From: Lachnospiraceae bacterium M18-1
Lineage (GTDB): Bacteria; Bacillota; Clostridia; Lachnospirales; Lachnospiraceae
Direction of reading: 5' to 3'
DNA length: 64,000 nucleotides
NCBI GenBank assembly: GCA_000403295.2
Contig: KE159605.1
Location: 1,397,409-1,461,408 of the forward strand
The notes below the pieces were generated by a model, which was not told the origin of the DNA, did not search any database, and was given only the letters and a program-made list of their open reading frames with translations. Shown here in pieces: positions 1-64,000 of this stretch; the first letter of the stretch is position 1, and every line of letters starts with the position of its first letter. A program made the position numbers and the translations under genes.

Positions 1-218
1 AATCCGGCATCCCACCACTGCTCCATGACGGTACTCTGCTCCTTTTGCTCCGCCATGCCGATGGTGACAAAGGTTTCGTCCGCTGCCTTTATTTTCTCCG
101 CAATCTCAAGCCACAGGTTCAGGCCCACTGTAAAGAGCATCGTGCCGCATAAAAAGATGATACAAAAAATCCCCGTTTTTACGGGTGTCCGAAAAAGTTG
201 TTTCAAGCTGTTTTTCAT
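1..218 (-). CDS. ABC transporter permease, N-terminal part (runs off window)
   Basis: The first 72 codons of a membrane protein leave the window at base 1. The ATG at 216-218 opens MKNSLKQLFRTPVKTG, a basic amphipathic start followed by one hydrophobic segment (about residues 17-35), the usual opening of FtsX/MacB-type permeases. It follows the ABC ATPase gene with a 36-base gap on the same strand, so it is probably the second permease of that exporter. The family and the operon are inferred from start, topology and context; the extracellular and C-terminal membrane parts are not visible. Confidence 0.7.
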   Translation of the reverse strand, partial: MKNSLKQLFRTPVKTGIFCIIFLCGTMLFTVGLNLWLEIAEKIKAADETFVTIGMAEQKEQSTVMEQWWDAG

Positions 219-240
219 CATAAAATTCCTCAATCGCCGC

Positions 241-303
241 GATTCACAGTTATTTCACTCACATGCGCAAAAACAGCGGGCAGAGCCGTCTGCCGATACT
301 GCG
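241..303. repeat. Dispersed repeat family A, copy 1 (partial)
   Basis: The block with ATTCACAG, CACATGCGCAAAAACAGC and GAGCCGTCTGCCGAT recurs in reverse orientation at about 48215-48293 and in degraded form at 26799-26861. It overlaps the 3' end of the ABC ATPase gene and supplies its stop codon. Confidence 0.75.
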
Positions 304-998
304 GGGCGGATTCTTCCGTCCTGTACGTGGTATACGATATCCGCCTGCTCCGCGATTCCCCGGTCATGGGTGACGAGGATGACGCAGTAATTTTCCTGAT
401 CCACCAGATTTTTTAGAATGCGGATGATGTTTTCTCCGTTTTCAAAGTCCAGGTTTCCAGTCGGTTCGTCGGCGAGAAGCAGCTTTGCCCCGGCAGCAAG
501 TGCCCTTGCAATGGCGACCCGCTGCTGCTCTCCTCCGCTCAGCATGGCGGGGTATTTTTTCCTGAGTTCCCCGGACAGCCCCACCTCTTCCAGCAGACGC
601 CCGGCCCGCTCCTTTGCCGCCGCAGCCTTTACTTTGGACAGCTCCATGGGGTACATGATATTTTCCTCCACGGTCAGCAGCGGAAAAAGCTGAAAATTCT
701 GGAACACAATGGAAATCTTTTCCCTGCGCAGCCTGGCGGTGTCCAGCGTGGCATAAGGCTTCCCTTCGTAGAAAATCTCTCCCTGCGTGGGGCGGTCCAG
801 CCCGGCCAGCAGGGAAAGCAGGGTAGTTTTTCCGCTTCCGGAACGGCCTGTCACCGCATAAAATTTTCCATAGGAAAATGTACAGCTCACGTCCTGCAGT
901 GCATGAACCTTCTGATATTTGCCCTGATATGTGTAGCTTACGTGCTCGGCTTTTAAAATCTCGTTCTTAAAAATCTCGTTCTTAATAATTTCGTCCAT
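255..998 (-). CDS. ABC transporter ATP-binding protein (LolD/MacB type)
   Basis: Cytoplasmic ATPase that powers the adjacent FtsX-type permeases, probably for export of a peptide, lipid or antibiotic. Of 247 residues, Walker A GRSGSGKT is at about 51-58, signature LSGGEQQR at 153-160, Walker [13 protein letters not shown] at 173-184 and the switch histidine (VTHD) near 211. The ATG follows AAGGGG. Codons 6-15 include a small duplication (KNEI twice) from a 16-base tandem repeat. The last 15 or so residues, ending [13 protein letters not shown], are encoded by a dispersed repeat also found at 48.2 kb, so the natural C-terminus has probably been replaced. It lies between two permease genes, downstream of the BlaI/M56 pair. 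Confidence 0.9.
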
Positions 999-1010
999 AA
1001 CGTTCCCCTT

Positions 1011-1172
1011 AGTACATCATTGCATTAATTCCGAAGTAAATAGTGTCTGATGTTTACAGCAGCGCAAGACGGAGGAGGGAGGCGATGCTGGTAGCATCGT
1101 TGACTGACTCCAACGCAGCGATGGTGTGAACAGCGGGCACTATTTACTCGGTTATTAATGCAATGATGTGCT
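1011..1172. repeat. Hairpin repeat family B, copy 1
   Basis: A 162-base element with 35-base inverted arms (1011-1045 and 1138-1172). The arms share ACATCATTGCATTAAT and AGTAAATAGTG and differ at only a few positions. The core contains GCAAGACGGAGGA followed by GAGGC, matching in reverse orientation the core of the element at 28242-28405, whose arms are unrelated in sequence. It fills the gap between an ABC permease gene and the ATPase gene, and the permease stop codon lies in one arm. Confidence 0.85.
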
Positions 1173-2412
1173 AGCTATGAAAAATCTTCATCGGGTTTTC
1201 CAGAGTGAACCGGATCGCAGGCGCCAGCGTCGTCACGATGCGAATCACCAAAAATGCCGCCAGAATGCCGATTCCATGAGTTCCTCCTGTAAACGGCAGC
1301 GCCGCCGCACCGCCCAGCAGGGACAAAACCGCATTTTCTCCCACCAGCTCTGTCACGATCGCGGCCTTTTCTCTGCCCATACAGCGTTCCAGGTAGATTT
1401 CCCGTTTCCGGTGGCACATGGCGAAGAAAGAGACTAAGGCAGAGATTCCAGTAACAAGCAAAAACAGCGGCGCCATGAACAGTCTCAGTAAATGGATGCT
1501 GCTTTTCAATTGGGACGCGGCCTGTATGAAAAAACGGTCGTCGATGACCAGCGCATTTCCCGGACGCCCTCCCGGTGACTGCAGATCAATCTGCGGAAAT
1601 TTTGCTGTTTCTGCTTTGGTTTTCAGCGCATTGAGCTCCAGAGGGTTTGCCACAATTCCTTTTGCCGAGGAATACAGGAGGGGATTGCCGGCCTGCCGGT
1701 ATTGCGCGGCCAGCCAGGACAGGGAACACACAAGATCCGCCGCTTCCAGAGCGCTTTCCGGCGCAGTCCGGTAAAATCCGGCAATCTCCAGTTCTGCGGA
1801 GGTGATTTCTACGAATCCGGAAACTCCGTCAAATTCATCATACAGGGCGCGGTACAGGTTGATGTCAAGCACATCCCCCGCCTGCCAGGAAAGCCCCCGC
1901 TCCTGAATGAAGCTTTCGTTCACCAGGCAAAGGCCGATGCGGCCTGCATCCTGCTCCTGCACGGACAGCAGACTTAAGCCTTCCCCTCCCGAAAGGATGG
2001 CCCCGGCCTGCGTCTGTTCCATGGAAAATTCCGGCTTCCATGCATCCATGGCCGATACTGTATTGGTTCCCATCAGATGGACGCTGGCCCTCTGCTCCGT
2101 ATTTTCCGGGCCGAATCCGATGTTTCCGTAGCTTTCTGCCGTGACCGCATAATTTTCCAGCCCCAGATCCAGAAACAATTCGATTCGTTTTTCCGTAATG
2201 TCAAGCCCTGTCAGCCTGTCTCCGGTGGAATTTGCAATGGCTGCCGTCACAGGGATCTTTTCCCCCAGCGCGGCCAGCAGGCTTTCATTCTGCTCCAGAT
2301 TTCCAAAACAGATTCCGGCAAACAGAACCGCCAGGAAGGAAAACGCAGCCAGGATCAGACTCCTGGCTTTGTTTCTTTCGATATTTATAAACATCTTTTT
2401 TGCGGTGAACAT
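1171..2412 (-). CDS. ABC transporter permease, FtsX/MacB family
   Basis: Integral membrane subunit of the exporter. The open frame reaches further upstream, but ATG at 2410-2412 (MFTAKKMFINIERNKAR) is preceded by AAGGAGCAGC and is the better start, giving 413 residues. A membrane segment at about residues 20-40 is followed by a large extracytoplasmic domain (about 45-300) and a C-terminal block of three membrane segments (LFMAPLFLLVTGISALVSFF onwards). It ends ENPMKIFHS, resembling the NP(L/M) ending of FtsX permeases. The stop codon lies in the arm of the adjacent hairpin repeat. It follows the M56 gene closely and is probably in the BlaI-controlled operon. Confidence 0.85.
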   Translation of the reverse strand: MFTAKKMFINIERNKARSLILAAFSFLAVLFAGICFGNLEQNESLLAALGEKIPVTAAIANSTGDRLTGLDITEKRIELFLDLGLENYAVTAESYGNIGFGPENTEQRASVHLMGTNTVSAMDAWKPEFSMEQTQAGAILSGGEGLSLLSVQEQDAGRIGLCLVNESFIQERGLSWQAGDVLDINLYRALYDEFDGVSGFVEITSAELEIAGFYRTAPESALEAADLVCSLSWLAAQYRQAGNPLLYSSAKGIVANPLELNALKTKAETAKFPQIDLQSPGGRPGNALVIDDRFFIQAASQLKSSIHLLRLFMAPLFLLVTGISALVSFFAMCHRKREIYLERCMGREKAAIVTELVGENAVLSLLGGAAALPFTGGTHGIGILAAFLVIRIVTTLAPAIRFTLENPMKIFHS

Positions 2413-2470
2413 GCTGCTCCTTACTTGGTCGAGTAAACATTTCCCTTGCGGGGTATGTCTGCACGGCCCC

Positions 2471-5362
2471 TTACTTCTCATCTATCAGCTTCTGCATTTC
2501 CTTTTTCGAGACTTCTTTCAGTTCGGTCACGCGGTCTTTTTTGTCCCGCACCACTTCAAGGTAGACCGCTTTCTTTTCCGGGATGGTGTCATTTGTATAG
2601 ATCCAGTGATCCTTGTCGTAGATGACGGCGACCCCTTTGCCCTGGTAGATCCATCCGCTGTTTTTTTCCTTGGAAGCCTTTATGCCCAGCTTTTCATATT
2701 CCTTTGGCAGGCTGGTTTCTGTTTCATTCGGGTCTCCCTCGGAATAGGCGACTTCGCCAGATGTGGCTTCCCCTTCCGCCTTATCTGTGTCACCCTCTTC
2801 CGCGGCATACGCTTCCAAATCGCCCCGTTCCGCGGCGGGAAATGTGACCACACTGACTATATTCCCTGAGTCGTCCCACCTGATAAGGCCGGAGCCTTCT
2901 TTGACATCGACGCCTTCGCTTACAGACGAATCCGGCACGCTGCTTTCATCGAACGGAAATACGGAAAAGTCGGTGATCTTCCCGTTTTTGTCCCGGTTCA
3001 CGGTGATCCCCAGTTTTCCGGAACCCTCTGCCAGCCTTGTATAAACGTTTGGCTTTGTCTCATCTTTAAAATATCCTACGGTCTGGTTCTTATACATCAG
3101 GAAATCCGTTTTTTTGTCGTAGGACAGGCCGAATTTCTTATATTCCTCAAATTCCTCTCCCTTGGAAATGACGTAGGCTGCGCTGCGGTATGAATTGTCC
3201 CCGGTGTCGGTTTCTTGATTGCCGGCGTAGGTTTTCGCCGCGGTTTCTTCCGTGTCCTCCGCAAAATGCACTCCGATCTTATCCTCGTCTGCTTCTCTCA
3301 CGGATACCCCGCTGACCTTTCCTTCTTTATCGTAGACAGCCCGGACCACGACCTCACCATCATTGTCGGCCCACAGTACGCCGCCTTCTTTCTCGTCTAT
3401 GAAAAAGCGGACCGGAGTCTTTCCCTTATAAAGCCTGCCTTCGGACTGGCTGAAGCTGATTCCGTATTTTCCGTAATGCTCCTCAAAAAAGGTCTCCAGC
3501 TCCAGGTCTGATTCGATCTGCAGCAGGCGTTCTCTCTCCTCCTGCATCTGCTCGATCTCCCGGGTAAGGTCGTCTGCATTGCTTCGGAACTGTTCCATTT
3601 TCTTTTCATTTTCTTCAATCATCCTTTTCAGCGTCTCGATCTGCTTTGTGTTCTCTTCCTGTTCCCGGCGCAGCTTCTCCTGATCCGTGTTCTGTCCTGC
3701 ATTCGCCTTGATATCCTGAATCTCCTGATTCCGTTCTGTGGTTTGATCTAACATCGCCTTGTATACCAGGATATCTGTATGCAGATAATCCAGTCTGTCC
3801 AGTTCGTTTTCTATTTCTTCTATGGACTGATCCAGATCTGCAATCCGGTCCGCAAGCTCTTTCCTGCTGTAACTCAGTGCGCTTTCATCCATCGCGGAAG
3901 TATCCTGAACCAGCTTGTTCACATTTTCCTCCTCGTTTTTAGCGGTGCTTTCTTTGCTTTCCTCTGTCAGATCCAGTGCAGACTCGTGAATGGCCTCACC
4001 GCTCTGTTTTGACTCTTTCAATGCGGCGGAGAGGGATTTCGTAACGACACGGTTATCCGCATTCGTTTCCTCTGCATCCACCGCCTCCGCCCGGAGGGTT
4101 GTTTCCCTGCTTTTTTCCGCCTCTCCATAGGAACCGCAGGAGGTTGCAAAGAGCAGGATGATTCCGCAAACCAGCGCCGCCGACAGTCCATGGACAAAGG
4201 GCGGAGTTTTTTTCATTTTCATAATCGCACCAATCCTTTCTTCGATTGCGTTTTTGCTGAAACTGTTTCCCAGGGGGAGCAGACCGCTCTTTTCCTCTTC
4301 CATCTCGATCAACGCCATGGCGTATGCGGATTTCTGCTCTTCGCCGAATCGGTGTACAACGGCTTCGTCGCAGGCTAATTCCAGATCCCGGTTGAAGAAT
4401 CTATACATCAGGTACACGCATGGATTGAACCAGTGTATGCACAGAACCGCCGCCATCAGCAGCTTTACCGCCGCGTCAAAATACCGGATATGCACGTATT
4501 CGTGTTCCAGCACGTAGCGGAGCCGGAATCTGTCTCCGCATTTTGCGGACTTCGGCAGTAAAATGACGGGATGCCAGACTCCGTATGACAGCGGGGACAC
4601 GATCTGGTCTGACTGGCGTATGGACAGCTTTCTCCACAAAGGATGGCTGCTATGCCAGATATCCAGGAAATGGTCTTCGAAAGGCAGCGACATCCGAAAT
4701 TCCCGGTAACACCGGAAATACATCCACCCGAAAAAGATTGCACAGGCCAGGAAGCCTGCTGCCCAGATTCCCTTTAAAGCCGGAAGTATTTTTGCAAGCT
4801 GCTCCGCAAGGGGAAGCGCTTCTTCTGAAATGCTTTCGGAGGATATTGGCAAATCCAATTGCCCGCCGGCTTCTGATTCTGACTGCGCGTTCCCGGCAGA
4901 ACTGCCCTGTGTGTCAGTTTCCGATTCTGAATGTGCGTTCCCGGCGGAACTGCCCTGTGAGTCAGTTTCCGATTCTGAATGCAGATTACGGGCGGAACTG
5001 CTCTGTGAGCCAGTTACCGATTCTGACTGCGCGTTCCCGGCCGCGTTGCTCTCCATGGCTGCTCCTGCATCGGACGGCCGGGAAAGGTCTGTACTGCCGG
5101 AAATCGTTTCTTCACCGGGCAGATATCCGGAAATCATGGATGTAAAATTGTGTATCTGCTCTGTATCGGATGCCGCATTTTGAAGCAGGGTATACGCGCT
5201 CCACGAGAAGGGTATGGAAAACGGGATCAACAGCCGGAGCAGGGCGGCTGTCCAGAGCACCGCAAATGTCCTTTTCGGCAGCCGGTCTTTCAGGGCCGCC
5301 CTGACTGCCAGGATTACCAGGATCAATACCGCGCCGGAAATACTCATTGCCATTAGACTCAT
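2471..5362 (-). CDS. M56 (BlaR1-type) membrane metallopeptidase with repeat-rich sensor region
   Basis: Signal-transducing peptidase expected to inactivate the BlaI repressor encoded just upstream. I chose the ATG at 5360-5362 behind AGGTGA; a GTG three codons earlier is possible. N-terminal membrane segments are followed by a Ser/Glu-rich stretch of about four degenerate 16-residue repeats (SESETDSQGSSAGN type, residues about 105-170). The M56 domain has zinc motif HEYVH at about 287-291 and the downstream ELACDEAV. After a further membrane segment (ALVCGIILLFATSC) comes a coiled coil (about 490-620) and three imperfect modules with Y-x-K-x-G and (Y/W)-x-(G/N) landmarks, the last near the C-terminus. 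There is no penicillin-binding domain, so the ligand is unlikely to be sensed as in BlaR1. Confidence 0.88.
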   Translation of the reverse strand: MSLMAMSISGAVLILVILAVRAALKDRLPKRTFAVLWTAALLRLLIPFSIPFSWSAYTLLQNAASDTEQIHNFTSMISGYLPGEETISGSTDLSRPSDAGAAMESNAAGNAQSESVTGSQSSSARNLHSESETDSQGSSAGNAHSESETDTQGSSAGNAQSESEAGGQLDLPISSESISEEALPLAEQLAKILPALKGIWAAGFLACAIFFGWMYFRCYREFRMSLPFEDHFLDIWHSSHPLWRKLSIRQSDQIVSPLSYGVWHPVILLPKSAKCGDRFRLRYVLEHEYVHIRYFDAAVKLLMAAVLCIHWFNPCVYLMYRFFNRDLELACDEAVVHRFGEEQKSAYAMALIEMEEEKSGLLPLGNSFSKNAIEERIGAIMKMKKTPPFVHGLSAALVCGIILLFATSCGSYGEAEKSRETTLRAEAVDAEETNADNRVVTKSLSAALKESKQSGEAIHESALDLTEESKESTAKNEEENVNKLVQDTSAMDESALSYSRKELADRIADLDQSIEEIENELDRLDYLHTDILVYKAMLDQTTERNQEIQDIKANAGQNTDQEKLRREQEENTKQIETLKRMIEENEKKMEQFRSNADDLTREIEQMQEERERLLQIESDLELETFFEEHYGKYGISFSQSEGRLYKGKTPVRFFIDEKEGGVLWADNDGEVVVRAVYDKEGKVSGVSVREADEDKIGVHFAEDTEETAAKTYAGNQETDTGDNSYRSAAYVISKGEEFEEYKKFGLSYDKKTDFLMYKNQTVGYFKDETKPNVYTRLAEGSGKLGITVNRDKNGKITDFSVFPFDESSVPDSSVSEGVDVKEGSGLIRWDDSGNIVSVVTFPAAERGDLEAYAAEEGDTDKAEGEATSGEVAYSEGDPNETETSLPKEYEKLGIKASKEKNSGWIYQGKGVAVIYDKDHWIYTNDTIPEKKAVYLEVVRDKKDRVTELKEVSKKEMQKLIDEK

Positions 5363-5372
5363 CTCTCTCACC

Positions 5373-5732
5373 TCACTCCAATTCGCCTACGATCTGTTTT
5401 AGCTGCGAAATCTGCTCGGGGGAGAGCTTTTTCCTCCCCAGCAGGGCCGCGAACAGCTTATCCGCCGAGCCGTCGTAAATCTTGTTGATCAGTTCATTGG
5501 TCTCCGCCTCCTGCACCTCCTCCTTGGGGATCAGCGCATGGCACATGAAGTTCGGCTCCGACCGCTCAATGGCGCCTTTCTTGATGCAGCGTTTGATCAG
5601 CGTATAGGTGGTGTTCATATTCCAGCCGACCTCTTCTTTTAATACGTTGGAAATGTTCTTGGCCGTGGAATCTCCCTCCCGCCACAGCACGTCCATTACC
5701 TTTAGTTCCGAATCGAATAATTTTATATCCAT
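5373..5732 (-). CDS. BlaI/MecI/CopY-family transcriptional repressor
   Basis: Winged-helix repressor of 119 residues from the ATG at 5730-5732 (MDIKLFDSELKVMDVLW), with AAAGGGG upstream; a GTG six codons earlier is less likely. The family pattern is visible in ELKVMDVLWREGDSTAKNI and WNMNTTYTLIKRCIKKG, followed by the C-terminal dimerisation and cleavage region. Its stop codon is about 10 bases before the M56 start, so the two are co-translated. Two dyads that fit its operator flank the promoter immediately upstream. It probably represses its own operon, including the ABC exporter, until the M56 protein signals. Confidence 0.93.
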   Translation of the reverse strand: MDIKLFDSELKVMDVLWREGDSTAKNISNVLKEEVGWNMNTTYTLIKRCIKKGAIERSEPNFMCHALIPKEEVQEAETNELINKIYDGSADKLFAALLGRKKLSPEQISQLKQIVGELE

Positions 5733-5750
5733 ATCCACAGCCCCTTTCAC

Positions 5751-5802
5751 ACTACTGTAGTAGTTTTTCTTTTATACTACCACAGTAGTGTATCTATGTC
5801 AA
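5751..5802 (-). promoter_or_regulatory. BlaI-type promoter with two operators
   Basis: On the minus strand TTGACA (5797-5802) and TAGTAT (5774-5779) are 17 bases apart. A dyad TACTAC-CACA-GTAGTG (about 5775-5790) covers the spacer and -10 box. A second dyad ACTAC-TGTA-GTAGT (5751-5764) lies just downstream. Two spaced dyads are typical of BlaI/MecI/CopY autoregulation; repressor binding is inferred. Confidence 0.85.
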
Positions 5803-5965
5803 CAAAAAAAGAGAAACACAGCCATCCTTTTTTAGGAGAAAAATGTAAAAATATTTCAGCAGCCCTATCTTTTCCAGTCTCTCACTCGTTATACATGATA
5901 AGATAAAAAGAAAATGCGCATTGACTTTCAGTCAAAGCCGCCGTGGGAAAGGAGGAGAGGATTTT

Positions 5966-6487
5966 GTGGACTTTGATTTGCTGTTAGTACAAAAAATGAA
6001 GCGTGGCGATGAAAATGCTTTTGATGTATTTGTCCGCAAGCATTATGAAGAAATATTAAAATACTGCAGCTTTCATTGCCTCGACGTATCATACGCCGAA
6101 GATTTGACACAGGAAACCTTTTTGCATTTTTTTGAAAAGTTATCCAATTATCGTTATATGGGAAAAACCAAAAATTATTTGTATACCATAGCCGGAAATC
6201 TCTGCAGGGACTATTACAAAAAGGCAAAAGAAAGTCTGCTGGAAGAACAATCAAGGGAATTTCAAAATGCTTTGCAGCAATCGAAAACAGATGACATTCT
6301 TAACAAGATTACGATTGAAGCAGCTTTAAATCATTTACCGGAAGAATTACGGGAGGTTATTGTGCTCTACTATTTTCAAGAATTAAAACTTGTAGAAATA
6401 TCCGAAATATTACAAATAAGTCTGCCTTTGGTAAAGTATCGAATAAAACAGGCAAAAATCCGATTAGAAAAATTGTTAAAGGAGTGA
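5966..6487 (+). CDS. ECF-type RNA polymerase sigma factor
   Basis: Sigma-70 family factor of about 173 residues. GTG at 5966 is preferred because AAAGGAGGAG precedes it; the frame extends 15 codons further up. Region 2 is seen in YAEDLTQETFLHFFEKL and YTIAGNLCRDYYKK, region 4 in HLPEELREVIVLYYFQELKLVEISEILQ and the helix LVKYRIKQAKIRLEK (given here in overlapping parts). It is followed without gap by a membrane protein gene and ABC exporter genes, a common sigma/ABC module in Firmicutes, so it probably switches on that exporter. No classical anti-sigma protein is visible; the next gene may serve. Confidence 0.92.
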   Translation: MDFDLLLVQKMKRGDENAFDVFVRKHYEEILKYCSFHCLDVSYAEDLTQETFLHFFEKLSNYRYMGKTKNYLYTIAGNLCRDYYKKAKESLLEEQSREFQNALQQSKTDDILNKITIEAALNHLPEELREVIVLYYFQELKLVEISEILQISLPLVKYRIKQAKIRLEKLLKE

Positions 6488-6491
6488 TTTT

Positions 6492-7256
6492 GTGAACTCA
6501 GAAAAAAGGCTCAAGGATTACAAAGAAAACATAAAAATAATTCCCAAAGAGCAGCTAATAGCAGAAACGGTAAGAAAATCAATAGAAACATACTGTTCTG
6601 CCGAGCAGGAACAGTTATTGACTTATTGGGAATTTTTATGGGTGCAGTTAAAGCTTATACGAAAAAGATGGTGGTTATTTCAAATATTGCTGCTTCTTCT
6701 ATTATGGGCTGCATTAGCGTCTGTACAAGGTGAGCAGCTCATGCAAAGAATATTTGGCGTCGCTGCTTCCCTGTTTATTATTCTGATCATTCCAGAACTT
6801 TGGAAAAGCCAGACTTATCAGTCCATGGAAATTGAAGCGGCCTCTTACTATTCGTTACGCCAGATATATGCAGCCAGAATGTTGTTATTTGGCATTGTGG
6901 ATATTTTTTTGATCACCATTTTTTGTACGCTTACTACGATTACAATGAATATTTTTCTTTCAGAACTTTTGGTACAATTCATATTTCCTATGGCAGTAAC
7001 GACTGTCATATGTTTTGGAATCTTATGCAGCAAATATTCGTTTAGTGAAACAACAGCAGTAATGATGTGTACTGTGTGGAGTGCTGTATGGCTGATTGTG
7101 ATTTTGAACGAAAAGGTATACGATACAATAACACTCCCGCTTTGGGCCGCCTTTATCGGAATCGCTTTTGGGTTTCTGGCATTTACGATTTATCGCGTGT
7201 TACATTACTGTAATCATTTTATGGAGGTAAACTCACATGGATTTGGTATTAGATAA
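6492..7256 (+). CDS. Six-TM membrane protein of sigma/ABC module
   Basis: Starts at GTG 6492 behind AAAGGAG. A charged cytoplasmic N-terminus of about 55 residues (MNSEKRLKDYKENIKIIPKE) is followed by about six membrane segments. It overlaps the ABC ATPase gene by 20 bases. I do not recognise a named domain. The position between an ECF sigma factor and an ABC transporter and the soluble N-terminus suggest either a sigma regulator or a permease-like subunit; both are inference. Confidence 0.75.
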   Translation: MNSEKRLKDYKENIKIIPKEQLIAETVRKSIETYCSAEQEQLLTYWEFLWVQLKLIRKRWWLFQILLLLLLWAALASVQGEQLMQRIFGVAASLFIILIIPELWKSQTYQSMEIEAASYYSLRQIYAARMLLFGIVDIFLITIFCTLTTITMNIFLSELLVQFIFPMAVTTVICFGILCSKYSFSETTAVMMCTVWSAVWLIVILNEKVYDTITLPLWAAFIGIAFGFLAFTIYRVLHYCNHFMEVNSHGFGIR

Positions 7257-8070
7257 CCTGACAAAAGAATTTGGTGAATTTGTTGCGGTAGACCATATAA
7301 ACATCACTATGACAAGCGGAGTGTATGGTTTATTGGGCGTAAATGGCGCGGGGAAAACTACTTTAATGAGAATGTTATGTACCCTGCTGAAGCCTACAGA
7401 TGGGAATATTTATTGCAGCGGAAAAGATATTTTTAAAATGGAGGAGGAATATAGAAATTTGTTGGGATATTTGCCGCAGGATTTTGGCTTCTACCCGGAA
7501 TTTACTGTAAAAGACTATCTTCTCTATATTGCGGCAATTAAGGGGATTCGTCCTGCCGTTGCCAGAAAAAGGACAAAGGAACTGATCGCCAAGGTGGGAC
7601 TTACAAAAGCAGCAGACAAGAAATTGAAAAAACTGTCCGGCGGAATGAAACGGCGTGCCGGGATTGCACAGGCAATGATAAATAACCCTCAGATTTTAAT
7701 ACTTGACGAACCGACAGCGGGGCTTGACCCCAATGAAAGAATACGCTTCCGAAACCTGATCAGCGAGCTTTCAGAAGAACGCATGGTATTGCTGTCCACT
7801 CATATTGTTTCTGATATTGAGTATATTGCAAATGAAATATTGATGATGAAAGATGGCGCGATCATAAATCAGGGAACATTGGACAAAATAATTGACTCTA
7901 TGCCGGAAAGAGTCTGGACTTGCTCTGTCCGGCCGCAAGAGGTATCCGCAATAACAAAAAGATATAAAGTCTCTAACATGAAGTCTGAACACGGCGGAGT
8001 GGACTTACGGATCATTTCAGCAGAGAAGCCTTATGAATCGGCTGTATTTGCCTGCAGCTCCGACGCTTAA
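7237..8070 (+). CDS. ABC-2 type exporter ATPase, 3' end replaced by IS
   Basis: ATPase with Walker A GVNGAGKTT (about 35-43), signature LSGGMKRRAGIAQAM, Walker [14 protein letters not shown] and the switch LLSTHIVSDIEY. The start follows GGAGG. The coding sequence is broken at codon 273 by the insertion at 8055. Removing the element and one 9-base target copy restores the frame: ...FAC then PSLEDVFLYYFGEKVGDDND and a stop at 10289-10291, giving about 295 residues. The current version ends ACSSDA. The lost tail is a usual feature of the family but not part of the ATPase core, so activity may remain. Confidence 0.9.
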   Translation: MDLVLDNLTKEFGEFVAVDHINITMTSGVYGLLGVNGAGKTTLMRMLCTLLKPTDGNIYCSGKDIFKMEEEYRNLLGYLPQDFGFYPEFTVKDYLLYIAAIKGIRPAVARKRTKELIAKVGLTKAADKKLKKLSGGMKRRAGIAQAMINNPQILILDEPTAGLDPNERIRFRNLISELSEERMVLLSTHIVSDIEYIANEILMMKDGAIINQGTLDKIIDSMPERVWTCSVRPQEVSAITKRYKVSNMKSEHGGVDLRIISAEKPYESAVFACSSDA

Positions 8071-8586
8071 ATATTTTTTGTTTTGAAATCATACGTAATT
8101 TAAAGACATTAAGACGGTTTGGTAAAGAGGCGGGAAATTTTTTCTTCGCACTCAGGATAAAAGAGCTGTTGGATGGAACAAAAAGATGAGCCATGAAACA
8201 CCAGGGGCTGTTTCATATGTTGCTCACTTAAAAAGCATCTGTTCCGGCAAGGGAGATCAAACATGGGACAAATCATTCATCTGGATAAAGGGAATCCCCA
8301 TTTTCATTTAGGATAGCATTCGAAACAGGGGATATGGTCTGCTACTGTCATTGATTGTCAGACATTCCCAAATGATCTATGGAAAAGTTTCTTTACGGAT
8401 CAGGCGTACTTTAAGTTTTAATGAGATATCCGTCTGACGCGCAATTCCGGAAAAAAGAAATCCGAATCGGGTGGTTTTCGGCCCCAATACCAGAGTGTTC
8501 TATGTGTATTGTGTATATTATAATAGAAGAAATGCATAAATTATCTGATGACTTTGGCTAAAATCGCAAAAAGGTAGGAAATCATA

Positions 8587-8672
8587 AAAAAACCTCCCAT
8601 TTTATGGAAAAATGAGAGATAATGTAATTAACCCAACAACATATCTTCACCCATAAAAGAAGGAGGTTTTTT
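8587..8672 (+). promoter_or_regulatory. Shine-Dalgarno-masking hairpin of the IS4-like element
   Basis: AAAAAACCTCC (8587-8597) is perfectly complementary to GGAGGTTTTTT (8662-8672), which contains the ribosome binding site for the ATG at 8675. Read-through RNA would hide that site. A start inside the 64-base loop would leave it free; I could not fix a promoter there with confidence. Confidence 0.6.
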
Positions 8673-8781
8673 ACATGAAAAGAGAATAGCGGTTACGAGA
8701 AAAGAAACCCGGGAAAACTTACAGAAACTCCGGCTTGCATGTGAACTCTCAAAACTGATCCGGCACTACTTCCCGGATCTG

Positions 8782-10050
8782 GTGCCACTGCTGAAAAAAC
8801 TGCCGGATCCCAGAAACCAAAGCTATATTACCTATCCGTCTGCCGTGCTCCTAATGACCCGTATCCTTTCTTCTATATTTTACATCAGCAGTATGAGAAA
8901 AACAAGTGAAGAATTCAATTCGGATCTCATGATTGAAAATATCTGGGAACTATGCGCAGAGGAAGAAACCGTCCGCGAGCTCCCTTACTGGGAGACCATC
9001 AACCGGTATCTGGAAAAATTGGAGCCGGAATCTCTGCAGGAAGTCATTTGGAAACTGGTGTACCGCCTGCTGCGGAGCAAGGCGTTCCAAGGGGCGCGAA
9101 TTGGAGAGAAACACTGGCAGATCATTTTAGACGGGACCCAGTTACACAGCAGCCGTAAGCCGCTGGATCCGAAATGCATGTACCGGATCCATCACAAAGG
9201 CAAGCCGGAAGAATACCGCGAGAATTATTACTATGTCCTGGAGGCAAAGTTGGTATTGCATCCCAAGATTGTAGTAAGTATTATGACCGAATTTGTGGAA
9301 AATGATGGGAAAGAGATGGACAAGCAGGACTGCGAAAGGAAAGCAGGTGTGAGACTGATGGAAAAGCTGAAGAAGCAGTTTCCAAGATTAAATATCTGCC
9401 TATGTGCGGACAGCCTGTATGCATGTGAGCCATTTTTCCGGAAATGCGGGGAATACCGGTGGCAGTATCTGATCCGATTTAAGGAGGGAAGTATCCCGAC
9501 AGTAGGAAAGGAATATAGAAAACTGAAAGACTTGGAAAAGAACCGAAAGGAAACGAAAATAAAAAATGGCCGATACTGGTATGATTATGTAAATGAGATT
9601 GACTATAACGGATGTAAAATCAATTTGATGGAGTATGGTGAGGAACTGAAACGGACCATAAAAAGAGGGATGTGCAAAATCGAACGTGAGGAAAAAAAGT
9701 CGTTCTGTTTTTTGACAAGTCTGCCGGTGAGAAAAAAGAATGTATGCGATCTGGTGGAGAAGGGGCGGATGCGCTGGAAAATAGAAAATGAAGGGTTTAA
9801 TACGCAAAAGAATCAGGGATATTATTTGAAGCACTTGTTCAGTAAAAACTACCAGGGGATCAAAAACCATTATTACCTGATCCAGATCGGGCACATGATT
9901 GCACAGATAATGGAGACATGGGGAAGATTGTGGGAAGGGATGCATCTGAGTATGGAACAAAAGCATCAGAAGATACTGGAATCCTTTCAGGCTGTCAGGT
10001 TGAAAGAATACATTGGAATAAAAAAGAACATACAGATCCGATTACAATAG
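8782..10050 (+). CDS. DDE transposase, IS4-like, probably 5' frameshifted
   Basis: The 422-residue frame shows the DDE triad pattern: ILDGTQLHSS, LCADSLYACEPF and a C-terminal RMRWKIENEGFN close to the YREK signature of IS4 transposases. The natural ATG (8675-8677), with a strong AAGGAGG site, opens a frame that stops after four codons (ATG AAA AGA GAA TAG). One extra A in the run of four would join it to the long frame as MKKRIAVTRKETRENLQKLR. The copy is therefore probably inactive or depends on slippage; the GTG at 8782 has no good ribosome site. Confidence 0.85.
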   Translation: MPLLKKLPDPRNQSYITYPSAVLLMTRILSSIFYISSMRKTSEEFNSDLMIENIWELCAEEETVRELPYWETINRYLEKLEPESLQEVIWKLVYRLLRSKAFQGARIGEKHWQIILDGTQLHSSRKPLDPKCMYRIHHKGKPEEYRENYYYVLEAKLVLHPKIVVSIMTEFVENDGKEMDKQDCERKAGVRLMEKLKKQFPRLNICLCADSLYACEPFFRKCGEYRWQYLIRFKEGSIPTVGKEYRKLKDLEKNRKETKIKNGRYWYDYVNEIDYNGCKINLMEYGEELKRTIKRGMCKIEREEKKSFCFLTSLPVRKKNVCDLVEKGRMRWKIENEGFNTQKNQGYYLKHLFSKNYQGIKNHYYLIQIGHMIAQIMETWGRLWEGMHLSMEQKHQKILESFQAVRLKEYIGIKKNIQIRLQ

Positions 10051-10271
10051 ACAGGTCTCGAAGGAAGGGGGGATTCAAAAGGAAGCTGGAAATTGAATAG
10101 AGGAAACCAAGGGAATACTGTTTCCTGGAATCCATAATACTAAGAAAAGGCTGTGGAAGATATGAAATTTTCATAGCCTGGAAGAAAAAAATAAATTTAA
10201 GCGTCAGAGCTGATTTGCCTGCCCTTCGCTTGAAGATGTATTTTTATACTATTTCGGGGAAAAGGTTGGTG

Positions 10272-11501
10272 ATGATAATGATACGCTTTGAATTAAAAAA
10301 GATTTTTTCAAACCCTGTCAATAAGATCGTGTCTGTTATTTTGGGAGTTGTATTGTGTGTCGTTAGTTATTTAGCCATTACTGATGTGGATTATGTTGAT
10401 GAAAATGGTGATAAAATAACTGGCGCCGCCGCTGCGCAGGCATTAAGAGAAGAAAAGAAGCAATGGGCTGGATATCTTACCGAAGATGTATTAGTAAGAG
10501 TGCTTGAAGAAAATTCACTTATCAACAATTCCGATGAATATCTTTCGGATGATGTAAGAGAGAATGAGAAGGCCTATTCAAAAAAGCAAGGATTCTATGA
10601 CATAAGAGCGATGATAAATCGGGCGTTTTGTGATTTTCAGGAATATGACTATTATCGTGCAGACAGTATTACAAAAGAAGAAGTGCGTTCGTTTTATGAT
10701 AGACGAACCGCTAATCTGATTGAATGGTTAAATTCGGACGACCAGAAAAATCATTATTCAGAACAGGAAAAGCAATTCTTAATTACGCAGTACGAGGAAC
10801 TTGAAACACCTTATTACTACGAGTATGCAGATGGGTGGGAAGCACTATTGAAATATATGCCTTCCATTGTTATGCTGGTCGTTTTAATTACCGGGTTTCT
10901 GGTGTCAGGAATATTTTCGGATGAGATCCAGCTAAAAGCCGATTCCATTTTCTTCTCTGCAAAATTAGGCAGAAATAAGGCGATCGCTGCAAAAATAAAA
11001 GCAGGCTTTATCGTGGTTACGTCTATTTATTGGATAACAGTATTGCTGTTTTCCGGGATTGTATTAGCGATTTTGGGAGTTGACGGAGCTGGTTGTGCTA
11101 TACAAAACGGATTTGCAAACTGGAAGAGTTTTTATAATCTTACTTATTCGCAGGATTATTTGTTGAGTATCGGGGGCGGATATTTAGGCAGTTTATTTAT
11201 ACTTTTTTTGTCCATGTTCGTGTCTGCAAAAACATGGACAAAAGCATTTGCGGTAACAATCCCCTTTATTTTATTATTTATTCCATCATTTCTAAGCGGA
11301 ATCTCTGTATTATCGGATGTGTTAGGGCTTCTTCCGGATCAGCTGCTGCAAATTAGTGCTGCGATAAGAACATTTAATTTATATCAGATTGGAGAGAAAG
11401 TAATTGGAGCCGTTCCTATTATTTTGACAATGTATTCCATTCTCTTTTTTGTTCTTTTACCTGTTTTATATCAGGTTTATCGGAAAACAGAGATCAAATA
11501 G
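10272..11501 (+). CDS. ABC-2 type transporter permease
   Basis: Permease partner of the interrupted ATPase. Start chosen at ATG 10272 (MIMIRFELKKIFSNP) because the ATPase gene originally ended at 10291 and overlapped it; the longer open frame upstream is residual ATPase and IS sequence. One membrane segment lies near residues 18-35, then an extracytoplasmic charged domain (about 40-190), then about five membrane segments, typical of ABC-2 permeases. Insertion of the IS upstream probably reduces its transcription. Confidence 0.85.
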   Translation: MIMIRFELKKIFSNPVNKIVSVILGVVLCVVSYLAITDVDYVDENGDKITGAAAAQALREEKKQWAGYLTEDVLVRVLEENSLINNSDEYLSDDVRENEKAYSKKQGFYDIRAMINRAFCDFQEYDYYRADSITKEEVRSFYDRRTANLIEWLNSDDQKNHYSEQEKQFLITQYEELETPYYYEYADGWEALLKYMPSIVMLVVLITGFLVSGIFSDEIQLKADSIFFSAKLGRNKAIAAKIKAGFIVVTSIYWITVLLFSGIVLAILGVDGAGCAIQNGFANWKSFYNLTYSQDYLLSIGGGYLGSLFILFLSMFVSAKTWTKAFAVTIPFILLFIPSFLSGISVLSDVLGLLPDQLLQISAAIRTFNLYQIGEKVIGAVPIILTMYSILFFVLLPVLYQVYRKTEIK

Positions 11502-11566
11502 CAAAGCCATCCGTGCCTTGGTTACGGTTCAGGGCATCAGCGGGATGCAGCCGCTGCTTTGGGGAT

Positions 11567-12667
11567 TTACAGCTGCGGCTGCTCCAAAATGGCCACGGAC
11601 ACCCTGGTCACGATCTCCCCCTCCAGTTCTGTCGAGTGGGGGACTTTCTTTCCGTCGATCATGTCCAGCATCTGCAGCGCTGCAATCTTTGCCAGATCCC
11701 GGATGGGGTTCTCCGCAGAGGTCAGCGGAACCTCACAGTAAGCGGCAACATCCGAATTATCAATGCTGATCACCGAAAGGTCCTCGGGAACACCGATCCC
11801 CCTGCTCCTGCAGACAGCCAAAAGCTTGTTCGCCATCACATCATTATAGCACACGCAGGCCGTACAGCCCTCCAGCCTGCGGCAGATCCAGTCCGCATTC
11901 TGTTCAAATTCAGACATCTGCTGCGAATCCAGCCATGCCACCCGTTTGTCAAGAATCCTGATATTCGCCTCCATGAGTGCCTCCAGATATCCCGCATAGC
12001 GCTGATGGCCCTGCCCGTCATCCGATTTAAAGACAGCCGCGATATTCTGATGGCCGCACTGCAGCAGATAATTGGTCACCAGTTTTCCCGCCATCTTGTC
12101 GTTCAGGCTCACATGTGGGGCTTCCAGCTGGGGATAATAGCTGTTGATGAACAGCACAGGGATCCCCTGCCCCATGATCTCCCTGTAGATGTCCAGATTG
12201 GGATTCGGCAGCCCGCTCTTTGTCGTCTCAGCGATCAGTCCGTCCACCGTATTTTTTTTCAGAATATTTTTTAATATGAAGCGTTCTTTTTCTACGGAAT
12301 TATTGGTCACCGAAATCTGAAGGCTGTATTCGGCACTTGAAAACTCCGCCTCCAGTTCTCGTATGATCGTGGAAAAAATATATTCCTGTACAAAAGTTGT
12401 CATCACCGCGATCTGCATGGTTTTCTCTTTTTTCGGAGTCACCTGATCCTTACTGCTGATATACGTTCCGCTTCCGCGGAAGCGCTCTACGATGCCCTCC
12501 TCCTCCAGCACAGAGATCGCATGCCGCACGGTCTGCCTGCTGACCTGAAACCGCTTGCACAGCTTATATTCCGATTCCACCTTATCCCCCGGTTTCAGCT
12601 CCCCGCTTTCCAGGAGCTCTTTCACCCACAGACATATTTCCTGATATTTCGCAACTGCTTCTTCCAA
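11567..12667 (-). CDS. AraR-like GntR regulator with sugar-binding domain
   Basis: N-terminal GntR winged helix (KYQEICLWVKELLESGELKP, FQVSRQTVRHAISVLEEEGI) joined to a LacI/periplasmic-binding-like effector domain (about residues 85-360), the AraR architecture. I chose TTG at 12667 (then EEAVAKYQEI). The longer frame starts upstream of the -10 box of a good promoter at 12732-12760, and the shorter start matches AraR proteins. It is encoded downstream of a sugar ABC operon on the same strand, whose promoter contains matching dyads. Likely a sugar-released repressor of that operon. Confidence 0.88.
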   Translation of the reverse strand: MEEAVAKYQEICLWVKELLESGELKPGDKVESEYKLCKRFQVSRQTVRHAISVLEEEGIVERFRGSGTYISSKDQVTPKKEKTMQIAVMTTFVQEYIFSTIIRELEAEFSSAEYSLQISVTNNSVEKERFILKNILKKNTVDGLIAETTKSGLPNPNLDIYREIMGQGIPVLFINSYYPQLEAPHVSLNDKMAGKLVTNYLLQCGHQNIAAVFKSDDGQGHQRYAGYLEALMEANIRILDKRVAWLDSQQMSEFEQNADWICRRLEGCTACVCYNDVMANKLLAVCRSRGIGVPEDLSVISIDNSDVAAYCEVPLTSAENPIRDLAKIAALQMLDMIDGKKVPHSTELEGEIVTRVSVAILEQPQL

Positions 12668-12731
12668 ATGTCTACCTACATAATCCGCTGTTAAATACAA
12701 CTCGATTACTACTTCGTGATAACTTCCCTCT

Positions 12732-12760
12732 AATATACAATACAACTTTTGTTTTTACAA
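12732..12760 (-). promoter_or_regulatory. Promoter of the AraR-like regulator
   Basis: Minus-strand TTGTAA (12755-12760) and TATATT (12732-12737) are 17 bases apart. The spacer contains ACAA-AAG-TTGT, the same half-sites as in the sugar operon promoter, so autoregulation is likely. Confidence 0.7.
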
Positions 12761-12806
12761 TCTGTAATATGTACTAAAAAGGTAATCCCCTTTTTGTGCA
12801 TATATA

Positions 12807-12841
12807 CAAAAAGCCACCCGCCGGCAGCGGATAGCTTTTTG
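12807..12841 (-). terminator. Rho-independent terminator of the sugar ABC operon
   Basis: Inverted arms CAAAAAGCCACCCGC and GCGGATAGCTTTTTG flank a short GC-rich loop, with A and T runs on both sides. It can act in either direction and separates the permease gene from the regulator. Confidence 0.75.
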
Positions 12842-12917
12842 CATATATGTATGAAACCTGTGCGGTTTGCGCTCTGACCGGACGTGTACACCGCATCGAT
12901 GTCATTCGATTCATATG

Positions 12918-14087
12918 TCAGTTTTTCTTTTTGCTGGATAATACGTCAAATGTAACTGCCCCAAGGAGTACCAGTCCCTTGACTACTTTCTGCAGGTCGG
13001 TAGACAATCCGATCAGGAACATACCATTGTTCAGGATTCCCATGACAAACGCGCCGATCACGGCTCCGACGACCGTGCCCACACCGCCGGATGCCGCGGC
13101 CCCGCCGATGTAGCAGGCAGCGATGGCATCCAATTCAAACCCGTCCCCCGCCTTGGGAGTCGCGGAAGCGTTCCGGGCGGACAGTACGATTCCTGCAATC
13201 GCCGCCAGGAAGCCCATATTGGTATAAACCCAGAAGTATACCTTTTTCGTATCTATACCGGACAGCCTTGCTGCCTTCTCATTTCCGCCCAGCGCGTAGA
13301 CCTGGCGCCCCGCAACGGTTTTACTTGTAACAAAGTGGTAGATCCCCACGATCACAGCCATCAAAAGCAATATGATCGGGATTCCGTTATAGGATGCGAT
13401 CTTGAAGAAAAAGAACCAGAGGATCGCAAGCGTCGCCGCCACCTTGATACCGGTCTGCCAGGTCGGCGCCATTGCAAAGCCATACTTTTGCTGGGTTTTT
13501 ATCGTTTTGAGCTCCGCGCCGATCACCAGAACGGTGGCGGTCACGGCAACCAGGATCGTGATGATATCCAGTGTTCCGCCGCCAAACTCGATCTTGCTGG
13601 AAGCGAAGAAGCCTGCCCCGACTTTTACATAAGCATTGGGGAGCGGTCCTACAGTCTTGGATTCCAGCAGGGTATATGTAAGCCCCCGGCCGATCAGCAT
13701 GCCTGCCAGTGTCACTACAAACGGAGGGATATTCAGATATGCTATGAAAAATCCATTAAATGCACCGAACGCCACCCCGACCAGAATGGTGATCAAAAAA
13801 GCCAGCGGGATATTCATATTATTTTCCACGATCAGCTTCGCCGCAACTGCCCCGCACAGCGCCACATAGGAGCCGACTCCCAGGTCTACATTACCGGTCA
13901 GTACACAGAGCAGCATACCCGTCGCAAGGATGATAACATAGCTGTTCTGCATGATCAGGTTGTTCATGTTCATCGGTGTGGCATTGACGCCCCCTGTCAT
14001 TACATAAAATATGATAAAGATGATGAGCATTGCAAAAACCATGCCATATTGCTTTAAATTCAGATTTACGGTTTTCTTCTTTTCCAT
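12918..14087 (-). CDS. Sugar ABC transporter permease (GguB/XylH type)
   Basis: Membrane subunit of a monosaccharide importer of the BPD_transp_2 family. 389 residues with about ten hydrophobic segments. Family landmarks include NSYVIILATGMLLCVLTGNVD near the N-terminus, FVVTLAGMLIGRGLTYTL, and KVYFWVYTNMGFLAAIAGIV followed by ATPKAGDGFELDAIAACYIG. The ATG follows AAAGGGG. It is the third gene of a binding protein-ATPase-permease operon, the ChvE-GguA-GguB order. Confidence 0.93.
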   Translation of the reverse strand: MEKKKTVNLNLKQYGMVFAMLIIFIIFYVMTGGVNATPMNMNNLIMQNSYVIILATGMLLCVLTGNVDLGVGSYVALCGAVAAKLIVENNMNIPLAFLITILVGVAFGAFNGFFIAYLNIPPFVVTLAGMLIGRGLTYTLLESKTVGPLPNAYVKVGAGFFASSKIEFGGGTLDIITILVAVTATVLVIGAELKTIKTQQKYGFAMAPTWQTGIKVAATLAILWFFFFKIASYNGIPIILLLMAVIVGIYHFVTSKTVAGRQVYALGGNEKAARLSGIDTKKVYFWVYTNMGFLAAIAGIVLSARNASATPKAGDGFELDAIAACYIGGAAASGGVGTVVGAVIGAFVMGILNNGMFLIGLSTDLQKVVKGLVLLGAVTFDVLSSKKKN

Positions 14088-14089
14088 TG

Positions 14090-15643
14090 TTATTCCCCTT
14101 TCCTGTTATTATGCTGCATGATGCATTTCATGATTCTTTCCTGAGACAGATCTTCTTTGAATATTTCACCGGCAATACATCCCTCGTTCAATACATAGGT
14201 CCGGTCGCATGTACCCAGGATCTCCGGCATCTCTGAGGAAATGACGATGACCGCCTTTCCGGATTTCGCCAGGTCGTTGATGGCACAGTAGATCTCATAC
14301 TTCGCGCCCACATCGATTCCCCTGGTAGGTTCATCCAGGATCAATACGTCCGGTTCCGTCAGCATCCATTTTGCCAGGATGACCTTCTGCTGATTTCCTC
14401 CGGACAAGCTTCCCACCGCCTGATGGACCGAATTGGATTTGATGTTGATCAGCCCTTTGTATTTCTCCGCCTCCAGGATCTCCTTGTTGGAATCCACGAT
14501 CCCGTTCTGGGAAAAGAAACTGCGCAGTGCTGCCAAAGACATATTCCATTTGATATCATTGAACAGGATCAGCCCGTAGTTTTTCCGGTCTTCGGAGGTA
14601 TAGGCGATCTTGTTGTCAATGGCATCCTTCACGCTCCGGATCTTCACCGGCTTCCCGTGCATGAGGATCTCCCCGCTGATCTTCTGTCCGTACTGCCGGC
14701 CGAAGATACTCATGGCAAGCTCGGTCCTTCCGGCGCCCATCAGGCCCGCAAGCCCCACGACCTCGCCTGCGCGCACCTTGATGTTGATATCCCTTAACAC
14801 CTGGCGGTTTGGATCCTCCGGGTGGTAGACATTCCAGTTCTTCACTTCCATGACCACGTCCCCGATGGGACAGTCTGTACGTTCCGGATAACGGTTGGTC
14901 AGCTCGCGGCCGACCATGCCCTTGATGATCCGGTCCTCTGAAAAATCGTCCACGCCCTTGGTCAGTGTCTCGATCGTCTGCCCGTCGCGGATGACTGTAA
15001 TCGCGTCCGCCACATAGCTGATCTCATTTAACTTATGGGAAATGATGATGCTTGTGATGCCCTGTGATTTCAGTTTCAGCATGATCTCCAGGAGCTGGGC
15101 ACTCTCCTCGTCATTTAGCGCCGCCGTCGGCTCGTCCAGGATCAGAAGGTCTACCTTTTTCGCCAGCGCCTTGGCAATCTCGATCAGCTGCTGCTTGCCG
15201 ACCCCAAGGGAATTGATGGGCGCTTCCAGGTTTTCATTTCCCAGTCCCACCTCTTCCAGCATCTTCTGCGCCTCGTTGCGGGTCTGTGTCCAGTCAATGA
15301 CACCGTTCACCTTCATCTGCTCATTGCCCAGGAAGATATTTTCCGCGATGGACAGATACGGGCTCAGCGCAAGCTCCTGATGGATGATGACGATTCCCTT
15401 TTTCTCGCTGTCCTTGATATTGCGGTTCCTGACCACTTCCCCGTTGTATACGATGTCTCCTGTATAGGTTCCGAACGGATACACCCCCGACAGGACATTC
15501 ATCAGCGTGCTCTTGCCTGCGCCGTTTTCCCCGCAGAGGGCATGAATCTCGCCCCGTTTTACTTTCAAGTTTACATCGTTCAATGCTTTGACACCGGAAA
15601 ATTCTTTGACAATATGCTTCATCTCCAGAATATAATCAGACAT
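14090..15643 (-). CDS. Sugar ABC transporter ATPase, double domain (GguA type)
   Basis: 517 residues with two nucleotide-binding halves. The first has Walker [10 protein letters not shown] (about 38-46), [16 protein letters not shown] and [11 protein letters not shown]. The second has degenerate [10 protein letters not shown] (about 295-304), [15 protein letters not shown] and [13 protein letters not shown]. This asymmetry is standard for RbsA/XylG/GguA proteins. [20 protein letters not shown] and the [11 protein letters not shown] segment resemble GguA. The ATG follows AAGGAG. It energises sugar uptake together with the neighbouring permease and binding protein. Confidence 0.94.
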
Positions 15644-15661
15644 CCTCTCAACTCCTTCCCT

Positions 15662-16756
15662 TTATTTTGCATTTTGAATCTCTTCCTCTTTATAATATCC
15701 GCTGTCAATGACCAGCTCCCTGTAATTATCCTTGTCCAGGGAAAGCGGTTCGCACAGATAAGACGGAACGACCATCTTCCCATTGTCATAGGTTTCCGTA
15801 TCGTTGATCTCCGGCTCGCTGCCCTCGATCACCGCATCAACCATCCCGGTACATTTTTCAGCCAGCAGCTCCGTATTCTTGAAAATGGTTGCGGTCTGCT
15901 TTCCGTCGATGATGTTTTTTACTGCCATCACTTCCGCATCCTGCCCGGTGATGATGGGCCAGTCCTCCTCCGTGTATCCGGCTGCCTCTAAGGCCGCCTT
16001 GATCCCGTAGGCAAATCCGTCAAACGCGGAGCAGCAGATGTCCAGTTTTTCATCCGCATAAAAGCCGGATAAATAGTTTTCGCAGTTCTGCAGGGCTACC
16101 TCCTGAGACCATCTTAAGATACAGGTGTCTTCAAATGAGGTTCTCCCGGATTTGCATACCAGCGTACCGTCATCCAGATATTTCTGCAGCACACTCATTA
16201 CGCCTTTATATAGAAGGACCGCATTGTTGTCATCCGGCGAGCCCATGAAAAATTCAATGGTCTGGGGCTCTGCCGCGTCTGCCAGGCCGGCCTTTTCCTC
16301 GATATACTCCCCAATCTTTCTGCCCACTCCTTCGTTGTCAAAGGACGCGTAATAGCTGACCGCATCGGTGTTCATCAGCAGACGGTCGTAGGAGATCACG
16401 GGAACTCCTTCCTCTTTTGCCGTCTGCAGGGCGTTGATCAGTGCGGAGGAATCGACTGATGCAACGACCAGGCAGTCTACTTTTTTGGCGATCATCGTCT
16501 CGATCTGCGCAAGCTGTACCTGTACATCATCCTCCGCATACTGAAGGAATACCTCATAGCCAAGCGCCTCCAGCTGTGCCTTCATGTTCCGGCCGTCTTT
16601 AATCCACCTTTCCGAGCTCTGCGTCGGCATGGCCACGCCGACCAGTTTTCCATTGCCTCCCTGTTTTTCCCCACCGTCACTCGAGCCACACCCTGCCAGT
16701 GTGAGCGAAAGCACTAAGACAGCAGCCAGAGCCACGCTGAGAATCCTTTTCTTCAT
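15662..16756 (-). CDS. Sugar-binding lipoprotein, ChvE-like
   Basis: Substrate receptor of the sugar importer, anchored outside the membrane. ATG at 16754-16756 (MKKRILSVALAAVLVLSLTL) follows AAAGGAGGT at ideal spacing; the 12 extra upstream codons are unlikely. The signal peptide ends in lipobox LAGC. The mature protein has the type-I periplasmic fold with GVAMPTQSSERWIKDG, VASVDSSALINAL, SYDRLLM and ITGQDAEVMAVKNI, all matching ChvE multiple-monosaccharide receptors. The exact sugar cannot be read; AraR control suggests arabinose, xylose, galactose or glucose. Confidence 0.93.
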   Translation of the reverse strand: MKKRILSVALAAVLVLSLTLAGCGSSDGGEKQGGNGKLVGVAMPTQSSERWIKDGRNMKAQLEALGYEVFLQYAEDDVQVQLAQIETMIAKKVDCLVVASVDSSALINALQTAKEEGVPVISYDRLLMNTDAVSYYASFDNEGVGRKIGEYIEEKAGLADAAEPQTIEFFMGSPDDNNAVLLYKGVMSVLQKYLDDGTLVCKSGRTSFEDTCILRWSQEVALQNCENYLSGFYADEKLDICCSAFDGFAYGIKAALEAAGYTEEDWPIITGQDAEVMAVKNIIDGKQTATIFKNTELLAEKCTGMVDAVIEGSEPEINDTETYDNGKMVVPSYLCEPLSLDKDNYRELVIDSGYYKEEEIQNAK

Positions 16757-16815
16757 CCTTTCTACCTCCTTTTTCGATGCTTTTACTTTCAAAGCATCTT
16801 ATATTTTATATATAC

Positions 16816-16844
16816 ATTGTACTGTACAAGTTTTTGTTTTACAA
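16816..16844 (-). promoter_or_regulatory. Sugar operon promoter with AraR-like dyad
   Basis: Minus-strand TTGTAA (16839-16844), 17 bases, TACAAT (16816-16821). The dyad TTGTAC-T-GTACAA (16817-16829) overlaps the -10 box, as expected for repression. It resembles the B. subtilis AraR box; binding is inferred. Confidence 0.75.
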
Positions 16845-16916
16845 GTCTTAATATATCACAAATTTAAGTACAACTTTTTGTGCAAATTTCAATCAATATA
16901 GCTTATAATCGCGTAT

Positions 16917-16930
16917 TTGTATACATACAA
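16917..16930. promoter_or_regulatory. Second AraR-like operator
   Basis: The perfect dyad TTGTAT-AC-ATACAA lies about 95 bases upstream of the operon promoter. Another ACAA-CTTT-TTGT site lies between them (about 16871-16882). Paired distant boxes would permit looping. Confidence 0.6.
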
Positions 16931-17008
16931 CTTTTCCGTTAAGCATTTATATTTTCAATTTCAAATCTGAAATTCAATATATTTTTATTGTTATTCAATA
17001 AATTTATA

Positions 17009-17037
17009 TTGATTTTCAAAATACGTAGTGCTATAAT
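17009..17037 (+). promoter_or_regulatory. Sigma-A type promoter for DUF2975/XRE/DUF4173 genes
   Basis: TTGATT (17009-17014), 17-base spacer, TATAAT (17032-17037), about 80 bases before the DUF2975 start codon. Confidence 0.8.
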
Positions 17038-17116
17038 ATGGAAAATAGAGCAGATGAGTTCTCATCGGTGATCCATTGGGTACTCAAATAGGTTACAAAT
17101 ATCAGGAGGCAGAATT

Positions 17117-17569
17117 ATGCATGGTGAAAAGCTGATCCGGGTTACAAAGTTATTGTTGGATGTGATGTTTTACAGCGGGATCGCGGTCATCGCAACGCTT
17201 CCCTTCTCCCTGCGATACGCGGGAGCGCACTATTCCAGGGCATTTCAGGAGTATTATATACTGATGCTTGTGATCTTCGCCGCGTCAGGCGTATCCGGGA
17301 CCGCGATCATCGGAGAGCTGCGGAAGATGATGCGCACTGTGATACAGAAAAACTGTTTTGTCTATGAGAATGTGAAGAGTCTGGAGGTCATGGGCATCAC
17401 CAGCGCCGTGATCGTACTGCTCTTCTTTATAAAGTGCTTTTTCCTCCCCACCCCGGCGACCTTTATTGTTGTCCTTACCTTTTTCATTGCCGGGCTCTTC
17501 AGCAAAGTGCTCTCCTTTGTATTCCGGGAGGCCGTCCGCTGTAAAGAGGAAAATGATCTGACGATATAA
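17117..17569 (+). CDS. DUF2975 family membrane protein
   Basis: 150 residues with four hydrophobic segments (about 15-35, 50-72, 93-112, 118-136) and short charged loops. Topology and the partner gene fit DUF2975, which is commonly followed by a small XRE regulator, as here 28 bases downstream. The start has AGGAGG upstream. Function unknown; the pair probably acts as a membrane protein with its regulator. Confidence 0.8.
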   Translation: MHGEKLIRVTKLLLDVMFYSGIAVIATLPFSLRYAGAHYSRAFQEYYILMLVIFAASGVSGTAIIGELRKMMRTVIQKNCFVYENVKSLEVMGITSAVIVLLFFIKCFFLPTPATFIVVLTFFIAGLFSKVLSFVFREAVRCKEENDLTI

Positions 17570-17597
17570 GGGGTTGTCAGGAAGACAGGAGGACGAT

Positions 17598-17822
17598 ATG
17601 GGAATTATTGTAAATCTGGATGTGATGATGGCGAAGCGGAAGATCGGCGTCACGGAGCTGGCCAGGGAAATCGACATTACGATGGCGAATCTTTCGATTT
17701 TAAAAAATAATAAGGCCAAGGCCGTGCGCTTTACAACGCTGGATGCCCTATGTAAAGCTCTTCACTGCCAGCCGGGGGATATCCTGGAATATGTGGAGGA
17801 TGAAGACGAAACTAACGATTAA
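17598..17822 (+). CDS. Small XRE-family regulator (YozG-like)
   Basis: 74 residues from ATG 17598 after GGAGG. It is a single Cro/C1 helix-turn-helix: MAKRKIGVTELAREIDITMA, NLSILKNNKAKAVRFTTLDA, LCKALHCQPGDILEYV. It follows the DUF2975 gene and precedes DUF4173, and probably autoregulates this cluster. Confidence 0.9.
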   Translation: MGIIVNLDVMMAKRKIGVTELAREIDITMANLSILKNNKAKAVRFTTLDALCKALHCQPGDILEYVEDEDETND

Positions 17823-17922
17823 TCGATACCGCAGATTTATTTTTTTAAGTGTACGTCCTGACGCACACTCGCGCCGGACCGTATATGAACCGCACAGTTA
17901 TAAAGTGGAAAGGAGAATGACC

Positions 17923-19602
17923 ATGGAACAAGAAAAAATGACTACAGAGCAGCATCCAGCCGGAAGCAAATATGAAGCCGTTCCGGAGCAGTTTCCTCAG
18001 ATAGAGGACCTAAAGCCCCAGAGCAGTCCGCTCCTGCTGAATATGAAAGAACAATTCGCCTGGTACGGCAAAACAGCCTGCCTGTTTGCGCTGATCTATA
18101 CCTTCTGTCTCTTTGACAATCCGGCAGGCATCACATTTCCGGCTGCCGCTGCCGCAGTGATCCTGTTCTCCGTCCTGTGGCTTCGCAAAGCCGGCATCTC
18201 CTTGAAGCGGGGCCTGTTCTTCTATTTTACGGGAATGATGCTTCTCTCCATCTCCACCTGCATGACGGCAAATACCTGGATCCGCCTGTTTAACCGCGCC
18301 GGCATCCTGCTTTTATTCTGCACAGGCATGCTGCATCAGATGTATGAGGACAGCCGCTGGAGCTTTTCCACCTCACTCAGACAGCTGCTGTTCTTTGCCG
18401 GAACCTGTTTTGCATCTCTGTTCAAGCCTTTCGAGCATATGCTGTACCATATTTCGAAACGCAGGGCAAAGAAAGCATCGGCAGATACCCGGAAAACAGA
18501 TCCAGTCAAAAAACAGGCCCCAGCCGTGCTCACGGGCACTGCCATCGCCGCCGTTTTTCTGCTGTGCGTGATGCCGCTGCTGATTGGGTCTGACCCGGTC
18601 TTTGCCAGATATTTCCGGAGGTGCATCTCGATTCCGGAGATTCCGGATCTCACCACCGCAGTCCGGATCTGTTTTTGCTTTCTTTCCGGATTTCTCATGC
18701 TCTATATATTTTTTGCCGCGTTGTTCCGGCAGAACCTGAATCATACGGGGCAAAAAGAAGGACCCGGGGCAAATGCACTGACCGGGATCACATTTACTAT
18801 GATACTGGCTTTCATCTATGTGATCTATTCCGGAATCCAGATCCTGTTTTTATTCCTGCGCCGGGGACTTCCCGGCGGGATGACCTATTCCCAGTACGCC
18901 CACCAGGGCTTCTGGCAGCTTTTGGCTGTCAGCCTGATCAATCTGGTGACCGTAATGGTCTGTATCCAGGTCTTTGAAACGCGCCGGACGCTGAATTTCC
19001 TGCTGCTGGTGATTTCCGTCTGTACCTGCGTCATGACCCTGTCGGCAGCCTACCGGATGCTGCTCTATGTGGGCGTTTATCATCTCACTTTCCTGCGGAT
19101 CCTGGTGCTCTGGTTTCTGGGAGTCCTGACCCTGGTCATGTTGGGCGTGATGGTCAGCATCTTCCGGCAGGAGTTTCCTTTGTTCCGGTATGCCGTGGCA
19201 GCCGTGACCTGCTGCTATATTGTGTTTTCCTTTGCAGGTGTGGACCGTATCATCGCCTCCTACAACCTGCGCCATATGAAGCAGATCACCTGGCAGGATG
19301 TGAACTATCTGCTCCATGACCTGTCCGTCGATGCCGCGCCCTATGTTGCGCAGGCAGCAGATATGAAAATAAAAACGTATACCTACACAGAGGATGATCT
19401 TTATTATTACAGAGACGAACCCTATGAATTTAAGTACCAGGAGGACCTTTCCAAGTTCGAGACCATAGGCGAATATCTGGAATCGGAGTTTAAATTTTAT
19501 ATGGAAGGAATCTACGAGTTCAGGAAGCCCACTTTACGGAAATGGAATTTTGCGGAGGCGAGGGCCTGGAAAACAGCGGAGGAATATATAGAGGCGCATT
19601 GA
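17923..19602 (+). CDS. DUF4173 polytopic membrane protein
   Basis: Start taken at ATG 17923 (MEQEKMTTEQ) with AAAGGAG seven bases upstream; the longer frame overlaps the XRE gene without a ribosome site. About 559 residues: a polar N-terminus of 45, then about a dozen membrane segments, and a soluble acidic C-terminal domain of about 90 residues (YTYTEDDLYYYRDEPYEFKY onward). The layout and the NRAGILLLFCTGMLHQMYED region resemble DUF4173 proteins, whose function is unknown. Confidence 0.82.
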   Translation: MEQEKMTTEQHPAGSKYEAVPEQFPQIEDLKPQSSPLLLNMKEQFAWYGKTACLFALIYTFCLFDNPAGITFPAAAAAVILFSVLWLRKAGISLKRGLFFYFTGMMLLSISTCMTANTWIRLFNRAGILLLFCTGMLHQMYEDSRWSFSTSLRQLLFFAGTCFASLFKPFEHMLYHISKRRAKKASADTRKTDPVKKQAPAVLTGTAIAAVFLLCVMPLLIGSDPVFARYFRRCISIPEIPDLTTAVRICFCFLSGFLMLYIFFAALFRQNLNHTGQKEGPGANALTGITFTMILAFIYVIYSGIQILFLFLRRGLPGGMTYSQYAHQGFWQLLAVSLINLVTVMVCIQVFETRRTLNFLLLVISVCTCVMTLSAAYRMLLYVGVYHLTFLRILVLWFLGVLTLVMLGVMVSIFRQEFPLFRYAVAAVTCCYIVFSFAGVDRIIASYNLRHMKQITWQDVNYLLHDLSVDAAPYVAQAADMKIKTYTYTEDDLYYYRDEPYEFKYQEDLSKFETIGEYLESEFKFYMEGIYEFRKPTLRKWNFAEARAWKTAEEYIEAH

Positions 19603-19630
19603 GTTTTTCAAAAACCGTACACGTAAAAAT

Positions 19631-19668
19631 AAGTCCAAAAAGTTTGAAACCTTTTTGGACTTTCGTCT
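19631..19668 (+). terminator. Terminator after the DUF4173 gene
   Basis: Perfect 12-base arms AAGTCCAAAAAG and CTTTTTGGACTT with an 8-base loop; the T-rich tail is short (TTTCGTCTGTCT). Confidence 0.65.
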
Positions 19669-19680
19669 GTCTAATAAGTA

Positions 19681-19716
19681 GTAATCATTCACAGACTGCA
19701 GGCCGCGAATGATTAC
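19681..19716. repeat. Intergenic inverted repeat
   Basis: GTAATCATTC and GAATGATTAC form a 10-base stem around a 16-base loop, upstream of the second ECF sigma gene. It may be a relic of the GTTAC...GTAAC palindrome family seen elsewhere or a regulatory dyad; undecided. Confidence 0.5.
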
Positions 19717-19857
19717 AAGGCGCCAGAAAAATGGTCCAGAATACCTGCCGCCGCAGCATTTCCGGATTCAAAAGAATATACGCTCCCGGATCGCTGTTCC
19801 GAGAATGGACAGACATCTGATCCTGTGAGCCGTAGATAAGGTGAGGAGGTTTTTTTC

Positions 19858-20385
19858 TTGAAGTTTTTAGTAAAAAGGGCAAAACGGCATGACAACAATG
19901 CTTTTGTGGAATTGATGGAAAGGCATAAGCTTACGATGTATAAGGTTGCAAGAAGTTATCTGAAATCCGACGATGATATTGCAGATGCCATCCAGGAGAC
20001 GATCCTGACTTGCTATGAAAAATTGGACAGTCTGGAGAATGAACAGTTTTTCAAGACCTGGCTGGTCCGGATACTGATCAACAAGTGTATTGATATCTTA
20101 AATGCCGGCAGGCGGGAATGCCCCACGGAACAGCTGCCGGAGCGGGGAGGGAATTGCGTGTCTCTGGAAAATTATGAGTTTTATGAACTGCTCAATTCAC
20201 TGGATGAAAAGTACCGCCTCATCCTGATCCTCTATTATGTCGAGGGCTTCAAAATCCGGGAGATCGCTCAGATACTGGATCTGGAAGAAAACACAGTAAA
20301 GACCCGTCTGTCCAGAGGGCGCAAAGAGGCCGCCCGGGAGTATCGCTTCGAACCGGTCAGATATATCGGACGGGCTGTCAGATAA
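19858..20385 (+). CDS. ECF-type sigma factor
   Basis: 175 residues from TTG 19858, chosen because GAGGAGG lies seven bases upstream. Region 2: NAFVELMERHKLTMYKVARS, DDDIADAIQETILTCYEKL, FKTWLVRILINKCID. Region 4: LNSLDEKYRLILILYYVEGF, KIREIAQILDLEENTVKTRL, SRGRKEA. The next gene encodes a single-pass protein with a long external domain, the usual place for a cognate anti-sigma or sigma-dependent envelope protein. Confidence 0.93.
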   Translation: MKFLVKRAKRHDNNAFVELMERHKLTMYKVARSYLKSDDDIADAIQETILTCYEKLDSLENEQFFKTWLVRILINKCIDILNAGRRECPTEQLPERGGNCVSLENYEFYELLNSLDEKYRLILILYYVEGFKIREIAQILDLEENTVKTRLSRGRKEAAREYRFEPVRYIGRAVR

Positions 20386-20442
20386 GCGGATTCCTTAGAA
20401 TCTATAGAAACGAAGCAACTGATCATCTTCTTTAAAGATTTG

Positions 20443-20507
20443 TCTCAGCAAAGGAAGCGTAATGTATTTTATAAAAATATATCCTATCGGAAACCCGTTT
20501 GCTGAGA
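20443..20507. repeat. Inverted repeat in sigma/DUF4367 intergenic gap
   Basis: TCTCAGCAAA (20443-20452) pairs with TTTGCTGAGA (20498-20507) across a 45-base AT-rich loop. It lies between the sigma factor and its partner, and may modulate expression of the second gene. Confidence 0.45.
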
Positions 20508-20536
20508 AAGTTGATTACAAAAACAGGAGGTAACGA

Positions 20537-22030
20537 ATGAAAAGAACATATACAGATCGGGACATGATTAGAATTTTAAATCAGGAGCTGGTCATTCCGG
20601 ATAAAGTAGACCAGGGGATGCAGGACGCGTATCGGAAGCTTGGGATCAAGAGAAAAGGGACGGTCTCTTTTGCCAGAAAGCGCAGAATGTGGCATATTCT
20701 GGCAGCGGCGGCTGTTCTGGCCGCAGGCTCCTCTGTCGCTGTTGTCGCAGCAAACAAATTTCTATCTGCAAATCTGGTGAAGCAGGAGGATTCTGTGGCC
20801 TACAAACTCGTAATCGACCGTGACCAGGCTGCCCACGAGATTGAAGTAACCCCTACCTATATGCCGGCCGGCTATGAATTAGGCGCAGATAATACGCCCT
20901 TTGGCGGGAAATGGCATAACGAAGAAACCGGCGGAACCATCTCGTTCAGAACAATGAATGCCGCTGAGCTGGATACATTGATCCGGCTCGGAGAGACGGA
21001 TGACTTAACCAGCGGGATGACGGAAAAGGATCTGGAAGAAGAAATTGAGATCAACGGCACAAAGGCAGCTTTGTTCCTGCTTGGCAAAGATTATGTGGAC
21101 AGCGAGAACGAGCGGATGGATGTGATGCTCTTTAATGAAGAAGACGGCTATCTGGTACAGCTCTTTAATAGCAGCGCCCTTTCCAAGAGCGAGATCCTCA
21201 AGATTGCAAAGGGACTGGATATAAAGGTTCTGGATTCTACTGTCCCCTATAAAACAGAGGAAGAAATCCAAACCCTGCTGGCGCAGAAAAAAGACTCTGA
21301 CGAACAATTTCAAAATATGCTGGCCCCCGAAATACTGGCGGACAATAATTTCTTTTCCGTCGGCACAGAATTGGAGATTCCTTATAAAGTAGACAAATAT
21401 GGGACCAAACTGGATGATTACCGTTTTACGGTGAATTCCATCGAAATAAAGGATTCGCTTCCACTCTCGGAATTTGCCAAGGAAAATTATTATGATCATG
21501 ACGGGGAGCTTGCGGCCTGGCTCAATGAGGACGGCACTCTCAAAGCCCATGAGCGTTATAAATATACTTATGACAGTAACGGAAATCAGTCAGGAGAGCC
21601 GACCGTAGATACGGTGGATTCCAAGTTTGTAGTTGTGGATATGAAGCTGAAGAACAACAACGAGGTCAATCAGTTCGGCGATGAAGTCATGGTATGTCCC
21701 TCTGTAAAATATCTGGACACAGACGGAGATACCATGACCCGAAGCTATACTGCTGATTTTCAATACCGCAGCGCAAATGAGGACTATCATCTGCAGACAG
21801 ACGGGTTTCCCATCTATTTTGACAAAATATCTAATACGGAAGGAATTGACCGTATGAAGGGCTTCCATATCGTTTCTCTGCAGCCCGGAGAGGAATTGGA
21901 GTATACCCTGGTGTATGTCGTAGACGAGGACCGTCTGGATGATGCATATCTCCAGTTCTATTCCGGGGAAGGACAGGGATGTGAGTCTGAAACCGGAAAT
22001 GAATATGTCTATGTAAAGATTGAGCAGTAA
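20537..22030 (+). CDS. DUF4367-like membrane-anchored envelope protein, putative sigma partner
   Basis: 497 residues. A cytoplasmic N-terminus of about 50 (MKRTYTDRDMIRILNQELVI) precedes one membrane segment (about 51-72, WHILAAAAVLAAGSSVAVVA). An external region follows with a DUF4367-like block (TYMPAGYELG, GGTISFRTMNAAELD, GYLVQLFNSSALSKSEILKI) and a C-terminal beta-rich domain resembling DUF4352-type modules (VVDMKLKNNNEVNQ, LQPGEELEYTLVYVVDEDRL). The position after the sigma gene and the topology suggest an anti-sigma role; inference. Confidence 0.8.
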   Translation: MKRTYTDRDMIRILNQELVIPDKVDQGMQDAYRKLGIKRKGTVSFARKRRMWHILAAAAVLAAGSSVAVVAANKFLSANLVKQEDSVAYKLVIDRDQAAHEIEVTPTYMPAGYELGADNTPFGGKWHNEETGGTISFRTMNAAELDTLIRLGETDDLTSGMTEKDLEEEIEINGTKAALFLLGKDYVDSENERMDVMLFNEEDGYLVQLFNSSALSKSEILKIAKGLDIKVLDSTVPYKTEEEIQTLLAQKKDSDEQFQNMLAPEILADNNFFSVGTELEIPYKVDKYGTKLDDYRFTVNSIEIKDSLPLSEFAKENYYDHDGELAAWLNEDGTLKAHERYKYTYDSNGNQSGEPTVDTVDSKFVVVDMKLKNNNEVNQFGDEVMVCPSVKYLDTDGDTMTRSYTADFQYRSANEDYHLQTDGFPIYFDKISNTEGIDRMKGFHIVSLQPGEELEYTLVYVVDEDRLDDAYLQFYSGEGQGCESETGNEYVYVKIEQ

Positions 22031-22040
22031 GAACTGTTCA

Positions 22041-22096
22041 GGCTGCCTGATACCAGGCAGCCACATGAAAGGAGGGCGGACAGGTCCTCCTTTTTT
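22041..22096 (+). terminator. Double hairpin terminator
   Basis: A first stem GGCTGCCTG/CAGGCAGCC (22041-22062) is followed by AAAGGAGG/CCTCCTTT (22068-22093) running into a T tract. Confidence 0.85.
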
Positions 22097-22156
22097 CATG
22101 CACGAATCCATCTTTTTCTCATAATGTAATATATATCTTTTGATTGGAGTGTCTGC

Positions 22157-22924
22157 ATGGAACCAATATTGGAACTGAAACATATCAATTATGCATATCA
22201 CAGCCTGGAAGGGGAAACCAAAGCACTGACAGATATCTCATTTTCCGTATCCCCCGGGGAGTTCGTTGCGATCGTAGGGCCTTCGGGGTGCGGCAAATCC
22301 ACGCTGCTGTCCATCATCTGCGGCCTGATCGAGGCTGAGGACGGGCAGGTGAAACTGAACGGGGATGCGCTCCGTGAGAGCTCCACCAATATCGGATATA
22401 TGCTGCAGCATGACCACCTTTTTGAATGGCGGACTGTCTATCACAACGTCCTGCTGGGGCTGGAGATCCGGCACATGCTCTCCACGCGTTCCCGGGAATA
22501 TGCCCATGAGCTCCTCGAGCTGTACGGCCTGAAACAGTTTGAAAATGCAAAGCCCTCCGAGCTTTCCGGCGGAATGCGCCAGCGGGCGGCCCTGATCCGG
22601 ACCCTGGTGCTGGATCCGGACATTCTGCTGTTAGACGAACCCTTTTCTGCCCTGGATTATCAGACCCGTTTATCGGTCTGTGACGACATCGGCCAGATTC
22701 TCCGGAACGCCCATAAAACCGCGGTCCTCGTGACACACGACCTTTCCGAAGCGGTCAGTTTGGCCGACCGGGTCGTGGTATTGACTGCGCGCCCCGCCTC
22801 CATCGCAAAAATCATTCCCATCACCTTTGAATTAGAGACAGATACTCCTATGAACCGGCGCAATGCACCGGAATTTAAACATTATTTCAATATCATCTGG
22901 AAGGAGCTGAATACCAATGGCTGA
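22157..22924 (+). CDS. ABC transporter ATPase, NitT/TauT (SsuB-like) type
   Basis: 255 residues: Walker A GPSGCGKST (about 41-49), Q-loop YMLQHDHLFEWRTV, signature LSGGMRQRAALIRTL, Walker B ILLLDEPFSALD, switch VTHDLSEAV. The pattern is that of the SsuB/TauB/NrtD group, which imports nitrate, sulfonates, taurine or pyrimidine precursors. It overlaps the permease gene by eight bases. No substrate-binding protein gene lies next to the pair, so the substrate cannot be inferred. Confidence 0.92.
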   Translation: MEPILELKHINYAYHSLEGETKALTDISFSVSPGEFVAIVGPSGCGKSTLLSIICGLIEAEDGQVKLNGDALRESSTNIGYMLQHDHLFEWRTVYHNVLLGLEIRHMLSTRSREYAHELLELYGLKQFENAKPSELSGGMRQRAALIRTLVLDPDILLLDEPFSALDYQTRLSVCDDIGQILRNAHKTAVLVTHDLSEAVSLADRVVVLTARPASIAKIIPITFELETDTPMNRRNAPEFKHYFNIIWKELNTNG

Positions 22925-23735
22925 TCATTCTGCCGTACAGTGTAAAACCTCTGCCGGACAGCGAAATTTCCTGCACGGCAGGAAAATGCACCGGCGTATC
23001 GTCTGCGTTTCCCGCGCCGCAATCCTGATCTGTTTTCTTTTTTTATGGGAATTTACCGCCAGGAACGGGATCATTGATTCTTTCATTTTCAGCAGTCCCT
23101 CGCAGGTAGCCCTTTGTTTTTGGGAAATGACAAAAGACAAGAGCATTTTCCTGCATCTCTGGAGCACTCTGTATGAGACCATTGCCAGCTTCCTGCTGAC
23201 CACCCTCATCAGTATCCTGGCGGCAGTGCTGCTCTGGTGCAGCGCCAAGCTGTCCGAAATCCTGGATCCTTACCTGGTGGTCCTCAACAGCCTGCCCAAA
23301 TCCGCCCTTGCGCCGCTCCTGATCGTATGGCTTGGCGCCAACCAGACTACCATCATCGCGGCCGGAATGTCTGTTGCGATCTTCGGCAGCATCCTGAACC
23401 TGTATACCAGCTTTGCCGGGGTAGACCAGGAGAAGATCAAGCTGATCTATACCCTTCGGGGCACTAAGCGGCACGCACTTGCCAAGGTGGTGCTTCCAAG
23501 CTCTATCCCCGCCATCATCAGTAATATGAAGGTCAACATCGGGCTCTGCCTGGTGGGTGTCGTGATCGGGGAGTTCCTTGCGGCACGGAGCGGGCTGGGG
23601 TATCTAATCATCTATTCTAGTCAGGTTTTTAAGATGGATTGGCTGCTGATGAGTATTATTCTCCTCTGCCTCATGGCAATGGTGCTCTATTCCCTGATCA
23701 ATCTGCTGGAAAAATGGTGCAGGCGGCGTTATTGA
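22917..23735 (+). CDS. ABC transporter permease, NitT/TauT (SsuC-like) type
   Basis: 272 residues with six membrane segments and the EAA-loop typical of BPD_transp_1 (AGVDQEKIKLIYTLRGTKRH followed by ALAKVVLPSSIPAIISNMKV). LVVLNSLPKSALAPLLIVWL and GEFLAARSGLGYLIIYSSQV are characteristic of SsuC/TauC relatives. The start is translationally coupled to the ATPase gene. Confidence 0.92.
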   Translation: MADHSAVQCKTSAGQRNFLHGRKMHRRIVCVSRAAILICFLFLWEFTARNGIIDSFIFSSPSQVALCFWEMTKDKSIFLHLWSTLYETIASFLLTTLISILAAVLLWCSAKLSEILDPYLVVLNSLPKSALAPLLIVWLGANQTTIIAAGMSVAIFGSILNLYTSFAGVDQEKIKLIYTLRGTKRHALAKVVLPSSIPAIISNMKVNIGLCLVGVVIGEFLAARSGLGYLIIYSSQVFKMDWLLMSIILLCLMAMVLYSLINLLEKWCRRRY

Positions 23736-23749
23736 TGATTTTCGAGCGA

Positions 23750-23780
23750 AAAAAACAGGAGATGCATCCGCACCTCCTGT
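23750..23780 (-). terminator. Terminator of the lipoprotein gene
   Basis: Arms ACAGGAG (23755-23761) and CTCCTGT (23774-23780); on the minus strand the stem runs into seven T residues. It may also serve the ABC genes arriving from the other side. Confidence 0.8.
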
Positions 23781-23795
23781 CTACATAGTATCACT

Positions 23796-24428
23796 TTACT
23801 GCACCTGTAATGACAGTGCCATCTCCTTTGTACTGATCTCTTCTCCGGATTCAACACTGACATATTTGATAAATCCAACTTCATCCTCAAAGCATAACTC
23901 TGCCTGCTGAATATCATCAAATATCAGTCCGGAAATTCTGATCTCCCGGCCGCCCTCATTCGTAACGCTAAACTCATAGGTTGTCCTGAGCATTTTTCCG
24001 GAACCGGTTTCCGCACCGCCTGTTTCCGGTACTGTATAATACAGGCAGACTGTCTCATCGTTTTCGACCTTCATGCCGGAAGCCATCAGATTTTCCGGAA
24101 ATTCCGCGTCAGTAGATGCCTTGACCGTAAAACCTGTGACCGCTTCACCTGTACGGTTTGTCAGCAGCACCTTATGAGCCTCCGGGGATTCTGTTCCAAT
24201 AATCTGATAGTTTTCGGCCCCTTCATCCGGAGTCTCCTCAGCCTGCGCATCGGCTTCTCCGGCATTTTCCTGATCTTCCGCTTCTTCCTGGTCTGTTTCC
24301 TCTGTGCCGCCGTCAGACAGCTCCGTCTCCGGCTTCTGTTCATTTGTTTCCTTTTCCTTTTTGCCGCATGCAAGGATCATGCATGCCGTCCCTATCACCA
24401 AAAGCCCTGTTATGAATGCTCTTTTCAT
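23796..24428 (-). CDS. Putative lipoprotein, function unknown
   Basis: 210 residues. The signal peptide MKRAFITGLLVIGTACMILA ends at a lipobox cysteine (ILAC). An acidic linker of about 55 residues, rich in Glu, Asp, Gln and Ala, leads to a beta-rich C-terminal domain (IIGTESPEAHKVLLTNRTGE, VCLYYTVPETGG, RTTYEFSVTNEGGREIRISG). The domain looks like a small cell-surface sandwich, but I do not recognise it. Good GAGGAGG ribosome site. It is flanked by terminators and is probably monocistronic. Confidence 0.8.
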   Translation of the reverse strand: MKRAFITGLLVIGTACMILACGKKEKETNEQKPETELSDGGTEETDQEEAEDQENAGEADAQAEETPDEGAENYQIIGTESPEAHKVLLTNRTGEAVTGFTVKASTDAEFPENLMASGMKVENDETVCLYYTVPETGGAETGSGKMLRTTYEFSVTNEGGREIRISGLIFDDIQQAELCFEDEVGFIKYVSVESGEEISTKEMALSLQVQ

Positions 24429-24471
24429 AGTATTTCCTCCTCATTTTTAAGAAACCTTACCGTATATTAAA

Positions 24472-24496
24472 GGATTCCTCTCCGCGAAAGGAATCC
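24472..24496 (-). terminator. Terminator of the Bsp-repeat/transglutaminase gene
   Basis: GGATTCCT (24472-24479) and AGGAATCC (24489-24496) form a stem followed on the minus strand by TTTAATAT. The T tract is weak. Confidence 0.6.
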
Positions 24497-24523
24497 CTCT
24501 TCAGATCATCTACCTTTGTGGAA

Positions 24524-26560
24524 TTATTTTCGGTATGCATATGGAGCTGTTGCATAGGTTGTCATATAAAATCCATATCCAGGATTCTCATATTGAGATT
24601 CCGGGTCGCAGACATAGGTCGCGCCGTTCATATAGATCTCTACCCATGCATGAGGCCCCCATCCTCCGGAATACAGCGGAACCGACCCGCTGATCATCGT
24701 CGCATTGTATCCAAGCTGACGTGCCAGCGCCGCAAAGGAAGCGGCATAGCAGTAGCAGTTCCCTCTTCTTTGCTCCAGACCGTAAATGGCATACCACTCT
24801 TCCTGTGTATAGCCCGGCTCTGCAGGCTGCAGAGGAATCGGCAGTGTCTGGTAGGAAATATTATTGACGACCCAGTTAAAACAGGTACGCAGCTTCGTCC
24901 CCGAATCCATGGATCCATTGGTAGCGGAATTGATCACCGCGCTGGCATCCCTTGCAACTCTTGTCTGTACGGCAAAGTTCAGCTTATAGCTGACGCCTCC
25001 TGCAAGGCTGCTCTGTCCGTTGGACTGGATATATACATGGGTTGTATAAGACCCCGGCGTACCGTGCCTTGTCCCGTCTACATTGACATACCACACTCCA
25101 TTGTCTGACCGGACGCCTTCATACCAGATCAGGTCATCCTGACCATTGGCATCGCTCCAGGTCGGGAACAGCACCTTCGCTCCGCTTCCGCTGACCCATG
25201 GAGCGGACAGTGAGATCTGGTACTGAGAATCACTGATCCTTGCAGCCTGTACCTTAGACTTGCGGCTGATGCTGATATTTGCAGCCGTGCCGCAGGCGCA
25301 GTCCATGATTCCGTTGTTCATCGTGATATACACATGGATATTGTAATTGCCCGTATTGTAATTATGATTTCCTATATTGGCTGATACTGCATATGTACCG
25401 TTGCCCTGTGACCGGGCGGTATACCACCGGATATCGCTCTGATCCCCGGCATGCCATACCGGCACCTGAATCTTCTCTACTCCTGCCGGTGCACTGATAT
25501 TCGAGATCACAATATCAAATGCCCCTGTACCTTCATCCACCTTTGTGACCTTCACGGATGCGGACGGAGTCTTATCCACGCGGAAGCTTCCGCCTCTCAG
25601 GATCTGCGACGATCCATCTGATAACACAGCATAGGCATGTACATTGTAAGATCCCTTCTGTCTGTGATTGCTGATGGGAACCGTGCATGCATAGCTTCCG
25701 TCTGAATATCTTGAAGCTTTGTACCATTTCAGATCATCCTGTCCTCCCTGGTCAGCCCACACGGCAAACTGGACTCCCGTCATCCCCGGAACCTGCGCCT
25801 CGGACAGCGTGACCTGATAGGAAACCTCCCGCCGGTCCGGATCGGACACCGTCAATTTACCTTTTGATATATTCGAACTGACATCCTGGGATGCTGCCCC
25901 CACGAAACTGAGCCCTCCGTTGTTTTCCAGAACATACGCATGAATCTGGTATCTGCCTGCATGGTGTCCATGGTTGGCTGTGTTAACCTCTGCCATGTAG
26001 CTTCCGTCTGACATTCTGTTCGCAACATACCACCGGATATCACTCTGATCCCCGGCACACCATACCGGGATCTGTACCTGTTTGACTCCTGCGAAAGACT
26101 GGATTCCCTGGACCCATACCTGAAAGCTTCCGCTGGAAGCATTATAGTTTGAGACCGATACTTGTGCCGAAACCTTCGGAACGGACGTCACCTGAAACGT
26201 CGTCTGTCCTAATAAAATCTTTGCACCGTCAGTTCTTTCCACATATGCGTGTACGATGTAGTTCCCTGTCTGGCCATGGTTGCTGACACGGATATCACAC
26301 AGATAACTTCCGTCGCTCATCTGCTGCGGCTGATACCACTTCAGATCATCCTGCCCGTTCTCCTCCGCCCAGACCGCAAACAGCGCCCTCGATACATCTG
26401 AAACCGCATTCTGGCTCAAAGCAAGACGGAACAGCCTCTGAGTCCCGTCAAAATCCGATGCACTCAGAGAATAATCCGCTGCAGATGCTTTCATTGGAAC
26501 GAATACGCATAACAGCATCAAAAAAAATACAGGGAATAATGTTTTCAGTTTTTTCCTCAT
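24524..26560 (-). CDS. Secreted GBS-Bsp-like repeat protein with C-terminal transglutaminase-like domain
   Basis: 678 residues. A signal peptide (LFPVFFLMLLCVFVPMKASA) is followed by five GBS-Bsp-like repeats of about 95-100 residues. The repeats alternate between a form with VWAEENGQDDLKWY-like core (repeats 1, 3, 5) and one with VWCAGDQSDIRWY (repeats 2, 4), each ending in a GxYxxHxY segment. The C-terminal domain has the transglutaminase/protease triad: Cys in RRGNCYCYAASFAAL, His in GPHAWVEIYM, Asp in YVCDPESQ. Probably a cell-wall or exopolymer-associated enzyme; the substrate is unknown. Confidence 0.9.
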   Translation of the reverse strand: MRKKLKTLFPVFFLMLLCVFVPMKASAADYSLSASDFDGTQRLFRLALSQNAVSDVSRALFAVWAEENGQDDLKWYQPQQMSDGSYLCDIRVSNHGQTGNYIVHAYVERTDGAKILLGQTTFQVTSVPKVSAQVSVSNYNASSGSFQVWVQGIQSFAGVKQVQIPVWCAGDQSDIRWYVANRMSDGSYMAEVNTANHGHHAGRYQIHAYVLENNGGLSFVGAASQDVSSNISKGKLTVSDPDRREVSYQVTLSEAQVPGMTGVQFAVWADQGGQDDLKWYKASRYSDGSYACTVPISNHRQKGSYNVHAYAVLSDGSSQILRGGSFRVDKTPSASVKVTKVDEGTGAFDIVISNISAPAGVEKIQVPVWHAGDQSDIRWYTARSQGNGTYAVSANIGNHNYNTGNYNIHVYITMNNGIMDCACGTAANISISRKSKVQAARISDSQYQISLSAPWVSGSGAKVLFPTWSDANGQDDLIWYEGVRSDNGVWYVNVDGTRHGTPGSYTTHVYIQSNGQSSLAGGVSYKLNFAVQTRVARDASAVINSATNGSMDSGTKLRTCFNWVVNNISYQTLPIPLQPAEPGYTQEEWYAIYGLEQRRGNCYCYAASFAALARQLGYNATMISGSVPLYSGGWGPHAWVEIYMNGATYVCDPESQYENPGYGFYMTTYATAPYAYRK

Positions 26561-26765
26561 TTTTTCACTCCTTTAAGTTACTGAATCTCCCCTATTAATC
26601 TCCTCTTTTCATTATTATAATATATCCCCCAAGGCTTACTGCCGTATCTATGGTTTTCCCTGAACAGAACCGAAACTGACATTTCACCTCTTCTAAAAAT
26701 AGCACTATCCGCCTGGAATGTCAACATCAATCGGCCTCATTGACAACTCTTTTAGTTATACTATT

Positions 26766-26861
26766 GTTATAGTTCACGGCCTGTCCGCGAACTGTAACAT
26801 ACTATTCACAGCCACTTCACACACATTTGCAAAAGCAGCCAGCAAAGCTGTCTGTCGCTGC
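26766..26861. repeat. Palindrome family D copy joined to repeat family A copy
   Basis: GTTATAGTTCACGGC (26766-26780) pairs with GCGAACTGTAAC (26787-26798). Directly after it, 26799-26861 is a degraded copy of family A (CTATTCACAGCC, ACACATTTGCAAAAGCAGCC, GCTGTCTG). The short open frame over this region is an accident of the repeat. The rest of 26561-27164 holds the promoter region of the Bsp-repeat gene and nothing else I recognise. Confidence 0.7.
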
Positions 26862-27103
26862 CTTTATGCTTCCGCACGCGGATGCAAGCACCGATACTTG
26901 ATCCATCAGCGGCATGAGCAGGTTCTTTTATTCTTGAACATTTCAGATATATGTACTACTTTCTTGTTTTTTACATAAAAGCGACTTATAAATGAAGCCG
27001 TTGGTAAAAGATCTCCTTCCATTGTTCGTGGCTGGCTTATTGAAAGAGCTCTGTAACTCCATCTGTTAATATGATATAAAATATCTTAGGCGGGTATGAA
27101 TAT

Positions 27104-27130
27104 GATTTCTAAAATCAGAGATTTAGAATC
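27104..27130. promoter_or_regulatory. Putative operator upstream of XRE regulator
   Basis: GATTTCTAAA and TTTAGAATC form an imperfect dyad with an 8-base spacer about 35 bases before the regulator's start codon, a position that suits autorepression. Confidence 0.45.
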
Positions 27131-27164
27131 AAAATGAAATACAATAATTTACGAGGTGATGAAA

Positions 27165-27542
27165 ATGATGTATGAAGATTTTTTTGCCGAACGAATGGCC
27201 TCGCTACGAATGAAAAGGAGTGTATCTGCACGTGAAATGAGCCTGTCCATTGGCCAGAATGAAAGCTATATCAACCGCATTGAAAACAAACAGACCTTCC
27301 CGTCTATGCAAGCTTTCTTTTATATATGTGAATATTTTCAGATCACTCCGAAAGATTTTTTTGATCCCGGCAATCCAAATCCCACCAGGATCAATGACAT
27401 TATAAATATACTTTATGCGCTGGACGATGAACAACTCGAGATCATATTCAATGTCGCAAAAGGACTGTCCCATAAAAGGGAAGAGACTATAAATAAACCC
27501 ATACCTCCTTGGACAAAGTCCGCCCGTCCCATTGGGACATGA
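27165..27542 (+). CDS. XRE-family transcriptional regulator
   Basis: About 125 residues; several ATG codons are clustered, and ATG 27165 behind GAGGTGA is preferred. The N-terminal Cro/C1 helix-turn-helix is clear: RMASLRMKRSVSAREMSLSI, GQNESYINRIENKQTFPSMQ, FFYICEYFQITPKDFFDPGN. The C-terminal half has a short helix (IINILYALDDEQLEIIFNVA) often seen in single-copy clostridial XRE regulators. No partner gene is evident. Confidence 0.88.
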   Translation: MMYEDFFAERMASLRMKRSVSAREMSLSIGQNESYINRIENKQTFPSMQAFFYICEYFQITPKDFFDPGNPNPTRINDIINILYALDDEQLEIIFNVAKGLSHKREETINKPIPPWTKSARPIGT

Positions 27543-27590
27543 ATTTTGGGGTGCCATTGGGTCTAAAAGAATAGTATATTTACAATTTCA

Positions 27591-27639
27591 TGCAGAAAAG
27601 GGCTGGACTGTAATCCAGCCCTTTTCTGCATGCTTTTTT
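27591..27639 (+). terminator. Strong bidirectional terminator
   Basis: Perfect 17-base arms TGCAGAAAAGGGCTGGA (27591-27607) and TCCAGCCCTTTTCTGCA (27614-27630), then TGC and eight T residues. Confidence 0.92.
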
Positions 27640-27675
27640 TTCGCAAAACAGCGTATTTTCTTATGCGGATATACG

Positions 27676-28218
27676 TCAGGATATATCTTCCAAAACCGCA
27701 TATTCCATCCTGGTATCTGTTTTCACAGCATCCCCCATCAAGTCTTCTATATATTGGAAATATCCGTCTGTCCCCCTTGCCTTTAACCACATTTCAATTG
27801 ATTTTTCAATCCGAATGAGACATTTTACCGGCTCCGCATAATAAGCCTCCAGATGTTCCTCAGAATCCAGTCTCACGCCGTCTCCCAGAGCTTTTTTGAT
27901 CTCTCCGTTGGTAAACGGGTCAAAGCTCATCAGGAGCCCTTCTGCCAGAGCCTGATTCTCTTCCGATATAAATGGCTCCAGATCATATTCCAGATCCGCC
28001 AGATAGCCGTCAATGGTCAGAAGGCAGATGTGGATCGCCTCGATCGCCCGCCTGCTGTCTCTTTTTCCATTCTCACGGTGCAGCTTTAACAGGTTCGTTT
28101 CCATGGGAAGCATATAAGGCATATGGCTGTCTTCCTCCCCTTTTTTGATCGAACCAAATCTCTGGGACATCCTGCTGCTGATCCTGTCAAAGTGATATCT
28201 GTTTATCTTTTTTTTCAT
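27676..28218 (-). CDS. Hypothetical protein, alpha-helical, DUF6062-like
   Basis: The start is placed at ATG 28216-28218 (MKKKINRYHFDRISSRMSQR) behind AAGGTG; the longer frame reads into the hairpin repeat. 180 residues, strongly helical and charged, no signal peptide or membrane segment. I do not recognise it with certainty. Motif-like stretches are HRENGKRDSRRAIEAIHICL, ADLEYDLEPFISEENQALAE and EAYYAEPVKCLIRIEKSIEM. Cytoplasmic; function unknown. Confidence 0.65.
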   Translation of the reverse strand: MKKKINRYHFDRISSRMSQRFGSIKKGEEDSHMPYMLPMETNLLKLHRENGKRDSRRAIEAIHICLLTIDGYLADLEYDLEPFISEENQALAEGLLMSFDPFTNGEIKKALGDGVRLDSEEHLEAYYAEPVKCLIRIEKSIEMWLKARGTDGYFQYIEDLMGDAVKTDTRMEYAVLEDIS

Positions 28219-28241
28219 TAATATACACCTTCGTCTTTCTT

Positions 28242-28405
28242 CTAGTATAATCCACATTAATTAACCTTATGTTTCGATCGGATAAATTTCCATCTGCTAC
28301 GTTGTCGTCAATCGACGTAGCCACTGCTACGCCTCATTCCTCCGTCTTGCATATGAAAATTTATCCTGCACGAAACATATAGATAATTAGTGTGGATTAT
28401 ACTAG
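28242..28405. repeat. Hairpin repeat family B, copy 2
   Basis: About 164 bases. Arms of about 52 bases (28242-28293 and 28352-28405) share CTAGTATAATCCACA, TATGTTTCG and GGATAAATTT in inverted orientation. The core carries GCCTC, TCCTCCGTCTTGC, GCTACG and CGACGTAGC, the reverse complement of the core at 1011-1172. It fills the gap between a helical hypothetical gene and aroB. Confidence 0.85.
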
Positions 28406-28547
28406 TAAATTTTATCAAAACACAGTGTAACATTTTCCTGTGTATCAATCAAGGATTAGTTACTGTCATTCGGCCATTGACATTCAAACGTACATGAATT
28501 ATGATGATACCGTAATTGGAGCATTGTATGACAGAGGAGAAACAGTT

Positions 28548-29603
28548 ATGAAATTACAAGTGGATTTAAAGGAGAACAGTTATCCGATCTATATTGAAAA
28601 TGGAATTTTAGAACATGCCGGAGGCTATCTTTCCCAGATTTTCACCGGCCGAAAGATCATGGTCATTTCCGATGATCATGTATATCCTTTATATGGTAAA
28701 AAGCTTATCAACTCTCTGGATTCCTGGGAATGCCATACTCTTGTCCTCCCTCACGGCGAACCGACAAAAAGCTTCCAGACGCTGTCCGAGGTATATTCCG
28801 CCATGCTGGAGGCGAGAATCTCCCGCAGCGATCTGGTCATAGCACTGGGCGGCGGGGTGATCGGCGACCTTGCCGGATTTGCGGCAGCCACCTATCTGAG
28901 GGGCGTAAAGCTGGTGCAGGTCCCTACCTCCCTGCTGGCGCAGGTGGACTCTTCCGTCGGTGGAAAAACTGCGGTAGACCTGCCCCAGGGCAAGAACCTG
29001 GCAGGGGCATTTTACCATCCGAAAATGGTCCTGATCGATCCTGATGTGCTGCAGACTCTGCCCGAGCGCTTCATCCATGACGGCATGGGAGAGGTCATCA
29101 AATATGGCTGCATCAAAGACCGCGCCCTGTTTGATACATTAAAAGAGCACCGCTCATTTGACAGCCTGAAAGAGGAACTGGCATCCGTTATCTTCCGCTG
29201 TGTGGATATCAAACGGATCGTTGTGGAAAAAGACCAGTTTGATACCGGAGAGCGGATGCTGCTGAACTTCGGACATACGCTTGCCCATACTATCGAGCAG
29301 TTCTACCGCTACAGCCGAGAAAGCCACGGTGAAGCCGTTGCCATCGGAATGTATCAGATCACAAAGATCGCAGAAGAGAAAGGACTCACTGCTCCGGGAT
29401 GTGCAGACTCCCTGAAGGAAGTGCTGGATGCTTACGGACTTCCTCATCAATGTGGACTGCCTCTCTCTTCCCTCACCGCTGCGATCACATTAGATAAAAA
29501 AAATCTGAATAGTCATCTGAATGTTGTTCTTCTGCATACGGTTGGAGACAGTTATGTATATCCTACCGATACAGAATTTTTCAAAGGGGACTTTCTTGTT
29601 TAA
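28548..29603 (+). CDS. aroB: 3-dehydroquinate synthase
   Basis: Second step of the shikimate pathway: NAD- and metal-dependent cyclisation of DAHP to 3-dehydroquinate in the cytoplasm. ATG 28548 (MKLQVDLKENSYPIYIENGI) is preceded by AGAGGAG; 36 extra codons upstream are unlikely. 352 residues, the usual length. Visible landmarks: LGGGVIGDLAGFAAATYLRG, VPTSLLAQVDSSVGGKTAVD, metal and substrate region GEVIKYG, FGHTLAHTIE and SHGEAVAIGM. No other shikimate gene is adjacent. Confidence 0.97.
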   Translation: MKLQVDLKENSYPIYIENGILEHAGGYLSQIFTGRKIMVISDDHVYPLYGKKLINSLDSWECHTLVLPHGEPTKSFQTLSEVYSAMLEARISRSDLVIALGGGVIGDLAGFAAATYLRGVKLVQVPTSLLAQVDSSVGGKTAVDLPQGKNLAGAFYHPKMVLIDPDVLQTLPERFIHDGMGEVIKYGCIKDRALFDTLKEHRSFDSLKEELASVIFRCVDIKRIVVEKDQFDTGERMLLNFGHTLAHTIEQFYRYSRESHGEAVAIGMYQITKIAEEKGLTAPGCADSLKEVLDAYGLPHQCGLPLSSLTAAITLDKKNLNSHLNVVLLHTVGDSYVYPTDTEFFKGDFLV

Positions 29604-29676
29604 AAAGTCCCCGGACCGCAGAAGATGCTGAGGCGGATGGGATATGGATCCCCACCCGTCTCAAACATCCTTTATG

Positions 29677-30699
29677 CTAATATCGGTTATGTACATCTTC
29701 CGCAAAGCACATCAGATCTTTTACTTCCAGTACCCTGCCGTCATCCAGCACCGCCTTGCCGTTCATCCTGCCGAACACCTGGTGCTGGTCTGTTTCGATC
29801 AGTATCGCCGCCGTTCTGGCCGCCCGGTCAAGGACCGGCTGGAACTCCATCTCAAACCTGCCGTCACTGGAAGAAAATGTCCACGGCTTCATATAGCTGT
29901 CTTTAGGAATATGAAACTCCACATCATCCAGCTTATGCCCTTTCCCATCATAGAACAGGATATTTTCCGATGCCGCGGAGGTATCTCCGAATCCATATCC
30001 AATATTAAAGCCAAATGCTTTTCCGTCGATCATCTGATTCCCGGACCCCCAGTACCATCGGTTGTCATAGGTCCATACGCCCCTTCCCCAGTCCAGTGTG
30101 CCGAAATCTGTTTCCCTGGAAAAGGAGTAGGTCCTCCCGTCAAAAGTCATGCTGCCGGATGCAGGCATGCAGTTGATCTTCTGGTTATAATAAAAGGCGG
30201 TTTTCTTTTCCTTCCATGGAGTCGCGATCACCATTGTATCCATATCCGGCTGCTCCAGCTGGATATCACAGGAAAAATCCTTTCCCTGGTAAAAGTTTTT
30301 AAACCGGCAGCGGATCTGCCGTTTTCCGTCTTTTATAAAATATCCCATATGAAGGCGTTTATCCCGGTATACCACATCTCCGGTCTCTGATGTCTCCGGC
30401 ATATGAAACCTGCCCATTGGAAATGCGTTGAGTATGGTCTCTGTGTGCTCCCAGCCCTCTTTAAGATTCAGCAGCGACACAGACTGCAGGCCGATATAGC
30501 CGTCGTCCGAAAGGGTAAACGCCCCGGCGAAATCTTCATTTAATACGAGATAATAATCCCATTCCTTGATCCGGAACTTCGGTGCCCGGATCTTGTCCCT
30601 GGAATACGTCTGGACCAGCTTTCTGGACCAGCCCGGCTCCATCAGGCTTCCGTCTGGGTTTAATAGCGGATGTACCTGTGTCACTTCGTGATTTCTCAT
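29677..30699 (-). CDS. DUF2804 family protein
   Basis: About 341 residues from ATG 30697-30699 (MRNHEVTQVHPLLNPDGSLM); AAGGAGG lies seven bases upstream, and the preceding ATG is one codon earlier. DUF2804 features: the N-terminal LLNPDGSLMEPGWSRKLVQT, WDYYLVLNEDFAGAFTLSDD, RPYSFSR-like TYSFSRETDFGTLDWGRGVW and RWYWGSGNQMIDGKAFGFNI. A soluble beta-rich protein related to lipocalin-like AttH/CrtC folds; biochemical role unknown. Confidence 0.88.
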   Translation of the reverse strand: MRNHEVTQVHPLLNPDGSLMEPGWSRKLVQTYSRDKIRAPKFRIKEWDYYLVLNEDFAGAFTLSDDGYIGLQSVSLLNLKEGWEHTETILNAFPMGRFHMPETSETGDVVYRDKRLHMGYFIKDGKRQIRCRFKNFYQGKDFSCDIQLEQPDMDTMVIATPWKEKKTAFYYNQKINCMPASGSMTFDGRTYSFSRETDFGTLDWGRGVWTYDNRWYWGSGNQMIDGKAFGFNIGYGFGDTSAASENILFYDGKGHKLDDVEFHIPKDSYMKPWTFSSSDGRFEMEFQPVLDRAARTAAILIETDQHQVFGRMNGKAVLDDGRVLEVKDLMCFAEDVHNRY

Positions 30700-30722
30700 C
30701 ATTTTTCCTCCTTGTATTAGAG

Positions 30723-31005
30723 CGGGTGTGAACAGCAACGAATCCGGTCTATTGAAAGCTGCCTTACGGCAAGAGGCCGGATTTCAGCCCCAGTATTGTA
30801 CTGCCTGTGACCGTGCAGCGCAGTGCACGGTTCAGGAGTGGACAGTAACAGTATACGTTACTGTTCACGGTGCCTTGCACCCTGCTGCAAGGCATCCGAC
30901 CAGTAAAATAGCGGTTGCGCGCATCCAGCCCCTCGCCGTCAGGCGACTTTTCAATGGGCTGGATGCGTTACAGTTCGCGGCCGGTTAAGCCGTGAACTGT
31001 AACCA
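30723..31005. repeat. Cluster of intergenic palindromes (family D)
   Basis: Three related hairpins stand in a 280-base gap: GCGGGTGTGAACAGCAAC at 30723, GGACAGTAAC...GTTACTGTTC near 30843-30872, and GTTACAGTTCGCGGC/GCCGTGAACTGTAAC at 30969-31005. A further stem pairs GCGCATCCAGCCC with GGGCTGGATGCG (about 30917-30969). No gene is visible. Confidence 0.75.
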
Positions 31006-31140
31006 GTATACCACGTTCTTTGAAAATCTGGAAATTTTTCTCTTGCATTTTTGGAATAAACAGTGTAATATATGAATATAATCATATGTAGTATTCAAAA
31101 CTACTTATAACTTATTTATATATTTTAGGAGGCGGTTTTA

Positions 31141-31797
31141 ATGACGAAACAGCATATCAAAGATCCCGGAAGTGCAATCACCCATTTTATCGGCATGCTC
31201 ATGGCGATTTTTGCGGCAGTCCCGCTTTTGATCCGTGCCGCCCGTGAACCGGGCCGAATCTACGTGATCTCCCTCGCTATCTATGCAGCGAGCCTGGTAT
31301 TATTATATGCGGCGAGTACAACTTACCATACCTTTGACCTGTCAGAAAAAATAAATACCATTTTAAAGAAAATCGATCATATGATGATCTTCATCCTGAT
31401 CGCAGGCAGCTATACGCCCATCTGCCTTCTGGTGCTAAAAGGACGGATCGGACTCATCCTGCTTTCCCTTGTATGGGGAATCGCGATCGTGGGAATCCTG
31501 ATCAAAGCTTTCTGGGTCTTCTGTCCCAAGTGGGTTTCCTCCATCCTGTATATCGGAATGGGCTGGACCTGCGTGCTGGCTTTTACACAGATTCTTAATT
31601 CCATGAGTACGGCAGCCTTCGGATGGCTCCTGGCAGGCGGCATCATTTATACGATCGGCGGAGTGATCTATGCGCTGAAACTGCCGATCTTCAACAGCAG
31701 ACATAAAAATTTCGGCAGCCATGAGATTTTCCATCTCTTCGTCATGGGCGGGAGCGCCTGTCATTTTGTAGTGATGTATGCGTATCTGCTGCCATAG
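31141..31797 (+). CDS. trhA: Hemolysin III / TrhA family membrane protein
   Basis: 218 residues with seven membrane segments. PAQR/HlyIII metal-site motifs are visible: TYHTF near residue 62 after SAITHFIG, KIDHMMIFILIAGSYTPICL and HEIFHLFVMGGSACHFV near the C-terminus. AGGAGG precedes the ATG. These proteins act in membrane energetics or fluidity; the name hemolysin is historical. Monocistronic, with a terminator downstream. Confidence 0.94.
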   Translation: MTKQHIKDPGSAITHFIGMLMAIFAAVPLLIRAAREPGRIYVISLAIYAASLVLLYAASTTYHTFDLSEKINTILKKIDHMMIFILIAGSYTPICLLVLKGRIGLILLSLVWGIAIVGILIKAFWVFCPKWVSSILYIGMGWTCVLAFTQILNSMSTAAFGWLLAGGIIYTIGGVIYALKLPIFNSRHKNFGSHEIFHLFVMGGSACHFVVMYAYLLP

Positions 31798-31819
31798 AGC
31801 TAATAAATTTCATCATAAG

Positions 31820-31882
31820 AAGCCGGGAATCCCTTAATGGCCATAACAAAGTGACCCTTGGTAATGATTCCCGGCTTTTTTC
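31820..31882 (+). terminator. Terminator of the trhA gene
   Basis: AAGCCGGGAATC (31820-31831) pairs with GATTCCCGGCTT (31866-31877), followed by a T run. Confidence 0.88.
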
Positions 31883-31929
31883 TGTTTTCCTTTTGATCTC
31901 CCTAACCCGGATAAACCGGAAAAGTTTTT

Positions 31930-31977
31930 TTGCATTTCCTCCAAATTTCAAGTACAATAAAGAAAAATATTGGAGGA
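31930..31977 (+). promoter_or_regulatory. Internal promoter and SD-masking hairpin of the element
   Basis: TTGCAT (31930-31935), 17 bases, TACAAT (31953-31958). TCCTCCAA (31937-31944) is complementary to TTGGAGGA (31970-31977), which contains the ribosome binding site. RNA started at this promoter (near 31963) lacks the left arm, while read-through RNA contains both arms and would be poorly translated. Confidence 0.75.
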
Positions 31978-31984
31978 TGTGTTC

Positions 31985-33487
31985 ATGTTACTTACGGATA
32001 AATATGCTGACAAAATGAATGGTATCATCACTTGCTATGACCGTATGATCATCCAGGGCTATATCCCCGGATGGAGTTATGCGGAAGGTATGACCAGCTA
32101 TTTAAAAGCCAACAACATCCGTATTTTTGATTTTTCGACTTTCTCCCAGCCCCTTACGGAACAGGTTCGTGTAAATGCCCAGCGCATTGCAGATGAAAAC
32201 GGCATCCAGATTGAGTTCATCCGGAAACTCCGGGCGTTCCGAAAAGATGACCGCATCCAGGAGATCATTCAGAAAACCGGTAAGTCTGAGGGGCTGATTC
32301 ATATCTTTTCTGCCATGGAACAATGCAATACTTATAAGCCATGGCATGATAAAACAACCGGAAAAACATTCCTTAAGTTTGACCAAAGCAAATGTCTCCA
32401 TTATTATTTTTATTTTATAGATAAAGAACTCGGCTTGTGTTATCTCCGGGTTCCCACCTGGGCTCCCTTCCGACTGCAGTTCTACATGAACGGTCATAAT
32501 CTTCTGGCCCATAAGCTGCAAAAGAAAGGGATCACTTACCGTATGCATGATAACGCCTTCCTTGAAATCTCAGATGTCGAAACTGCCCAGAAACTATCTG
32601 ACAGAATCAACCCGGAAGGTCTCCATAAAATCCTGGATGTATTTGCAAAACGCTACTGTCCCATTGCGGAATCGCTCGGTCTCGGCTACACTTGGACAGT
32701 CCAACAGATTGAGTGTGCAACCGATATCATGTTCAAACAGGCCTGTGACCTGGAGCCCCTTTATGATGAGATCATCCGGACGGCAATCTTTACGGTAAAG
32801 CCGGATAACATCGCTGCATTCCTGGGACAGCGCATTACCTATAACTGTAAGAAAGAAGTCGGTACAAACTATAACCAGCGTATTCTCGGTACGAGAATCA
32901 AACACCATATGGGTGATGTATCAATTAAAATGTATGATAAATTTGGCTGTGTCTTACGGATAGAAAGTACTTGCAATGACATCGGGACTTTTCGTGTAAA
33001 ACGGAAAGTGGAACACAGGGACGGCAGTTCCACAGAACAAAAAGCGCCTTTGAAAAAAAGTATTTATAGCCTGTATCAGTTATTCACAATCATGAAAGCC
33101 GCCAACTACCGGTATCTGGAATTCGTATCATCCTTTGATGACCACAGCGGCGGAAAGAAGAATCTTACAAAAGCAACAGAGGCTGTTAAGGAGAAAGGCC
33201 GTTCCTACCGTGGGCTGAACTTCTTTTCCCCAAAAGATCTGTTGGTACTGGAAGTGATCAGCCGGGGCGAATACATGACTTTTGGAATGCAGGGAAAGGA
33301 TATCCGCCGCCATCTGGAGGATATCAGTCCGTCTGCCATGTCGAGAATTTTTAAGCGGCTCCGTCTCCATGGGATTATTGAACGGGTTCAAGGAACTTAT
33401 AAGTATTTTACAACAGCTTACGGCAAAGAGGTCATTGCGGCAGGATTAACCGTTAGAAACCTTGTGCTTATACCAGCATTGGCATAA
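31985..33487 (+). CDS. Putative novel transposase/recombinase of the 1,638-bp element
   Basis: 500 residues from ATG 31985 (MLLTDKYADKMNGIITCYDR), eight bases after GGAGG; the 15-base extension with TTG is unlikely. It is the only gene of a duplicated mobile unit, so a role in transposition is inferred. I see no DDE/IS4, DEDD/IS110, HUH-Y1, serine or tyrosine recombinase signature. Features: beta-strand-like IITCYDRMIIQGYIPGW and CLHYYFYFIDKELGLCYLRV with acidic residues, FGCVLRIESTCNDIGTFRVK in the middle, and a C-terminal winged-helix (FGMQGKDIRRHLEDISPSAM, SRIFKRLRLHGIIERVQGTY), which often earns such proteins a regulator label. The protein is identical to the copy at 52233-53735. Confidence 0.85.
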   Translation: MLLTDKYADKMNGIITCYDRMIIQGYIPGWSYAEGMTSYLKANNIRIFDFSTFSQPLTEQVRVNAQRIADENGIQIEFIRKLRAFRKDDRIQEIIQKTGKSEGLIHIFSAMEQCNTYKPWHDKTTGKTFLKFDQSKCLHYYFYFIDKELGLCYLRVPTWAPFRLQFYMNGHNLLAHKLQKKGITYRMHDNAFLEISDVETAQKLSDRINPEGLHKILDVFAKRYCPIAESLGLGYTWTVQQIECATDIMFKQACDLEPLYDEIIRTAIFTVKPDNIAAFLGQRITYNCKKEVGTNYNQRILGTRIKHHMGDVSIKMYDKFGCVLRIESTCNDIGTFRVKRKVEHRDGSSTEQKAPLKKSIYSLYQLFTIMKAANYRYLEFVSSFDDHSGGKKNLTKATEAVKEKGRSYRGLNFFSPKDLLVLEVISRGEYMTFGMQGKDIRRHLEDISPSAMSRIFKRLRLHGIIERVQGTYKYFTTAYGKEVIAAGLTVRNLVLIPALA

Positions 33488-33580
33488 GTGTTTTTCTTAT
33501 GCAGAAATTTTGCCATTTTGCGTCAAAAAATATTTATAAGTGGCCTAATGCAGCCGTACAGAGCCAGATCAAAACCCGGC

Positions 33581-34201
33581 TTATGAATCCGCAGACCTTT
33601 CCCGCGGCTTCTGATTCTTCCACTCAGGATTGGAATACAGTCTTTCCAGTTCTCTGATCCGCTGATCGATTCCACGCTTCCGGATATAGTCGCTTACCGT
33701 TTTCGGCACATACTGGAACCATTCCTTGTTCTCCGCAACCATCTTTTTTACATCATACCCCGTAGGCCCGCAGTCCTCGCCCGGTCTCTGCCAGAGAATC
33801 TCCGTCTTCAGGCCCTGCCGCTGGACGGCCTGTGCCTTCTCTTCGTCCCATTCCCGGCAGATACTCAAGTAATAAGTCGCATCCCGGGGCGCATACTGCG
33901 AAATCAGATCCGGCTGGGTGACCGGAAACGGGATGATGTCAAATTCCTTACGCCTGACCCCGAAATCCAGCAGCGCCCCCTGGATCATCTCATAACGCTC
34001 CAGATAGGTCAGCGGATTGTCCCGCTTCGTAACCCCATGCTGGTCCAGCGACGAGGTTGCCGCAAAAGAAACGATATCCGCATGTGTGATCCCGATATAC
34101 AGCTTATGGCATCGCATCTTTGCCGCCAGAATATACTCCATATGTTTTAAAGTAAAGATCTGAAATCTGCCAAAGGCTACCCCTGTTTCAACCATAATCA
34201 T
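33581..34201 (-). CDS. Cytidylyltransferase-like nucleotidyltransferase (NadM-like)
   Basis: 206 residues. The N-terminal nucleotidyltransferase signature VAFGRFQIFTLKHMEYI resembles the GRFQPxHxGH of NadM-type NMN adenylyltransferases, with H-x-x-H changed to T-x-x-H. LYIGITHAD, NPLTYLERYEMIQGALLDFG and the C-terminal YDVKKMV-AENKEWFQYVPKTV segment fit the same group. It probably adenylylates or cytidylylates a small phosphate-containing substrate; the altered first motif makes the NMN assignment unsure. The first 60 bases upstream of 33581 are intergenic DNA left by the element. Confidence 0.78.
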   Translation of the reverse strand: MIMVETGVAFGRFQIFTLKHMEYILAAKMRCHKLYIGITHADIVSFAATSSLDQHGVTKRDNPLTYLERYEMIQGALLDFGVRRKEFDIIPFPVTQPDLISQYAPRDATYYLSICREWDEEKAQAVQRQGLKTEILWQRPGEDCGPTGYDVKKMVAENKEWFQYVPKTVSDYIRKRGIDQRIRELERLYSNPEWKNQKPRERSADS

Positions 34202-34307
34202 TTTCCTCTCTGATTTTTTCTAGCTTAGGAACTGTGGTTCCTTACTCCATTTATCATAACAGATTCTTCTGGCTTTTCAAACTTTTTTATTTCCGGTGCT
34301 ATGAACA

Positions 34308-34328
34308 CCGCGGGTGTGAACAGTAACA
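34308..34328. repeat. Palindrome family D fragment
   Basis: CCGCGGGTGTGAACAGTAAC recurs with small changes at 30723 and 62956. The remainder of 34202-34455 holds nothing else I recognise. Confidence 0.55.
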
Positions 34329-34455
34329 AAATAACTAGAAAATCCCAGTCCACTTCGTTCATCTGTAGTATTGTTTCACCGAAAAAAATATGTTAAAATA
34401 TAAACGCATTTAAGGAAACATATCATAATTCACTACATAAGAAAGGAATCATAGT

Positions 34456-35934
34456 ATGTTACACGAGAATAATACCATTGGAGAAGTAAAAGACGAAGTG
34501 CTCTACCAGGTTGCCAAAGCGGCCTTTGAGGGGAACCTGCACAAAATCGAGGCGACACTGCCCTACGAGATCCTGCCGGGAACCAAACCGAAGTTCCGCT
34601 GCTGTGTCCACAAGGAGCGCGAGATCGTCCGTGAACGAATCATGCTTGCCAAGAACATCAACCCGGCAGACGGCGAACCCTGCCACAATACGGTCAAGAT
34701 CCTCCCGTCAGCCTGCGAGAACTGCCCCATCACCCGTTTTTCCGTGACAGACAACTGCCAGAAGTGCATGGGCAAAAAATGTATGCAGGCATGCCGTTTC
34801 GGAGCCATCACCATGGCAAGGGACAAGGCATACATCAATCCGGAAAAATGTAAGGAATGCGGCCAGTGCTTCGATGCATGTCCGTACAACGCGATCGTGG
34901 ATATCATGCGCCCCTGCCGCCGCGCCTGCCCGGTAGACGCTATCCAGGCGGATGAGGACGGAAGGGTATGGATCGATGATGAAAAATGTATCCGCTGCGG
35001 TTCCTGCATCAGCAAGTGCCCCTTCGGCGCTATCTCTGACAGTTCCCGTATGATCGAGGTCATCGACTACTTAAAGGGCGACCGTCCGGTATATGCGCTG
35101 GTAGCCCCTGCCGCCGAGGGACAGTTCGGCATGGATATCACTATGGAATCCATCCGCAAGGGCGCGAAGAAGATGGGATTCAAGGACATGGTGGACGTGG
35201 CCATCGGAGCGGATTTCGTGTCCGATTCTGAAGCAAAAGAATGGGCGGAGGCACATGAGGCCGGCAAGAAGATGACCACCTCCTGCTGCCCGGCATTCGT
35301 ACACCTCATCCGGCGTCATTTCCCGGAGCTGTCCGACCATATCTCTACCACGGTATCCCCGATGGCTGCAACAGCGAGGCTGGTCAAGGCTATGCATCCA
35401 GGCGCGGTATGTATCTTCATCGGACCATGTATCGCAAAGAAGAGCGAGGCCGGACAGGATCAGGATAAGGAAGGCGAAAACGCGGATCTGGTTCTGACCT
35501 TTGAAGAATTTCAGGCGATGCTCCGTGCAAAAAATATCAAGCTTGAGCCTGTCACCCTGGAAGAACCCCAGAACGGCAGTATCCATGCAAAGGGCTACTC
35601 CAATTCCGGCGGCGTGACCAAGGCCGTGAAGCAGGCTTATATCGAGCACGGCGGACAGAGCGGATTAAATGTACGCCAGTGCAACGGCGCGGCGGAATGC
35701 AGGAAAGCGCTCATGCTGTTAAAGGCCGGAAAGCTTCCGGAAGACTTCATTGAAGGAATGGCCTGTGAAGGCGGCTGTGTAGCCGGGCCGGGCAATATCC
35801 AGGAAGAGCGTGCGTTCAAGCGGGAACGTGACAAACAGCTGAAAAGAGCAGATGACCGTCTGGTTACAGATACCGTATCTGAATACGGCAAATACGAATT
35901 TTCCATGCACCGTCATAATCACACGGAAGCATAA
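34456..35934 (+). CDS. Monomeric [FeFe] hydrogenase, group-B-like
   Basis: 492 residues, cytoplasmic, expected to interconvert protons and H2 with ferredoxin. Ferredoxin-type clusters: cysteines at about 87-113 (CENC, CQKCMGKKCMQAC), 132-142 (CKECGQCFDAC) and 178-188 (CIRCGSCISKC). H-cluster motifs: TTSCCPAF at about 274-281, FIGPCIAKKSE near 321-331, and EGMACEGGCVAGPG near 440. The CCPAF and GPC variants and the short architecture fit group B rather than the canonical HydA1 type. Ribosome site AAAGGA. No maturase genes lie in the window. Confidence 0.93.
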   Translation: MLHENNTIGEVKDEVLYQVAKAAFEGNLHKIEATLPYEILPGTKPKFRCCVHKEREIVRERIMLAKNINPADGEPCHNTVKILPSACENCPITRFSVTDNCQKCMGKKCMQACRFGAITMARDKAYINPEKCKECGQCFDACPYNAIVDIMRPCRRACPVDAIQADEDGRVWIDDEKCIRCGSCISKCPFGAISDSSRMIEVIDYLKGDRPVYALVAPAAEGQFGMDITMESIRKGAKKMGFKDMVDVAIGADFVSDSEAKEWAEAHEAGKKMTTSCCPAFVHLIRRHFPELSDHISTTVSPMAATARLVKAMHPGAVCIFIGPCIAKKSEAGQDQDKEGENADLVLTFEEFQAMLRAKNIKLEPVTLEEPQNGSIHAKGYSNSGGVTKAVKQAYIEHGGQSGLNVRQCNGAAECRKALMLLKAGKLPEDFIEGMACEGGCVAGPGNIQEERAFKRERDKQLKRADDRLVTDTVSEYGKYEFSMHRHNHTEA

Positions 35935-35957
35935 TTTTTGATCCGGAGGAAAGCATT

Positions 35958-36686
35958 ATGGAAGAATCAACAAGACGAATCGCGGAACATTTTCAGTGCA
36001 GGTACACGGTCTTTGAGAAGGGAACCGCACCGGAGCCGGTAGAGAAAGCCTACCGGCAAGCCCTCGAAGCCGGACGGTCAGGCGGCTTTTATCCGGCAGT
36101 CTTCCTGCTTGATGAATACGCGGTCGAATGGCTGGAGGAGGTCGTGTCCCAGGACTATGACAGAGACCAGATCATTGCGTCCTGCGGGGACAACGGCAAG
36201 GAGATCCTGGAGGAACGCTATCAGGAATACATGGAGGACCTCGAGCTGGACGAAGAGGGCCAGTCGGATTTCATCGGAAACGAGACGGAAGGCGAGGAAC
36301 TGCATCATTTTATAGGCTACTGCTCCTTCTCCGACAGAAATCTGGAAGCGGACGTATTGCTCTTAGAGCTCCCGGTCCGTCATCCATGGGAGATCATCGG
36401 CTATCTTCCCATGGGCGGATGGAACGAGTGCCCTGCTCCGGAAGAGATGATCTCCATCTGCAAATACTGGTACGAAAAATATAACGCCATACCGGCAGTC
36501 TTTACCCACGACGTAATGGAATTTTATGCCCCCGCGGGACTCAACGGGGCAGACAGCCTGGAGGCCGCCAGGGAGCATTATGCCTTCTGCGTGGACCGGG
36601 TGGACCAGGGAACACAGACCTATAAGCTCTCCGAATTAGCGGCAGGTCTGGAAAATTCGGATGTATGGTATTTCTGGTGGGATTAG
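35958..36686 (+). CDS. DUF4253 family protein
   Basis: 242 residues, acidic and soluble, starting 24 bases after the hydrogenase with GGAGG upstream, so probably co-transcribed. C-terminal DUF4253 landmarks: VRHPWEIIGYLPMGGWNECP, MISICKYWYEKYNAIPAVFT, HDVMEFYAP, and the terminal ENSDVWYFWWD. The role is unknown; linkage to a hydrogenase may be incidental. Confidence 0.85.
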   Translation: MEESTRRIAEHFQCRYTVFEKGTAPEPVEKAYRQALEAGRSGGFYPAVFLLDEYAVEWLEEVVSQDYDRDQIIASCGDNGKEILEERYQEYMEDLELDEEGQSDFIGNETEGEELHHFIGYCSFSDRNLEADVLLLELPVRHPWEIIGYLPMGGWNECPAPEEMISICKYWYEKYNAIPAVFTHDVMEFYAPAGLNGADSLEAAREHYAFCVDRVDQGTQTYKLSELAAGLENSDVWYFWWD

Positions 36687-36703
36687 GGCGAAAGAGATCC
36701 TAT

Positions 36704-36748
36704 GTGTGTTACAATTTACGGCCTGTTAAGCCTTGAATCGTAACACAC
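36704..36748. repeat. Palindrome family D, copy at MFS remnant
   Basis: GTGTGTTACAATTTACGGC (36704-36722) and GCCTTGAATCGTAACACAC (36730-36748) form an imperfect 19-base stem around CTGTTAA. It encodes the last residues of the MFS remnant on the minus strand. Confidence 0.75.
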
Positions 36749-37117
36749 ATTCCTGTTTCTGCACCATTTCAGAAACAGGCCCGTCCCCGCCCCACAGATT
36801 CCCACTCCAAACAGAAATGCCGCCGCCAGGTTCCGCTCCGCCAGTACGCCAAAAGCCAGGTTGGTCCCGGCTCCGATTCCATCCAGAAGCATGGCATGGA
36901 TGCTCAGCGCAGTAGCCCGGTATTCGGTATGGACCTGTTGGTTCTGCATTTCGGCCTGAAGGGGTTGGAACAGGCTGTTTGACACCCGCAGCGCCAGGAT
37001 CCCGCAGACCGACGGAAGCGCAGTTCCTGATACCGCCAGCGTCAGGCAGGACAGGACCGCCGCCCCGCCGAATACCGCTCCCGCTGCCCGTACCCCCTTC
37101 CGTTTCGTAAGTTTTGT
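36716..37117 (-). pseudogene. C-terminal remnant of an MFS transporter
   Basis: An open frame of about 130 codons without a usable start follows a TGA at 37118-37120. It encodes three or four membrane segments and loops typical of the MFS C-terminal half (RVSNSLFQPLQAEMQNQQVH, IHAMLLDGIGAGTNLAFGVL, AFLFGVGICGAGTGLFLKW). The N-terminal two thirds are missing at the edge of the AT-rich island, and the natural end has been replaced by a palindromic repeat. With the truncated merR gene beyond the island it looks like half of a former merR-MFS pair. Confidence 0.75.
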
Positions 37118-37348
37118 TCAATAACTGTAGTGCTCCATCTTAAAAATACTAAATGCCATAAATAGCAGTCCTGAACCAATCACTACGATAAGCATTGTCA
37201 GGAACGGAAATTGTATATCGCCAAACATATAGGTGATCCCATTCTCAAAGGCATATATATCTATAATTTCCCCAGCTGTCATAAAAGTATCTTTTACTGT
37301 TTGGTCTGTTACATTGCCAAAAGTCGCCATAAGCGGCTCTTGTGACAT
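37118..37348 (-). CDS. Possible small membrane protein or gene fragment
   Basis: 76 codons from ATG 37346-37348 with no Shine-Dalgarno. One membrane segment near the C-terminus (FPFLTMLIVVIGSGLLFMAF). It lies divergent to the ArsR gene and ends exactly at the island boundary. It could be the 3' relic of a larger transporter gene; real expression is doubtful. Confidence 0.35.
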   Translation of the reverse strand: MSQEPLMATFGNVTDQTVKDTFMTAGEIIDIYAFENGITYMFGDIQFPFLTMLIVVIGSGLLFMAFSIFKMEHYSY

Positions 37349-37378
37349 TATATTTTTGTTAAAAATACAAAAAACATA

Positions 37379-37406
37379 TTGACATTTATCTATATGTGCA
37401 TATAAT
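37379..37406 (+). promoter_or_regulatory. ArsR-controlled promoter
   Basis: TTGACA (37379-37384), 16 bases, TATAAT (37401-37406). A long imperfect dyad, ATTGACATTTATCTATATGTG against CACATAGACAAATATCAAT, centres on the -10 region, as expected for ArsR/SmtB repression. Confidence 0.8.
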
Positions 37407-37440
37407 AACACATAGACAAATATCAATGAGAGGTGATTAA

Positions 37441-37737
37441 ATGGAAATAGACGAAAAGAAAGTAGCAACCATTTTTAAGGCTTTTTGTGATGAAAACCGT
37501 ATTCGTATCTTGCAGCAATTACTTACTGGGGAAAAATGCGCCTGCGTGCTATTGGATAATCTGCAAATTACACAGCCAACCCTTTCACACCACATGAAAA
37601 TATTGTGTGACGCTGATATTGTAATCAGTAGAAAAGAAGGAAAATGGACGCATTACTCCATATCCAAAAGCGGTGGGGAATATGCCGCAGAGTGTCTTAA
37701 AACTCTGACGAATACATCTCTTTCAGACAATAGATAA
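37441..37737 (+). CDS. ArsR/SmtB-family metalloregulator
   Basis: 98 residues with ArsR winged helix (FKAFCDENRIRILQQLLTGE, ITQPTLSHHMKILCDADIVI, RKEGKWTHYSI). Cysteines 33 and 35 in GEKCACVLL match the ArsR alpha-3 metalloid site (ELCVCDL); Cys16 could complete a trigonal site. GAGGTG precedes the ATG. It heads an operon with a permease and thiol proteins and probably represses it until As(III), Sb(III) or a related soft metal binds. Confidence 0.92.
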   Translation: MEIDEKKVATIFKAFCDENRIRILQQLLTGEKCACVLLDNLQITQPTLSHHMKILCDADIVISRKEGKWTHYSISKSGGEYAAECLKTLTNTSLSDNR

Positions 37738-37830
37738 CCGTGTTTGAAAAGCAACATACACTTTTTGCACGGTTTATCTAAACACAAACAAATAGATACA
37801 TTTCAATCTATCAATTTAAGAAGAAATTTT

Positions 37831-38844
37831 ATGGAAGTATTAAAAACAGGGTGGAATTTCTTTCAAAATGAAATTCTTGGTATGCAATGGTTAAATAGCT
37901 TAATTGGTAATTTTCTCAATGCCTGCGGTTTAGACACGAAAGAAAAGATAGGGGGCAGCGTTCAGTTTTTCCTATATGACACCATTAAAATCATGGTGCT
38001 TTTAGGCGTTTTAATTTTGCTAATATCGTATATTCAGAGTTATTTTCCACCAGAAAGAACAAAGAAAATTCTTGGAAGATTTCACGGTATCGGCGCAAAT
38101 ATCATAGCTGCATTACTTGGCACTGTAACACCGTTCTGCTCCTGTTCATCAATCCCGCTATTTATCGGGTTTACAAGTGCGGGGCTGCCATTAGGTGTAA
38201 CTTTTTCCTTTTTGATTTCTTCCCCTATGGTTGACCTTGGCTCACTTGTACTGCTAATGAGCATATTCGGCTGGAAAGTTGCTGTAACTTATGTTGTACT
38301 TGGACTTATAATTGCGGTTGCAGGCGGTACTATGATTGAGAAACTACACCTTGAAAATTATGTGGAAGAATTTATACGAAGCGGAAAATCTATTGATATT
38401 GAACAAGAGGAACTACATTTTAAAGACCGTATGAAATTCGCATGGGAACAAGTTGTGTCTACGGCAAAAAAAGTTGCCCCGTATGTTTTAATTGGTGTTG
38501 CTATCGGTGCATTTATCCATAACTGGATACCAGAGGACTTCATCGTGCGTGTTCTTGGAACGGGCAATCCGCTAGGTGTAATTATCGCAACAATCGCAGG
38601 CGTTCCCATGTATGCTGATATATTCGGTACTATTCCGATTGCCGAAGCTCTGTTGGCAAAGGGCGCACAACTAGGTGTAGTGTTATCTTTTATGATGGGG
38701 GTTACTACGTTATCCCTGCCGTCAATGATTATGTTGCGAAAAGCTGTCAAGCCTACACTGCTTACTATATTTATTGCAATCTGTATGATTGGCATTATCC
38801 TTGTTGGCTATTTCTTCAATGCAATTCAGTATTTGCTTGTATAA
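37831..38844 (+). CDS. ArsP/UPF0718-type permease
   Basis: 337 residues from ATG 37831 (MEVLKTGWNFFQNEILGMQW); the upstream extension is not hydrophobic and lacks a ribosome site, though the chosen one (AAGAAG) is weak. About eight membrane segments in two halves. The family motif TPFCSCSSIPLFIGFTSAGL with clustered cysteines and a second GVPMYADIFGTIPIAEALLA segment are typical of DUF318/ArsP permeases that expel organoarsenicals or soft metals. Second gene of the ArsR operon. Confidence 0.88.
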   Translation: MEVLKTGWNFFQNEILGMQWLNSLIGNFLNACGLDTKEKIGGSVQFFLYDTIKIMVLLGVLILLISYIQSYFPPERTKKILGRFHGIGANIIAALLGTVTPFCSCSSIPLFIGFTSAGLPLGVTFSFLISSPMVDLGSLVLLMSIFGWKVAVTYVVLGLIIAVAGGTMIEKLHLENYVEEFIRSGKSIDIEQEELHFKDRMKFAWEQVVSTAKKVAPYVLIGVAIGAFIHNWIPEDFIVRVLGTGNPLGVIIATIAGVPMYADIFGTIPIAEALLAKGAQLGVVLSFMMGVTTLSLPSMIMLRKAVKPTLLTIFIAICMIGIILVGYFFNAIQYLLV

Positions 38845-38891
38845 ATGATTGTATGAAGAAACCAAAATAAATTAAATGGAGGTAAATTATT

Positions 38892-39263
38892 ATGTCACTG
38901 TTTGGGAAGAAAAAGGAAGAAGAAAAGAAAGCTCCGGCTTGCGCTTGTAACTCTGGCTGCCCTGCGTCCGAAGTTACGGAAATCACAAGTAATTGCTGCC
39001 CCGAAGCTCAAAACGGTGTTTGCTGCATTAAAGTTTTAGGTTCTGGTTGTGCGTCCTGCCATGCATTATACGAGAACACAAAGGAAGCCATTCAAAAAAT
39101 GGGGCTTTCGGTAGAAGTGGAATATGTAACCGATATGAAGAAAATCATGGACTACGGCGTTATGAGTATGCCTGCGCTTGTTGTAAATGAAAAAGTGGTG
39201 TCTATGGGAAAAGTATTAAAATCCGCAGACGTTGAAAAACTCCTGCACAAATTAGGTTTCTAA
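38892..39263 (+). CDS. Thioredoxin-like redox-active disulfide protein
   Basis: 123 residues. The Cys-rich N-terminus (CACNSGCP, NCCPEAQNGVCC) looks like a soft-metal or redox site. The thioredoxin_3 domain follows: IKVLGSGCASCHALYENTKE with active site CASC, VEYVTDMKKIMDYGVMSMPA and the cis-proline. Ribosome site GGAGG. Such proteins accompany ArsP-type permeases and may deliver reducing equivalents or metal. Confidence 0.9.
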   Translation: MSLFGKKKEEEKKAPACACNSGCPASEVTEITSNCCPEAQNGVCCIKVLGSGCASCHALYENTKEAIQKMGLSVEVEYVTDMKKIMDYGVMSMPALVVNEKVVSMGKVLKSADVEKLLHKLGF

Positions 39264-39275
39264 AGGCGGTAATTT

Positions 39276-39464
39276 ATGAGTTGTATGAATGTAAAAAATT
39301 GCGCTTGCCCTAAAAAAACGTGTCCGAACCACGGAAAATGTTGTGCTTGCGTTATAAAACATAGGGAAACTGATAGTTTGCCCTATTGTTTATTCCCGGA
39401 TAACAACGGAGATAAAAGTAACCGAAATCACTATGAAGTGTTGAAGAAACGCTTTGAAAGCTAA
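39276..39464 (+). CDS. Small Cys-rich protein (DUF6485-like)
   Basis: 62 residues, beginning 12 bases after the thioredoxin gene. Eight cysteines, mostly in CMNVKNCACPKKTCPNHGKC, then CACVIKHRETDSLPYC. It probably binds metal or an iron-sulfur cluster. I recognise it as a frequent companion of ArsR/ArsP clusters in clostridia but know no function. Confidence 0.75.
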   Translation: MSCMNVKNCACPKKTCPNHGKCCACVIKHRETDSLPYCLFPDNNGDKSNRNHYEVLKKRFES

Positions 39465-39478
39465 GGAAAGGCAGTAAC

Positions 39479-39892
39479 ATGGGAAAAATAATGATATTGA
39501 CGTTTAATGACAATGAGGAAATGGCTATTGAAAGAATAGTCACTGCATTATCGGACGAAATCAGCATTGAAGTCATACAACCTAATTTCTTTCCCATGTT
39601 ATCATTTCCGGGACTGGAAATAAAACAGCAGCAACGAATGGTACTTCAAGACGGGGCGGAAATCAACCTTACCCGTCTTGAATACAGTACCCTTGTATTT
39701 CTTGCTTCCAATCCCAGAATTGTCCTAACACAGACACAGATTTTTGAAGCTGTCTGGAACATGGATAGTGATAGCTGCCATTCAAGCGTTGTCAACATGA
39801 TTTGCAACCTGCGGAAAAAGATAGAGCCGGACAGCAAAAACCCGACCTACATAAAAACCGTGTTAGGTGTCGGCTATAAATTCAATGGGTAA
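39479..39892 (+). CDS. OmpR-type winged-helix protein without receiver domain
   Basis: 137 residues. The N-terminal 50 residues are not a response-regulator receiver. The C-terminal Trans_reg_C domain is clear: INLTRLEYSTLVFLASNPRI, VLTQTQIFEAVWNMD, VVNMICNLRKKIEPDSKNPT, YIKTVLGVGYKFNG. Last gene of the island operon, ending in a terminator. It may be an orphan effector picked up with the island. Confidence 0.85.
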   Translation: MGKIMILTFNDNEEMAIERIVTALSDEISIEVIQPNFFPMLSFPGLEIKQQQRMVLQDGAEINLTRLEYSTLVFLASNPRIVLTQTQIFEAVWNMDSDSCHSSVVNMICNLRKKIEPDSKNPTYIKTVLGVGYKFNG

Positions 39893-40564
39893 ACGCCGGG
39901 GAATGATAATTGAAAGCCTGTCATTCCCCGGTGTCTTTTTCTGCCCTTGTGGACGCTTAGTCATTTCCACCCACTCCATTGCCAATGTCTGGGCGATCGC
40001 GTCACCGGGTTCTATTCCAGCTTCATTGAATGCTGCCGACTTGATAGAAAGACGCTTCCATGTGTTATAAAAATCCATTACATCATTCAATGTCTGAAAA
40101 TGTTCTTGAAAAACTTCTGTCTGTTCATCTGAAAACTCATAATTTTCCCAAATAGAAATATCAACCGTGCCAAGCGACTGCATAAAAGTTGCCAGAAGCG
40201 TCCACGGCGGTATTTTTCCTGCACCGATGATCTCCTGGCTTGCTTCAATGGCGGCAATGCTGTTTTGAATACTGTATATTTGGTTGTACAGCATGACTTT
40301 TTGTGCTGATAGTAATTCATCTGCGTTTTTATCTGATTCGGTTTCATCAAGTATCTTTTTTATCTGATTCAGTGAAAAGCCTAAACCACGGTAAAAAATG
40401 ATGTGCTCCAGCTTCATCATGTCGCTTTCTGTATAAAAACGCCGTCCGCCTTCTGTTCGTCCTGATGCCGGAAGAACTCCGATATTATCATAATGTTGTA
40501 ATGTCCGGATCGTAAGCCCGGATATCTTCGCTACTTCGCCTGTACTGATCTGCTTTTCGCCCAT
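39863..40564 (-). pseudogene. MerR/TipA-like regulator with replaced C-terminus
   Basis: The start is ATG 40562-40564 (MGEKQISTGEVAKISGLTIR) after GGAGGTGA. MerR helix-turn-helix (TIRTLQHYDNIGVLPASGRT, GGRRFYTESDMMKLEHIIFY), coiled linker, and a TipAS-like domain to about AMEWVEMT. The last 25-30 codons are antisense to the terminator and 3' end of the winged-helix gene, so the natural end has been lost at about 39940-39965 where the island begins. It may still bind DNA; the ligand domain is probably defective. Confidence 0.75.
39896..39937 (+). terminator. Terminator at the island's right end
   Basis: CCGGGGAATGA (39896-39906) and TCATTCCCCGG (39921-39931), then TGTCTTTTTC. Antisense to it lies the foreign 3' end of the merR frame. 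Confidence 0.85.
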
Positions 40565-40637
40565 GATCTTCACCTCCGGCTTTATCATACCATATTGCAG
40601 AACATAATGTATAGAACCCTTTACCAAAGGCGGCTGA

Positions 40638-41351
40638 TCAGGCCGGGAATTGTAACGTACATCCGGATATGATCAGCAGGACATAGGTCAGCTTTACAAA
40701 AAATTCCTGCTTCATCCTTTTATGTAAGATCTGTCCCAGATATAATGCGGTGATGACCGGGATCACACACCATCCTGTCAATCGGAGGATCTCTGCGGTC
40801 ACTGCTCCTTCCGCGATATTCTGGATCAGCATGCTTCCGTTCAATACGATCCAGACCGGAGCAAGCGTCGCGCGGATCACGGATTTATCCTTTAATACCG
40901 CAACCGCATAGATGACCAGAAGGGATCCTCCGGAAAGAAACATTCCATGGATGATCCCCGCCAGCAGGACCACACAGATCAGCGCTCCTGCCGGGAGGCT
41001 TCGTTCCTTCTTTTTGAACAGGCCGCGGAGGGCGGCCAGGATCAGCAGCCCTCCATATACGGACATTAATATGCGTGCAGGCAGCATACGGTACAGATAA
41101 AGCCCTGCGGCCATCCCCAAAAACATCAGAAGGGAAATTTTAACTGCCTGCTTTTTATCCATATCCCTGTAGTTTCGCACCGCTATATTCGAGCTCACAA
41201 AAATAGCGACTATATTTAATATGATCTTTGCCTCATCAACGCCGATCAGCAGCATTGCTGCCGGCATTGCCAGCATCGTTCCGGCAAACCCGGTGATCCC
41301 TTCGACCACATTTGCAAGAAATACGATCAAAACAAATAGATACTCGGCCAT
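40638..41351 (-). CDS. TSUP (TauE/SafE) family exporter
   Basis: 237 residues, about seven membrane segments, with the family N-terminus LANVVEGITGFAGTMLAMPA and the second half-repeat LAGIIHGMFLSGGSLLVIYA. The start has AGGAGAG upstream. It probably moves an organic or sulfur-containing anion. It follows the glycerate kinase gene with a 12-base gap. Its final residues (TLQFPA) come from a degraded GTAAC palindrome. Confidence 0.88.
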   Translation of the reverse strand: MAEYLFVLIVFLANVVEGITGFAGTMLAMPAAMLLIGVDEAKIILNIVAIFVSSNIAVRNYRDMDKKQAVKISLLMFLGMAAGLYLYRMLPARILMSVYGGLLILAALRGLFKKKERSLPAGALICVVLLAGIIHGMFLSGGSLLVIYAVAVLKDKSVIRATLAPVWIVLNGSMLIQNIAEGAVTAEILRLTGWCVIPVITALYLGQILHKRMKQEFFVKLTYVLLIISGCTLQFPA

Positions 41352-41363
41352 CCTTTTTCTCTC

Positions 41364-42497
41364 CTAGATTGATTTTACTATTTCCGCAAACCGGAAGATC
41401 GTCCGCGCCGTTTTTCTAAGTTCAGAATGGGTACACATCTTAATCTGGTCAAATGTCATAGGCTGGCTGATGATACTGAAGACCGCGCTCACGCCTGCCT
41501 CATATATTTCGTCAATGTCGTCGCCTATGGCTCCTACGATCGCAAGCAGAGGGATCTTGCGGCGCGCAGTCCTTTTCGCAATGCCGGACACGACTTTGCC
41601 TTTTGCGCTCTGTCCGTCAATCCTTCCCTCTCCGGTAATGACCATGGAACAGCCCTCCAGCATCTGCTCGAACTGTATCGCATCGAGGATCACTTCGATC
41701 CCGCTTTGCAGGCCCGCTCCTAAAAATGCTACCGCTCCGGCTCCCATGCCGCCGGCGGCGCCGCCGCCTTCCAGCTGCAGGATATCCTTCCCTAGATTTT
41801 CCCTGACCAGCCCTGCCAGATGCTCCAGTCCTTTTTCCAGATGCCGTATATCCTGTTCGGTAGCTCCTTTCTGCGGTCCGAATACTGCAGAAGCCCCATT
41901 TTCCCCGCATAATGGATTATACACATCACACATTGCCAGAATCTCCGCGTCTCTGATCCTTGAATCCAGCCCTGACATGTCGATTCCTGCAATCTGAGAC
42001 AGAGATTCCCCAACCGGGACAAATCCGTTCCCTTTTGTATCTGTAAACCGGACGCCCAGTGCAGAGGCCGCTCCTGTCCCTCCGTCATTCGTGGCGCTTC
42101 CGCCGAGACACAATATGATCTTTTTGGCTCCGTGGTCCAATGCGTCCAGAATCAGTTCCCCCACGCCAAAGGTCGTAGTTTTTCCTGCCGAAAGCTTTTT
42201 CCCGACCAGCGGAAGCCCCGCCGCCGCCGCCATCTCTACAACGGCGGTCTCTCCAAAAATGCCGTAATACGAAGAGATCCTTTCCCCATATGGCCCGGTT
42301 ACTTCTGCTGTTATTTTCTCTCCGGGAAGCACGGAAAGAAATGCATCCACACTTCCTTCCCCGCCGTCCGCCACTTCCGCCCGGATCACTTCTGCCTCCG
42401 GCCATTGCGACCTGACCTCTTCCTCAATGATCTTTCCCGCATCGCCGCTGGAGATCGTCCCTTTAAAAGAATCCGGAATAATCACTATTTTTTGCAT
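41364..42497 (-). CDS. Glycerate kinase (GlxK/GarK type)
   Basis: 377 residues of the glycerate kinase type-1 family, converting glycerate to phosphoglycerate with ATP in the cytoplasm. Landmarks: VIIPDSFKGTISSGDAGKII, AEVADGGEGSVDAFL, CLGGSATNDGGTGAASALGV, GGGAAGGMGAGAVAFLGAGL and ITGEGRIDGQSAKGKVVSGI. It lies in an operon with the GltS-like symporter upstream and TSUP downstream, in the neighbourhood of a CdaR regulator, which controls glycerate/glucarate genes elsewhere. Confidence 0.95.
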   Translation of the reverse strand: MQKIVIIPDSFKGTISSGDAGKIIEEEVRSQWPEAEVIRAEVADGGEGSVDAFLSVLPGEKITAEVTGPYGERISSYYGIFGETAVVEMAAAAGLPLVGKKLSAGKTTTFGVGELILDALDHGAKKIILCLGGSATNDGGTGAASALGVRFTDTKGNGFVPVGESLSQIAGIDMSGLDSRIRDAEILAMCDVYNPLCGENGASAVFGPQKGATEQDIRHLEKGLEHLAGLVRENLGKDILQLEGGGAAGGMGAGAVAFLGAGLQSGIEVILDAIQFEQMLEGCSMVITGEGRIDGQSAKGKVVSGIAKRTARRKIPLLAIVGAIGDDIDEIYEAGVSAVFSIISQPMTFDQIKMCTHSELRKTARTIFRFAEIVKSI

Positions 42498-42505
42498 GGC
42501 TCTTT

Positions 42506-43912
42506 CTATTCCTTTTCATCTACAGTGTAATAAAGCTCGCCTTTTCTGTAATCATAGGTTTTCTTTCCCCAGGTTCTGGTGACCAGCATTCCTGCAAGGA
42601 ATACAGCGGCGGTTCCAACCAGCGCTGCGGTCAGCAAGCCGAATGAGACCTCTCCCGCTGAAAACGCGATGATCATAGGCATTACTACATAACAGGCCGG
42701 AACATTGACCGCATTGATCGGTCCCATCTCCTCCAGAACAGATGTCTTCCGTTCCGGATCCACCATACGGCACAGCGCCTGTCCGGTGGCATTGGTTCCC
42801 GTCAGTGTTCCCCAGATAGCAACCGTCCTTTCAAATCCGTGCTTTCCTCCAAATCTTTCCCCGAAGTATCTGGTCGTAATATAAGTAAACAATGTACCTG
42901 CCAAAACAACCAATAAGATCGGAACGATCCAGCTTCCTATGATTTCCAGTGAAATTGCCATAAATGCGGAAGTTACCATCATATCAATACAAAAACCGGA
43001 TATGCGGATCTGTGTTCCGCGGTCCAGATATTTGCTGCAGCCTGATTTTCCAATGATCCAGCGCAGCACATATGCTGCAAGCATTGCATAAAGGTAAAGA
43101 AATCCGGAAAGCATTTCTCCGGCAAATCCCGGCAGTGCGCCCAGCAGCCTGCAGATGATATTACCGCAGACCCATGCGATCCCCACCAGAGAAAAATGAA
43201 ACGCCAGCGTATCCACGTTCCCCGGATGCGTGGTTTCTTTTCCATAGTATTGCTGCTCATCCGGTTCAAAGATTCCGCTCATCATTCCGCCGCTCATTTT
43301 ACCTGCATATGGAGCCAAACCTTTCTCGATTCCTTTTTTCACCCACGGCACTCCGACCATAAATGCAACGAGGAATCCTGCCGCGGCAAATGTAACTCCG
43401 ACCTGTACTGCATTTACGACTCCATTTGCTTCCATCATCCCGCCATAGGTCACGCTCTGTCCCGGGCCCTGTGCAAATGCAAAGGGAACCTGAAGTCCAT
43501 AGACCGGATCCATTCCGAAGAATCCGCCTGAGAGTTTCAGGACTCCGTAGCCTAACAGCCCTGTCAACGCATACGGTACTACCCAGAAAAATCCCATTCC
43601 GCAGATTCCTGAGAACTGGCTGTCCGCCATCCGCTCCTTGAGCGTTCTTTTTTTCTCACCGCCCTGTTTTGCAACTGCCAGTGTCAATCCCATATTTGCA
43701 AATGAAAACGACCATAAAATTCCTGCTATACTGCCAAAGTCCCCTGCCGCCGCATCTGTGATCAGCCCGGTATTCATCACGATAAATCCAAGAACACCGC
43801 CGATCACGCTGGCCGGGACAAGATTATTTTTTAAAAACGGAACCTTTGCGCGCAGAACAACGCCTACAATAATAAACAATCCCGTCCATGCTAATGCATC
43901 CATACTAATCAT
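42506..43912 (-). CDS. GltS-like sodium-dependent symporter
   Basis: 468 residues and about 11-12 membrane segments. The GltS/ESS topology is visible in two half repeats: NNLVPASVIGGVLGFIVMNT with LWSFSFANMGLTLAVAKQGG, and VPFAFAQGPGQSVTYGGMME. GGAGGA precedes the ATG. GltS itself takes up glutamate; linkage to glycerate kinase and CdaR suggests a different organic acid here, which is inference. Eight bases separate it from the kinase gene. Confidence 0.85.
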   Translation of the reverse strand: MISMDALAWTGLFIIVGVVLRAKVPFLKNNLVPASVIGGVLGFIVMNTGLITDAAAGDFGSIAGILWSFSFANMGLTLAVAKQGGEKKRTLKERMADSQFSGICGMGFFWVVPYALTGLLGYGVLKLSGGFFGMDPVYGLQVPFAFAQGPGQSVTYGGMMEANGVVNAVQVGVTFAAAGFLVAFMVGVPWVKKGIEKGLAPYAGKMSGGMMSGIFEPDEQQYYGKETTHPGNVDTLAFHFSLVGIAWVCGNIICRLLGALPGFAGEMLSGFLYLYAMLAAYVLRWIIGKSGCSKYLDRGTQIRISGFCIDMMVTSAFMAISLEIIGSWIVPILLVVLAGTLFTYITTRYFGERFGGKHGFERTVAIWGTLTGTNATGQALCRMVDPERKTSVLEEMGPINAVNVPACYVVMPMIIAFSAGEVSFGLLTAALVGTAAVFLAGMLVTRTWGKKTYDYRKGELYYTVDEKE

Positions 43913-43947
43913 ATCTGTCTCCTCCTTCTAAAAAAATCGGGGCCTAT

Positions 43948-44156
43948 AAAATTTCCACCTGTACGGTTGGATGCTCTAAAGAGCCTCCAACCGACTCATC
44001 TATTCGCAAAAACCGTGCTAACGCACTCTTACGTCTGCTAACGCAGCCGCTTTTTGCTCATTCATGAGTAGGTTGCTAATCCATAATCTCAGTTTTATTG
44101 CAATAAATTGCATAAAACTGAGATTCCGGATTGCAACCGTACAGGTGGTAAAATTT
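43948..44156. repeat. Nested hairpin element (family C, copy 1)
   Basis: The outer arms, CCACCTGTACGGTTG near 43955-43969 and CAACCGTACAGGTGG at 44134-44148, extend into AAATTT on both sides. Inside are GGTTGGATGCTCT/AGAGCCTCCAACC (43966-43992), a GCAAAAACCGTGC...TTTTTGC block, and a long hairpin around ATCTCAGTTTTAT/ATAAAACTGAGAT (about 44071-44138). The block at 44003-44039 recurs in reverse orientation at 63105-63145. The element overlaps the C69 peptidase 3' end. Confidence 0.82.
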
Positions 44157-45465
44157 CGGCACGCATTTTTGCTGTTTCATTCATTTCCTGATGCTGCGGC
44201 TCTCCTGACGCCTGTTCATCCGCCGCGATCCGTTCATATGCTGACTGAACCGCCTGAAGCATCCGTTCTGTATTTTCTTTGATCTGCTGATCTCCGGGAA
44301 TCCCGGCCTCTTCCACCTGCTTCCAGAATGCATGCTCCAGCTGATCTGCTTCCCTGCGCCACCAGCTCATATGGCGGCAATAATCTGTTTCGACCGCATA
44401 CTGCAGCCGCTCAAACTGCCACCAGGCACTGTCTTCTGAATACTTGGCCCCTGCATTGCTGACTGCTTCCGGAAGCTTTGAAAATACGGTATACGGCGCG
44501 AATACCGACATACACGGTACTGCGAATGCATTCCACCAGACCGGCGTTTTATCCTGAATCAGTTCTACATGGGACGCCGCCGCTGTTTTGCTGGACGTCT
44601 CGGTCATGGCATGCATACAGATGGACACATGCAGCCCATCCGCCGGACTCCATCTGGGTTCCAGGATCTCTCCCTCAAAATGATCCCGCTGGATGCTCCG
44701 GATCGTCTCTAATGTAATATTTCCGGCATTCTGTTTCAGCAGCTTATTCAGCCGCATATATCTTGGATGCGCCGCCCTGTGCTTCAGCGACATGGCGCTG
44801 TATGCTTTCGCAAAGTGAAAAGGAACCTCTCTGGAGATCCATCCGTTTGCATAGGCGTACTCCTTCACGTCTCCGCTTTCTTCGTCCCAATGCTCCTCTG
44901 TACTGTAGCAGTTAGAAATCCCCGCTGTATCCTGAACCCTTCTCGCGACCCAGCGCCGTCCGCAGGTATCCAGAATCCATGCCTCCTTTGGGTCCGCGAT
45001 CAAAAAGGAATTGTGATATCGGTGTTCCATCCCGACCGCCGCATTTCCTCCCTGGCCATAGGTCTCCAATAATCCGGTGATCACGTGCAGAGACTCATAC
45101 GCCGTGCTTCCGCGCTCCAGTCCGAGACGCAGCAGGTCCATTCCCAGAAGCCCGTTTTCTGTTTCCTCCGGCTCTCTCGCCCAGACTGCTTCATTTCCAA
45201 TCGCAACGTTGTGCTCATTCATACCGTGTTCGAAACCCCAAATCCAATATGGTTTCGAGCCGATCACCCGATACGTATGCGCCGCCTGCGGGATCTCAAT
45301 ATACGTACAGCGCACCATCTCCCCCTCTTTATGCTCCTCTGCCGGAATCACAACAAGAGGCTGCGCCTCTGTGACCGGGCGGTCACTGTTTTTAGCAAAG
45401 ATCGTATTTCCACTTTTTGTACTGTTTCCAAGCGCGACCATCGTATCACATGAATACAGTTCCAT
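44095..45465 (-). CDS. Peptidase C69 (dipeptidase/secernin-like)
   Basis: ATG 45463-45465 (MELYSCDTMVALGNSTKSGN) with GGAGG seven bases upstream; longer starts are too close to or beyond the ribosome site. About 456 residues. The N-terminal CDTMVALGNST and TIFAKNSDRPVTEAQP are the Ntn-hydrolase nucleophile region of the C69/secernin family, with Cys6 the likely nucleophile. NSFLIADPKEAWILDTCGRR and WNAFAVPCMSVFAPYTVFSK also fit. It probably cleaves dipeptides or an amide. The last 17 or so residues (from about PPVRLQSGISVLCNLLQ) are encoded by the nested hairpin element, so the natural terminus is lost. Confidence 0.87.
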   Translation of the reverse strand: MELYSCDTMVALGNSTKSGNTIFAKNSDRPVTEAQPLVVIPAEEHKEGEMVRCTYIEIPQAAHTYRVIGSKPYWIWGFEHGMNEHNVAIGNEAVWAREPEETENGLLGMDLLRLGLERGSTAYESLHVITGLLETYGQGGNAAVGMEHRYHNSFLIADPKEAWILDTCGRRWVARRVQDTAGISNCYSTEEHWDEESGDVKEYAYANGWISREVPFHFAKAYSAMSLKHRAAHPRYMRLNKLLKQNAGNITLETIRSIQRDHFEGEILEPRWSPADGLHVSICMHAMTETSSKTAAASHVELIQDKTPVWWNAFAVPCMSVFAPYTVFSKLPEAVSNAGAKYSEDSAWWQFERLQYAVETDYCRHMSWWRREADQLEHAFWKQVEEAGIPGDQQIKENTERMLQAVQSAYERIAADEQASGEPQHQEMNETAKMRAEILPPVRLQSGISVLCNLLQ

Positions 45466-45576
45466 TCCCATTCCTCCTCTCCGAGTCCGGAGCTTCTCCT
45501 GTGCCCCTTCGTCTTTTTTGTATGTATTGAACAAATTATAGCAGGCAAGTTCAAAAAAGTCGTTATTTTGCACAAC

Positions 45577-45624
45577 AAAAAAGCAGGCTTTGGATTGTTA
45601 TACGTAACATATGCCAAAGCCCGC
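45577..45624 (-). terminator. Terminator of the cdaR-like gene
   Basis: GGCTTTGG and CCAAAGCC arms enclose GTTATACGTAAC, itself a palindrome; on the minus strand the stem ends in a T run. Confidence 0.8.
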
Positions 45625-45631
45625 CCCATAG

Positions 45632-46780
45632 TCAGAGACCCCGCAGCAGTTCTTTCCAAAACCACAGTGCATTCTGATATATTGCAGCATTAGAAATACT
45701 GCGGGGATCGTAGCCTGTGACCGACTTCAGCTTTTTCAGCTGGTACTGAAGCGTATTTTTATGAATAAACATTTTCTCCGCAGTCCGTGTAATGGACCCC
45801 TCACATGCATAAAAGATTTCCAGAAGTTCCATCCAATATTGGAGCTCTGTGTCCGTGATCCCCTTAAAAACCCTTGCCAGGTATTCCCGCTTGCTTTCAT
45901 CAGGTATTTCACTGATAAATACGCCAAATGTCAGCTCATGATAATAAACCACATCTCTTTCCTGACTGAGCATCGCCGCCTTCAGGCTTTTCTGCGCCCT
46001 CTCCTTCCCCCTGCGCAGCTCCATCCCTGCGCACGGCTGATCATCCACTCCTGCCTTCAGGATCACACCCGCAGGCAGATTCAGCTTTTCCGCCGTCTGC
46101 GCGATCAGCCTTTCAATTTCTTCCTTTTTTTCAATAGGCACAAAAACAGCCAGCTGATCTGCTTCCCTGTATGAAAGGCTTTCCCTGGGATACCCCTGTA
46201 TCTGATGGATGGTCTGTTCTGTCTGGTCCAGAAATACATGTGGCTTTTCCACCTGCGTTCCCTGCCCCTGCCTGAAGGAAATACAGATGCACCGGCGGGC
46301 GGTAAGCATATCGATCCCTACCCGCGTTCCCATAGAAATAAAATCTTTCGGAAGATGCTCCACGTCCTCAGACAAAAGATGATATAGATATTGGTTCTGC
46401 TCCTTCTGGATCTCACCCTCTCTTTTCTGCAGATAGAAATTCATCAGCAGCGTTTCCGATGTCTTCCGTATCAGATCAATATATGGCTTGATCTGGTCCC
46501 ACTCTCCGGTGATCCCCAGCACTCCTACGATCTCCCCGCCGAAATAGAGCGGCATGTTGATCCCCGATTTTGCACCTTCATATTCCCCATCCGTATTGAT
46601 CGTCAGATATTCCAGCTGCTCTGAAATGATCTTCTGTGCTCCCACATGGCGGGTCCCTGTTCTTGCCGGATTTGTACTTGCTATAATATACCCGGACTCA
46701 TCCATCAGATTTACATTTTGATGGATCGTGTTGCTGATCTCCCTGACGATCGTTCTGGCAATATCCACTGAAATTTTCAT
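45632..46780 (-). CDS. CdaR-family regulator (sugar diacid recognition, PucR-like HTH)
   Basis: 382 residues. The N-terminal sugar-diacid recognition domain (about 1-130: VREISNTIHQNVNLMDESGY, IIASTNPARTGTRHVGAQKI, LYFGGEIVGVLGITGEWDQI) is followed by a GGDEF-like linker and the C-terminal PucR helix-turn-helix (LLEIFYACEGSITRTAEKMF, IHKNTLQYQLKKLKSVTGYD). E. coli CdaR activates glucarate/galactarate/glycerate genes. Adjacent glycerate kinase and symporter genes suggest the same role here. Confidence 0.92.
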   Translation of the reverse strand: MKISVDIARTIVREISNTIHQNVNLMDESGYIIASTNPARTGTRHVGAQKIISEQLEYLTINTDGEYEGAKSGINMPLYFGGEIVGVLGITGEWDQIKPYIDLIRKTSETLLMNFYLQKREGEIQKEQNQYLYHLLSEDVEHLPKDFISMGTRVGIDMLTARRCICISFRQGQGTQVEKPHVFLDQTEQTIHQIQGYPRESLSYREADQLAVFVPIEKKEEIERLIAQTAEKLNLPAGVILKAGVDDQPCAGMELRRGKERAQKSLKAAMLSQERDVVYYHELTFGVFISEIPDESKREYLARVFKGITDTELQYWMELLEIFYACEGSITRTAEKMFIHKNTLQYQLKKLKSVTGYDPRSISNAAIYQNALWFWKELLRGL

Positions 46781-47011
46781 AGTCTTTCACCCCTGCACCG
46801 CTTACTTCACAATTCTGTACCACTCCATTTCAGTATAACCATGAGAAAAGAGAATATCAATCATTTTTCGTGGATATGTTCTTGCTATTTCCTAATCCTT
46901 TATCTATAATAACATTGCGGTTTTTCTGTAAAACAGATAATCTGTTCGGAATCACGGCTGTTCTCATCAGCCGTGAGGATCTATTATATTTCATCAAAAG
47001 AGGAATGAATC

Positions 47012-48088
47012 ATGAATACGATCATCATGTGGACCATGGCGGCCGGCGCCGTCATCGGCGGTGTGGATAAAATCTTCGGAAACCGCCTGGGGCTTGGAAA
47101 ACGATTTGAGGAGGGATTTCTGCTTCTTGGCGCAACTGCCCTTTCCATGGCCGGGATCATCTGCCTGACTCCGCTTCTTTCCATGCTTCTGAAAGCGGCG
47201 GTCGTGCCTCTGTGCGGCAGGTCCGGGCTGGATCCGGGGATTCTGGGCGGCATCCTGGCAATCGATATGGGCGGGTATCAGCTTTCCATGGAATTGGCCG
47301 GTACGCCTGCTGTCGGGAGATATGTGGGAATCGTCATAGGGGCGACCTTCGGATGTACCGTCACGTTCACGATCCCTGTAGGAATGGGAATGATCTCCGG
47401 GAAGGAACGCCCTTTGTTCGCTAAAGGGATGCTCATCGGGTTGGGGATGATGCCGATATCGCTGCTGATCGGCGGGCTGTCCTGCGGTCTGCGGGTCATG
47501 GAAGTCCTGTATCTGACCCTTCCGATTTTTGTGCTGTCGCTGATGCTCATGGCCGGGATCCGTTTTTTTCCGGATCACATGATCAAAGGGTTTGGATATT
47601 TTGCGGCAGGAATCGGATTTTTGACTACTCTCGGACTGATCGCCGGGGCGGTGGAATATATGACGGGCTTTCAGATCTTGAAAGGGATCGCTCCGATCGA
47701 GGATGCGATGGCTGTTGTATCTTCTATCGGTGTCGTAATGCTTGGAAGCCTTCCTGTGGCGGAGATGCTGCGGCGGATTCTGGAAAAACCGCTGAACTGG
47801 ATCGGAGGCAAAACCGGGATGAATGGGAACAGCGTGGCCGGACTCCTCATGGGGATCGTCAGCCCGGTCCCTGCCATTGCCATGATGAAGGAAATGGATA
47901 CGCGGGGAAAGGTTGTAAACGCTGCCTTTCTGGTATGCGGAGCTTCCGCGCTTGCGGCGCATATGGGATTCACCTATGGAACGGAACCGGAGCTTGTCGT
48001 GCCGCTCCTGATTTCCAAGCTGGCGGGAGGATTGTGCGGAGCGGGAGCAGCGGTTTTGCTCAGCAGGAAGGGAGGATGCGCAGATTGA
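47012..48088 (+). CDS. eutH: EutH-family ethanolamine transporter
   Basis: 358 residues, about ten membrane segments. EutH landmarks: MAAGAVIGGVDKIFGNRLGL, GRSGLDPGILGGILAIDMGG, YQLSMELAGTPAVGRYVGIV, NSVAGLLMGIVSPVPAIAMM and AAHMGFTYGTEPELVVPLLI. Ribosome site GAGGA. No other eut gene is in the window, so it stands as an orphan permease, possibly scavenging ethanolamine or a related amine. Confidence 0.93.
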   Translation: MNTIIMWTMAAGAVIGGVDKIFGNRLGLGKRFEEGFLLLGATALSMAGIICLTPLLSMLLKAAVVPLCGRSGLDPGILGGILAIDMGGYQLSMELAGTPAVGRYVGIVIGATFGCTVTFTIPVGMGMISGKERPLFAKGMLIGLGMMPISLLIGGLSCGLRVMEVLYLTLPIFVLSLMLMAGIRFFPDHMIKGFGYFAAGIGFLTTLGLIAGAVEYMTGFQILKGIAPIEDAMAVVSSIGVVMLGSLPVAEMLRRILEKPLNWIGGKTGMNGNSVAGLLMGIVSPVPAIAMMKEMDTRGKVVNAAFLVCGASALAAHMGFTYGTEPELVVPLLISKLAGGLCGAGAAVLLSRKGGCAD

Positions 48089-48100
48089 TTTACGCTTCCT

Positions 48101-48295
48101 GTTACTATTCACAGCCATATAATAATCAACAGACAGATTCGTCAAGCACAGCTTGTAAGAAGCTGTTTGATGATTTTTATATGGCTGGAATCAGTCACTT
48201 CACCCACATAAGCAAAAAATCAAGATGCGCAGCATCGGCAGACGGCTTTGCCGGCTGTTTTTGCGCATGTGTGTGAAGCGGCTGTGAATAGTAAC
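48101..48295. repeat. Dispersed repeat family A, full element (195 bp)
   Basis: Perfect 16-base inverted ends GTTACTATTCACAGCC (48101-48116) and GGCTGTGAATAGTAAC (48280-48295) enclose further short stems. The right half, with GCGCAGCATCGGCAGACGGC and GCTGTTTTTGCGCATGTG, matches 241-303 and 26799-26861. It starts 13 bases after the eutH stop codon. Confidence 0.85.
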
Positions 48296-48411
48296 CGCTT
48301 CCTCCCCCTTCCTGATGTCTTTCTCTTGATACACCCGGTTCTAACATTCCAGGCTCAGCAATTCCTCCGGCGGCCCCATCCTGTTCTTAACAGTTCTTTC
48401 CATATAGTTCC

Positions 48412-48699
48412 TTAGTCTTCATAAAACCTCAGTTCCCCCCACACATCCATCAATTCTTTCCGGCGGACCAGTTTTGTTGTCGTCTTTCTGTCAAAGACCC
48501 GGATCTCACTATTATACCCGTCATACTTCGGCCAGTTCTCCGGATCCGGCTCTCCGGTTTTCGCAAATCTTACCCAGGGAGTATGCATCGCTTCGATCAG
48601 CGCGTTCTTCGTTTCTTCCGTCTCTCCTTTGCAGGTTCTTTTCGGAGGCCTCCGGTATCTGGTACTTCCGGTAAAATTTGTGGTGTTTGAGCCTGTCAA
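48412..48699 (-). pseudogene. C-terminal remnant of a type-B carboxylesterase
   Basis: The tail of an esterase: ETEETKNALIEAMHTPWVRF, AKTGEPDPENWPKYDGYNSE and VWGELRFYED match the C-terminal W-x-x-F-A-x-x-G-x-P...WPxY region of carboxylesterases. The catalytic core is missing. The true homology starts at about 48640; upstream codons belong to another gene read out of frame. It is a deletion remnant. Confidence 0.7.
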
Positions 48700-48961
48700 A
48701 AAAATCTACGCTCATGGGGCCTACCAGGCAGTGCCCGTCTCCTGCCGCCACACAGCCGAAATACACCTGAAATTCGTCCTGGTACAGGTAGGGAAGGGTC
48801 TGCATATCGGCCACATGGACCAGCATGTCCCGCAGGGAGGCGTCCTGGCATATAGGGTTGGATTCTATTATTTTCCGGCGGTCATCCGGTTCGTTTTTCC
48901 GTATATAAAAAATCCCGGTCTGGAGCAGGTCGGAGAGGTTTTTTAAGAGAAATGTGTCCAT
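48521..48961 (-). pseudogene. N-terminal remnant of an AraC-type regulator
   Basis: ATG 48959-48961 with GGAGG upstream opens MDTFLLKNLSDLLQTGIFYI. LPYLYQDEFQVYFGCVAAGD and GHCLVGPMSVDFFDRLKHHK resemble the sensory N-terminus of a clostridial AraC group. At about 48645 the frame passes into the esterase sequence in the wrong frame; the DNA-binding domain is absent. Confidence 0.65.
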
Positions 48962-49004
48962 GCGTTCCTCCTTGATTTCCAAAATATAACCTGTTGCTGC
49001 TTTC

Positions 49005-49895
49005 TTAATATTTAATCCTGAAATAATCCAGATATGCTTTATATTGATCCTGAGCTGTTAAACAAGTATCCGTCAGATAGCCTTTTTCGTCGTTCCACTC
49101 TTTCAATCCACGATAATAGAACAGCTTCAGATGATCTTCGATAATGAATGGAACGATATTATATTTCAGACACTCTTTGAACATGATCAGTCTGCCCACA
49201 CGTCCGTTGCCATCTTGAAATGGGTGGATTCTTTCAAACTTCACATGGAAGTCCAGAATATCATCAAAAGTCTTTTCTTCCCTGCCCTTGTATTCTGCCA
49301 ACAGTTCTTTCATCTTTTCGGCAGTTTCTTCCGGAAGGACGGTATCCATGCCGCCGACCTCATTCGGTAATTTTTTATAATCACCAACAGCGAACCAATC
49401 TTTTCTGGAATCGCTGGTGCCGTTTTTCAAGATCAGATGAAGCTCCTTGATAAACTTCTCAGTAAGCGGGGCTTTTGCGTTATCAATGATCCTATCAATA
49501 CAACGGAAGTGGTTTACCGTCTCAATCACATCGTCCACATTAAGGACTTCATTTTCTACGCCGATCGTATTGGTTTCAAAAATATATCTGGTCTGATCGT
49601 GGGTCAGACGGCTGCCCTCAATGTGGTTGGAGTTGTATGTTAAATCAATCTGTGTCTTATGGTAAATACCGCCTGGATATCTGCCTGCTTTTTGCTCTTT
49701 TAAGATATCCAGCAGAGTAATCTGCTGTTCTTTTCTCTTGTTTGTGCGCTCTGGTTTCCCTGCATTTTCAGGAATGTTCCAGGTCTTGCCGGTAAGGAAT
49801 GCACCATTCACACGTCCCTGGGCACAATAGTTCCTGACGCTGCGCTCCGACACAGCCCATTTTTTCGCCATTTCGGTAACTGAAAGGTATCGCAT
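49005..49895 (-). CDS. Fic-domain protein with N-terminal DNA-binding domain
   Basis: 296 residues. An N-terminal MerR/excisionase-like helix-turn-helix (MRYLSVTEMAKKWAVSERSV, RNYCAQGRVNGAFLTGKTWN) is followed by an inhibitory motif SNHIEG at about 89-94, fitting [ST]xxxE[GN]. The Fic core HPFQDGNGRVGR at about 224-235 has all catalytic residues. The predicted activity is transfer of AMP to a protein hydroxyl, self-inhibited by the N-terminal glutamate. Solitary gene; probably autoregulatory, though the target is unknown. Confidence 0.92.
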   Translation of the reverse strand: MRYLSVTEMAKKWAVSERSVRNYCAQGRVNGAFLTGKTWNIPENAGKPERTNKRKEQQITLLDILKEQKAGRYPGGIYHKTQIDLTYNSNHIEGSRLTHDQTRYIFETNTIGVENEVLNVDDVIETVNHFRCIDRIIDNAKAPLTEKFIKELHLILKNGTSDSRKDWFAVGDYKKLPNEVGGMDTVLPEETAEKMKELLAEYKGREEKTFDDILDFHVKFERIHPFQDGNGRVGRLIMFKECLKYNIVPFIIEDHLKLFYYRGLKEWNDEKGYLTDTCLTAQDQYKAYLDYFRIKY

Positions 49896-50025
49896 CAGTA
49901 TCCTCCGTTATCAATTGAATCAAAAATTACACGAATTTATTATATATTGTACCAAATTGCTAACGCAATGGCTTGCCTACTCTATTCCTTTGTGTTACAC
50001 TATTTCTAACGTAGATTGATTGAAT

Positions 50026-50094
50026 AATTTTCTGATAATTTCATAAATTGTTTCTAGAAGAATACTAATTCTATAGAGAAATTATCAGAAAATT
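50026..50094. repeat. Nested inverted repeat upstream of fic
   Basis: Perfect 17-base arms AATTTTCTGATAATTTC (50026-50042) and GAAATTATCAGAAAATT (50078-50094) enclose a smaller TAGAA/TTCTA palindrome. It lies 130-200 bases upstream of the Fic gene in AT-rich DNA and could be an operator or a plasmid/ICE relic. Confidence 0.7.
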
Positions 50095-50130
50095 TATCGC
50101 AATCTGGTACAATAGGAAAGAATCAAATTC

Positions 50131-50158
50131 AGAGCAGTGAATATATCTGCTCTTTTTT
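50131..50158 (+). terminator. Rho-independent terminator
   Basis: AGAGCAG and CTGCTCT arms with a 9-base loop and a T run. No gene upstream on this strand survives, which suggests that a gene has been lost. Confidence 0.75.
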
Positions 50159-50319
50159 ATTACGCTGAATCTGATACTTTCCTTAGATATTATATCACAT
50201 CATCGGCAATATTTTCAATATTTCCTTCGCTTGCTCTGTAATTATTTCCGATGCAGGAAATGCTGACAGAGGCCTGATATATTATGCAAAAATTTTATAA
50301 AAAGAAAGGGGCAATCGCA

Positions 50320-50433
50320 ATGAATATGCAGGTAAAATCCAGCAACGGAATCGCTTTGGTTCCATTGGAATCCCGCCTAATGGCGGAGGGAAAAATTTTT
50401 ATAGAAGGTAAGATCAATCAGGAAAATGGCTGA
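50320..50433 (+). pseudogene. N-terminal fragment of a ClpP-like protease gene
   Basis: 37 codons after GAAAGGGG: MNMQVKSSNGIALVPLESRL then MAEGKIFIEGKINQENG and a stop. The phrase KIFIEG-x-I-x-QE is the start of ClpP-type proteases carried on clostridial mobile elements. The catalytic part is absent. The surrounding 49.9-50.6 kb holds no complete gene; a stem TTAAGGGCA/TGCCCTTAA lies at 50465-50500. Confidence 0.55.
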
Positions 50434-50608
50434 ATTAGGGCTATATGCCTGAAAACCAGATTTTTTAAGGGCACTTCCCATCCCAGGAAAATGCCCTTAA
50501 CCAGCAATCCTACCGCCTTTACCTCATATATTCTTCCAGATCGTTTACAAAGGCAAATCGCTCCTCATCGTCCGTCTATGCAGATAGCTGTTTCGGGCCA
50601 GACTAGAT

Positions 50609-51016
50609 TTAATACGGGCATCCGCTGACGAGGATTGCCGATGCAAAGTGATACCGGGAATCACCTGTACGGATTGTAAATCGGACTTCTTCATTTGTTA
50701 ACCTACAGAATTCTGAATGCGGGACCAGCTCTATTGGAACATCATATTCAGCAAACAGCTTGCAATATGCATCATAAAGCGCTTTACTTACCTCCATCAT
50801 TTCTTTTGCCAAATATGCTTTTTCAATCAGACATTCTTCAAGGATTCCTTTTGTTACCGTAATTACATCGGGTACATTCGGTACAAACGCCAGATCAATC
50901 CTTGTCATGTTCTTCGGAAGTTCCATGGCGGAATCGCTTACCAAAAATTTATCCATATGCGTTAATAAAGAGAGATTATAATTTACCTGTGGGTTAATAA
51001 TACCATTCTTAAACAT
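50609..51016 (-). CDS. rbsD: D-ribose pyranase
   Basis: 135 residues of the RbsD/FucU family, which equilibrates ribose pyranose and furanose forms after uptake. Catalytic His20 lies in NLSLLTHMDKFLVSDSAMEL. MTRIDLAFVPNVPDVITVTK, ELVPHSEFCRLTNEEVRFTI and the C-terminal ASAILVSG match RbsD. GAGGAGG precedes the ATG. Last gene of the LacI-controlled locus. Confidence 0.93.
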   Translation of the reverse strand: MFKNGIINPQVNYNLSLLTHMDKFLVSDSAMELPKNMTRIDLAFVPNVPDVITVTKGILEECLIEKAYLAKEMMEVSKALYDAYCKLFAEYDVPIELVPHSEFCRLTNEEVRFTIRTGDSRYHFASAILVSGCPY

Positions 51017-51055
51017 ATCATTTCCTCCTCGTTTTTTTCACTGCCAGTCTCTGTC

Positions 51056-51961
51056 CTACATTTTTTCCGGATATAATAATTTCTGAACCTCTCTATCCTG
51101 CAAATTGTCCTTTGTAACCAGTTTTGCTCCGGGATCTATTTTCCTTTCCACACTCTTTCCCTCAAGAGCATCTATTACGCATTGAACTCCCATATATCCG
51201 ATCTGGAAAGGCCTTTGGACAATCATTCCCGTCAGAACCCCATCCTGCACCGCCTCGATTTCCACTCCGTTTGCGTCAAAAGCATATGAGAATACGCGTC
51301 CCTGTGCTCCAGCTCTGCGAATGCCATTAGCGATTCCAACGCCTGTCATATCGTTATCCGCAAAAATTCCTACCAGATTGCTATCGTGTAAAAGTTCACA
51401 CACGATGTTCTCTGTTAACACCGCATCGTTTTCTACATACTGTGTTTCTAATATTTCTATCTCCGGAGCCAGTGTCTTTATTCGTTCTATAAAGCCGGCA
51501 TCACGATCCAAATCCACTTTTGATATTTTAGACGAATTGATCACGATAGCCTTTTTGCCTGCCAACCTCTTTCCGGATTTATGTAATTCTTCAAACAAAG
51601 CATCTGCTGCCATACCTGCGGCTGTTTTACTGTCGGTGCCTATAAATGATGTATATTTCTCTGTGCTTACCTGATTATCCAGCGTAACTACCGGAATGCC
51701 CGCATCCATTGCCGCTTCAATATAAGGCACTGTCAAATCATTGCTGGTAGACGCAATAACTATCCCGTCTGGTTTACTGTCCACTACTTGTTTCAGCATT
51801 TCCACCTGCTGCAAAATATCGGATTCCTCCGGCGGCGCCATCACCTCAACTTCTACCCGATCCGGCATTTCCACCATTGCAGCTTTTGCTCCGCTTAACA
51901 TTGTCTGCCAAAAATCCGAATTCCATGCCTTTACAATTACTTTGATATTATATTTTTTCAT
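51056..51961 (-). CDS. RbsB-like sugar-binding protein lacking a signal peptide
   Basis: 301 residues covering a complete type-I periplasmic-binding fold: IKVIVKAWNSDFWQTMLSGA, DGIVIASTSNDLTVPYIEAA, GIPVVTLDNQV, FIGTDSKTAAGMAADALFEE and GIFADNDMTGVGIANGI. The ATG has GAGGAGA at good spacing and is followed at once by the first beta strand. There is neither signal peptide nor lipobox, so it should stay in the cytoplasm unless a 5' part has been lost. It sits between a BMP lipoprotein gene and rbsD. Confidence 0.88.
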   Translation of the reverse strand: MKKYNIKVIVKAWNSDFWQTMLSGAKAAMVEMPDRVEVEVMAPPEESDILQQVEMLKQVVDSKPDGIVIASTSNDLTVPYIEAAMDAGIPVVTLDNQVSTEKYTSFIGTDSKTAAGMAADALFEELHKSGKRLAGKKAIVINSSKISKVDLDRDAGFIERIKTLAPEIEILETQYVENDAVLTENIVCELLHDSNLVGIFADNDMTGVGIANGIRRAGAQGRVFSYAFDANGVEIEAVQDGVLTGMIVQRPFQIGYMGVQCVIDALEGKSVERKIDPGAKLVTKDNLQDREVQKLLYPEKM

Positions 51962-51976
51962 ACCTATCTCCTCTCT

Positions 51977-52153
51977 TTAATTCGCATTTCCATTAACGCC
52001 TTCTACAAACCAATCGATCTTATTAATTTCAGCAGCTTCCGGGATTTCTCCTTTTTCAAACATCACTTCGCCAGCCTGGTTATAAATCGGACCTTCAAAG
52101 ACACTAAATTCATGCGTTTCCATTTTTTGTTTCATATCATTTATTGTACCTAA
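51977..52153 (-). pseudogene. 3' part of the interrupted BMP lipoprotein gene
   Basis: Carries the last 58 codons (GTINDMKQKMETHEFSVFEG to FVEGVNGNAN) of the BMP-family receptor. Its upstream end is the CCTAA copy bordering the 1,638-bp element. Confidence 0.88.
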
Positions 52154-53791
52154 CCCGGATAAACCGGAAAAGTTTTTTTGCATTTCCTCCAAATTTCAAG
52201 TACAATAAAGAAAAATATTGGAGGATGTGTTCATGTTACTTACGGATAAATATGCTGACAAAATGAATGGTATCATCACTTGCTATGACCGTATGATCAT
52301 CCAGGGCTATATCCCCGGATGGAGTTATGCGGAAGGTATGACCAGCTATTTAAAAGCCAACAACATCCGTATTTTTGATTTTTCGACTTTCTCCCAGCCC
52401 CTTACGGAACAGGTTCGTGTAAATGCCCAGCGCATTGCAGATGAAAACGGCATCCAGATTGAGTTCATCCGGAAACTCCGGGCGTTCCGAAAAGATGACC
52501 GCATCCAGGAGATCATTCAGAAAACCGGTAAGTCTGAGGGGCTGATTCATATCTTTTCTGCCATGGAACAATGCAATACTTATAAGCCATGGCATGATAA
52601 AACAACCGGAAAAACATTCCTTAAGTTTGACCAAAGCAAATGTCTCCATTATTATTTTTATTTTATAGATAAAGAACTCGGCTTGTGTTATCTCCGGGTT
52701 CCCACCTGGGCTCCCTTCCGACTGCAGTTCTACATGAACGGTCATAATCTTCTGGCCCATAAGCTGCAAAAGAAAGGGATCACTTACCGTATGCATGATA
52801 ACGCCTTCCTTGAAATCTCAGATGTCGAAACTGCCCAGAAACTATCTGACAGAATCAACCCGGAAGGTCTCCATAAAATCCTGGATGTATTTGCAAAACG
52901 CTACTGTCCCATTGCGGAATCGCTCGGTCTCGGCTACACTTGGACAGTCCAACAGATTGAGTGTGCAACCGATATCATGTTCAAACAGGCCTGTGACCTG
53001 GAGCCCCTTTATGATGAGATCATCCGGACGGCAATCTTTACGGTAAAGCCGGATAACATCGCTGCATTCCTGGGACAGCGCATTACCTATAACTGTAAGA
53101 AAGAAGTCGGTACAAACTATAACCAGCGTATTCTCGGTACGAGAATCAAACACCATATGGGTGATGTATCAATTAAAATGTATGATAAATTTGGCTGTGT
53201 CTTACGGATAGAAAGTACTTGCAATGACATCGGGACTTTTCGTGTAAAACGGAAAGTGGAACACAGGGACGGCAGTTCCACAGAACAAAAAGCGCCTTTG
53301 AAAAAAAGTATTTATAGCCTGTATCAGTTATTCACAATCATGAAAGCCGCCAACTACCGGTATCTGGAATTCGTATCATCCTTTGATGACCACAGCGGCG
53401 GAAAGAAGAATCTTACAAAAGCAACAGAGGCTGTTAAGGAGAAAGGCCGTTCCTACCGTGGGCTGAACTTCTTTTCCCCAAAAGATCTGTTGGTACTGGA
53501 AGTGATCAGCCGGGGCGAATACATGACTTTTGGAATGCAGGGAAAGGATATCCGCCGCCATCTGGAGGATATCAGTCCGTCTGCCATGTCGAGAATTTTT
53601 AAGCGGCTCCGTCTCCATGGGATTATTGAACGGGTTCAAGGAACTTATAAGTATTTTACAACAGCTTACGGCAAAGAGGTCATTGCGGCAGGATTAACCG
53701 TTAGAAACCTTGTGCTTATACCAGCATTGGCATAAGTGTTTTTCTTATGCAGAAATTTTGCCATTTTGCGTCAAAAAATATTTATAAGTGG
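52154..53791 (+). mobile_element. Unclassified insertion element, copy 2 (1,638 bp)
   Basis: Same boundaries, length and encoded protein as the copy at 31906-33543. It is flanked by CCTAA (52149-52153 and 53792-53796). It splits the BMP lipoprotein gene; removing the element and one CCTAA restores the reading frame as ...DDML-GTINDMK. The promoter (52178-52206) and SD-masking arms are conserved. Confidence 0.93.
52233..53735 (+). CDS. Putative novel transposase/recombinase, second copy
   Basis: Encodes the same 500 residues as 31985-33487, an identity that points to very recent movement. For domain description see that entry. Here the gene is antisense to the disrupted BMP gene, so transcription of the host operon would produce antisense RNA to it rather than read-through translation. 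Confidence 0.85.
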   Translation: MLLTDKYADKMNGIITCYDRMIIQGYIPGWSYAEGMTSYLKANNIRIFDFSTFSQPLTEQVRVNAQRIADENGIQIEFIRKLRAFRKDDRIQEIIQKTGKSEGLIHIFSAMEQCNTYKPWHDKTTGKTFLKFDQSKCLHYYFYFIDKELGLCYLRVPTWAPFRLQFYMNGHNLLAHKLQKKGITYRMHDNAFLEISDVETAQKLSDRINPEGLHKILDVFAKRYCPIAESLGLGYTWTVQQIECATDIMFKQACDLEPLYDEIIRTAIFTVKPDNIAAFLGQRITYNCKKEVGTNYNQRILGTRIKHHMGDVSIKMYDKFGCVLRIESTCNDIGTFRVKRKVEHRDGSSTEQKAPLKKSIYSLYQLFTIMKAANYRYLEFVSSFDDHSGGKKNLTKATEAVKEKGRSYRGLNFFSPKDLLVLEVISRGEYMTFGMQGKDIRRHLEDISPSAMSRIFKRLRLHGIIERVQGTYKYFTTAYGKEVIAAGLTVRNLVLIPALA

Positions 53792-53796
53792 CCTAA

Positions 53797-54738
53797 CATA
53801 TCATCTGTGACTAAATCCCCTGTTTCTGCAATTTTAGACAGCTTCGTATCAAATGAACCCTGCATAGTTACACATTCATATTGTCCGTCTATCGTGCGTC
53901 CTATTTCTTCAATCAGCCCATCCCAATCCGCACACATTGCACTTAACCAGACCTGCGGAGCAAGTTCCCTGGCATCTGCATTGCAGCCAAACACGGGAAT
54001 ATTCTCTTTTGCGCATAAATCAATGATCGGTTTGGGCGTATCCTGAAATTGGGAAATCACATCACATCCCGAAGTAATCAACTGTGTCGCAGATGTTGTC
54101 GCAAGCCCGCTGTCATCCCATGAGCCCGTAAATACGACATTTGTTTCTGCATCGCTATTCATTGACTGGGCTCCCAGTTCAAAAGAATTAATGGCAATCA
54201 TTACATCTGGGACAGGCATAGAGGCCACAAAACCTAGTTTGCCTGTTTTGCTGTTCATTCCTGCTAACATACCGCATAAATACCACGGATCCCACTGCTG
54301 TCCAACGGAAACAGAAAAATTGTCATGCGCCTGATCCGTATTTCCTAAATAATAAAATGCCACGTCTGCGTGCCGTTTTGCCACATTCATTGCCGCATCC
54401 AAAAATCCAAATTGTGTTGCAATGACGATCTTGCAGCCCTGATTAATTAATTCTTCAATAATACCCTCCGCATCCGAAGTGTCTGCAACACTTTCCTTTG
54501 TAATTACCTCAACACCCAATTTTTCTTTTAGTTCTTCCCCAAGCTGATAGCATCTGTAATTATATCCATAGTCGTCTTTCACTCCTCCCAGAAGTACGGC
54601 TATTTTTTTTGCCCCGGCGCCTGGTTTTTCATTCGTCTCCGAGCCTGCTTGTCCGGCATTCCCCGCACTGCCGCATCCGCCTAATAATACTGCCAAAGCA
54701 CCCAGCAGTGCCAGCACTTTCCTGATATTTTTTTTCAT
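53797..54738 (-). pseudogene. 5' part of the interrupted BMP-family (PnrA-like) lipoprotein gene
   Basis: Signal peptide with lipobox LLGGC (MKKNIRKVLALLGALAVLLG). The BMP domain follows: KKIAVLLGGVKDDYGYNYRC, IIEELINQGCKIVIATQFGF, VGQQWDPWYLCGMLAGMNSK, TGKLGFVASMPVPDVMIAIN. These receptors bind purine nucleosides. With the 3' part at 51977-52153 the original protein had about 372 residues. The present frame ends a few codons into the element (MLGHL), losing the C-terminal lobe closure. It overlaps the permease gene by four bases. Confidence 0.92.
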
Positions 54739-55685
54739 CTTTCACATCTCCTTTTTTCTTTTTTTCGAATAGGTTTTGTCATATCATCTGCAGCAACCTG
54801 TAACGCTTCTGGCATGGAAGGCTTCTTTGATGTAGAAATCACGCCAAGCGCAATTAGTGTAAACAAGTATGGGAACATCATCGTTATATATGGAGAAATG
54901 GGTATCTCCTTGATTTGGAAAAAAACCTGCAGTGCCTGGGCCAGCCCGAAAATATATGCAGCCATGTATGATCTCAGCGGTTTCCATGAACACAATACTA
55001 CCAATGCCGACGCAACAACCCCCCTTCCGTTCACCATATTATTCGACCAATTCATTGTGTAAAAAATACTCATTTGAGCGCCGCCAATTCCAGCCATTGC
55101 TCCTGCGAATAAAACCGCAAAATACCTTATTGCCCTCGGATTATAACCATATGCTGTCGTTACATCCGGATTTTCTCCTGCTGATCTTAAGACAGTCCCA
55201 AACCGCGTTTTAAAGAGAACAAAATAAATTATAACCGGTAAGACAAAGGACAGATAGCATAATATGTCTTGTGAAAATACGGCCTCTCCAATAACGGGAA
55301 TCTCAGATAACAGCGGGATTTTTATTTTGGAAAATCCGCTTATCTTTTTGCTTAACAAGGAAATGCCGAAAAATGCTGTCAATCCCTCTGCCAGAAAATT
55401 TAACACAAATGCCGACGCAAACATATTCGCTTTGCAATCAATTGATAGAAATGCCTGCAAAAGGGCTATAAATATTCCGGCAAGCGCCGCTGAAAAAACA
55501 GAAAAAATAATATTCTGAGTATAAGCTCCCACTCCAAACCCGACACATGCTCCGCAAAGCATACTTCCTTCGACACTCAAGCTGGTAATCCCTGACCTTT
55601 GTCCGACCATATCTCCGCAAATTGCATATACAATAGGGGTCCCTCCTGCAATCATACATGTCAGGATAATCGTCAAATCATTCAT
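54735..55685 (-). CDS. Nucleoside-type ABC permease (NupQ/YufQ-like)
   Basis: 316 residues, BPD_transp_2 family, about nine membrane segments. IAGGTPIVYAICGDMVGQRS, GITSLSVEGSMLCGACVGFG, RFGTVLRSAGENPDVTTAYG and FAVLFAGAMAGIGGAQMSIF are typical of the second permease of BMP-type nucleoside importers. It overlaps both neighbours by a few bases, a tight operon. Confidence 0.92.
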   Translation of the reverse strand: MNDLTIILTCMIAGGTPIVYAICGDMVGQRSGITSLSVEGSMLCGACVGFGVGAYTQNIIFSVFSAALAGIFIALLQAFLSIDCKANMFASAFVLNFLAEGLTAFFGISLLSKKISGFSKIKIPLLSEIPVIGEAVFSQDILCYLSFVLPVIIYFVLFKTRFGTVLRSAGENPDVTTAYGYNPRAIRYFAVLFAGAMAGIGGAQMSIFYTMNWSNNMVNGRGVVASALVVLCSWKPLRSYMAAYIFGLAQALQVFFQIKEIPISPYITMMFPYLFTLIALGVISTSKKPSMPEALQVAADDMTKPIRKKEKRRCER

Positions 55686-56361
55686 TTGATTTCACCCCCT
55701 TGCTGCCGACCACCATCATGCACAGCAGCACTGATGTCAGCAGAATCTGTATTGAGGCTGAGGGAAGGCCTGTATTAATCTCCATTGAATTTCCCATCAC
55801 CTGGATCATTGCGATTAAACATGATGCCAATATCGCTAAAAGCGGATTATTTTTTACGATTCCGGCCGCCAAAAAACCCATGAATCCAAGCGATGCGCCT
55901 GTACCCGCCTTCATCCGCCCTTCAACTCCTATAATCAGCAATGCGCCTGCCAGCCCTGCAATCGCCCCTGCAATGAGGAATGAAAAAATCTGGTACTTTT
56001 CTGTCCTGATCCCCGCATATTTTGCCGCTGTAACATTCCCTCCTATTGCCCTGATTTTAAAACCTGTCTTTGTATAATAGATAATGAACCATGTACAAAA
56101 GGAGATCACTACGGCAATGGCAATTCCTATATTGGCCCGTGTTCCAAACAGCATTTTCAATCGAAACTGTTCAGCGACCTCGGCTGTCTGCGGATAACCA
56201 AAACCATTTGGGTCTTTAAACGGTCCATATATCATGGCCGCTACGATATAGGTCATTACATAATTCATCAAAATAGTCATCAGCGTTTCATTCATACGCA
56301 GTTTCATTTTTAACAAAATTGCAATTCCCGCCCATAAAACTCCAAATAGTGTACCTCCCGC
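55678..56361 (-). pseudogene. Nucleoside-type ABC permease (NupP-like), 5' half deleted
   Basis: Coding similarity runs from about 56361 (AGGTLFGVLWAGIAILLKMK) to the normal C-terminus; the first ATG available is 56316. NETLMTILMNYVMTYIVAAM, IRAIGGNVTAAKYAGIRTEK and ASIQILLTSVLLCMMVVGSK identify the first permease of BMP-type importers, whose usual length is about 350. The N-terminal third and the ATPase gene expected upstream are missing, fused to a truncated guanine deaminase gene. The transporter is probably non-functional. Confidence 0.88.
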
Positions 56362-57076
56362 TTTTTACCCACTCAATCTCATCAAGCCCTTCTGATAAGT
56401 GGGACTGTACAGGCAAGCAGTATTTTCTCATAATCTCATTTAACCCCTGCAATGACTCATCTGTACAGGTCGGATAATATCTTGGCGTAATAATTGGCTT
56501 CATATGTTCGTATTTATCAATCGTGTTTTCCACCCAAATCCGTGTTTCTTGTATTGTTTCCTCCGTTGTCTCAAGCAAACCGTCAATAGAGTTTCTATCC
56601 ATGTTCACTTTGCCGACAAAGCCTGCAAACCCCCTCTCTGCCAGTAATTTCATTAACAGCTCTGTAGCGGGTCTGTGGAGCGATGCAAATACAGACAATC
56701 TGGTAGTCGTTGTATGTACCAAATCCTCAACAAGACGTGAATACATCTCTTGTGCAAAGTCTAAATCTTTAAACTTGCTTTCAGCCGGAAAGCAATATGT
56801 TTCAAACCAACTGCTCCATTCTGGCTTTTCTATATTCTGTCCTATACCATGAAACACATATTGCGGCGCATGGATATGGATATCGCTCATCCCATGCATA
56901 ATAATCTTGCCGGTATAATCTTTCACCTCAATATCCTTCATATTTTCTGGTAGCTCTGCATAAATACCCATTACTTCATTATCTTTATAAATCAAATACG
57001 AATTTTCAAAGCTCTCCATTTTATCTATCTGCGGCGTATGTACTATTGTCCCTTTTAACGCACGATACTTACTCAT
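56288..57076 (-). pseudogene. Guanine deaminase-like amidohydrolase, 3' part deleted
   Basis: The N-terminal two thirds of a GuaD-type metallo-deaminase. First metal motif HIH in MHGMSDIHIHAPQYVFHGIG (His67, His69), second ligand region PVQSHLSEGLDEIEWV. At about 56362 the gene passes into permease DNA out of frame and ends with GRYTIWSFMGGNC-type junk. The later His and Asp ligands are absent, so the product should be inactive. Original role: guanine to xanthine, consistent with nucleoside uptake in this locus. Confidence 0.87.
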
Positions 57077-57095
57077 TTTTATTACCCCTTTCCTA

Positions 57096-58079
57096 CTACA
57101 AATATTTATATGGCTCTATGATGGTTTCGATTTCCTTTAACATCTGCGGCGTCAGTTCCCATTCCAGACATTTTAAATTCTGTTTCATTTGCTCAGGATT
57201 GCTGGCCCCTGCAATAATTGTTGTTACCTCCTCTTTTTGGCGCAGCCAGTTCATAGCGATCTCATTTAAGGGATGGCCGATTGCATCGGCATAGGCTTTT
57301 AGCTTCTGCGCAGTTTCAAAATATCCTGAGAATGCAGGCTCCGAAAACTTTGGATTTTCATTTCTGATATCCTGTTTAGAAAAATGATTTTTGTCTTTCC
57401 ATTTTCCGCTGAGCAAGCCTTGGAATAAGGGGCTGTATGGTAAAAATGCCTGCCCGTGCTCTTTTACATACGGCAATACCTCTTCCTCAGTCTTATATTC
57501 TAATGGAATATTGTGATAGCTTGAAGTATTGCGCTCAAGCATATTATAAAGAGACTGCTGGGAGTTCACTTCCATTAACTGTTCAAACCTTTTCACCTCT
57601 TCCTGTGAATAATTGCTCAGGCCGACATATCTAATTTTTCCGGCTTTTTTCAACTCTTTTAAAGTCTCGGCTGTCTCTTCGATTGGTGTTGCATGATCCG
57701 GCCAATGCAGTTGATAAATATCAATATGGTCTGTCTGGAGCCTAGATAAGCTTTGGTCAATTTCCCATAAAATACTTTTTCGGCTAAGATCATTTCTTGT
57801 TTTTCTGTTTTTGTCCCATCGCAGACCGCATTTGCTTGCAATCAGGATTTTATTTCTGAACCCATACCTTTTCATGATATGCCCCAGAACCGTCTCGGAA
57901 TGTGAAAAGCCATATACTGGTGCAATATCAAAAAAATTAATTCCTCCATCGAGCGCAGCCATAATAATATTTTCCGTATTTTTATCACTTGACCCATCCC
58001 AGTCGCCTCCAAAATTCCAGCATCCGATCCCAATTACTGAAATATTCTCCTTTACCTTTTCTACTTTTCTGTAAATCAT
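57096..58079 (-). CDS. Aldo/keto reductase
   Basis: 327 residues from ATG 58077-58079 (MIYRKVEKVKENISVIGIGC), with GAGGAGG five bases upstream. AKR fold landmarks: GGINFFDIAPVYGFSHSETV with catalytic Asp and Tyr, LIASKCGLRW with Lys, DIYQLHWPD with His, and IAGASNPEQMKQNL for the NADPH phosphate. It probably reduces a sugar or aldehyde from the imported compound. First structural gene after the LacI regulator. Confidence 0.93.
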   Translation of the reverse strand: MIYRKVEKVKENISVIGIGCWNFGGDWDGSSDKNTENIIMAALDGGINFFDIAPVYGFSHSETVLGHIMKRYGFRNKILIASKCGLRWDKNRKTRNDLSRKSILWEIDQSLSRLQTDHIDIYQLHWPDHATPIEETAETLKELKKAGKIRYVGLSNYSQEEVKRFEQLMEVNSQQSLYNMLERNTSSYHNIPLEYKTEEEVLPYVKEHGQAFLPYSPLFQGLLSGKWKDKNHFSKQDIRNENPKFSEPAFSGYFETAQKLKAYADAIGHPLNEIAMNWLRQKEEVTTIIAGASNPEQMKQNLKCLEWELTPQMLKEIETIIEPYKYL

Positions 58080-58139
58080 CCTGTCCTCCTCATTGTGGAA
58101 CCGCTCCCACATTTTTCCAAAAAAAGCATTTTTGCTTTT

Positions 58140-59153
58140 TTATTGTTTTTTTTCAGAACCCTTTAAATGCAGTTCATACGGCACGATAATAATCTTTCTG
58201 CCCATTTTAGGATTGGAGATTCTTTCCATCAAAATGTCCAAAGCTATCTTCCCCATTTCCCTTGTGTTACGGGTTGCACAGCTTAATTCATACCCAAGTA
58301 TATCCAGCATTTCTACATGGTCAATCCCTACAACGCCTATATCGACGCCAATCCTGATATTGCAGTCCTTCGCCGCCTTTACAAAACCAATGCTCGTCCT
58401 GTTATTACTGGTCAGGATGCCATCAGGCATATCCCCGGACTCAAACATCTTTTTTGAAAGTTCAAAAGCCTTTTGTATTCCGAAATTGCCTTTATATATG
58501 TACTTTTCGAGCATCGGCACACCATAATCTTCAAGCGCCTGTTTAAAACCTTCAAATCTTTCCCGTGCAATCTGCAGCGTCAAATCACCGGTGATAATTC
58601 CTATTTTTTTATGGCCTGCATGTATCAATGCTTCTGCAGCCGCATACGCGCTGTTAAAATTATCGTAAAACACACCATCCCACTGGGTATTGTTGAAATG
58701 ACGGTCTAAAATGACGATCGGAGCGTTTACCTTTTTCAGCTTCGCACGCAAAGAAAGATTGGAATCACTGTCCTGGTACTCTTCTGCAGGCGTAATGATC
58801 ACACCTTTTACCCTCTGCTGCGCAAGCATCTGAAGCGCTTTCTGCTCACGTTTTCCGTTGTTGTTTGTATCACAACATATCATAGTCAGGTCATTCTCAT
58901 CAAGGCGTTCGTTTATCCCGGATAAAATCTCACTAAAAAATTCGTTGTCAATTTCCGGAATCACAATGCCTATGTAATTCGTTTCCTTTTTGGATAACCC
59001 TCTGGCAAGTGATGATGGCGAATAGTTCGTTTCCTTGATTACCTTTTCAACGCGTATTCGAGTTTCTTCATTTACATATCCTGTCTTGTTAATTACCCTT
59101 GAGACCGTAGATTTTGATACATTTGCCAATTTTGCTACTTCATTGATTGTCAT
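58140..59153 (-). CDS. LacI-family transcriptional regulator
   Basis: 337 residues. N-terminal LacI helix-turn-helix (MTINEVAKLANVSKSTVSRV) with hinge YSPSSLARGLSKKETNYIGI, then a ribose-binding-like effector domain (IPEIDNEFFSEILSGINERL, VNAPIVILDRHF, GHKKIGIITGD, DGILTSNNRTSIGFVKAAKD). It heads the AKR/guaD/BMP/rbsD locus and probably represses it. A matching palindrome lies just upstream of its own start. Confidence 0.95.
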   Translation of the reverse strand: MTINEVAKLANVSKSTVSRVINKTGYVNEETRIRVEKVIKETNYSPSSLARGLSKKETNYIGIVIPEIDNEFFSEILSGINERLDENDLTMICCDTNNNGKREQKALQMLAQQRVKGVIITPAEEYQDSDSNLSLRAKLKKVNAPIVILDRHFNNTQWDGVFYDNFNSAYAAAEALIHAGHKKIGIITGDLTLQIARERFEGFKQALEDYGVPMLEKYIYKGNFGIQKAFELSKKMFESGDMPDGILTSNNRTSIGFVKAAKDCNIRIGVDIGVVGIDHVEMLDILGYELSCATRNTREMGKIALDILMERISNPKMGRKIIIVPYELHLKGSEKKQ

Positions 59154-59171
59154 TGTTAACTCCTCAATATG

Positions 59172-59181
59172 AAACCGGTTT
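59172..59181. promoter_or_regulatory. LacI-type operator 1
   Basis: The perfect palindrome AAACCGGTTT followed by TATATA lies 19 bases upstream of the LacI gene start. The central CCGG dyad suits LacI-family binding. A second site lies 160 bases upstream. Confidence 0.7.
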
Positions 59182-59332
59182 TATATATAAGTTACTATTA
59201 TATTATCATCGTTTTTGTCTTATGTCAATCAATACATTAAACATTGTATATATTTAACTATAATTTTCAGATATTTTTGTTTATATTTCACAATTTTCTT
59301 ATCCTTGTTTTTCCATTTTATGGTACCGGTTT

Positions 59333-59345
59333 TATATTCCTTTTT
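59333..59345. promoter_or_regulatory. LacI-type operator 2
   Basis: GTACCGGTTTTATAT repeats the ACCGGTTTTATAT of operator 1. Two sites 160 bases apart would allow looping. Confidence 0.55.
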
Positions 59346-59366
59346 ATAGACATAATAAAGCTCCCC

Positions 59367-59447
59367 CTAACCGTCCCGGTCAACCTCCACCTTGTCCGGC
59401 AGCAGCGGGTACAGCCCCGGCCCTATCGTGCCGTATGATCTGCGCAT
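59367..59447 (-). other. Short coding-like remnant
   Basis: 26 codons MRRSYGTIGPGLYPLLPDKV then EVDRDG and a stop, GC-richer than its surroundings and without a ribosome site. It looks like the C-terminal relic of a gene I cannot name. The rest of 59190-59630 shows nothing else. Confidence 0.3.
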
Positions 59448-59633
59448 AAGCATTTTTCCAAATCAAAACGCAGAGCTTTTAGACAGTTCTTTTTCCGATT
59501 GCAGAATAGGAACACACAGGCAGGGGAATAGGGATCCCTGCTAACTGTGAGAGCTGTGCATGACTGGCAATCTTTAGATACAATCCGTGAAAACCTGCCA
59601 TTAACCTCTTATTTCTTAAATAATGGAGAAATC

Positions 59634-59674
59634 AAAAAAATGCTAAGCCTTAGGTTTTAATCCTTGGCTCAGCA
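59634..59674 (-). terminator. Terminator of the BceAB-like operon
   Basis: TGCTAAGCCTTAGG (59641-59654) pairs with CCTTGGCTCAGCA (59662-59674); on the minus strand a run of seven T follows. Confidence 0.85.
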
Positions 59675-59686
59675 CTTTTCATGTTT

Positions 59687-61966
59687 TTACAAACCCGCAA
59701 TCTGTTTCGTCTTTTGGAACGCCATACGGTAAACAATACACAGGATCCCGGTGATACCCGCCATCAGCAGAACCTCCATCAGCAGCATTTTCACCTCAAA
59801 CGCCTGCAGGCTCATATCGTTAAAATATGTCAGGAACAGGGAGAAGATGCCGACGATCATACACCCTGCAGCCACGGGATATGCGAAGATCTTCCGAAGC
59901 TGTACCATAATGACCCTTTCTACGTAGGCGTTGTCGGCTCCGAGTTTTCTCAGGTCTTCAAAAAGCCGGCGGTTGTCCATGACGATCGTTATGCTCCTGA
60001 TATAACTCATGATCCCTGCGGCGGTCAGTGAGATAATGGAAATATAAAGGCTGAGCAGTACGAAAACCGCGACAATTTCCATGGCATCCGCCTGCATCAG
60101 GACTTTGGAAAAGGGGGCATATTTCCAGTCATCGGTCAATTGGGTGTTGTCCGGCGACAGGTCGATTTCCCCGGCGTAGCCATATTCTTCCCCCGCCGAC
60201 AGCGCCAGCATTTCCTCATGGGCGTCATATAAGGCATAATGCTTAGAGAGTGAGGTCGCATGGGCAATATATTCTTGCTTTAATGCATCTGCAAAATCGT
60301 ACATTGCCGTACAGAGCCTGCCCGTATTGCAGGTACATTTTTCGGCGGACAATGTATCGCCGCCTGCCGCAGTACGATGTCCGGCTGCCGGGGCCGGATC
60401 GGTATCATGGGAAAGCGCCTTGCTGCCGGACTGCACATGCCTGGCATTGAACAAGATATGCTTTTCCCGCCATTCGTCCGTCAGCCCATCGGAAAATTTC
60501 TGATAATCCTCATCGGACAATATAAATGCAAACGGTTCGCTGGTCAATGCAAGATTATCAAATTCCACGGTTCCGCAGAAGCGCGGCTTTAGATACTCTC
60601 CTGCCGCCGGATGTCTGACTGCATTCAGGCAGTCCGCACTCACCCAGATATTTTCCTGATATCCGGTACTCGTAATGGTCAGATATTCCCCTTCTTTCAA
60701 GGATATGGACGTACCCGAGATTCTTGTAAAATCAGAAGCCGAAATAAAAGAAGCCAGTTTTTCATTTTCCACGTCAAAATACCGTTTCTGGCTGTCCATA
60801 TCCCGTCCGGTATAGCGGACGATCAGCTCCAGCGAGCAGAGCTCTTCATACCCGGAAGGTGTTTTTGCATCCGGATCTTCCTGCAGGGTTCCCGCTTCGT
60901 CCGCCGGAGTCCGTCCGGTAAATTCCACCCCGTATTTTTCCGCCAGAGCCTCAATCTCCTCCCTGCCGATCTGTGCCTCCAAAACCGGATAATGCAGGGA
61001 ATAATCATAGGCCGCTCCGCTGCCTCCCTCCGTGGCGCTGTAATAATACATCACTCCCCAGAAGGCCGCCAGCACCATTACAAATACAAGCATGGCGATG
61101 ACACACATATTCCGGGTAGTCTGTCTGGCCGTAAAACGCATCAGGTTGGTGGAAATGATATTGTCATAATATTTTTCCGGGTTCTTCCCTTTTTGGGAGC
61201 GGCCCACCGCGCTCAATATGATCAGGTACAGGCCTGCCGCACAGAGCAGGTAGACGGCGTTCCAGATCGCCGGCATCCCCTGCCGGAATAACAGGACGCT
61301 CAGCTGGGGAACGGCTATGGCAAGAAAAAGTCCCGACGCCGTCAGCAGGAACCCAAGCTTTCCGCTCCAGGGCCTGATCTCCCGGACCATTTCCGTTTTT
61401 CGGGAATCATTCAGGATATCCATGATATTCGCCCGGCGGATGAAACGGATTCCCAAAAGCAGAATGCAAAGGGAAAGTGCTGCCGAGAACAAAAGTCCTG
61501 CAAATACCCCTGCAAACCCAAGCCGGTACTGCATCTGCGCCGTGTTGATCACCAGCGTCCGGAACAGCTTCCAGATCAGCCAGGATACAGGCACTGCCAG
61601 TAAGATTCCCCCCAAAATGTATTTTACTGTAACTGCGCTCAGCTCCTCGAACAGCTTCCAGGCCAGATCCTTTTTTTGTGCGCCCAGCGCCAGCATGACC
61701 CCAAATTCCCTGCTTTTCTTGCGGAAAAATAAACTGCTTCCATACACAGTGAAGATCAGGCAGCCAATCACCACCACGCCCAGCATCAGCCACATCAGTT
61801 TACGCGTGTCCCCGCCCGGCGGCAGGAATCCTTGGATGGATGGTGATAAATACATCATCGTAAAAGAAGACACCAAAAGTACAGACAGCAGAACGCAGAT
61901 CCCAAGCATCCGGTACTGCTCCTGATTTTTCCTTCGCAGCTTTGCCGTAATCCTACTCATGGTCAT
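59687..61966 (-). CDS. ABC transporter permease, FtsX/BceB-like
   Basis: ATG 61964-61966 (MTMSRITAKLRRKNQEQYRM) has GGAGGTGA five bases upstream and overlaps the ATPase stop. About 759 residues: N-terminal membrane segment (LGICVLLSVLLVSSFTMMYL), a block with YGSSLFFRKKSREFGVMLAL, two more FtsX segments, a large external domain (about residues 330-600), and a C-terminal FtsX block. The MxLGxxKKDL motif (MLALGAQKKDL) is typical of BceB-type bacitracin or lantibiotic exporters. Confidence 0.9.
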   Translation of the reverse strand: MTMSRITAKLRRKNQEQYRMLGICVLLSVLLVSSFTMMYLSPSIQGFLPPGGDTRKLMWLMLGVVVIGCLIFTVYGSSLFFRKKSREFGVMLALGAQKKDLAWKLFEELSAVTVKYILGGILLAVPVSWLIWKLFRTLVINTAQMQYRLGFAGVFAGLLFSAALSLCILLLGIRFIRRANIMDILNDSRKTEMVREIRPWSGKLGFLLTASGLFLAIAVPQLSVLLFRQGMPAIWNAVYLLCAAGLYLIILSAVGRSQKGKNPEKYYDNIISTNLMRFTARQTTRNMCVIAMLVFVMVLAAFWGVMYYYSATEGGSGAAYDYSLHYPVLEAQIGREEIEALAEKYGVEFTGRTPADEAGTLQEDPDAKTPSGYEELCSLELIVRYTGRDMDSQKRYFDVENEKLASFISASDFTRISGTSISLKEGEYLTITSTGYQENIWVSADCLNAVRHPAAGEYLKPRFCGTVEFDNLALTSEPFAFILSDEDYQKFSDGLTDEWREKHILFNARHVQSGSKALSHDTDPAPAAGHRTAAGGDTLSAEKCTCNTGRLCTAMYDFADALKQEYIAHATSLSKHYALYDAHEEMLALSAGEEYGYAGEIDLSPDNTQLTDDWKYAPFSKVLMQADAMEIVAVFVLLSLYISIISLTAAGIMSYIRSITIVMDNRRLFEDLRKLGADNAYVERVIMVQLRKIFAYPVAAGCMIVGIFSLFLTYFNDMSLQAFEVKMLLMEVLLMAGITGILCIVYRMAFQKTKQIAGL

Positions 61967-62741
61967 CACTGTCACCTCCATCAATCCGGCCGGAGGGCAT
62001 CCTGCTGTCCGACAGGGTGCGGATCGTGTTCAGAAGTTCATCCATAAATTCCCGCCTGGCGCCGCTTCTTGTGAGTTCCCCATATATCCGTCCGTCTTTC
62101 AGGACCACCACCCTGTCGCAGAAGGAGGCCGCAAAACTGTCATGGGTCACCATGAAAATGGTTGCGCCCATTTCCTTTTTTGCCTGTAAAAATGCATCGA
62201 TCACCGCCTTGCAGGATTTGCTGTCCAGATTCCCGGTCGGCTCATCGGCCAGGATGACATAAGGCTGGTTCATCAGCGCCCTTGCTACGGCAGTGCGCTG
62301 CTTCTCGCCGCCGGAGACTTCGGCTGGATATTTATCCACGATCTTCTCAATGCCGAAAAGGCGGCAGATATTTTTCGCTTTTTCTTCCATCTGTAAGACC
62401 GGACGGCGGGCAATGATCTGCGGAAGACAGATATTTTCAAAAATACTCAGTCCGTCTAAAAGCATGAAATCCTGAAATACAAACCCCATCTGCCGGTTGC
62501 GGACCCTGGCGAGCTCTGTCTCTTTCAGATGCGAGATGTCATGGCCGGCCAGAGAGATTTCCCCCTGATCGTGAGGGACAAAGCAGGAGATACAGTTGAG
62601 AAGCGTGGTCTTTCCCGAACCGGAAGGACCCATGACAGCCACAAATTCTCCCTTCTCCACTTCCAGCGATACATCCTTTAATACGGGATATACCTGATTT
62701 CCCGATGAATAGCTTTTTGACAAATGCTTGACCTGCAGCAT
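61953..62741 (-). CDS. ABC transporter ATPase, BceA-like
   Basis: ATG 62739-62741 (MLQVKHLSKSYSSGNQVYPV) with GAGGAGGA upstream. About 262 residues: [57 protein letters not shown] and MVTHDSFAASFCDRVVVL. Couples ATP to the FtsX permease, probably for peptide-antibiotic resistance or sensing. Translationally coupled to the permease. Divergent from the LytTR response regulator gene, a likely controller. Confidence 0.93.
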   Translation of the reverse strand: MLQVKHLSKSYSSGNQVYPVLKDVSLEVEKGEFVAVMGPSGSGKTTLLNCISCFVPHDQGEISLAGHDISHLKETELARVRNRQMGFVFQDFMLLDGLSIFENICLPQIIARRPVLQMEEKAKNICRLFGIEKIVDKYPAEVSGGEKQRTAVARALMNQPYVILADEPTGNLDSKSCKAVIDAFLQAKKEMGATIFMVTHDSFAASFCDRVVVLKDGRIYGELTRSGARREFMDELLNTIRTLSDSRMPSGRIDGGDSDDHE

Positions 62742-62936
62742 AGAATAATTCCTCCTCATATCCTATTTTTCATATCCGGGGGCCTCCTGATCGGACGGAG
62801 TCCGCCCGGCAGGGGCACGCATTGCGGTGTGCCCTCCGATCAATGCTATTTTAACAAAATGCACGAAAGGGCGCATTTCCGCAAATGTCATGTTTTGCAC
62901 AGATTTTGTAATGTTTGGGTATCTATTCATGGTGTG

Positions 62937-62990
62937 GTTACTGTGAGCACCCAAAGGGTGTGAACAGTAACGGTGTGACCTGTAACCAGG
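62937..62990. repeat. Palindrome family D, copy upstream of BceAB-like operon
   Basis: GTTACTGTGAGCACCC (62937-62952) pairs imperfectly with GGGTGTGAACAGTAAC (62956-62971), followed by GGTGTGACCTGTAACC. It lies in the divergent 434-base gap between the ATPase and LytTR genes. Confidence 0.75.
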
Positions 62991-63104
62991 ACATTTCAGG
63001 CAAAACCTTGTTTACAAACTCCTGCTTCTTTTGTAAAATACTTTCTAGCGCATGTTTGAAAATTCAGGCAAGTTATTTTAACGAAATATGAATGAGACAC
63101 TACA

Positions 63105-63145
63105 CCACAGCAGACGTAAAAGTGCGTCAGCACGGTTTTTTCGAA
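63105..63145. repeat. Family C repeat, copy 2 (partial)
   Basis: CAGCAGACGTAAAAGTGCGT and CAGCACGGTTTTTTCGAAT match in inverse orientation the block at 44003-44039 with only a few differences. It lies just upstream of the LytTR gene. Confidence 0.7.
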
Positions 63146-63175
63146 TGGAAAAGCGGATGGAAGGGGAAATGAGAG

Positions 63176-63880
63176 ATGATCAATATTGGAATCTGTGACG
63201 ATGAAGCACACTTGCGGAAATCGCTCCGCCTTCTGCTGGAAACGAAACTGCAGTTGATGGGGGAAGATTACCGCATGTTCGAATATGACTCCGGAGAGGC
63301 GCTGGCCGCAGACGGAGGTACAGCATGGCCTGATATTTTATTTCTGGATATTGAGATGAAGCAATTAAGCGGCATGGACACCGCAAGGCTTTTGAGAAAG
63401 AAGGATGCCAGGACAATCCTTATTTTTGTGACTGCCTATCCTGACTTTGTATTTCAGGGATATGAGGTTCATGCGTTCCATTATATTTTAAAGCCTTACG
63501 ATGAACATAAGATCCAAACTGTACTGGAGCAGGCGCTGAAAGAGCTTGGGAAGAGCCGGGAGCAGTTCTTTGCATTCGAACACAAGTCCGGCGCCTTAAA
63601 GATCCCCTTGAAAAAGATTCTGGCATTTTCCAGTGACAGAAGGAAGGTGGCCGTTGTACTCAATGACGGGAAAACGCTGGATTTTTATGGGAAACTGGAT
63701 GACGTAGAGAAAAAGCTGCCGGATTATTTTATCCGCTGCCATAACCGGCATCTGGTGAACCTGAATCATGTGGACGGTCTGGAAAAAGACTGCTGTATCT
63801 GCGGGACGATGCAGATTCCTGTAAGCCGCGCCTGCCGCCGGAATCTGGAGATTGCGTTTGCACGGCTGCTGCTGCAGTAA
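63176..63880 (+). CDS. LytTR-family response regulator (AgrA/VirR type)
   Basis: 234 residues. Receiver domain with acidic pocket CDDE (about 7-10), phospho-acceptor Asp58 in ILFLDIEM, FVTAYPDF and KPYD. The LytTR DNA-binding domain follows (ALKIPLKKILAFSSDRRKVA, FIRCHNRHLVNLNHVDGLEK). The next gene starts a sensor protein, so this is a two-component system, perhaps quorum- or antibiotic-responsive, possibly controlling the divergent ABC exporter. Confidence 0.94.
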   Translation: MINIGICDDEAHLRKSLRLLLETKLQLMGEDYRMFEYDSGEALAADGGTAWPDILFLDIEMKQLSGMDTARLLRKKDARTILIFVTAYPDFVFQGYEVHAFHYILKPYDEHKIQTVLEQALKELGKSREQFFAFEHKSGALKIPLKKILAFSSDRRKVAVVLNDGKTLDFYGKLDDVEKKLPDYFIRCHNRHLVNLNHVDGLEKDCCICGTMQIPVSRACRRNLEIAFARLLLQ

Positions 63881-63902
63881 AGCAAAAAGGAGGACGATTC
63901 TC

Positions 63903-64000
63903 ATGGATTTTTTGTCTGTGCTCACTTATCTGGGCAATATCCCCAATCTGGTGCAGGGATATTTGTTTTTCCGGATCCTCTGCCGTTTCGCAAAAATACG
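63903..64000 (+). CDS. Putative sensor kinase, N-terminus (runs off window)
   Basis: ATG 63903 behind AAGGAGGA begins MDFLSVLTYLGNIPNLVQGY, hydrophobic from the start, 22 bases after the LytTR gene. The GHKL/AgrC identity is inferred from position only. Confidence 0.6.
   Translation, partial: MDFLSVLTYLGNIPNLVQGYLFFRILCRFAKI

Follow-up and report, generated by a model that had tools for sequence, protein, structure and literature searches.

Two identical copies of a DNA segment in a 64,000-nucleotide stretch of the Lachnospiraceae bacterium M18-1 genome (this whole stretch is called the window) belong to a multicopy insertion-sequence family with distant relatives in other phyla, a conclusion that sequence comparison makes solid. 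The 500-residue protein of the element is predicted to have a TATA-binding protein (TBP)-like fold and is probably the transposase, a Rep-like tyrosine nuclease that would act by single-strand cutting and joining at a short word. The first-pass annotation of the window had suggested a possibly undescribed family of insertion elements. The element is indeed an insertion sequence, mobile and tied to a fixed target word, and searches of Pfam, NCBIfam and PHROGs matched its protein to none of their named transposase models.

Junction words of the window copies and their relatives

The two copies show 0 mismatches over the 1,638 bases of 31906-33543 and 52154-53791, and each encodes the same 500-aa protein, as the first-pass annotation had stated. 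Its further points, that CCTAA stands on both sides of each copy, that the outer flanks are dissimilar and that the termini are not inverted repeats, were all confirmed by comparison and direct reading of both copies. The transposase gene is the sole long gene of the element, and the noncoding space is 83 bp on the left and 57 bp on the right. At copy 1 the product is the same whichever register is chosen inside the 5-bp repeat. Overlapping the transposase stop codon is an inverted repeat of 7 bp around a T-rich loop (33482-33502), which may resemble a terminator or belong to the right end.

Table 1 Features of the two element copies, in window coordinates
Feature	Position	Strand	Comment
CCTAA, left junction of copy 1	31901..31905	+	Putative cut C^CTAA, after 31901 and before 31902
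Element copy 1, proposed register, 1,643 bp	31902..33544	+	Register inferred
Left-end stem-loop CCGG-ATAAA-CCGG	31907..31919	+	5 nt past the putative cut; divergent relatives have a covarying equivalent
Transposase gene of copy 1, 500 aa, stop included	31985..33487	+	ATG at 31985
Codon D19, predicted metal ligand	32039..32041	+	Predicted from conservation and structure alignment
Codon E243 (QxE)	32711..32713	+	Putative role, from conservation and motif comparison
Codon Y317, predicted catalytic tyrosine (KxYxK)	32933..32935	+	Predicted from conservation
Codon E327 (RxE)	32963..32965	+	Putative role, from conservation
CCTAA, right junction of copy 1	33544..33548	+	Last four bases would be target DNA in the proposed register
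CCTAA, left junction of copy 2	52149..52153	+
Element copy 2, identical, within BMP-family gene	52150..53792	+
Transposase gene of copy 2, 500 aa	52233..53735	+
CCTAA, right junction of copy 2	53792..53796	+
Interrupted BMP gene, 5' part	53797..54738	-	BMP is the name given by the earlier reader
Interrupted BMP gene, 3' part	51977..52148	-	BMP is the name given by the earlier reader

Outer flanks were also unrelated among the related Lachnospiraceae loci with CCTAA ends. The scan recognized an end by the element sequence next to it and, on the right, by a word C[CTA]TA[ATC], which leaves decayed or very different ends uncounted. Of the left ends recovered, two of them from the window, 36 of 37 had CCTAA; of the right ends, a set without the window copies, 33 of 38 had it, with CATAA (2), CTTAA (1), CCTAT (1) and CCTAC (1) as the exceptions. 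Full copies aligned by blastn from CCTAA to CCTAA, with divergence beyond. The CCTAA coincidence at both window copies is not chance. CCTAA flanks the element almost without exception in the window's subfamily but not outside it: CCTAA is the word of this subfamily only, and relatives use CATA (four copies), C^AC (genome G495) and, in single copies read by eye, CTAA or CCTAT. The right word is more variable than the left (5/38 vs 1/37 ends deviate), which hints that the right word may be target DNA.

Empty sites were reconstructed by joining the flanks with zero, one or two CCTAA at the two window copies and at 22 of 28 loci tried, in which both ends were found. One CCTAA restores the BMP frame, as had been claimed, to 372 aa (without any it is 317 aa, and with two 316 aa). 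A single CCTAA likewise gave much the longest frame in W2 (315+57 residues), L006 (255+500), L012 (168+378), L016 (120+152) and L021 (417+362); a sixth such case, L013, was set aside. The L039 frame is open with either zero (68+183) or one (110+183), whereas L011 runs contrary to the pattern in that its longest reading contains no CCTAA (364+109). The flank of L004 holds N, and the other loci were taken as not informative. These reconstructed frames indicate that the target has one CCTAA where it is readable, L011 being the exception.

The related-locus search gave 52 loci, the closest of which, from Dorea sp. 5-2, share 99% identity with the window copies. Members of the family occur in gut and environmental bacteria. 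Genome G001 contains 6 full copies, and G002 has five full copies plus fragments together with four complete copies of a second subfamily (34-35% identity). At least 7,963 homologues were found at E<=0.001 (of 7,998 candidates scored), and the labels of those listed are mostly unnamed, "hypothetical" or "MarR family". With fragments and weak matches counted, the genomes with a match numbered 13 of 398 for the G001 phylum, 14 of 246 for the G009 phylum and 14 of 398 for the G008 phylum. Eleven of 72,556 plasmid records matched (Pseudomonadota and Actinomycetota), as did none of 50,697 phage records, and viral contigs, scanned at the protein level, yielded a single relative, L286. Many draft contigs of G1059 and G1053 begin or end at element ends, and thus copy numbers in drafts are probably underestimates.

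Some copies have been invaded in turn. In L029 (3441-5821), and at about the same site in L030 and L041, another mobile element lies inside the transposase gene near GTATCAATC; its genes look like those of tyrosine recombinases, as we take them to be. An intein or passenger at residue ~314 was rejected, the gap in L025 being N and L029 and L030 carrying this other element there. A supposed passenger gene of L021 is instead a nested transposase gene (1178-2386), presumably IS4-like, between the left end and the gene, giving an element of ~3 kb.

Unambiguous junctions came from a distant relative in G495, a 4.4-Mb single contig reached via the phylum of G009, home of the Kuenenia-labelled locus L045, which we take to be Planctomycetota. 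With 40 of 73 candidates scored, it contains at least 21 full-length matches, one split copy and at least 18 short right-end matches, 12 of the latter with a left-end match nearby. The junction set comprised 26 sites (20 full and 6 short); L183, L187/L188 and L189 lacked the exact end string and were left out. The junctions are precise: C precedes the element in 26/26 sites, and A follows it in 26/26 and then C in 25/26 (the excluded L183 has AT on the right side). Joined 14-mers occurred unoccupied elsewhere, in a 0.8-Mb sample, at offset 0 for 8/26 sites (6 distinct 14-mers), at offset 1 for 2/26, at offset 4 for 1/26 and at the remaining ten offsets from -6 to +6 for 0/26. Given this peak at offset 0, the sequences indicate that insertion in G495 is at C^AC, with nothing duplicated or lost.

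A target site duplication is thus absent in G495, and the window copies are ambiguous within CCTAA. The earlier suggestion of target specificity stands insofar as the target word is fixed; of the two origins offered for the repeated pentamer, carriage of one CCTAA by the element is favored over a 5-base duplication because the unambiguous G495 junctions show none, although the window copies would fit either. The left end of G495 elements starts with CTAGC in full copies and TTGGC in short copies, and the right end is AGT^AC. The differing left pentamers show that this pentamer is the element's own and that a match to the target is unnecessary.

The short copies of G495 (e.g., L190-L195) are repeated non-autonomous derivatives of ~175 bp that lack the gene and have the same target C^AC as the full copies; many of their insertions lie within CACGGAA-type host repeats. 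L145, from the phylum of G008, has the G495 right end (GATAGTAGT^AC) and a left pentamer, ACAGC, that is repeated past the right end.

The left-end stem-loop

A pentamer and a directly adjoining strict GC-rich stem-loop were found upstream of the gene in 18 of 23 divergent loci. These 18 are partly dependent: L092 is the same locus as L036, and the members of L112/L287 and of L055/L290 resemble each other closely. In 13 of the 18 the pentamer reads CTANS, and AACCAAA follows in 8, with variants in others and AAAAG in the window. L117 and L118 were missed by the strict stem rule, and direct reading gave a compensated stem, CCTAAC-CCGA-ACGAG-TCGG. No stem-loop was recognized at the expected position in L054, L052 or L040 (the upstream sequence of L040 is short). 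Several divergent loci have further hairpins upstream of the gene.

The stem covaries. On 16 left ends, 96.5% of cells are paired (14-41% with slid partners), a value inflated because the ends were picked for having a stem; double changes weigh more, and four of the six stem pairs show changes on both sides. The covariation score was reached by 0/500 shuffles, the counts of doubly changed pairs by 15/500 and those of further pair types by 11/500. By folding energy alone the stems are modest, and that of the window is weak (z -0.98, with 32/200 shuffles as good); five other left ends gave z of -1.75 to -3.49 (the -1.75 came from mistyped input), and z-scores for the right end were weak. With the register taken from relatives, the window cut would be C^CTAAC-CCGG, 5 nt ahead of the stem.

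In L117 and L118 the start codon is closely preceded by the left-end sequence in inverted orientation (CGTTCGGGTTAG), possibly an autoregulatory site. In L054 (2447-5867, a Mycobacterium riyadhense plasmid) an adjoining "hypothetical protein" gene comes directly after the transposase gene, and a left-end-like stem-loop, CCTAG-CGACC-AAG-GGTCG, lies between the two; this locus may be two elements in tandem.

The probable transposase and its predicted relation to replication initiators

The model of the protein (pLDDT 91.5) consists of a two-lobed TBP-like domain (aa 1-387) and a MarR-type winged helix (aa ~396-500). The latter, seen in both the model and its structure matches, agrees with the C-terminal winged helix reported from the sequence alone. 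Up to E=10, neither Pfam nor NCBIfam nor PHROGs gave a match to any recombinase or transposase family, in keeping with the first-pass statement that known recombinase signatures were missing. Pfam gave weak winged-helix matches alone (best E=0.062), NCBIfam one weak unrelated match, PHROGs no match to the 500-aa protein up to E=10, and the PDB sequences antibody light-chain rows alone, starting at E=0.16.

A structure search with the domain model returned TBPs at the top followed by three Rep_trans (PF02486) initiator structures (4cij RepSTK1, 4cwc RepDE and 4cwe from Staphylococcus aureus), with which the predicted catalytic domain shares the TBP-like fold. In the search with the whole model Rep_trans was not among the matches listed, and profile comparison with Rep_trans detected no link. 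Among 115 relatives D19, E243 and E327 are each conserved in 115 and Y317 in 114; the motifs KxY317xK and RxE327 follow D19 and E243 in sequence order. Rep_trans proteins show the same order: a first-strand acidic residue, an acidic second motif, (R/K)xYxK and RxE (PMC4797284, PMC5714925). The corresponding RepDE residues are D46 and R189-x-Y191-x-K193 (PMC4797284), D142 in an RxD motif (PMC5714925) and E214. D19 would parallel D46 (it was among the first residues aligned with 4cwc, 4cwe and 4cij), E243 (QxE) D142, Y317 Y191 and E327 E214, and hence we infer counterparts of the Rep_trans acidic triad and catalytic tyrosine. In contrast, the PF02486 profile was unmatched, the DNA-binding part differs, and neither motif II nor the E of YxKxxE was found in the protein. 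Moreover, the known Rep_trans roles are in plasmid and phage replication and in conjugation, whereas the present protein is in an insertion sequence.

The archaeal Rep-Arvir initiators (DUF7845, PF25227) share the fusion of a TBP-like domain to a MarR-like winged helix and, as here, a hairpin DNA site (PMC13107129). The BFVD protein A0A2N9QVX7 is among the top Foldseek matches of both (E=3e-4 with our model, with poor global superposition). However, the present element is bacterial and an insertion sequence rather than a replicon, and PF25227 was unmatched up to E=10.

Known transposable elements show partial likeness. Like IS200/IS605 elements (IS608, ISDra2; PMC6006769), the present elements lack terminal inverted repeats, use a short fixed word, make no target duplication (readable here in G495 alone) and have a left stem-loop a few nucleotides from the cut (the window stem being weak by energy alone). 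Unlike them, the 500-aa protein is not an HUH Y1 enzyme (profiles up to E=10, TBP-like model), and G495 conserves target bases right of the cut. IS91, ISCR and Helitrons (PMC5714925) also use a replication-initiator type enzyme as transposase and lack inverted repeats and duplication, but theirs are HUH enzymes with two tyrosines, whereas here the predicted fold is TBP-like with one conserved tyrosine motif. For IS110/IS1111 and IS607, profiles gave no DEDD or serine-recombinase family match in the present protein.

Transposases are grouped by catalytic chemistry. On the model we consider it reasonably likely, if less so than the transposase assignment itself, that TBP-fold tyrosine nucleases like those of Rep_trans and Rep-Arvir form an unrecognized transposase class that cuts single strands at stem-loop ends and thereby drives an insertion-sequence superfamily widespread in bacteria. 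Judged by profile scans and the predicted fold, the protein lacks the tested defining feature of each transposase class compared; the case for a new class is built on a confident model, a match at the level of fold and residues that hardly vary. No description of such a transposase was found in the titles and abstract openings listed by searches of the open-licence PMC literature. According to a 2017 review, Rep_trans proteins act in replication and conjugal transfer and HUH proteins in both plus transposition (PMC5714925). If the assignment is correct, a TBP-fold transposase would complete this parallel, giving a second fold, unrelated to HUH, common to rolling-circle replication, conjugation and transposition. 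It would also tie the TATA-binding protein fold to bacterial mobile elements and provide a function for the large set of mostly unnamed homologues.

Proposed transposition pathway and its alternatives

We propose an autonomous one-gene insertion sequence with a transposase related to Rep_trans and Rep-Arvir by fold and active-site layout. The winged helix would dock the enzyme onto the left-end stem-loop, and Y317, with a metal held by D19, E243 and E327, would nick one strand at the junction 5 nt short of the stem, which for the window copies is C^CTAA. After a second nick at the right end the ends would be rejoined, and a single strand or circle would enter another C^CTAA, restoring the donor word without duplication of target bases. 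A predicted metal-dependent tyrosine nuclease, stem-loop ends, a short word and the lack of duplication together fit single-strand cleavage and joining rather than DDE cut-and-paste.

The circle junction expected under this pathway, in which GTGGC of the right end would meet CTAACCCGG of the left end, had no match, up to one mismatch, in 299 genomes, an absence that says little in assemblies; in viral contigs, two 16-mers matched, both within unrelated sequence, and an ordinary left end turned up at the edge of a contig. Replication-strand bias was considered as a general mark of single-stranded DNA transposition and set aside, the counts being mixed and without support beyond G495. There, agreement with replication was 19/22 by genome half (p=0.0009) and 17/21 by local GC skew (p=0.007; three of the 21 rows lie within one 20-kb stretch), with a target motif almost even between strands (702 vs 750); short copies gave 12-13 of 18, which is not significant. 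In the window's subfamily 12/28 agree (some stretches overlap), matching the skew of the word itself (139 vs 243), and in the second subfamily 0/4.

Within the proposed pathway the same enzyme could work either by replicative, IS91-like rolling-circle copy-out or by IS608-like excision of a single-stranded DNA circle, a sub-question rather than an exclusive alternative. Copy-out, to which we give somewhat less than an even chance, would suit the high copy number and the structural relatives, which are replication initiators (PMC4797284, PMC13107129), but no one-ended or flank-capturing copies have been established.

Among true alternatives, double-strand site-specific recombination at a short identical core, with a circle CCTAA crossing a target CCTAA by a serine or tyrosine recombinase-like or RNA-guided IS110-type enzyme, is unlikely. 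CCTAA at the left junction, right junction and target of the window's subfamily would be such a shared core, as would CATA at both ends in the second subfamily and CCTAT at both ends in L094 (one copy). However, the G495 left end (CTAG, or TTGGC in short copies), target (C^AC) and right end (AGT^AC) have no common core, no serine, tyrosine or DEDD family was matched, and the short noncoding flanks leave scant room for a guide RNA.

More doubtful still is that the protein is cargo, a DNA-binding regulator or domesticated replication protein, with the element moved in trans by another enzyme. The MarR-type winged helix and the gene-less G495 derivatives would accord with this, but such derivatives are expected equally if the protein itself works in trans. 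Moreover, the window element has no other long gene, gene and left-end stem-loop occur together in the 18 of 23 divergent loci, and the residues of the putative active site hardly vary. A DDE-type transposase of the conventional kind, duplicating 5 bp of target and preferring CCTAA by happenstance, as the 5-bp direct repeat around each window copy might suggest, is very improbable given the 26 G495 sites without duplication, the lack of terminal inverted repeats and of a DDE family match, the TBP-like model, and a duplicate that would have to be the same word in nearly all copies.
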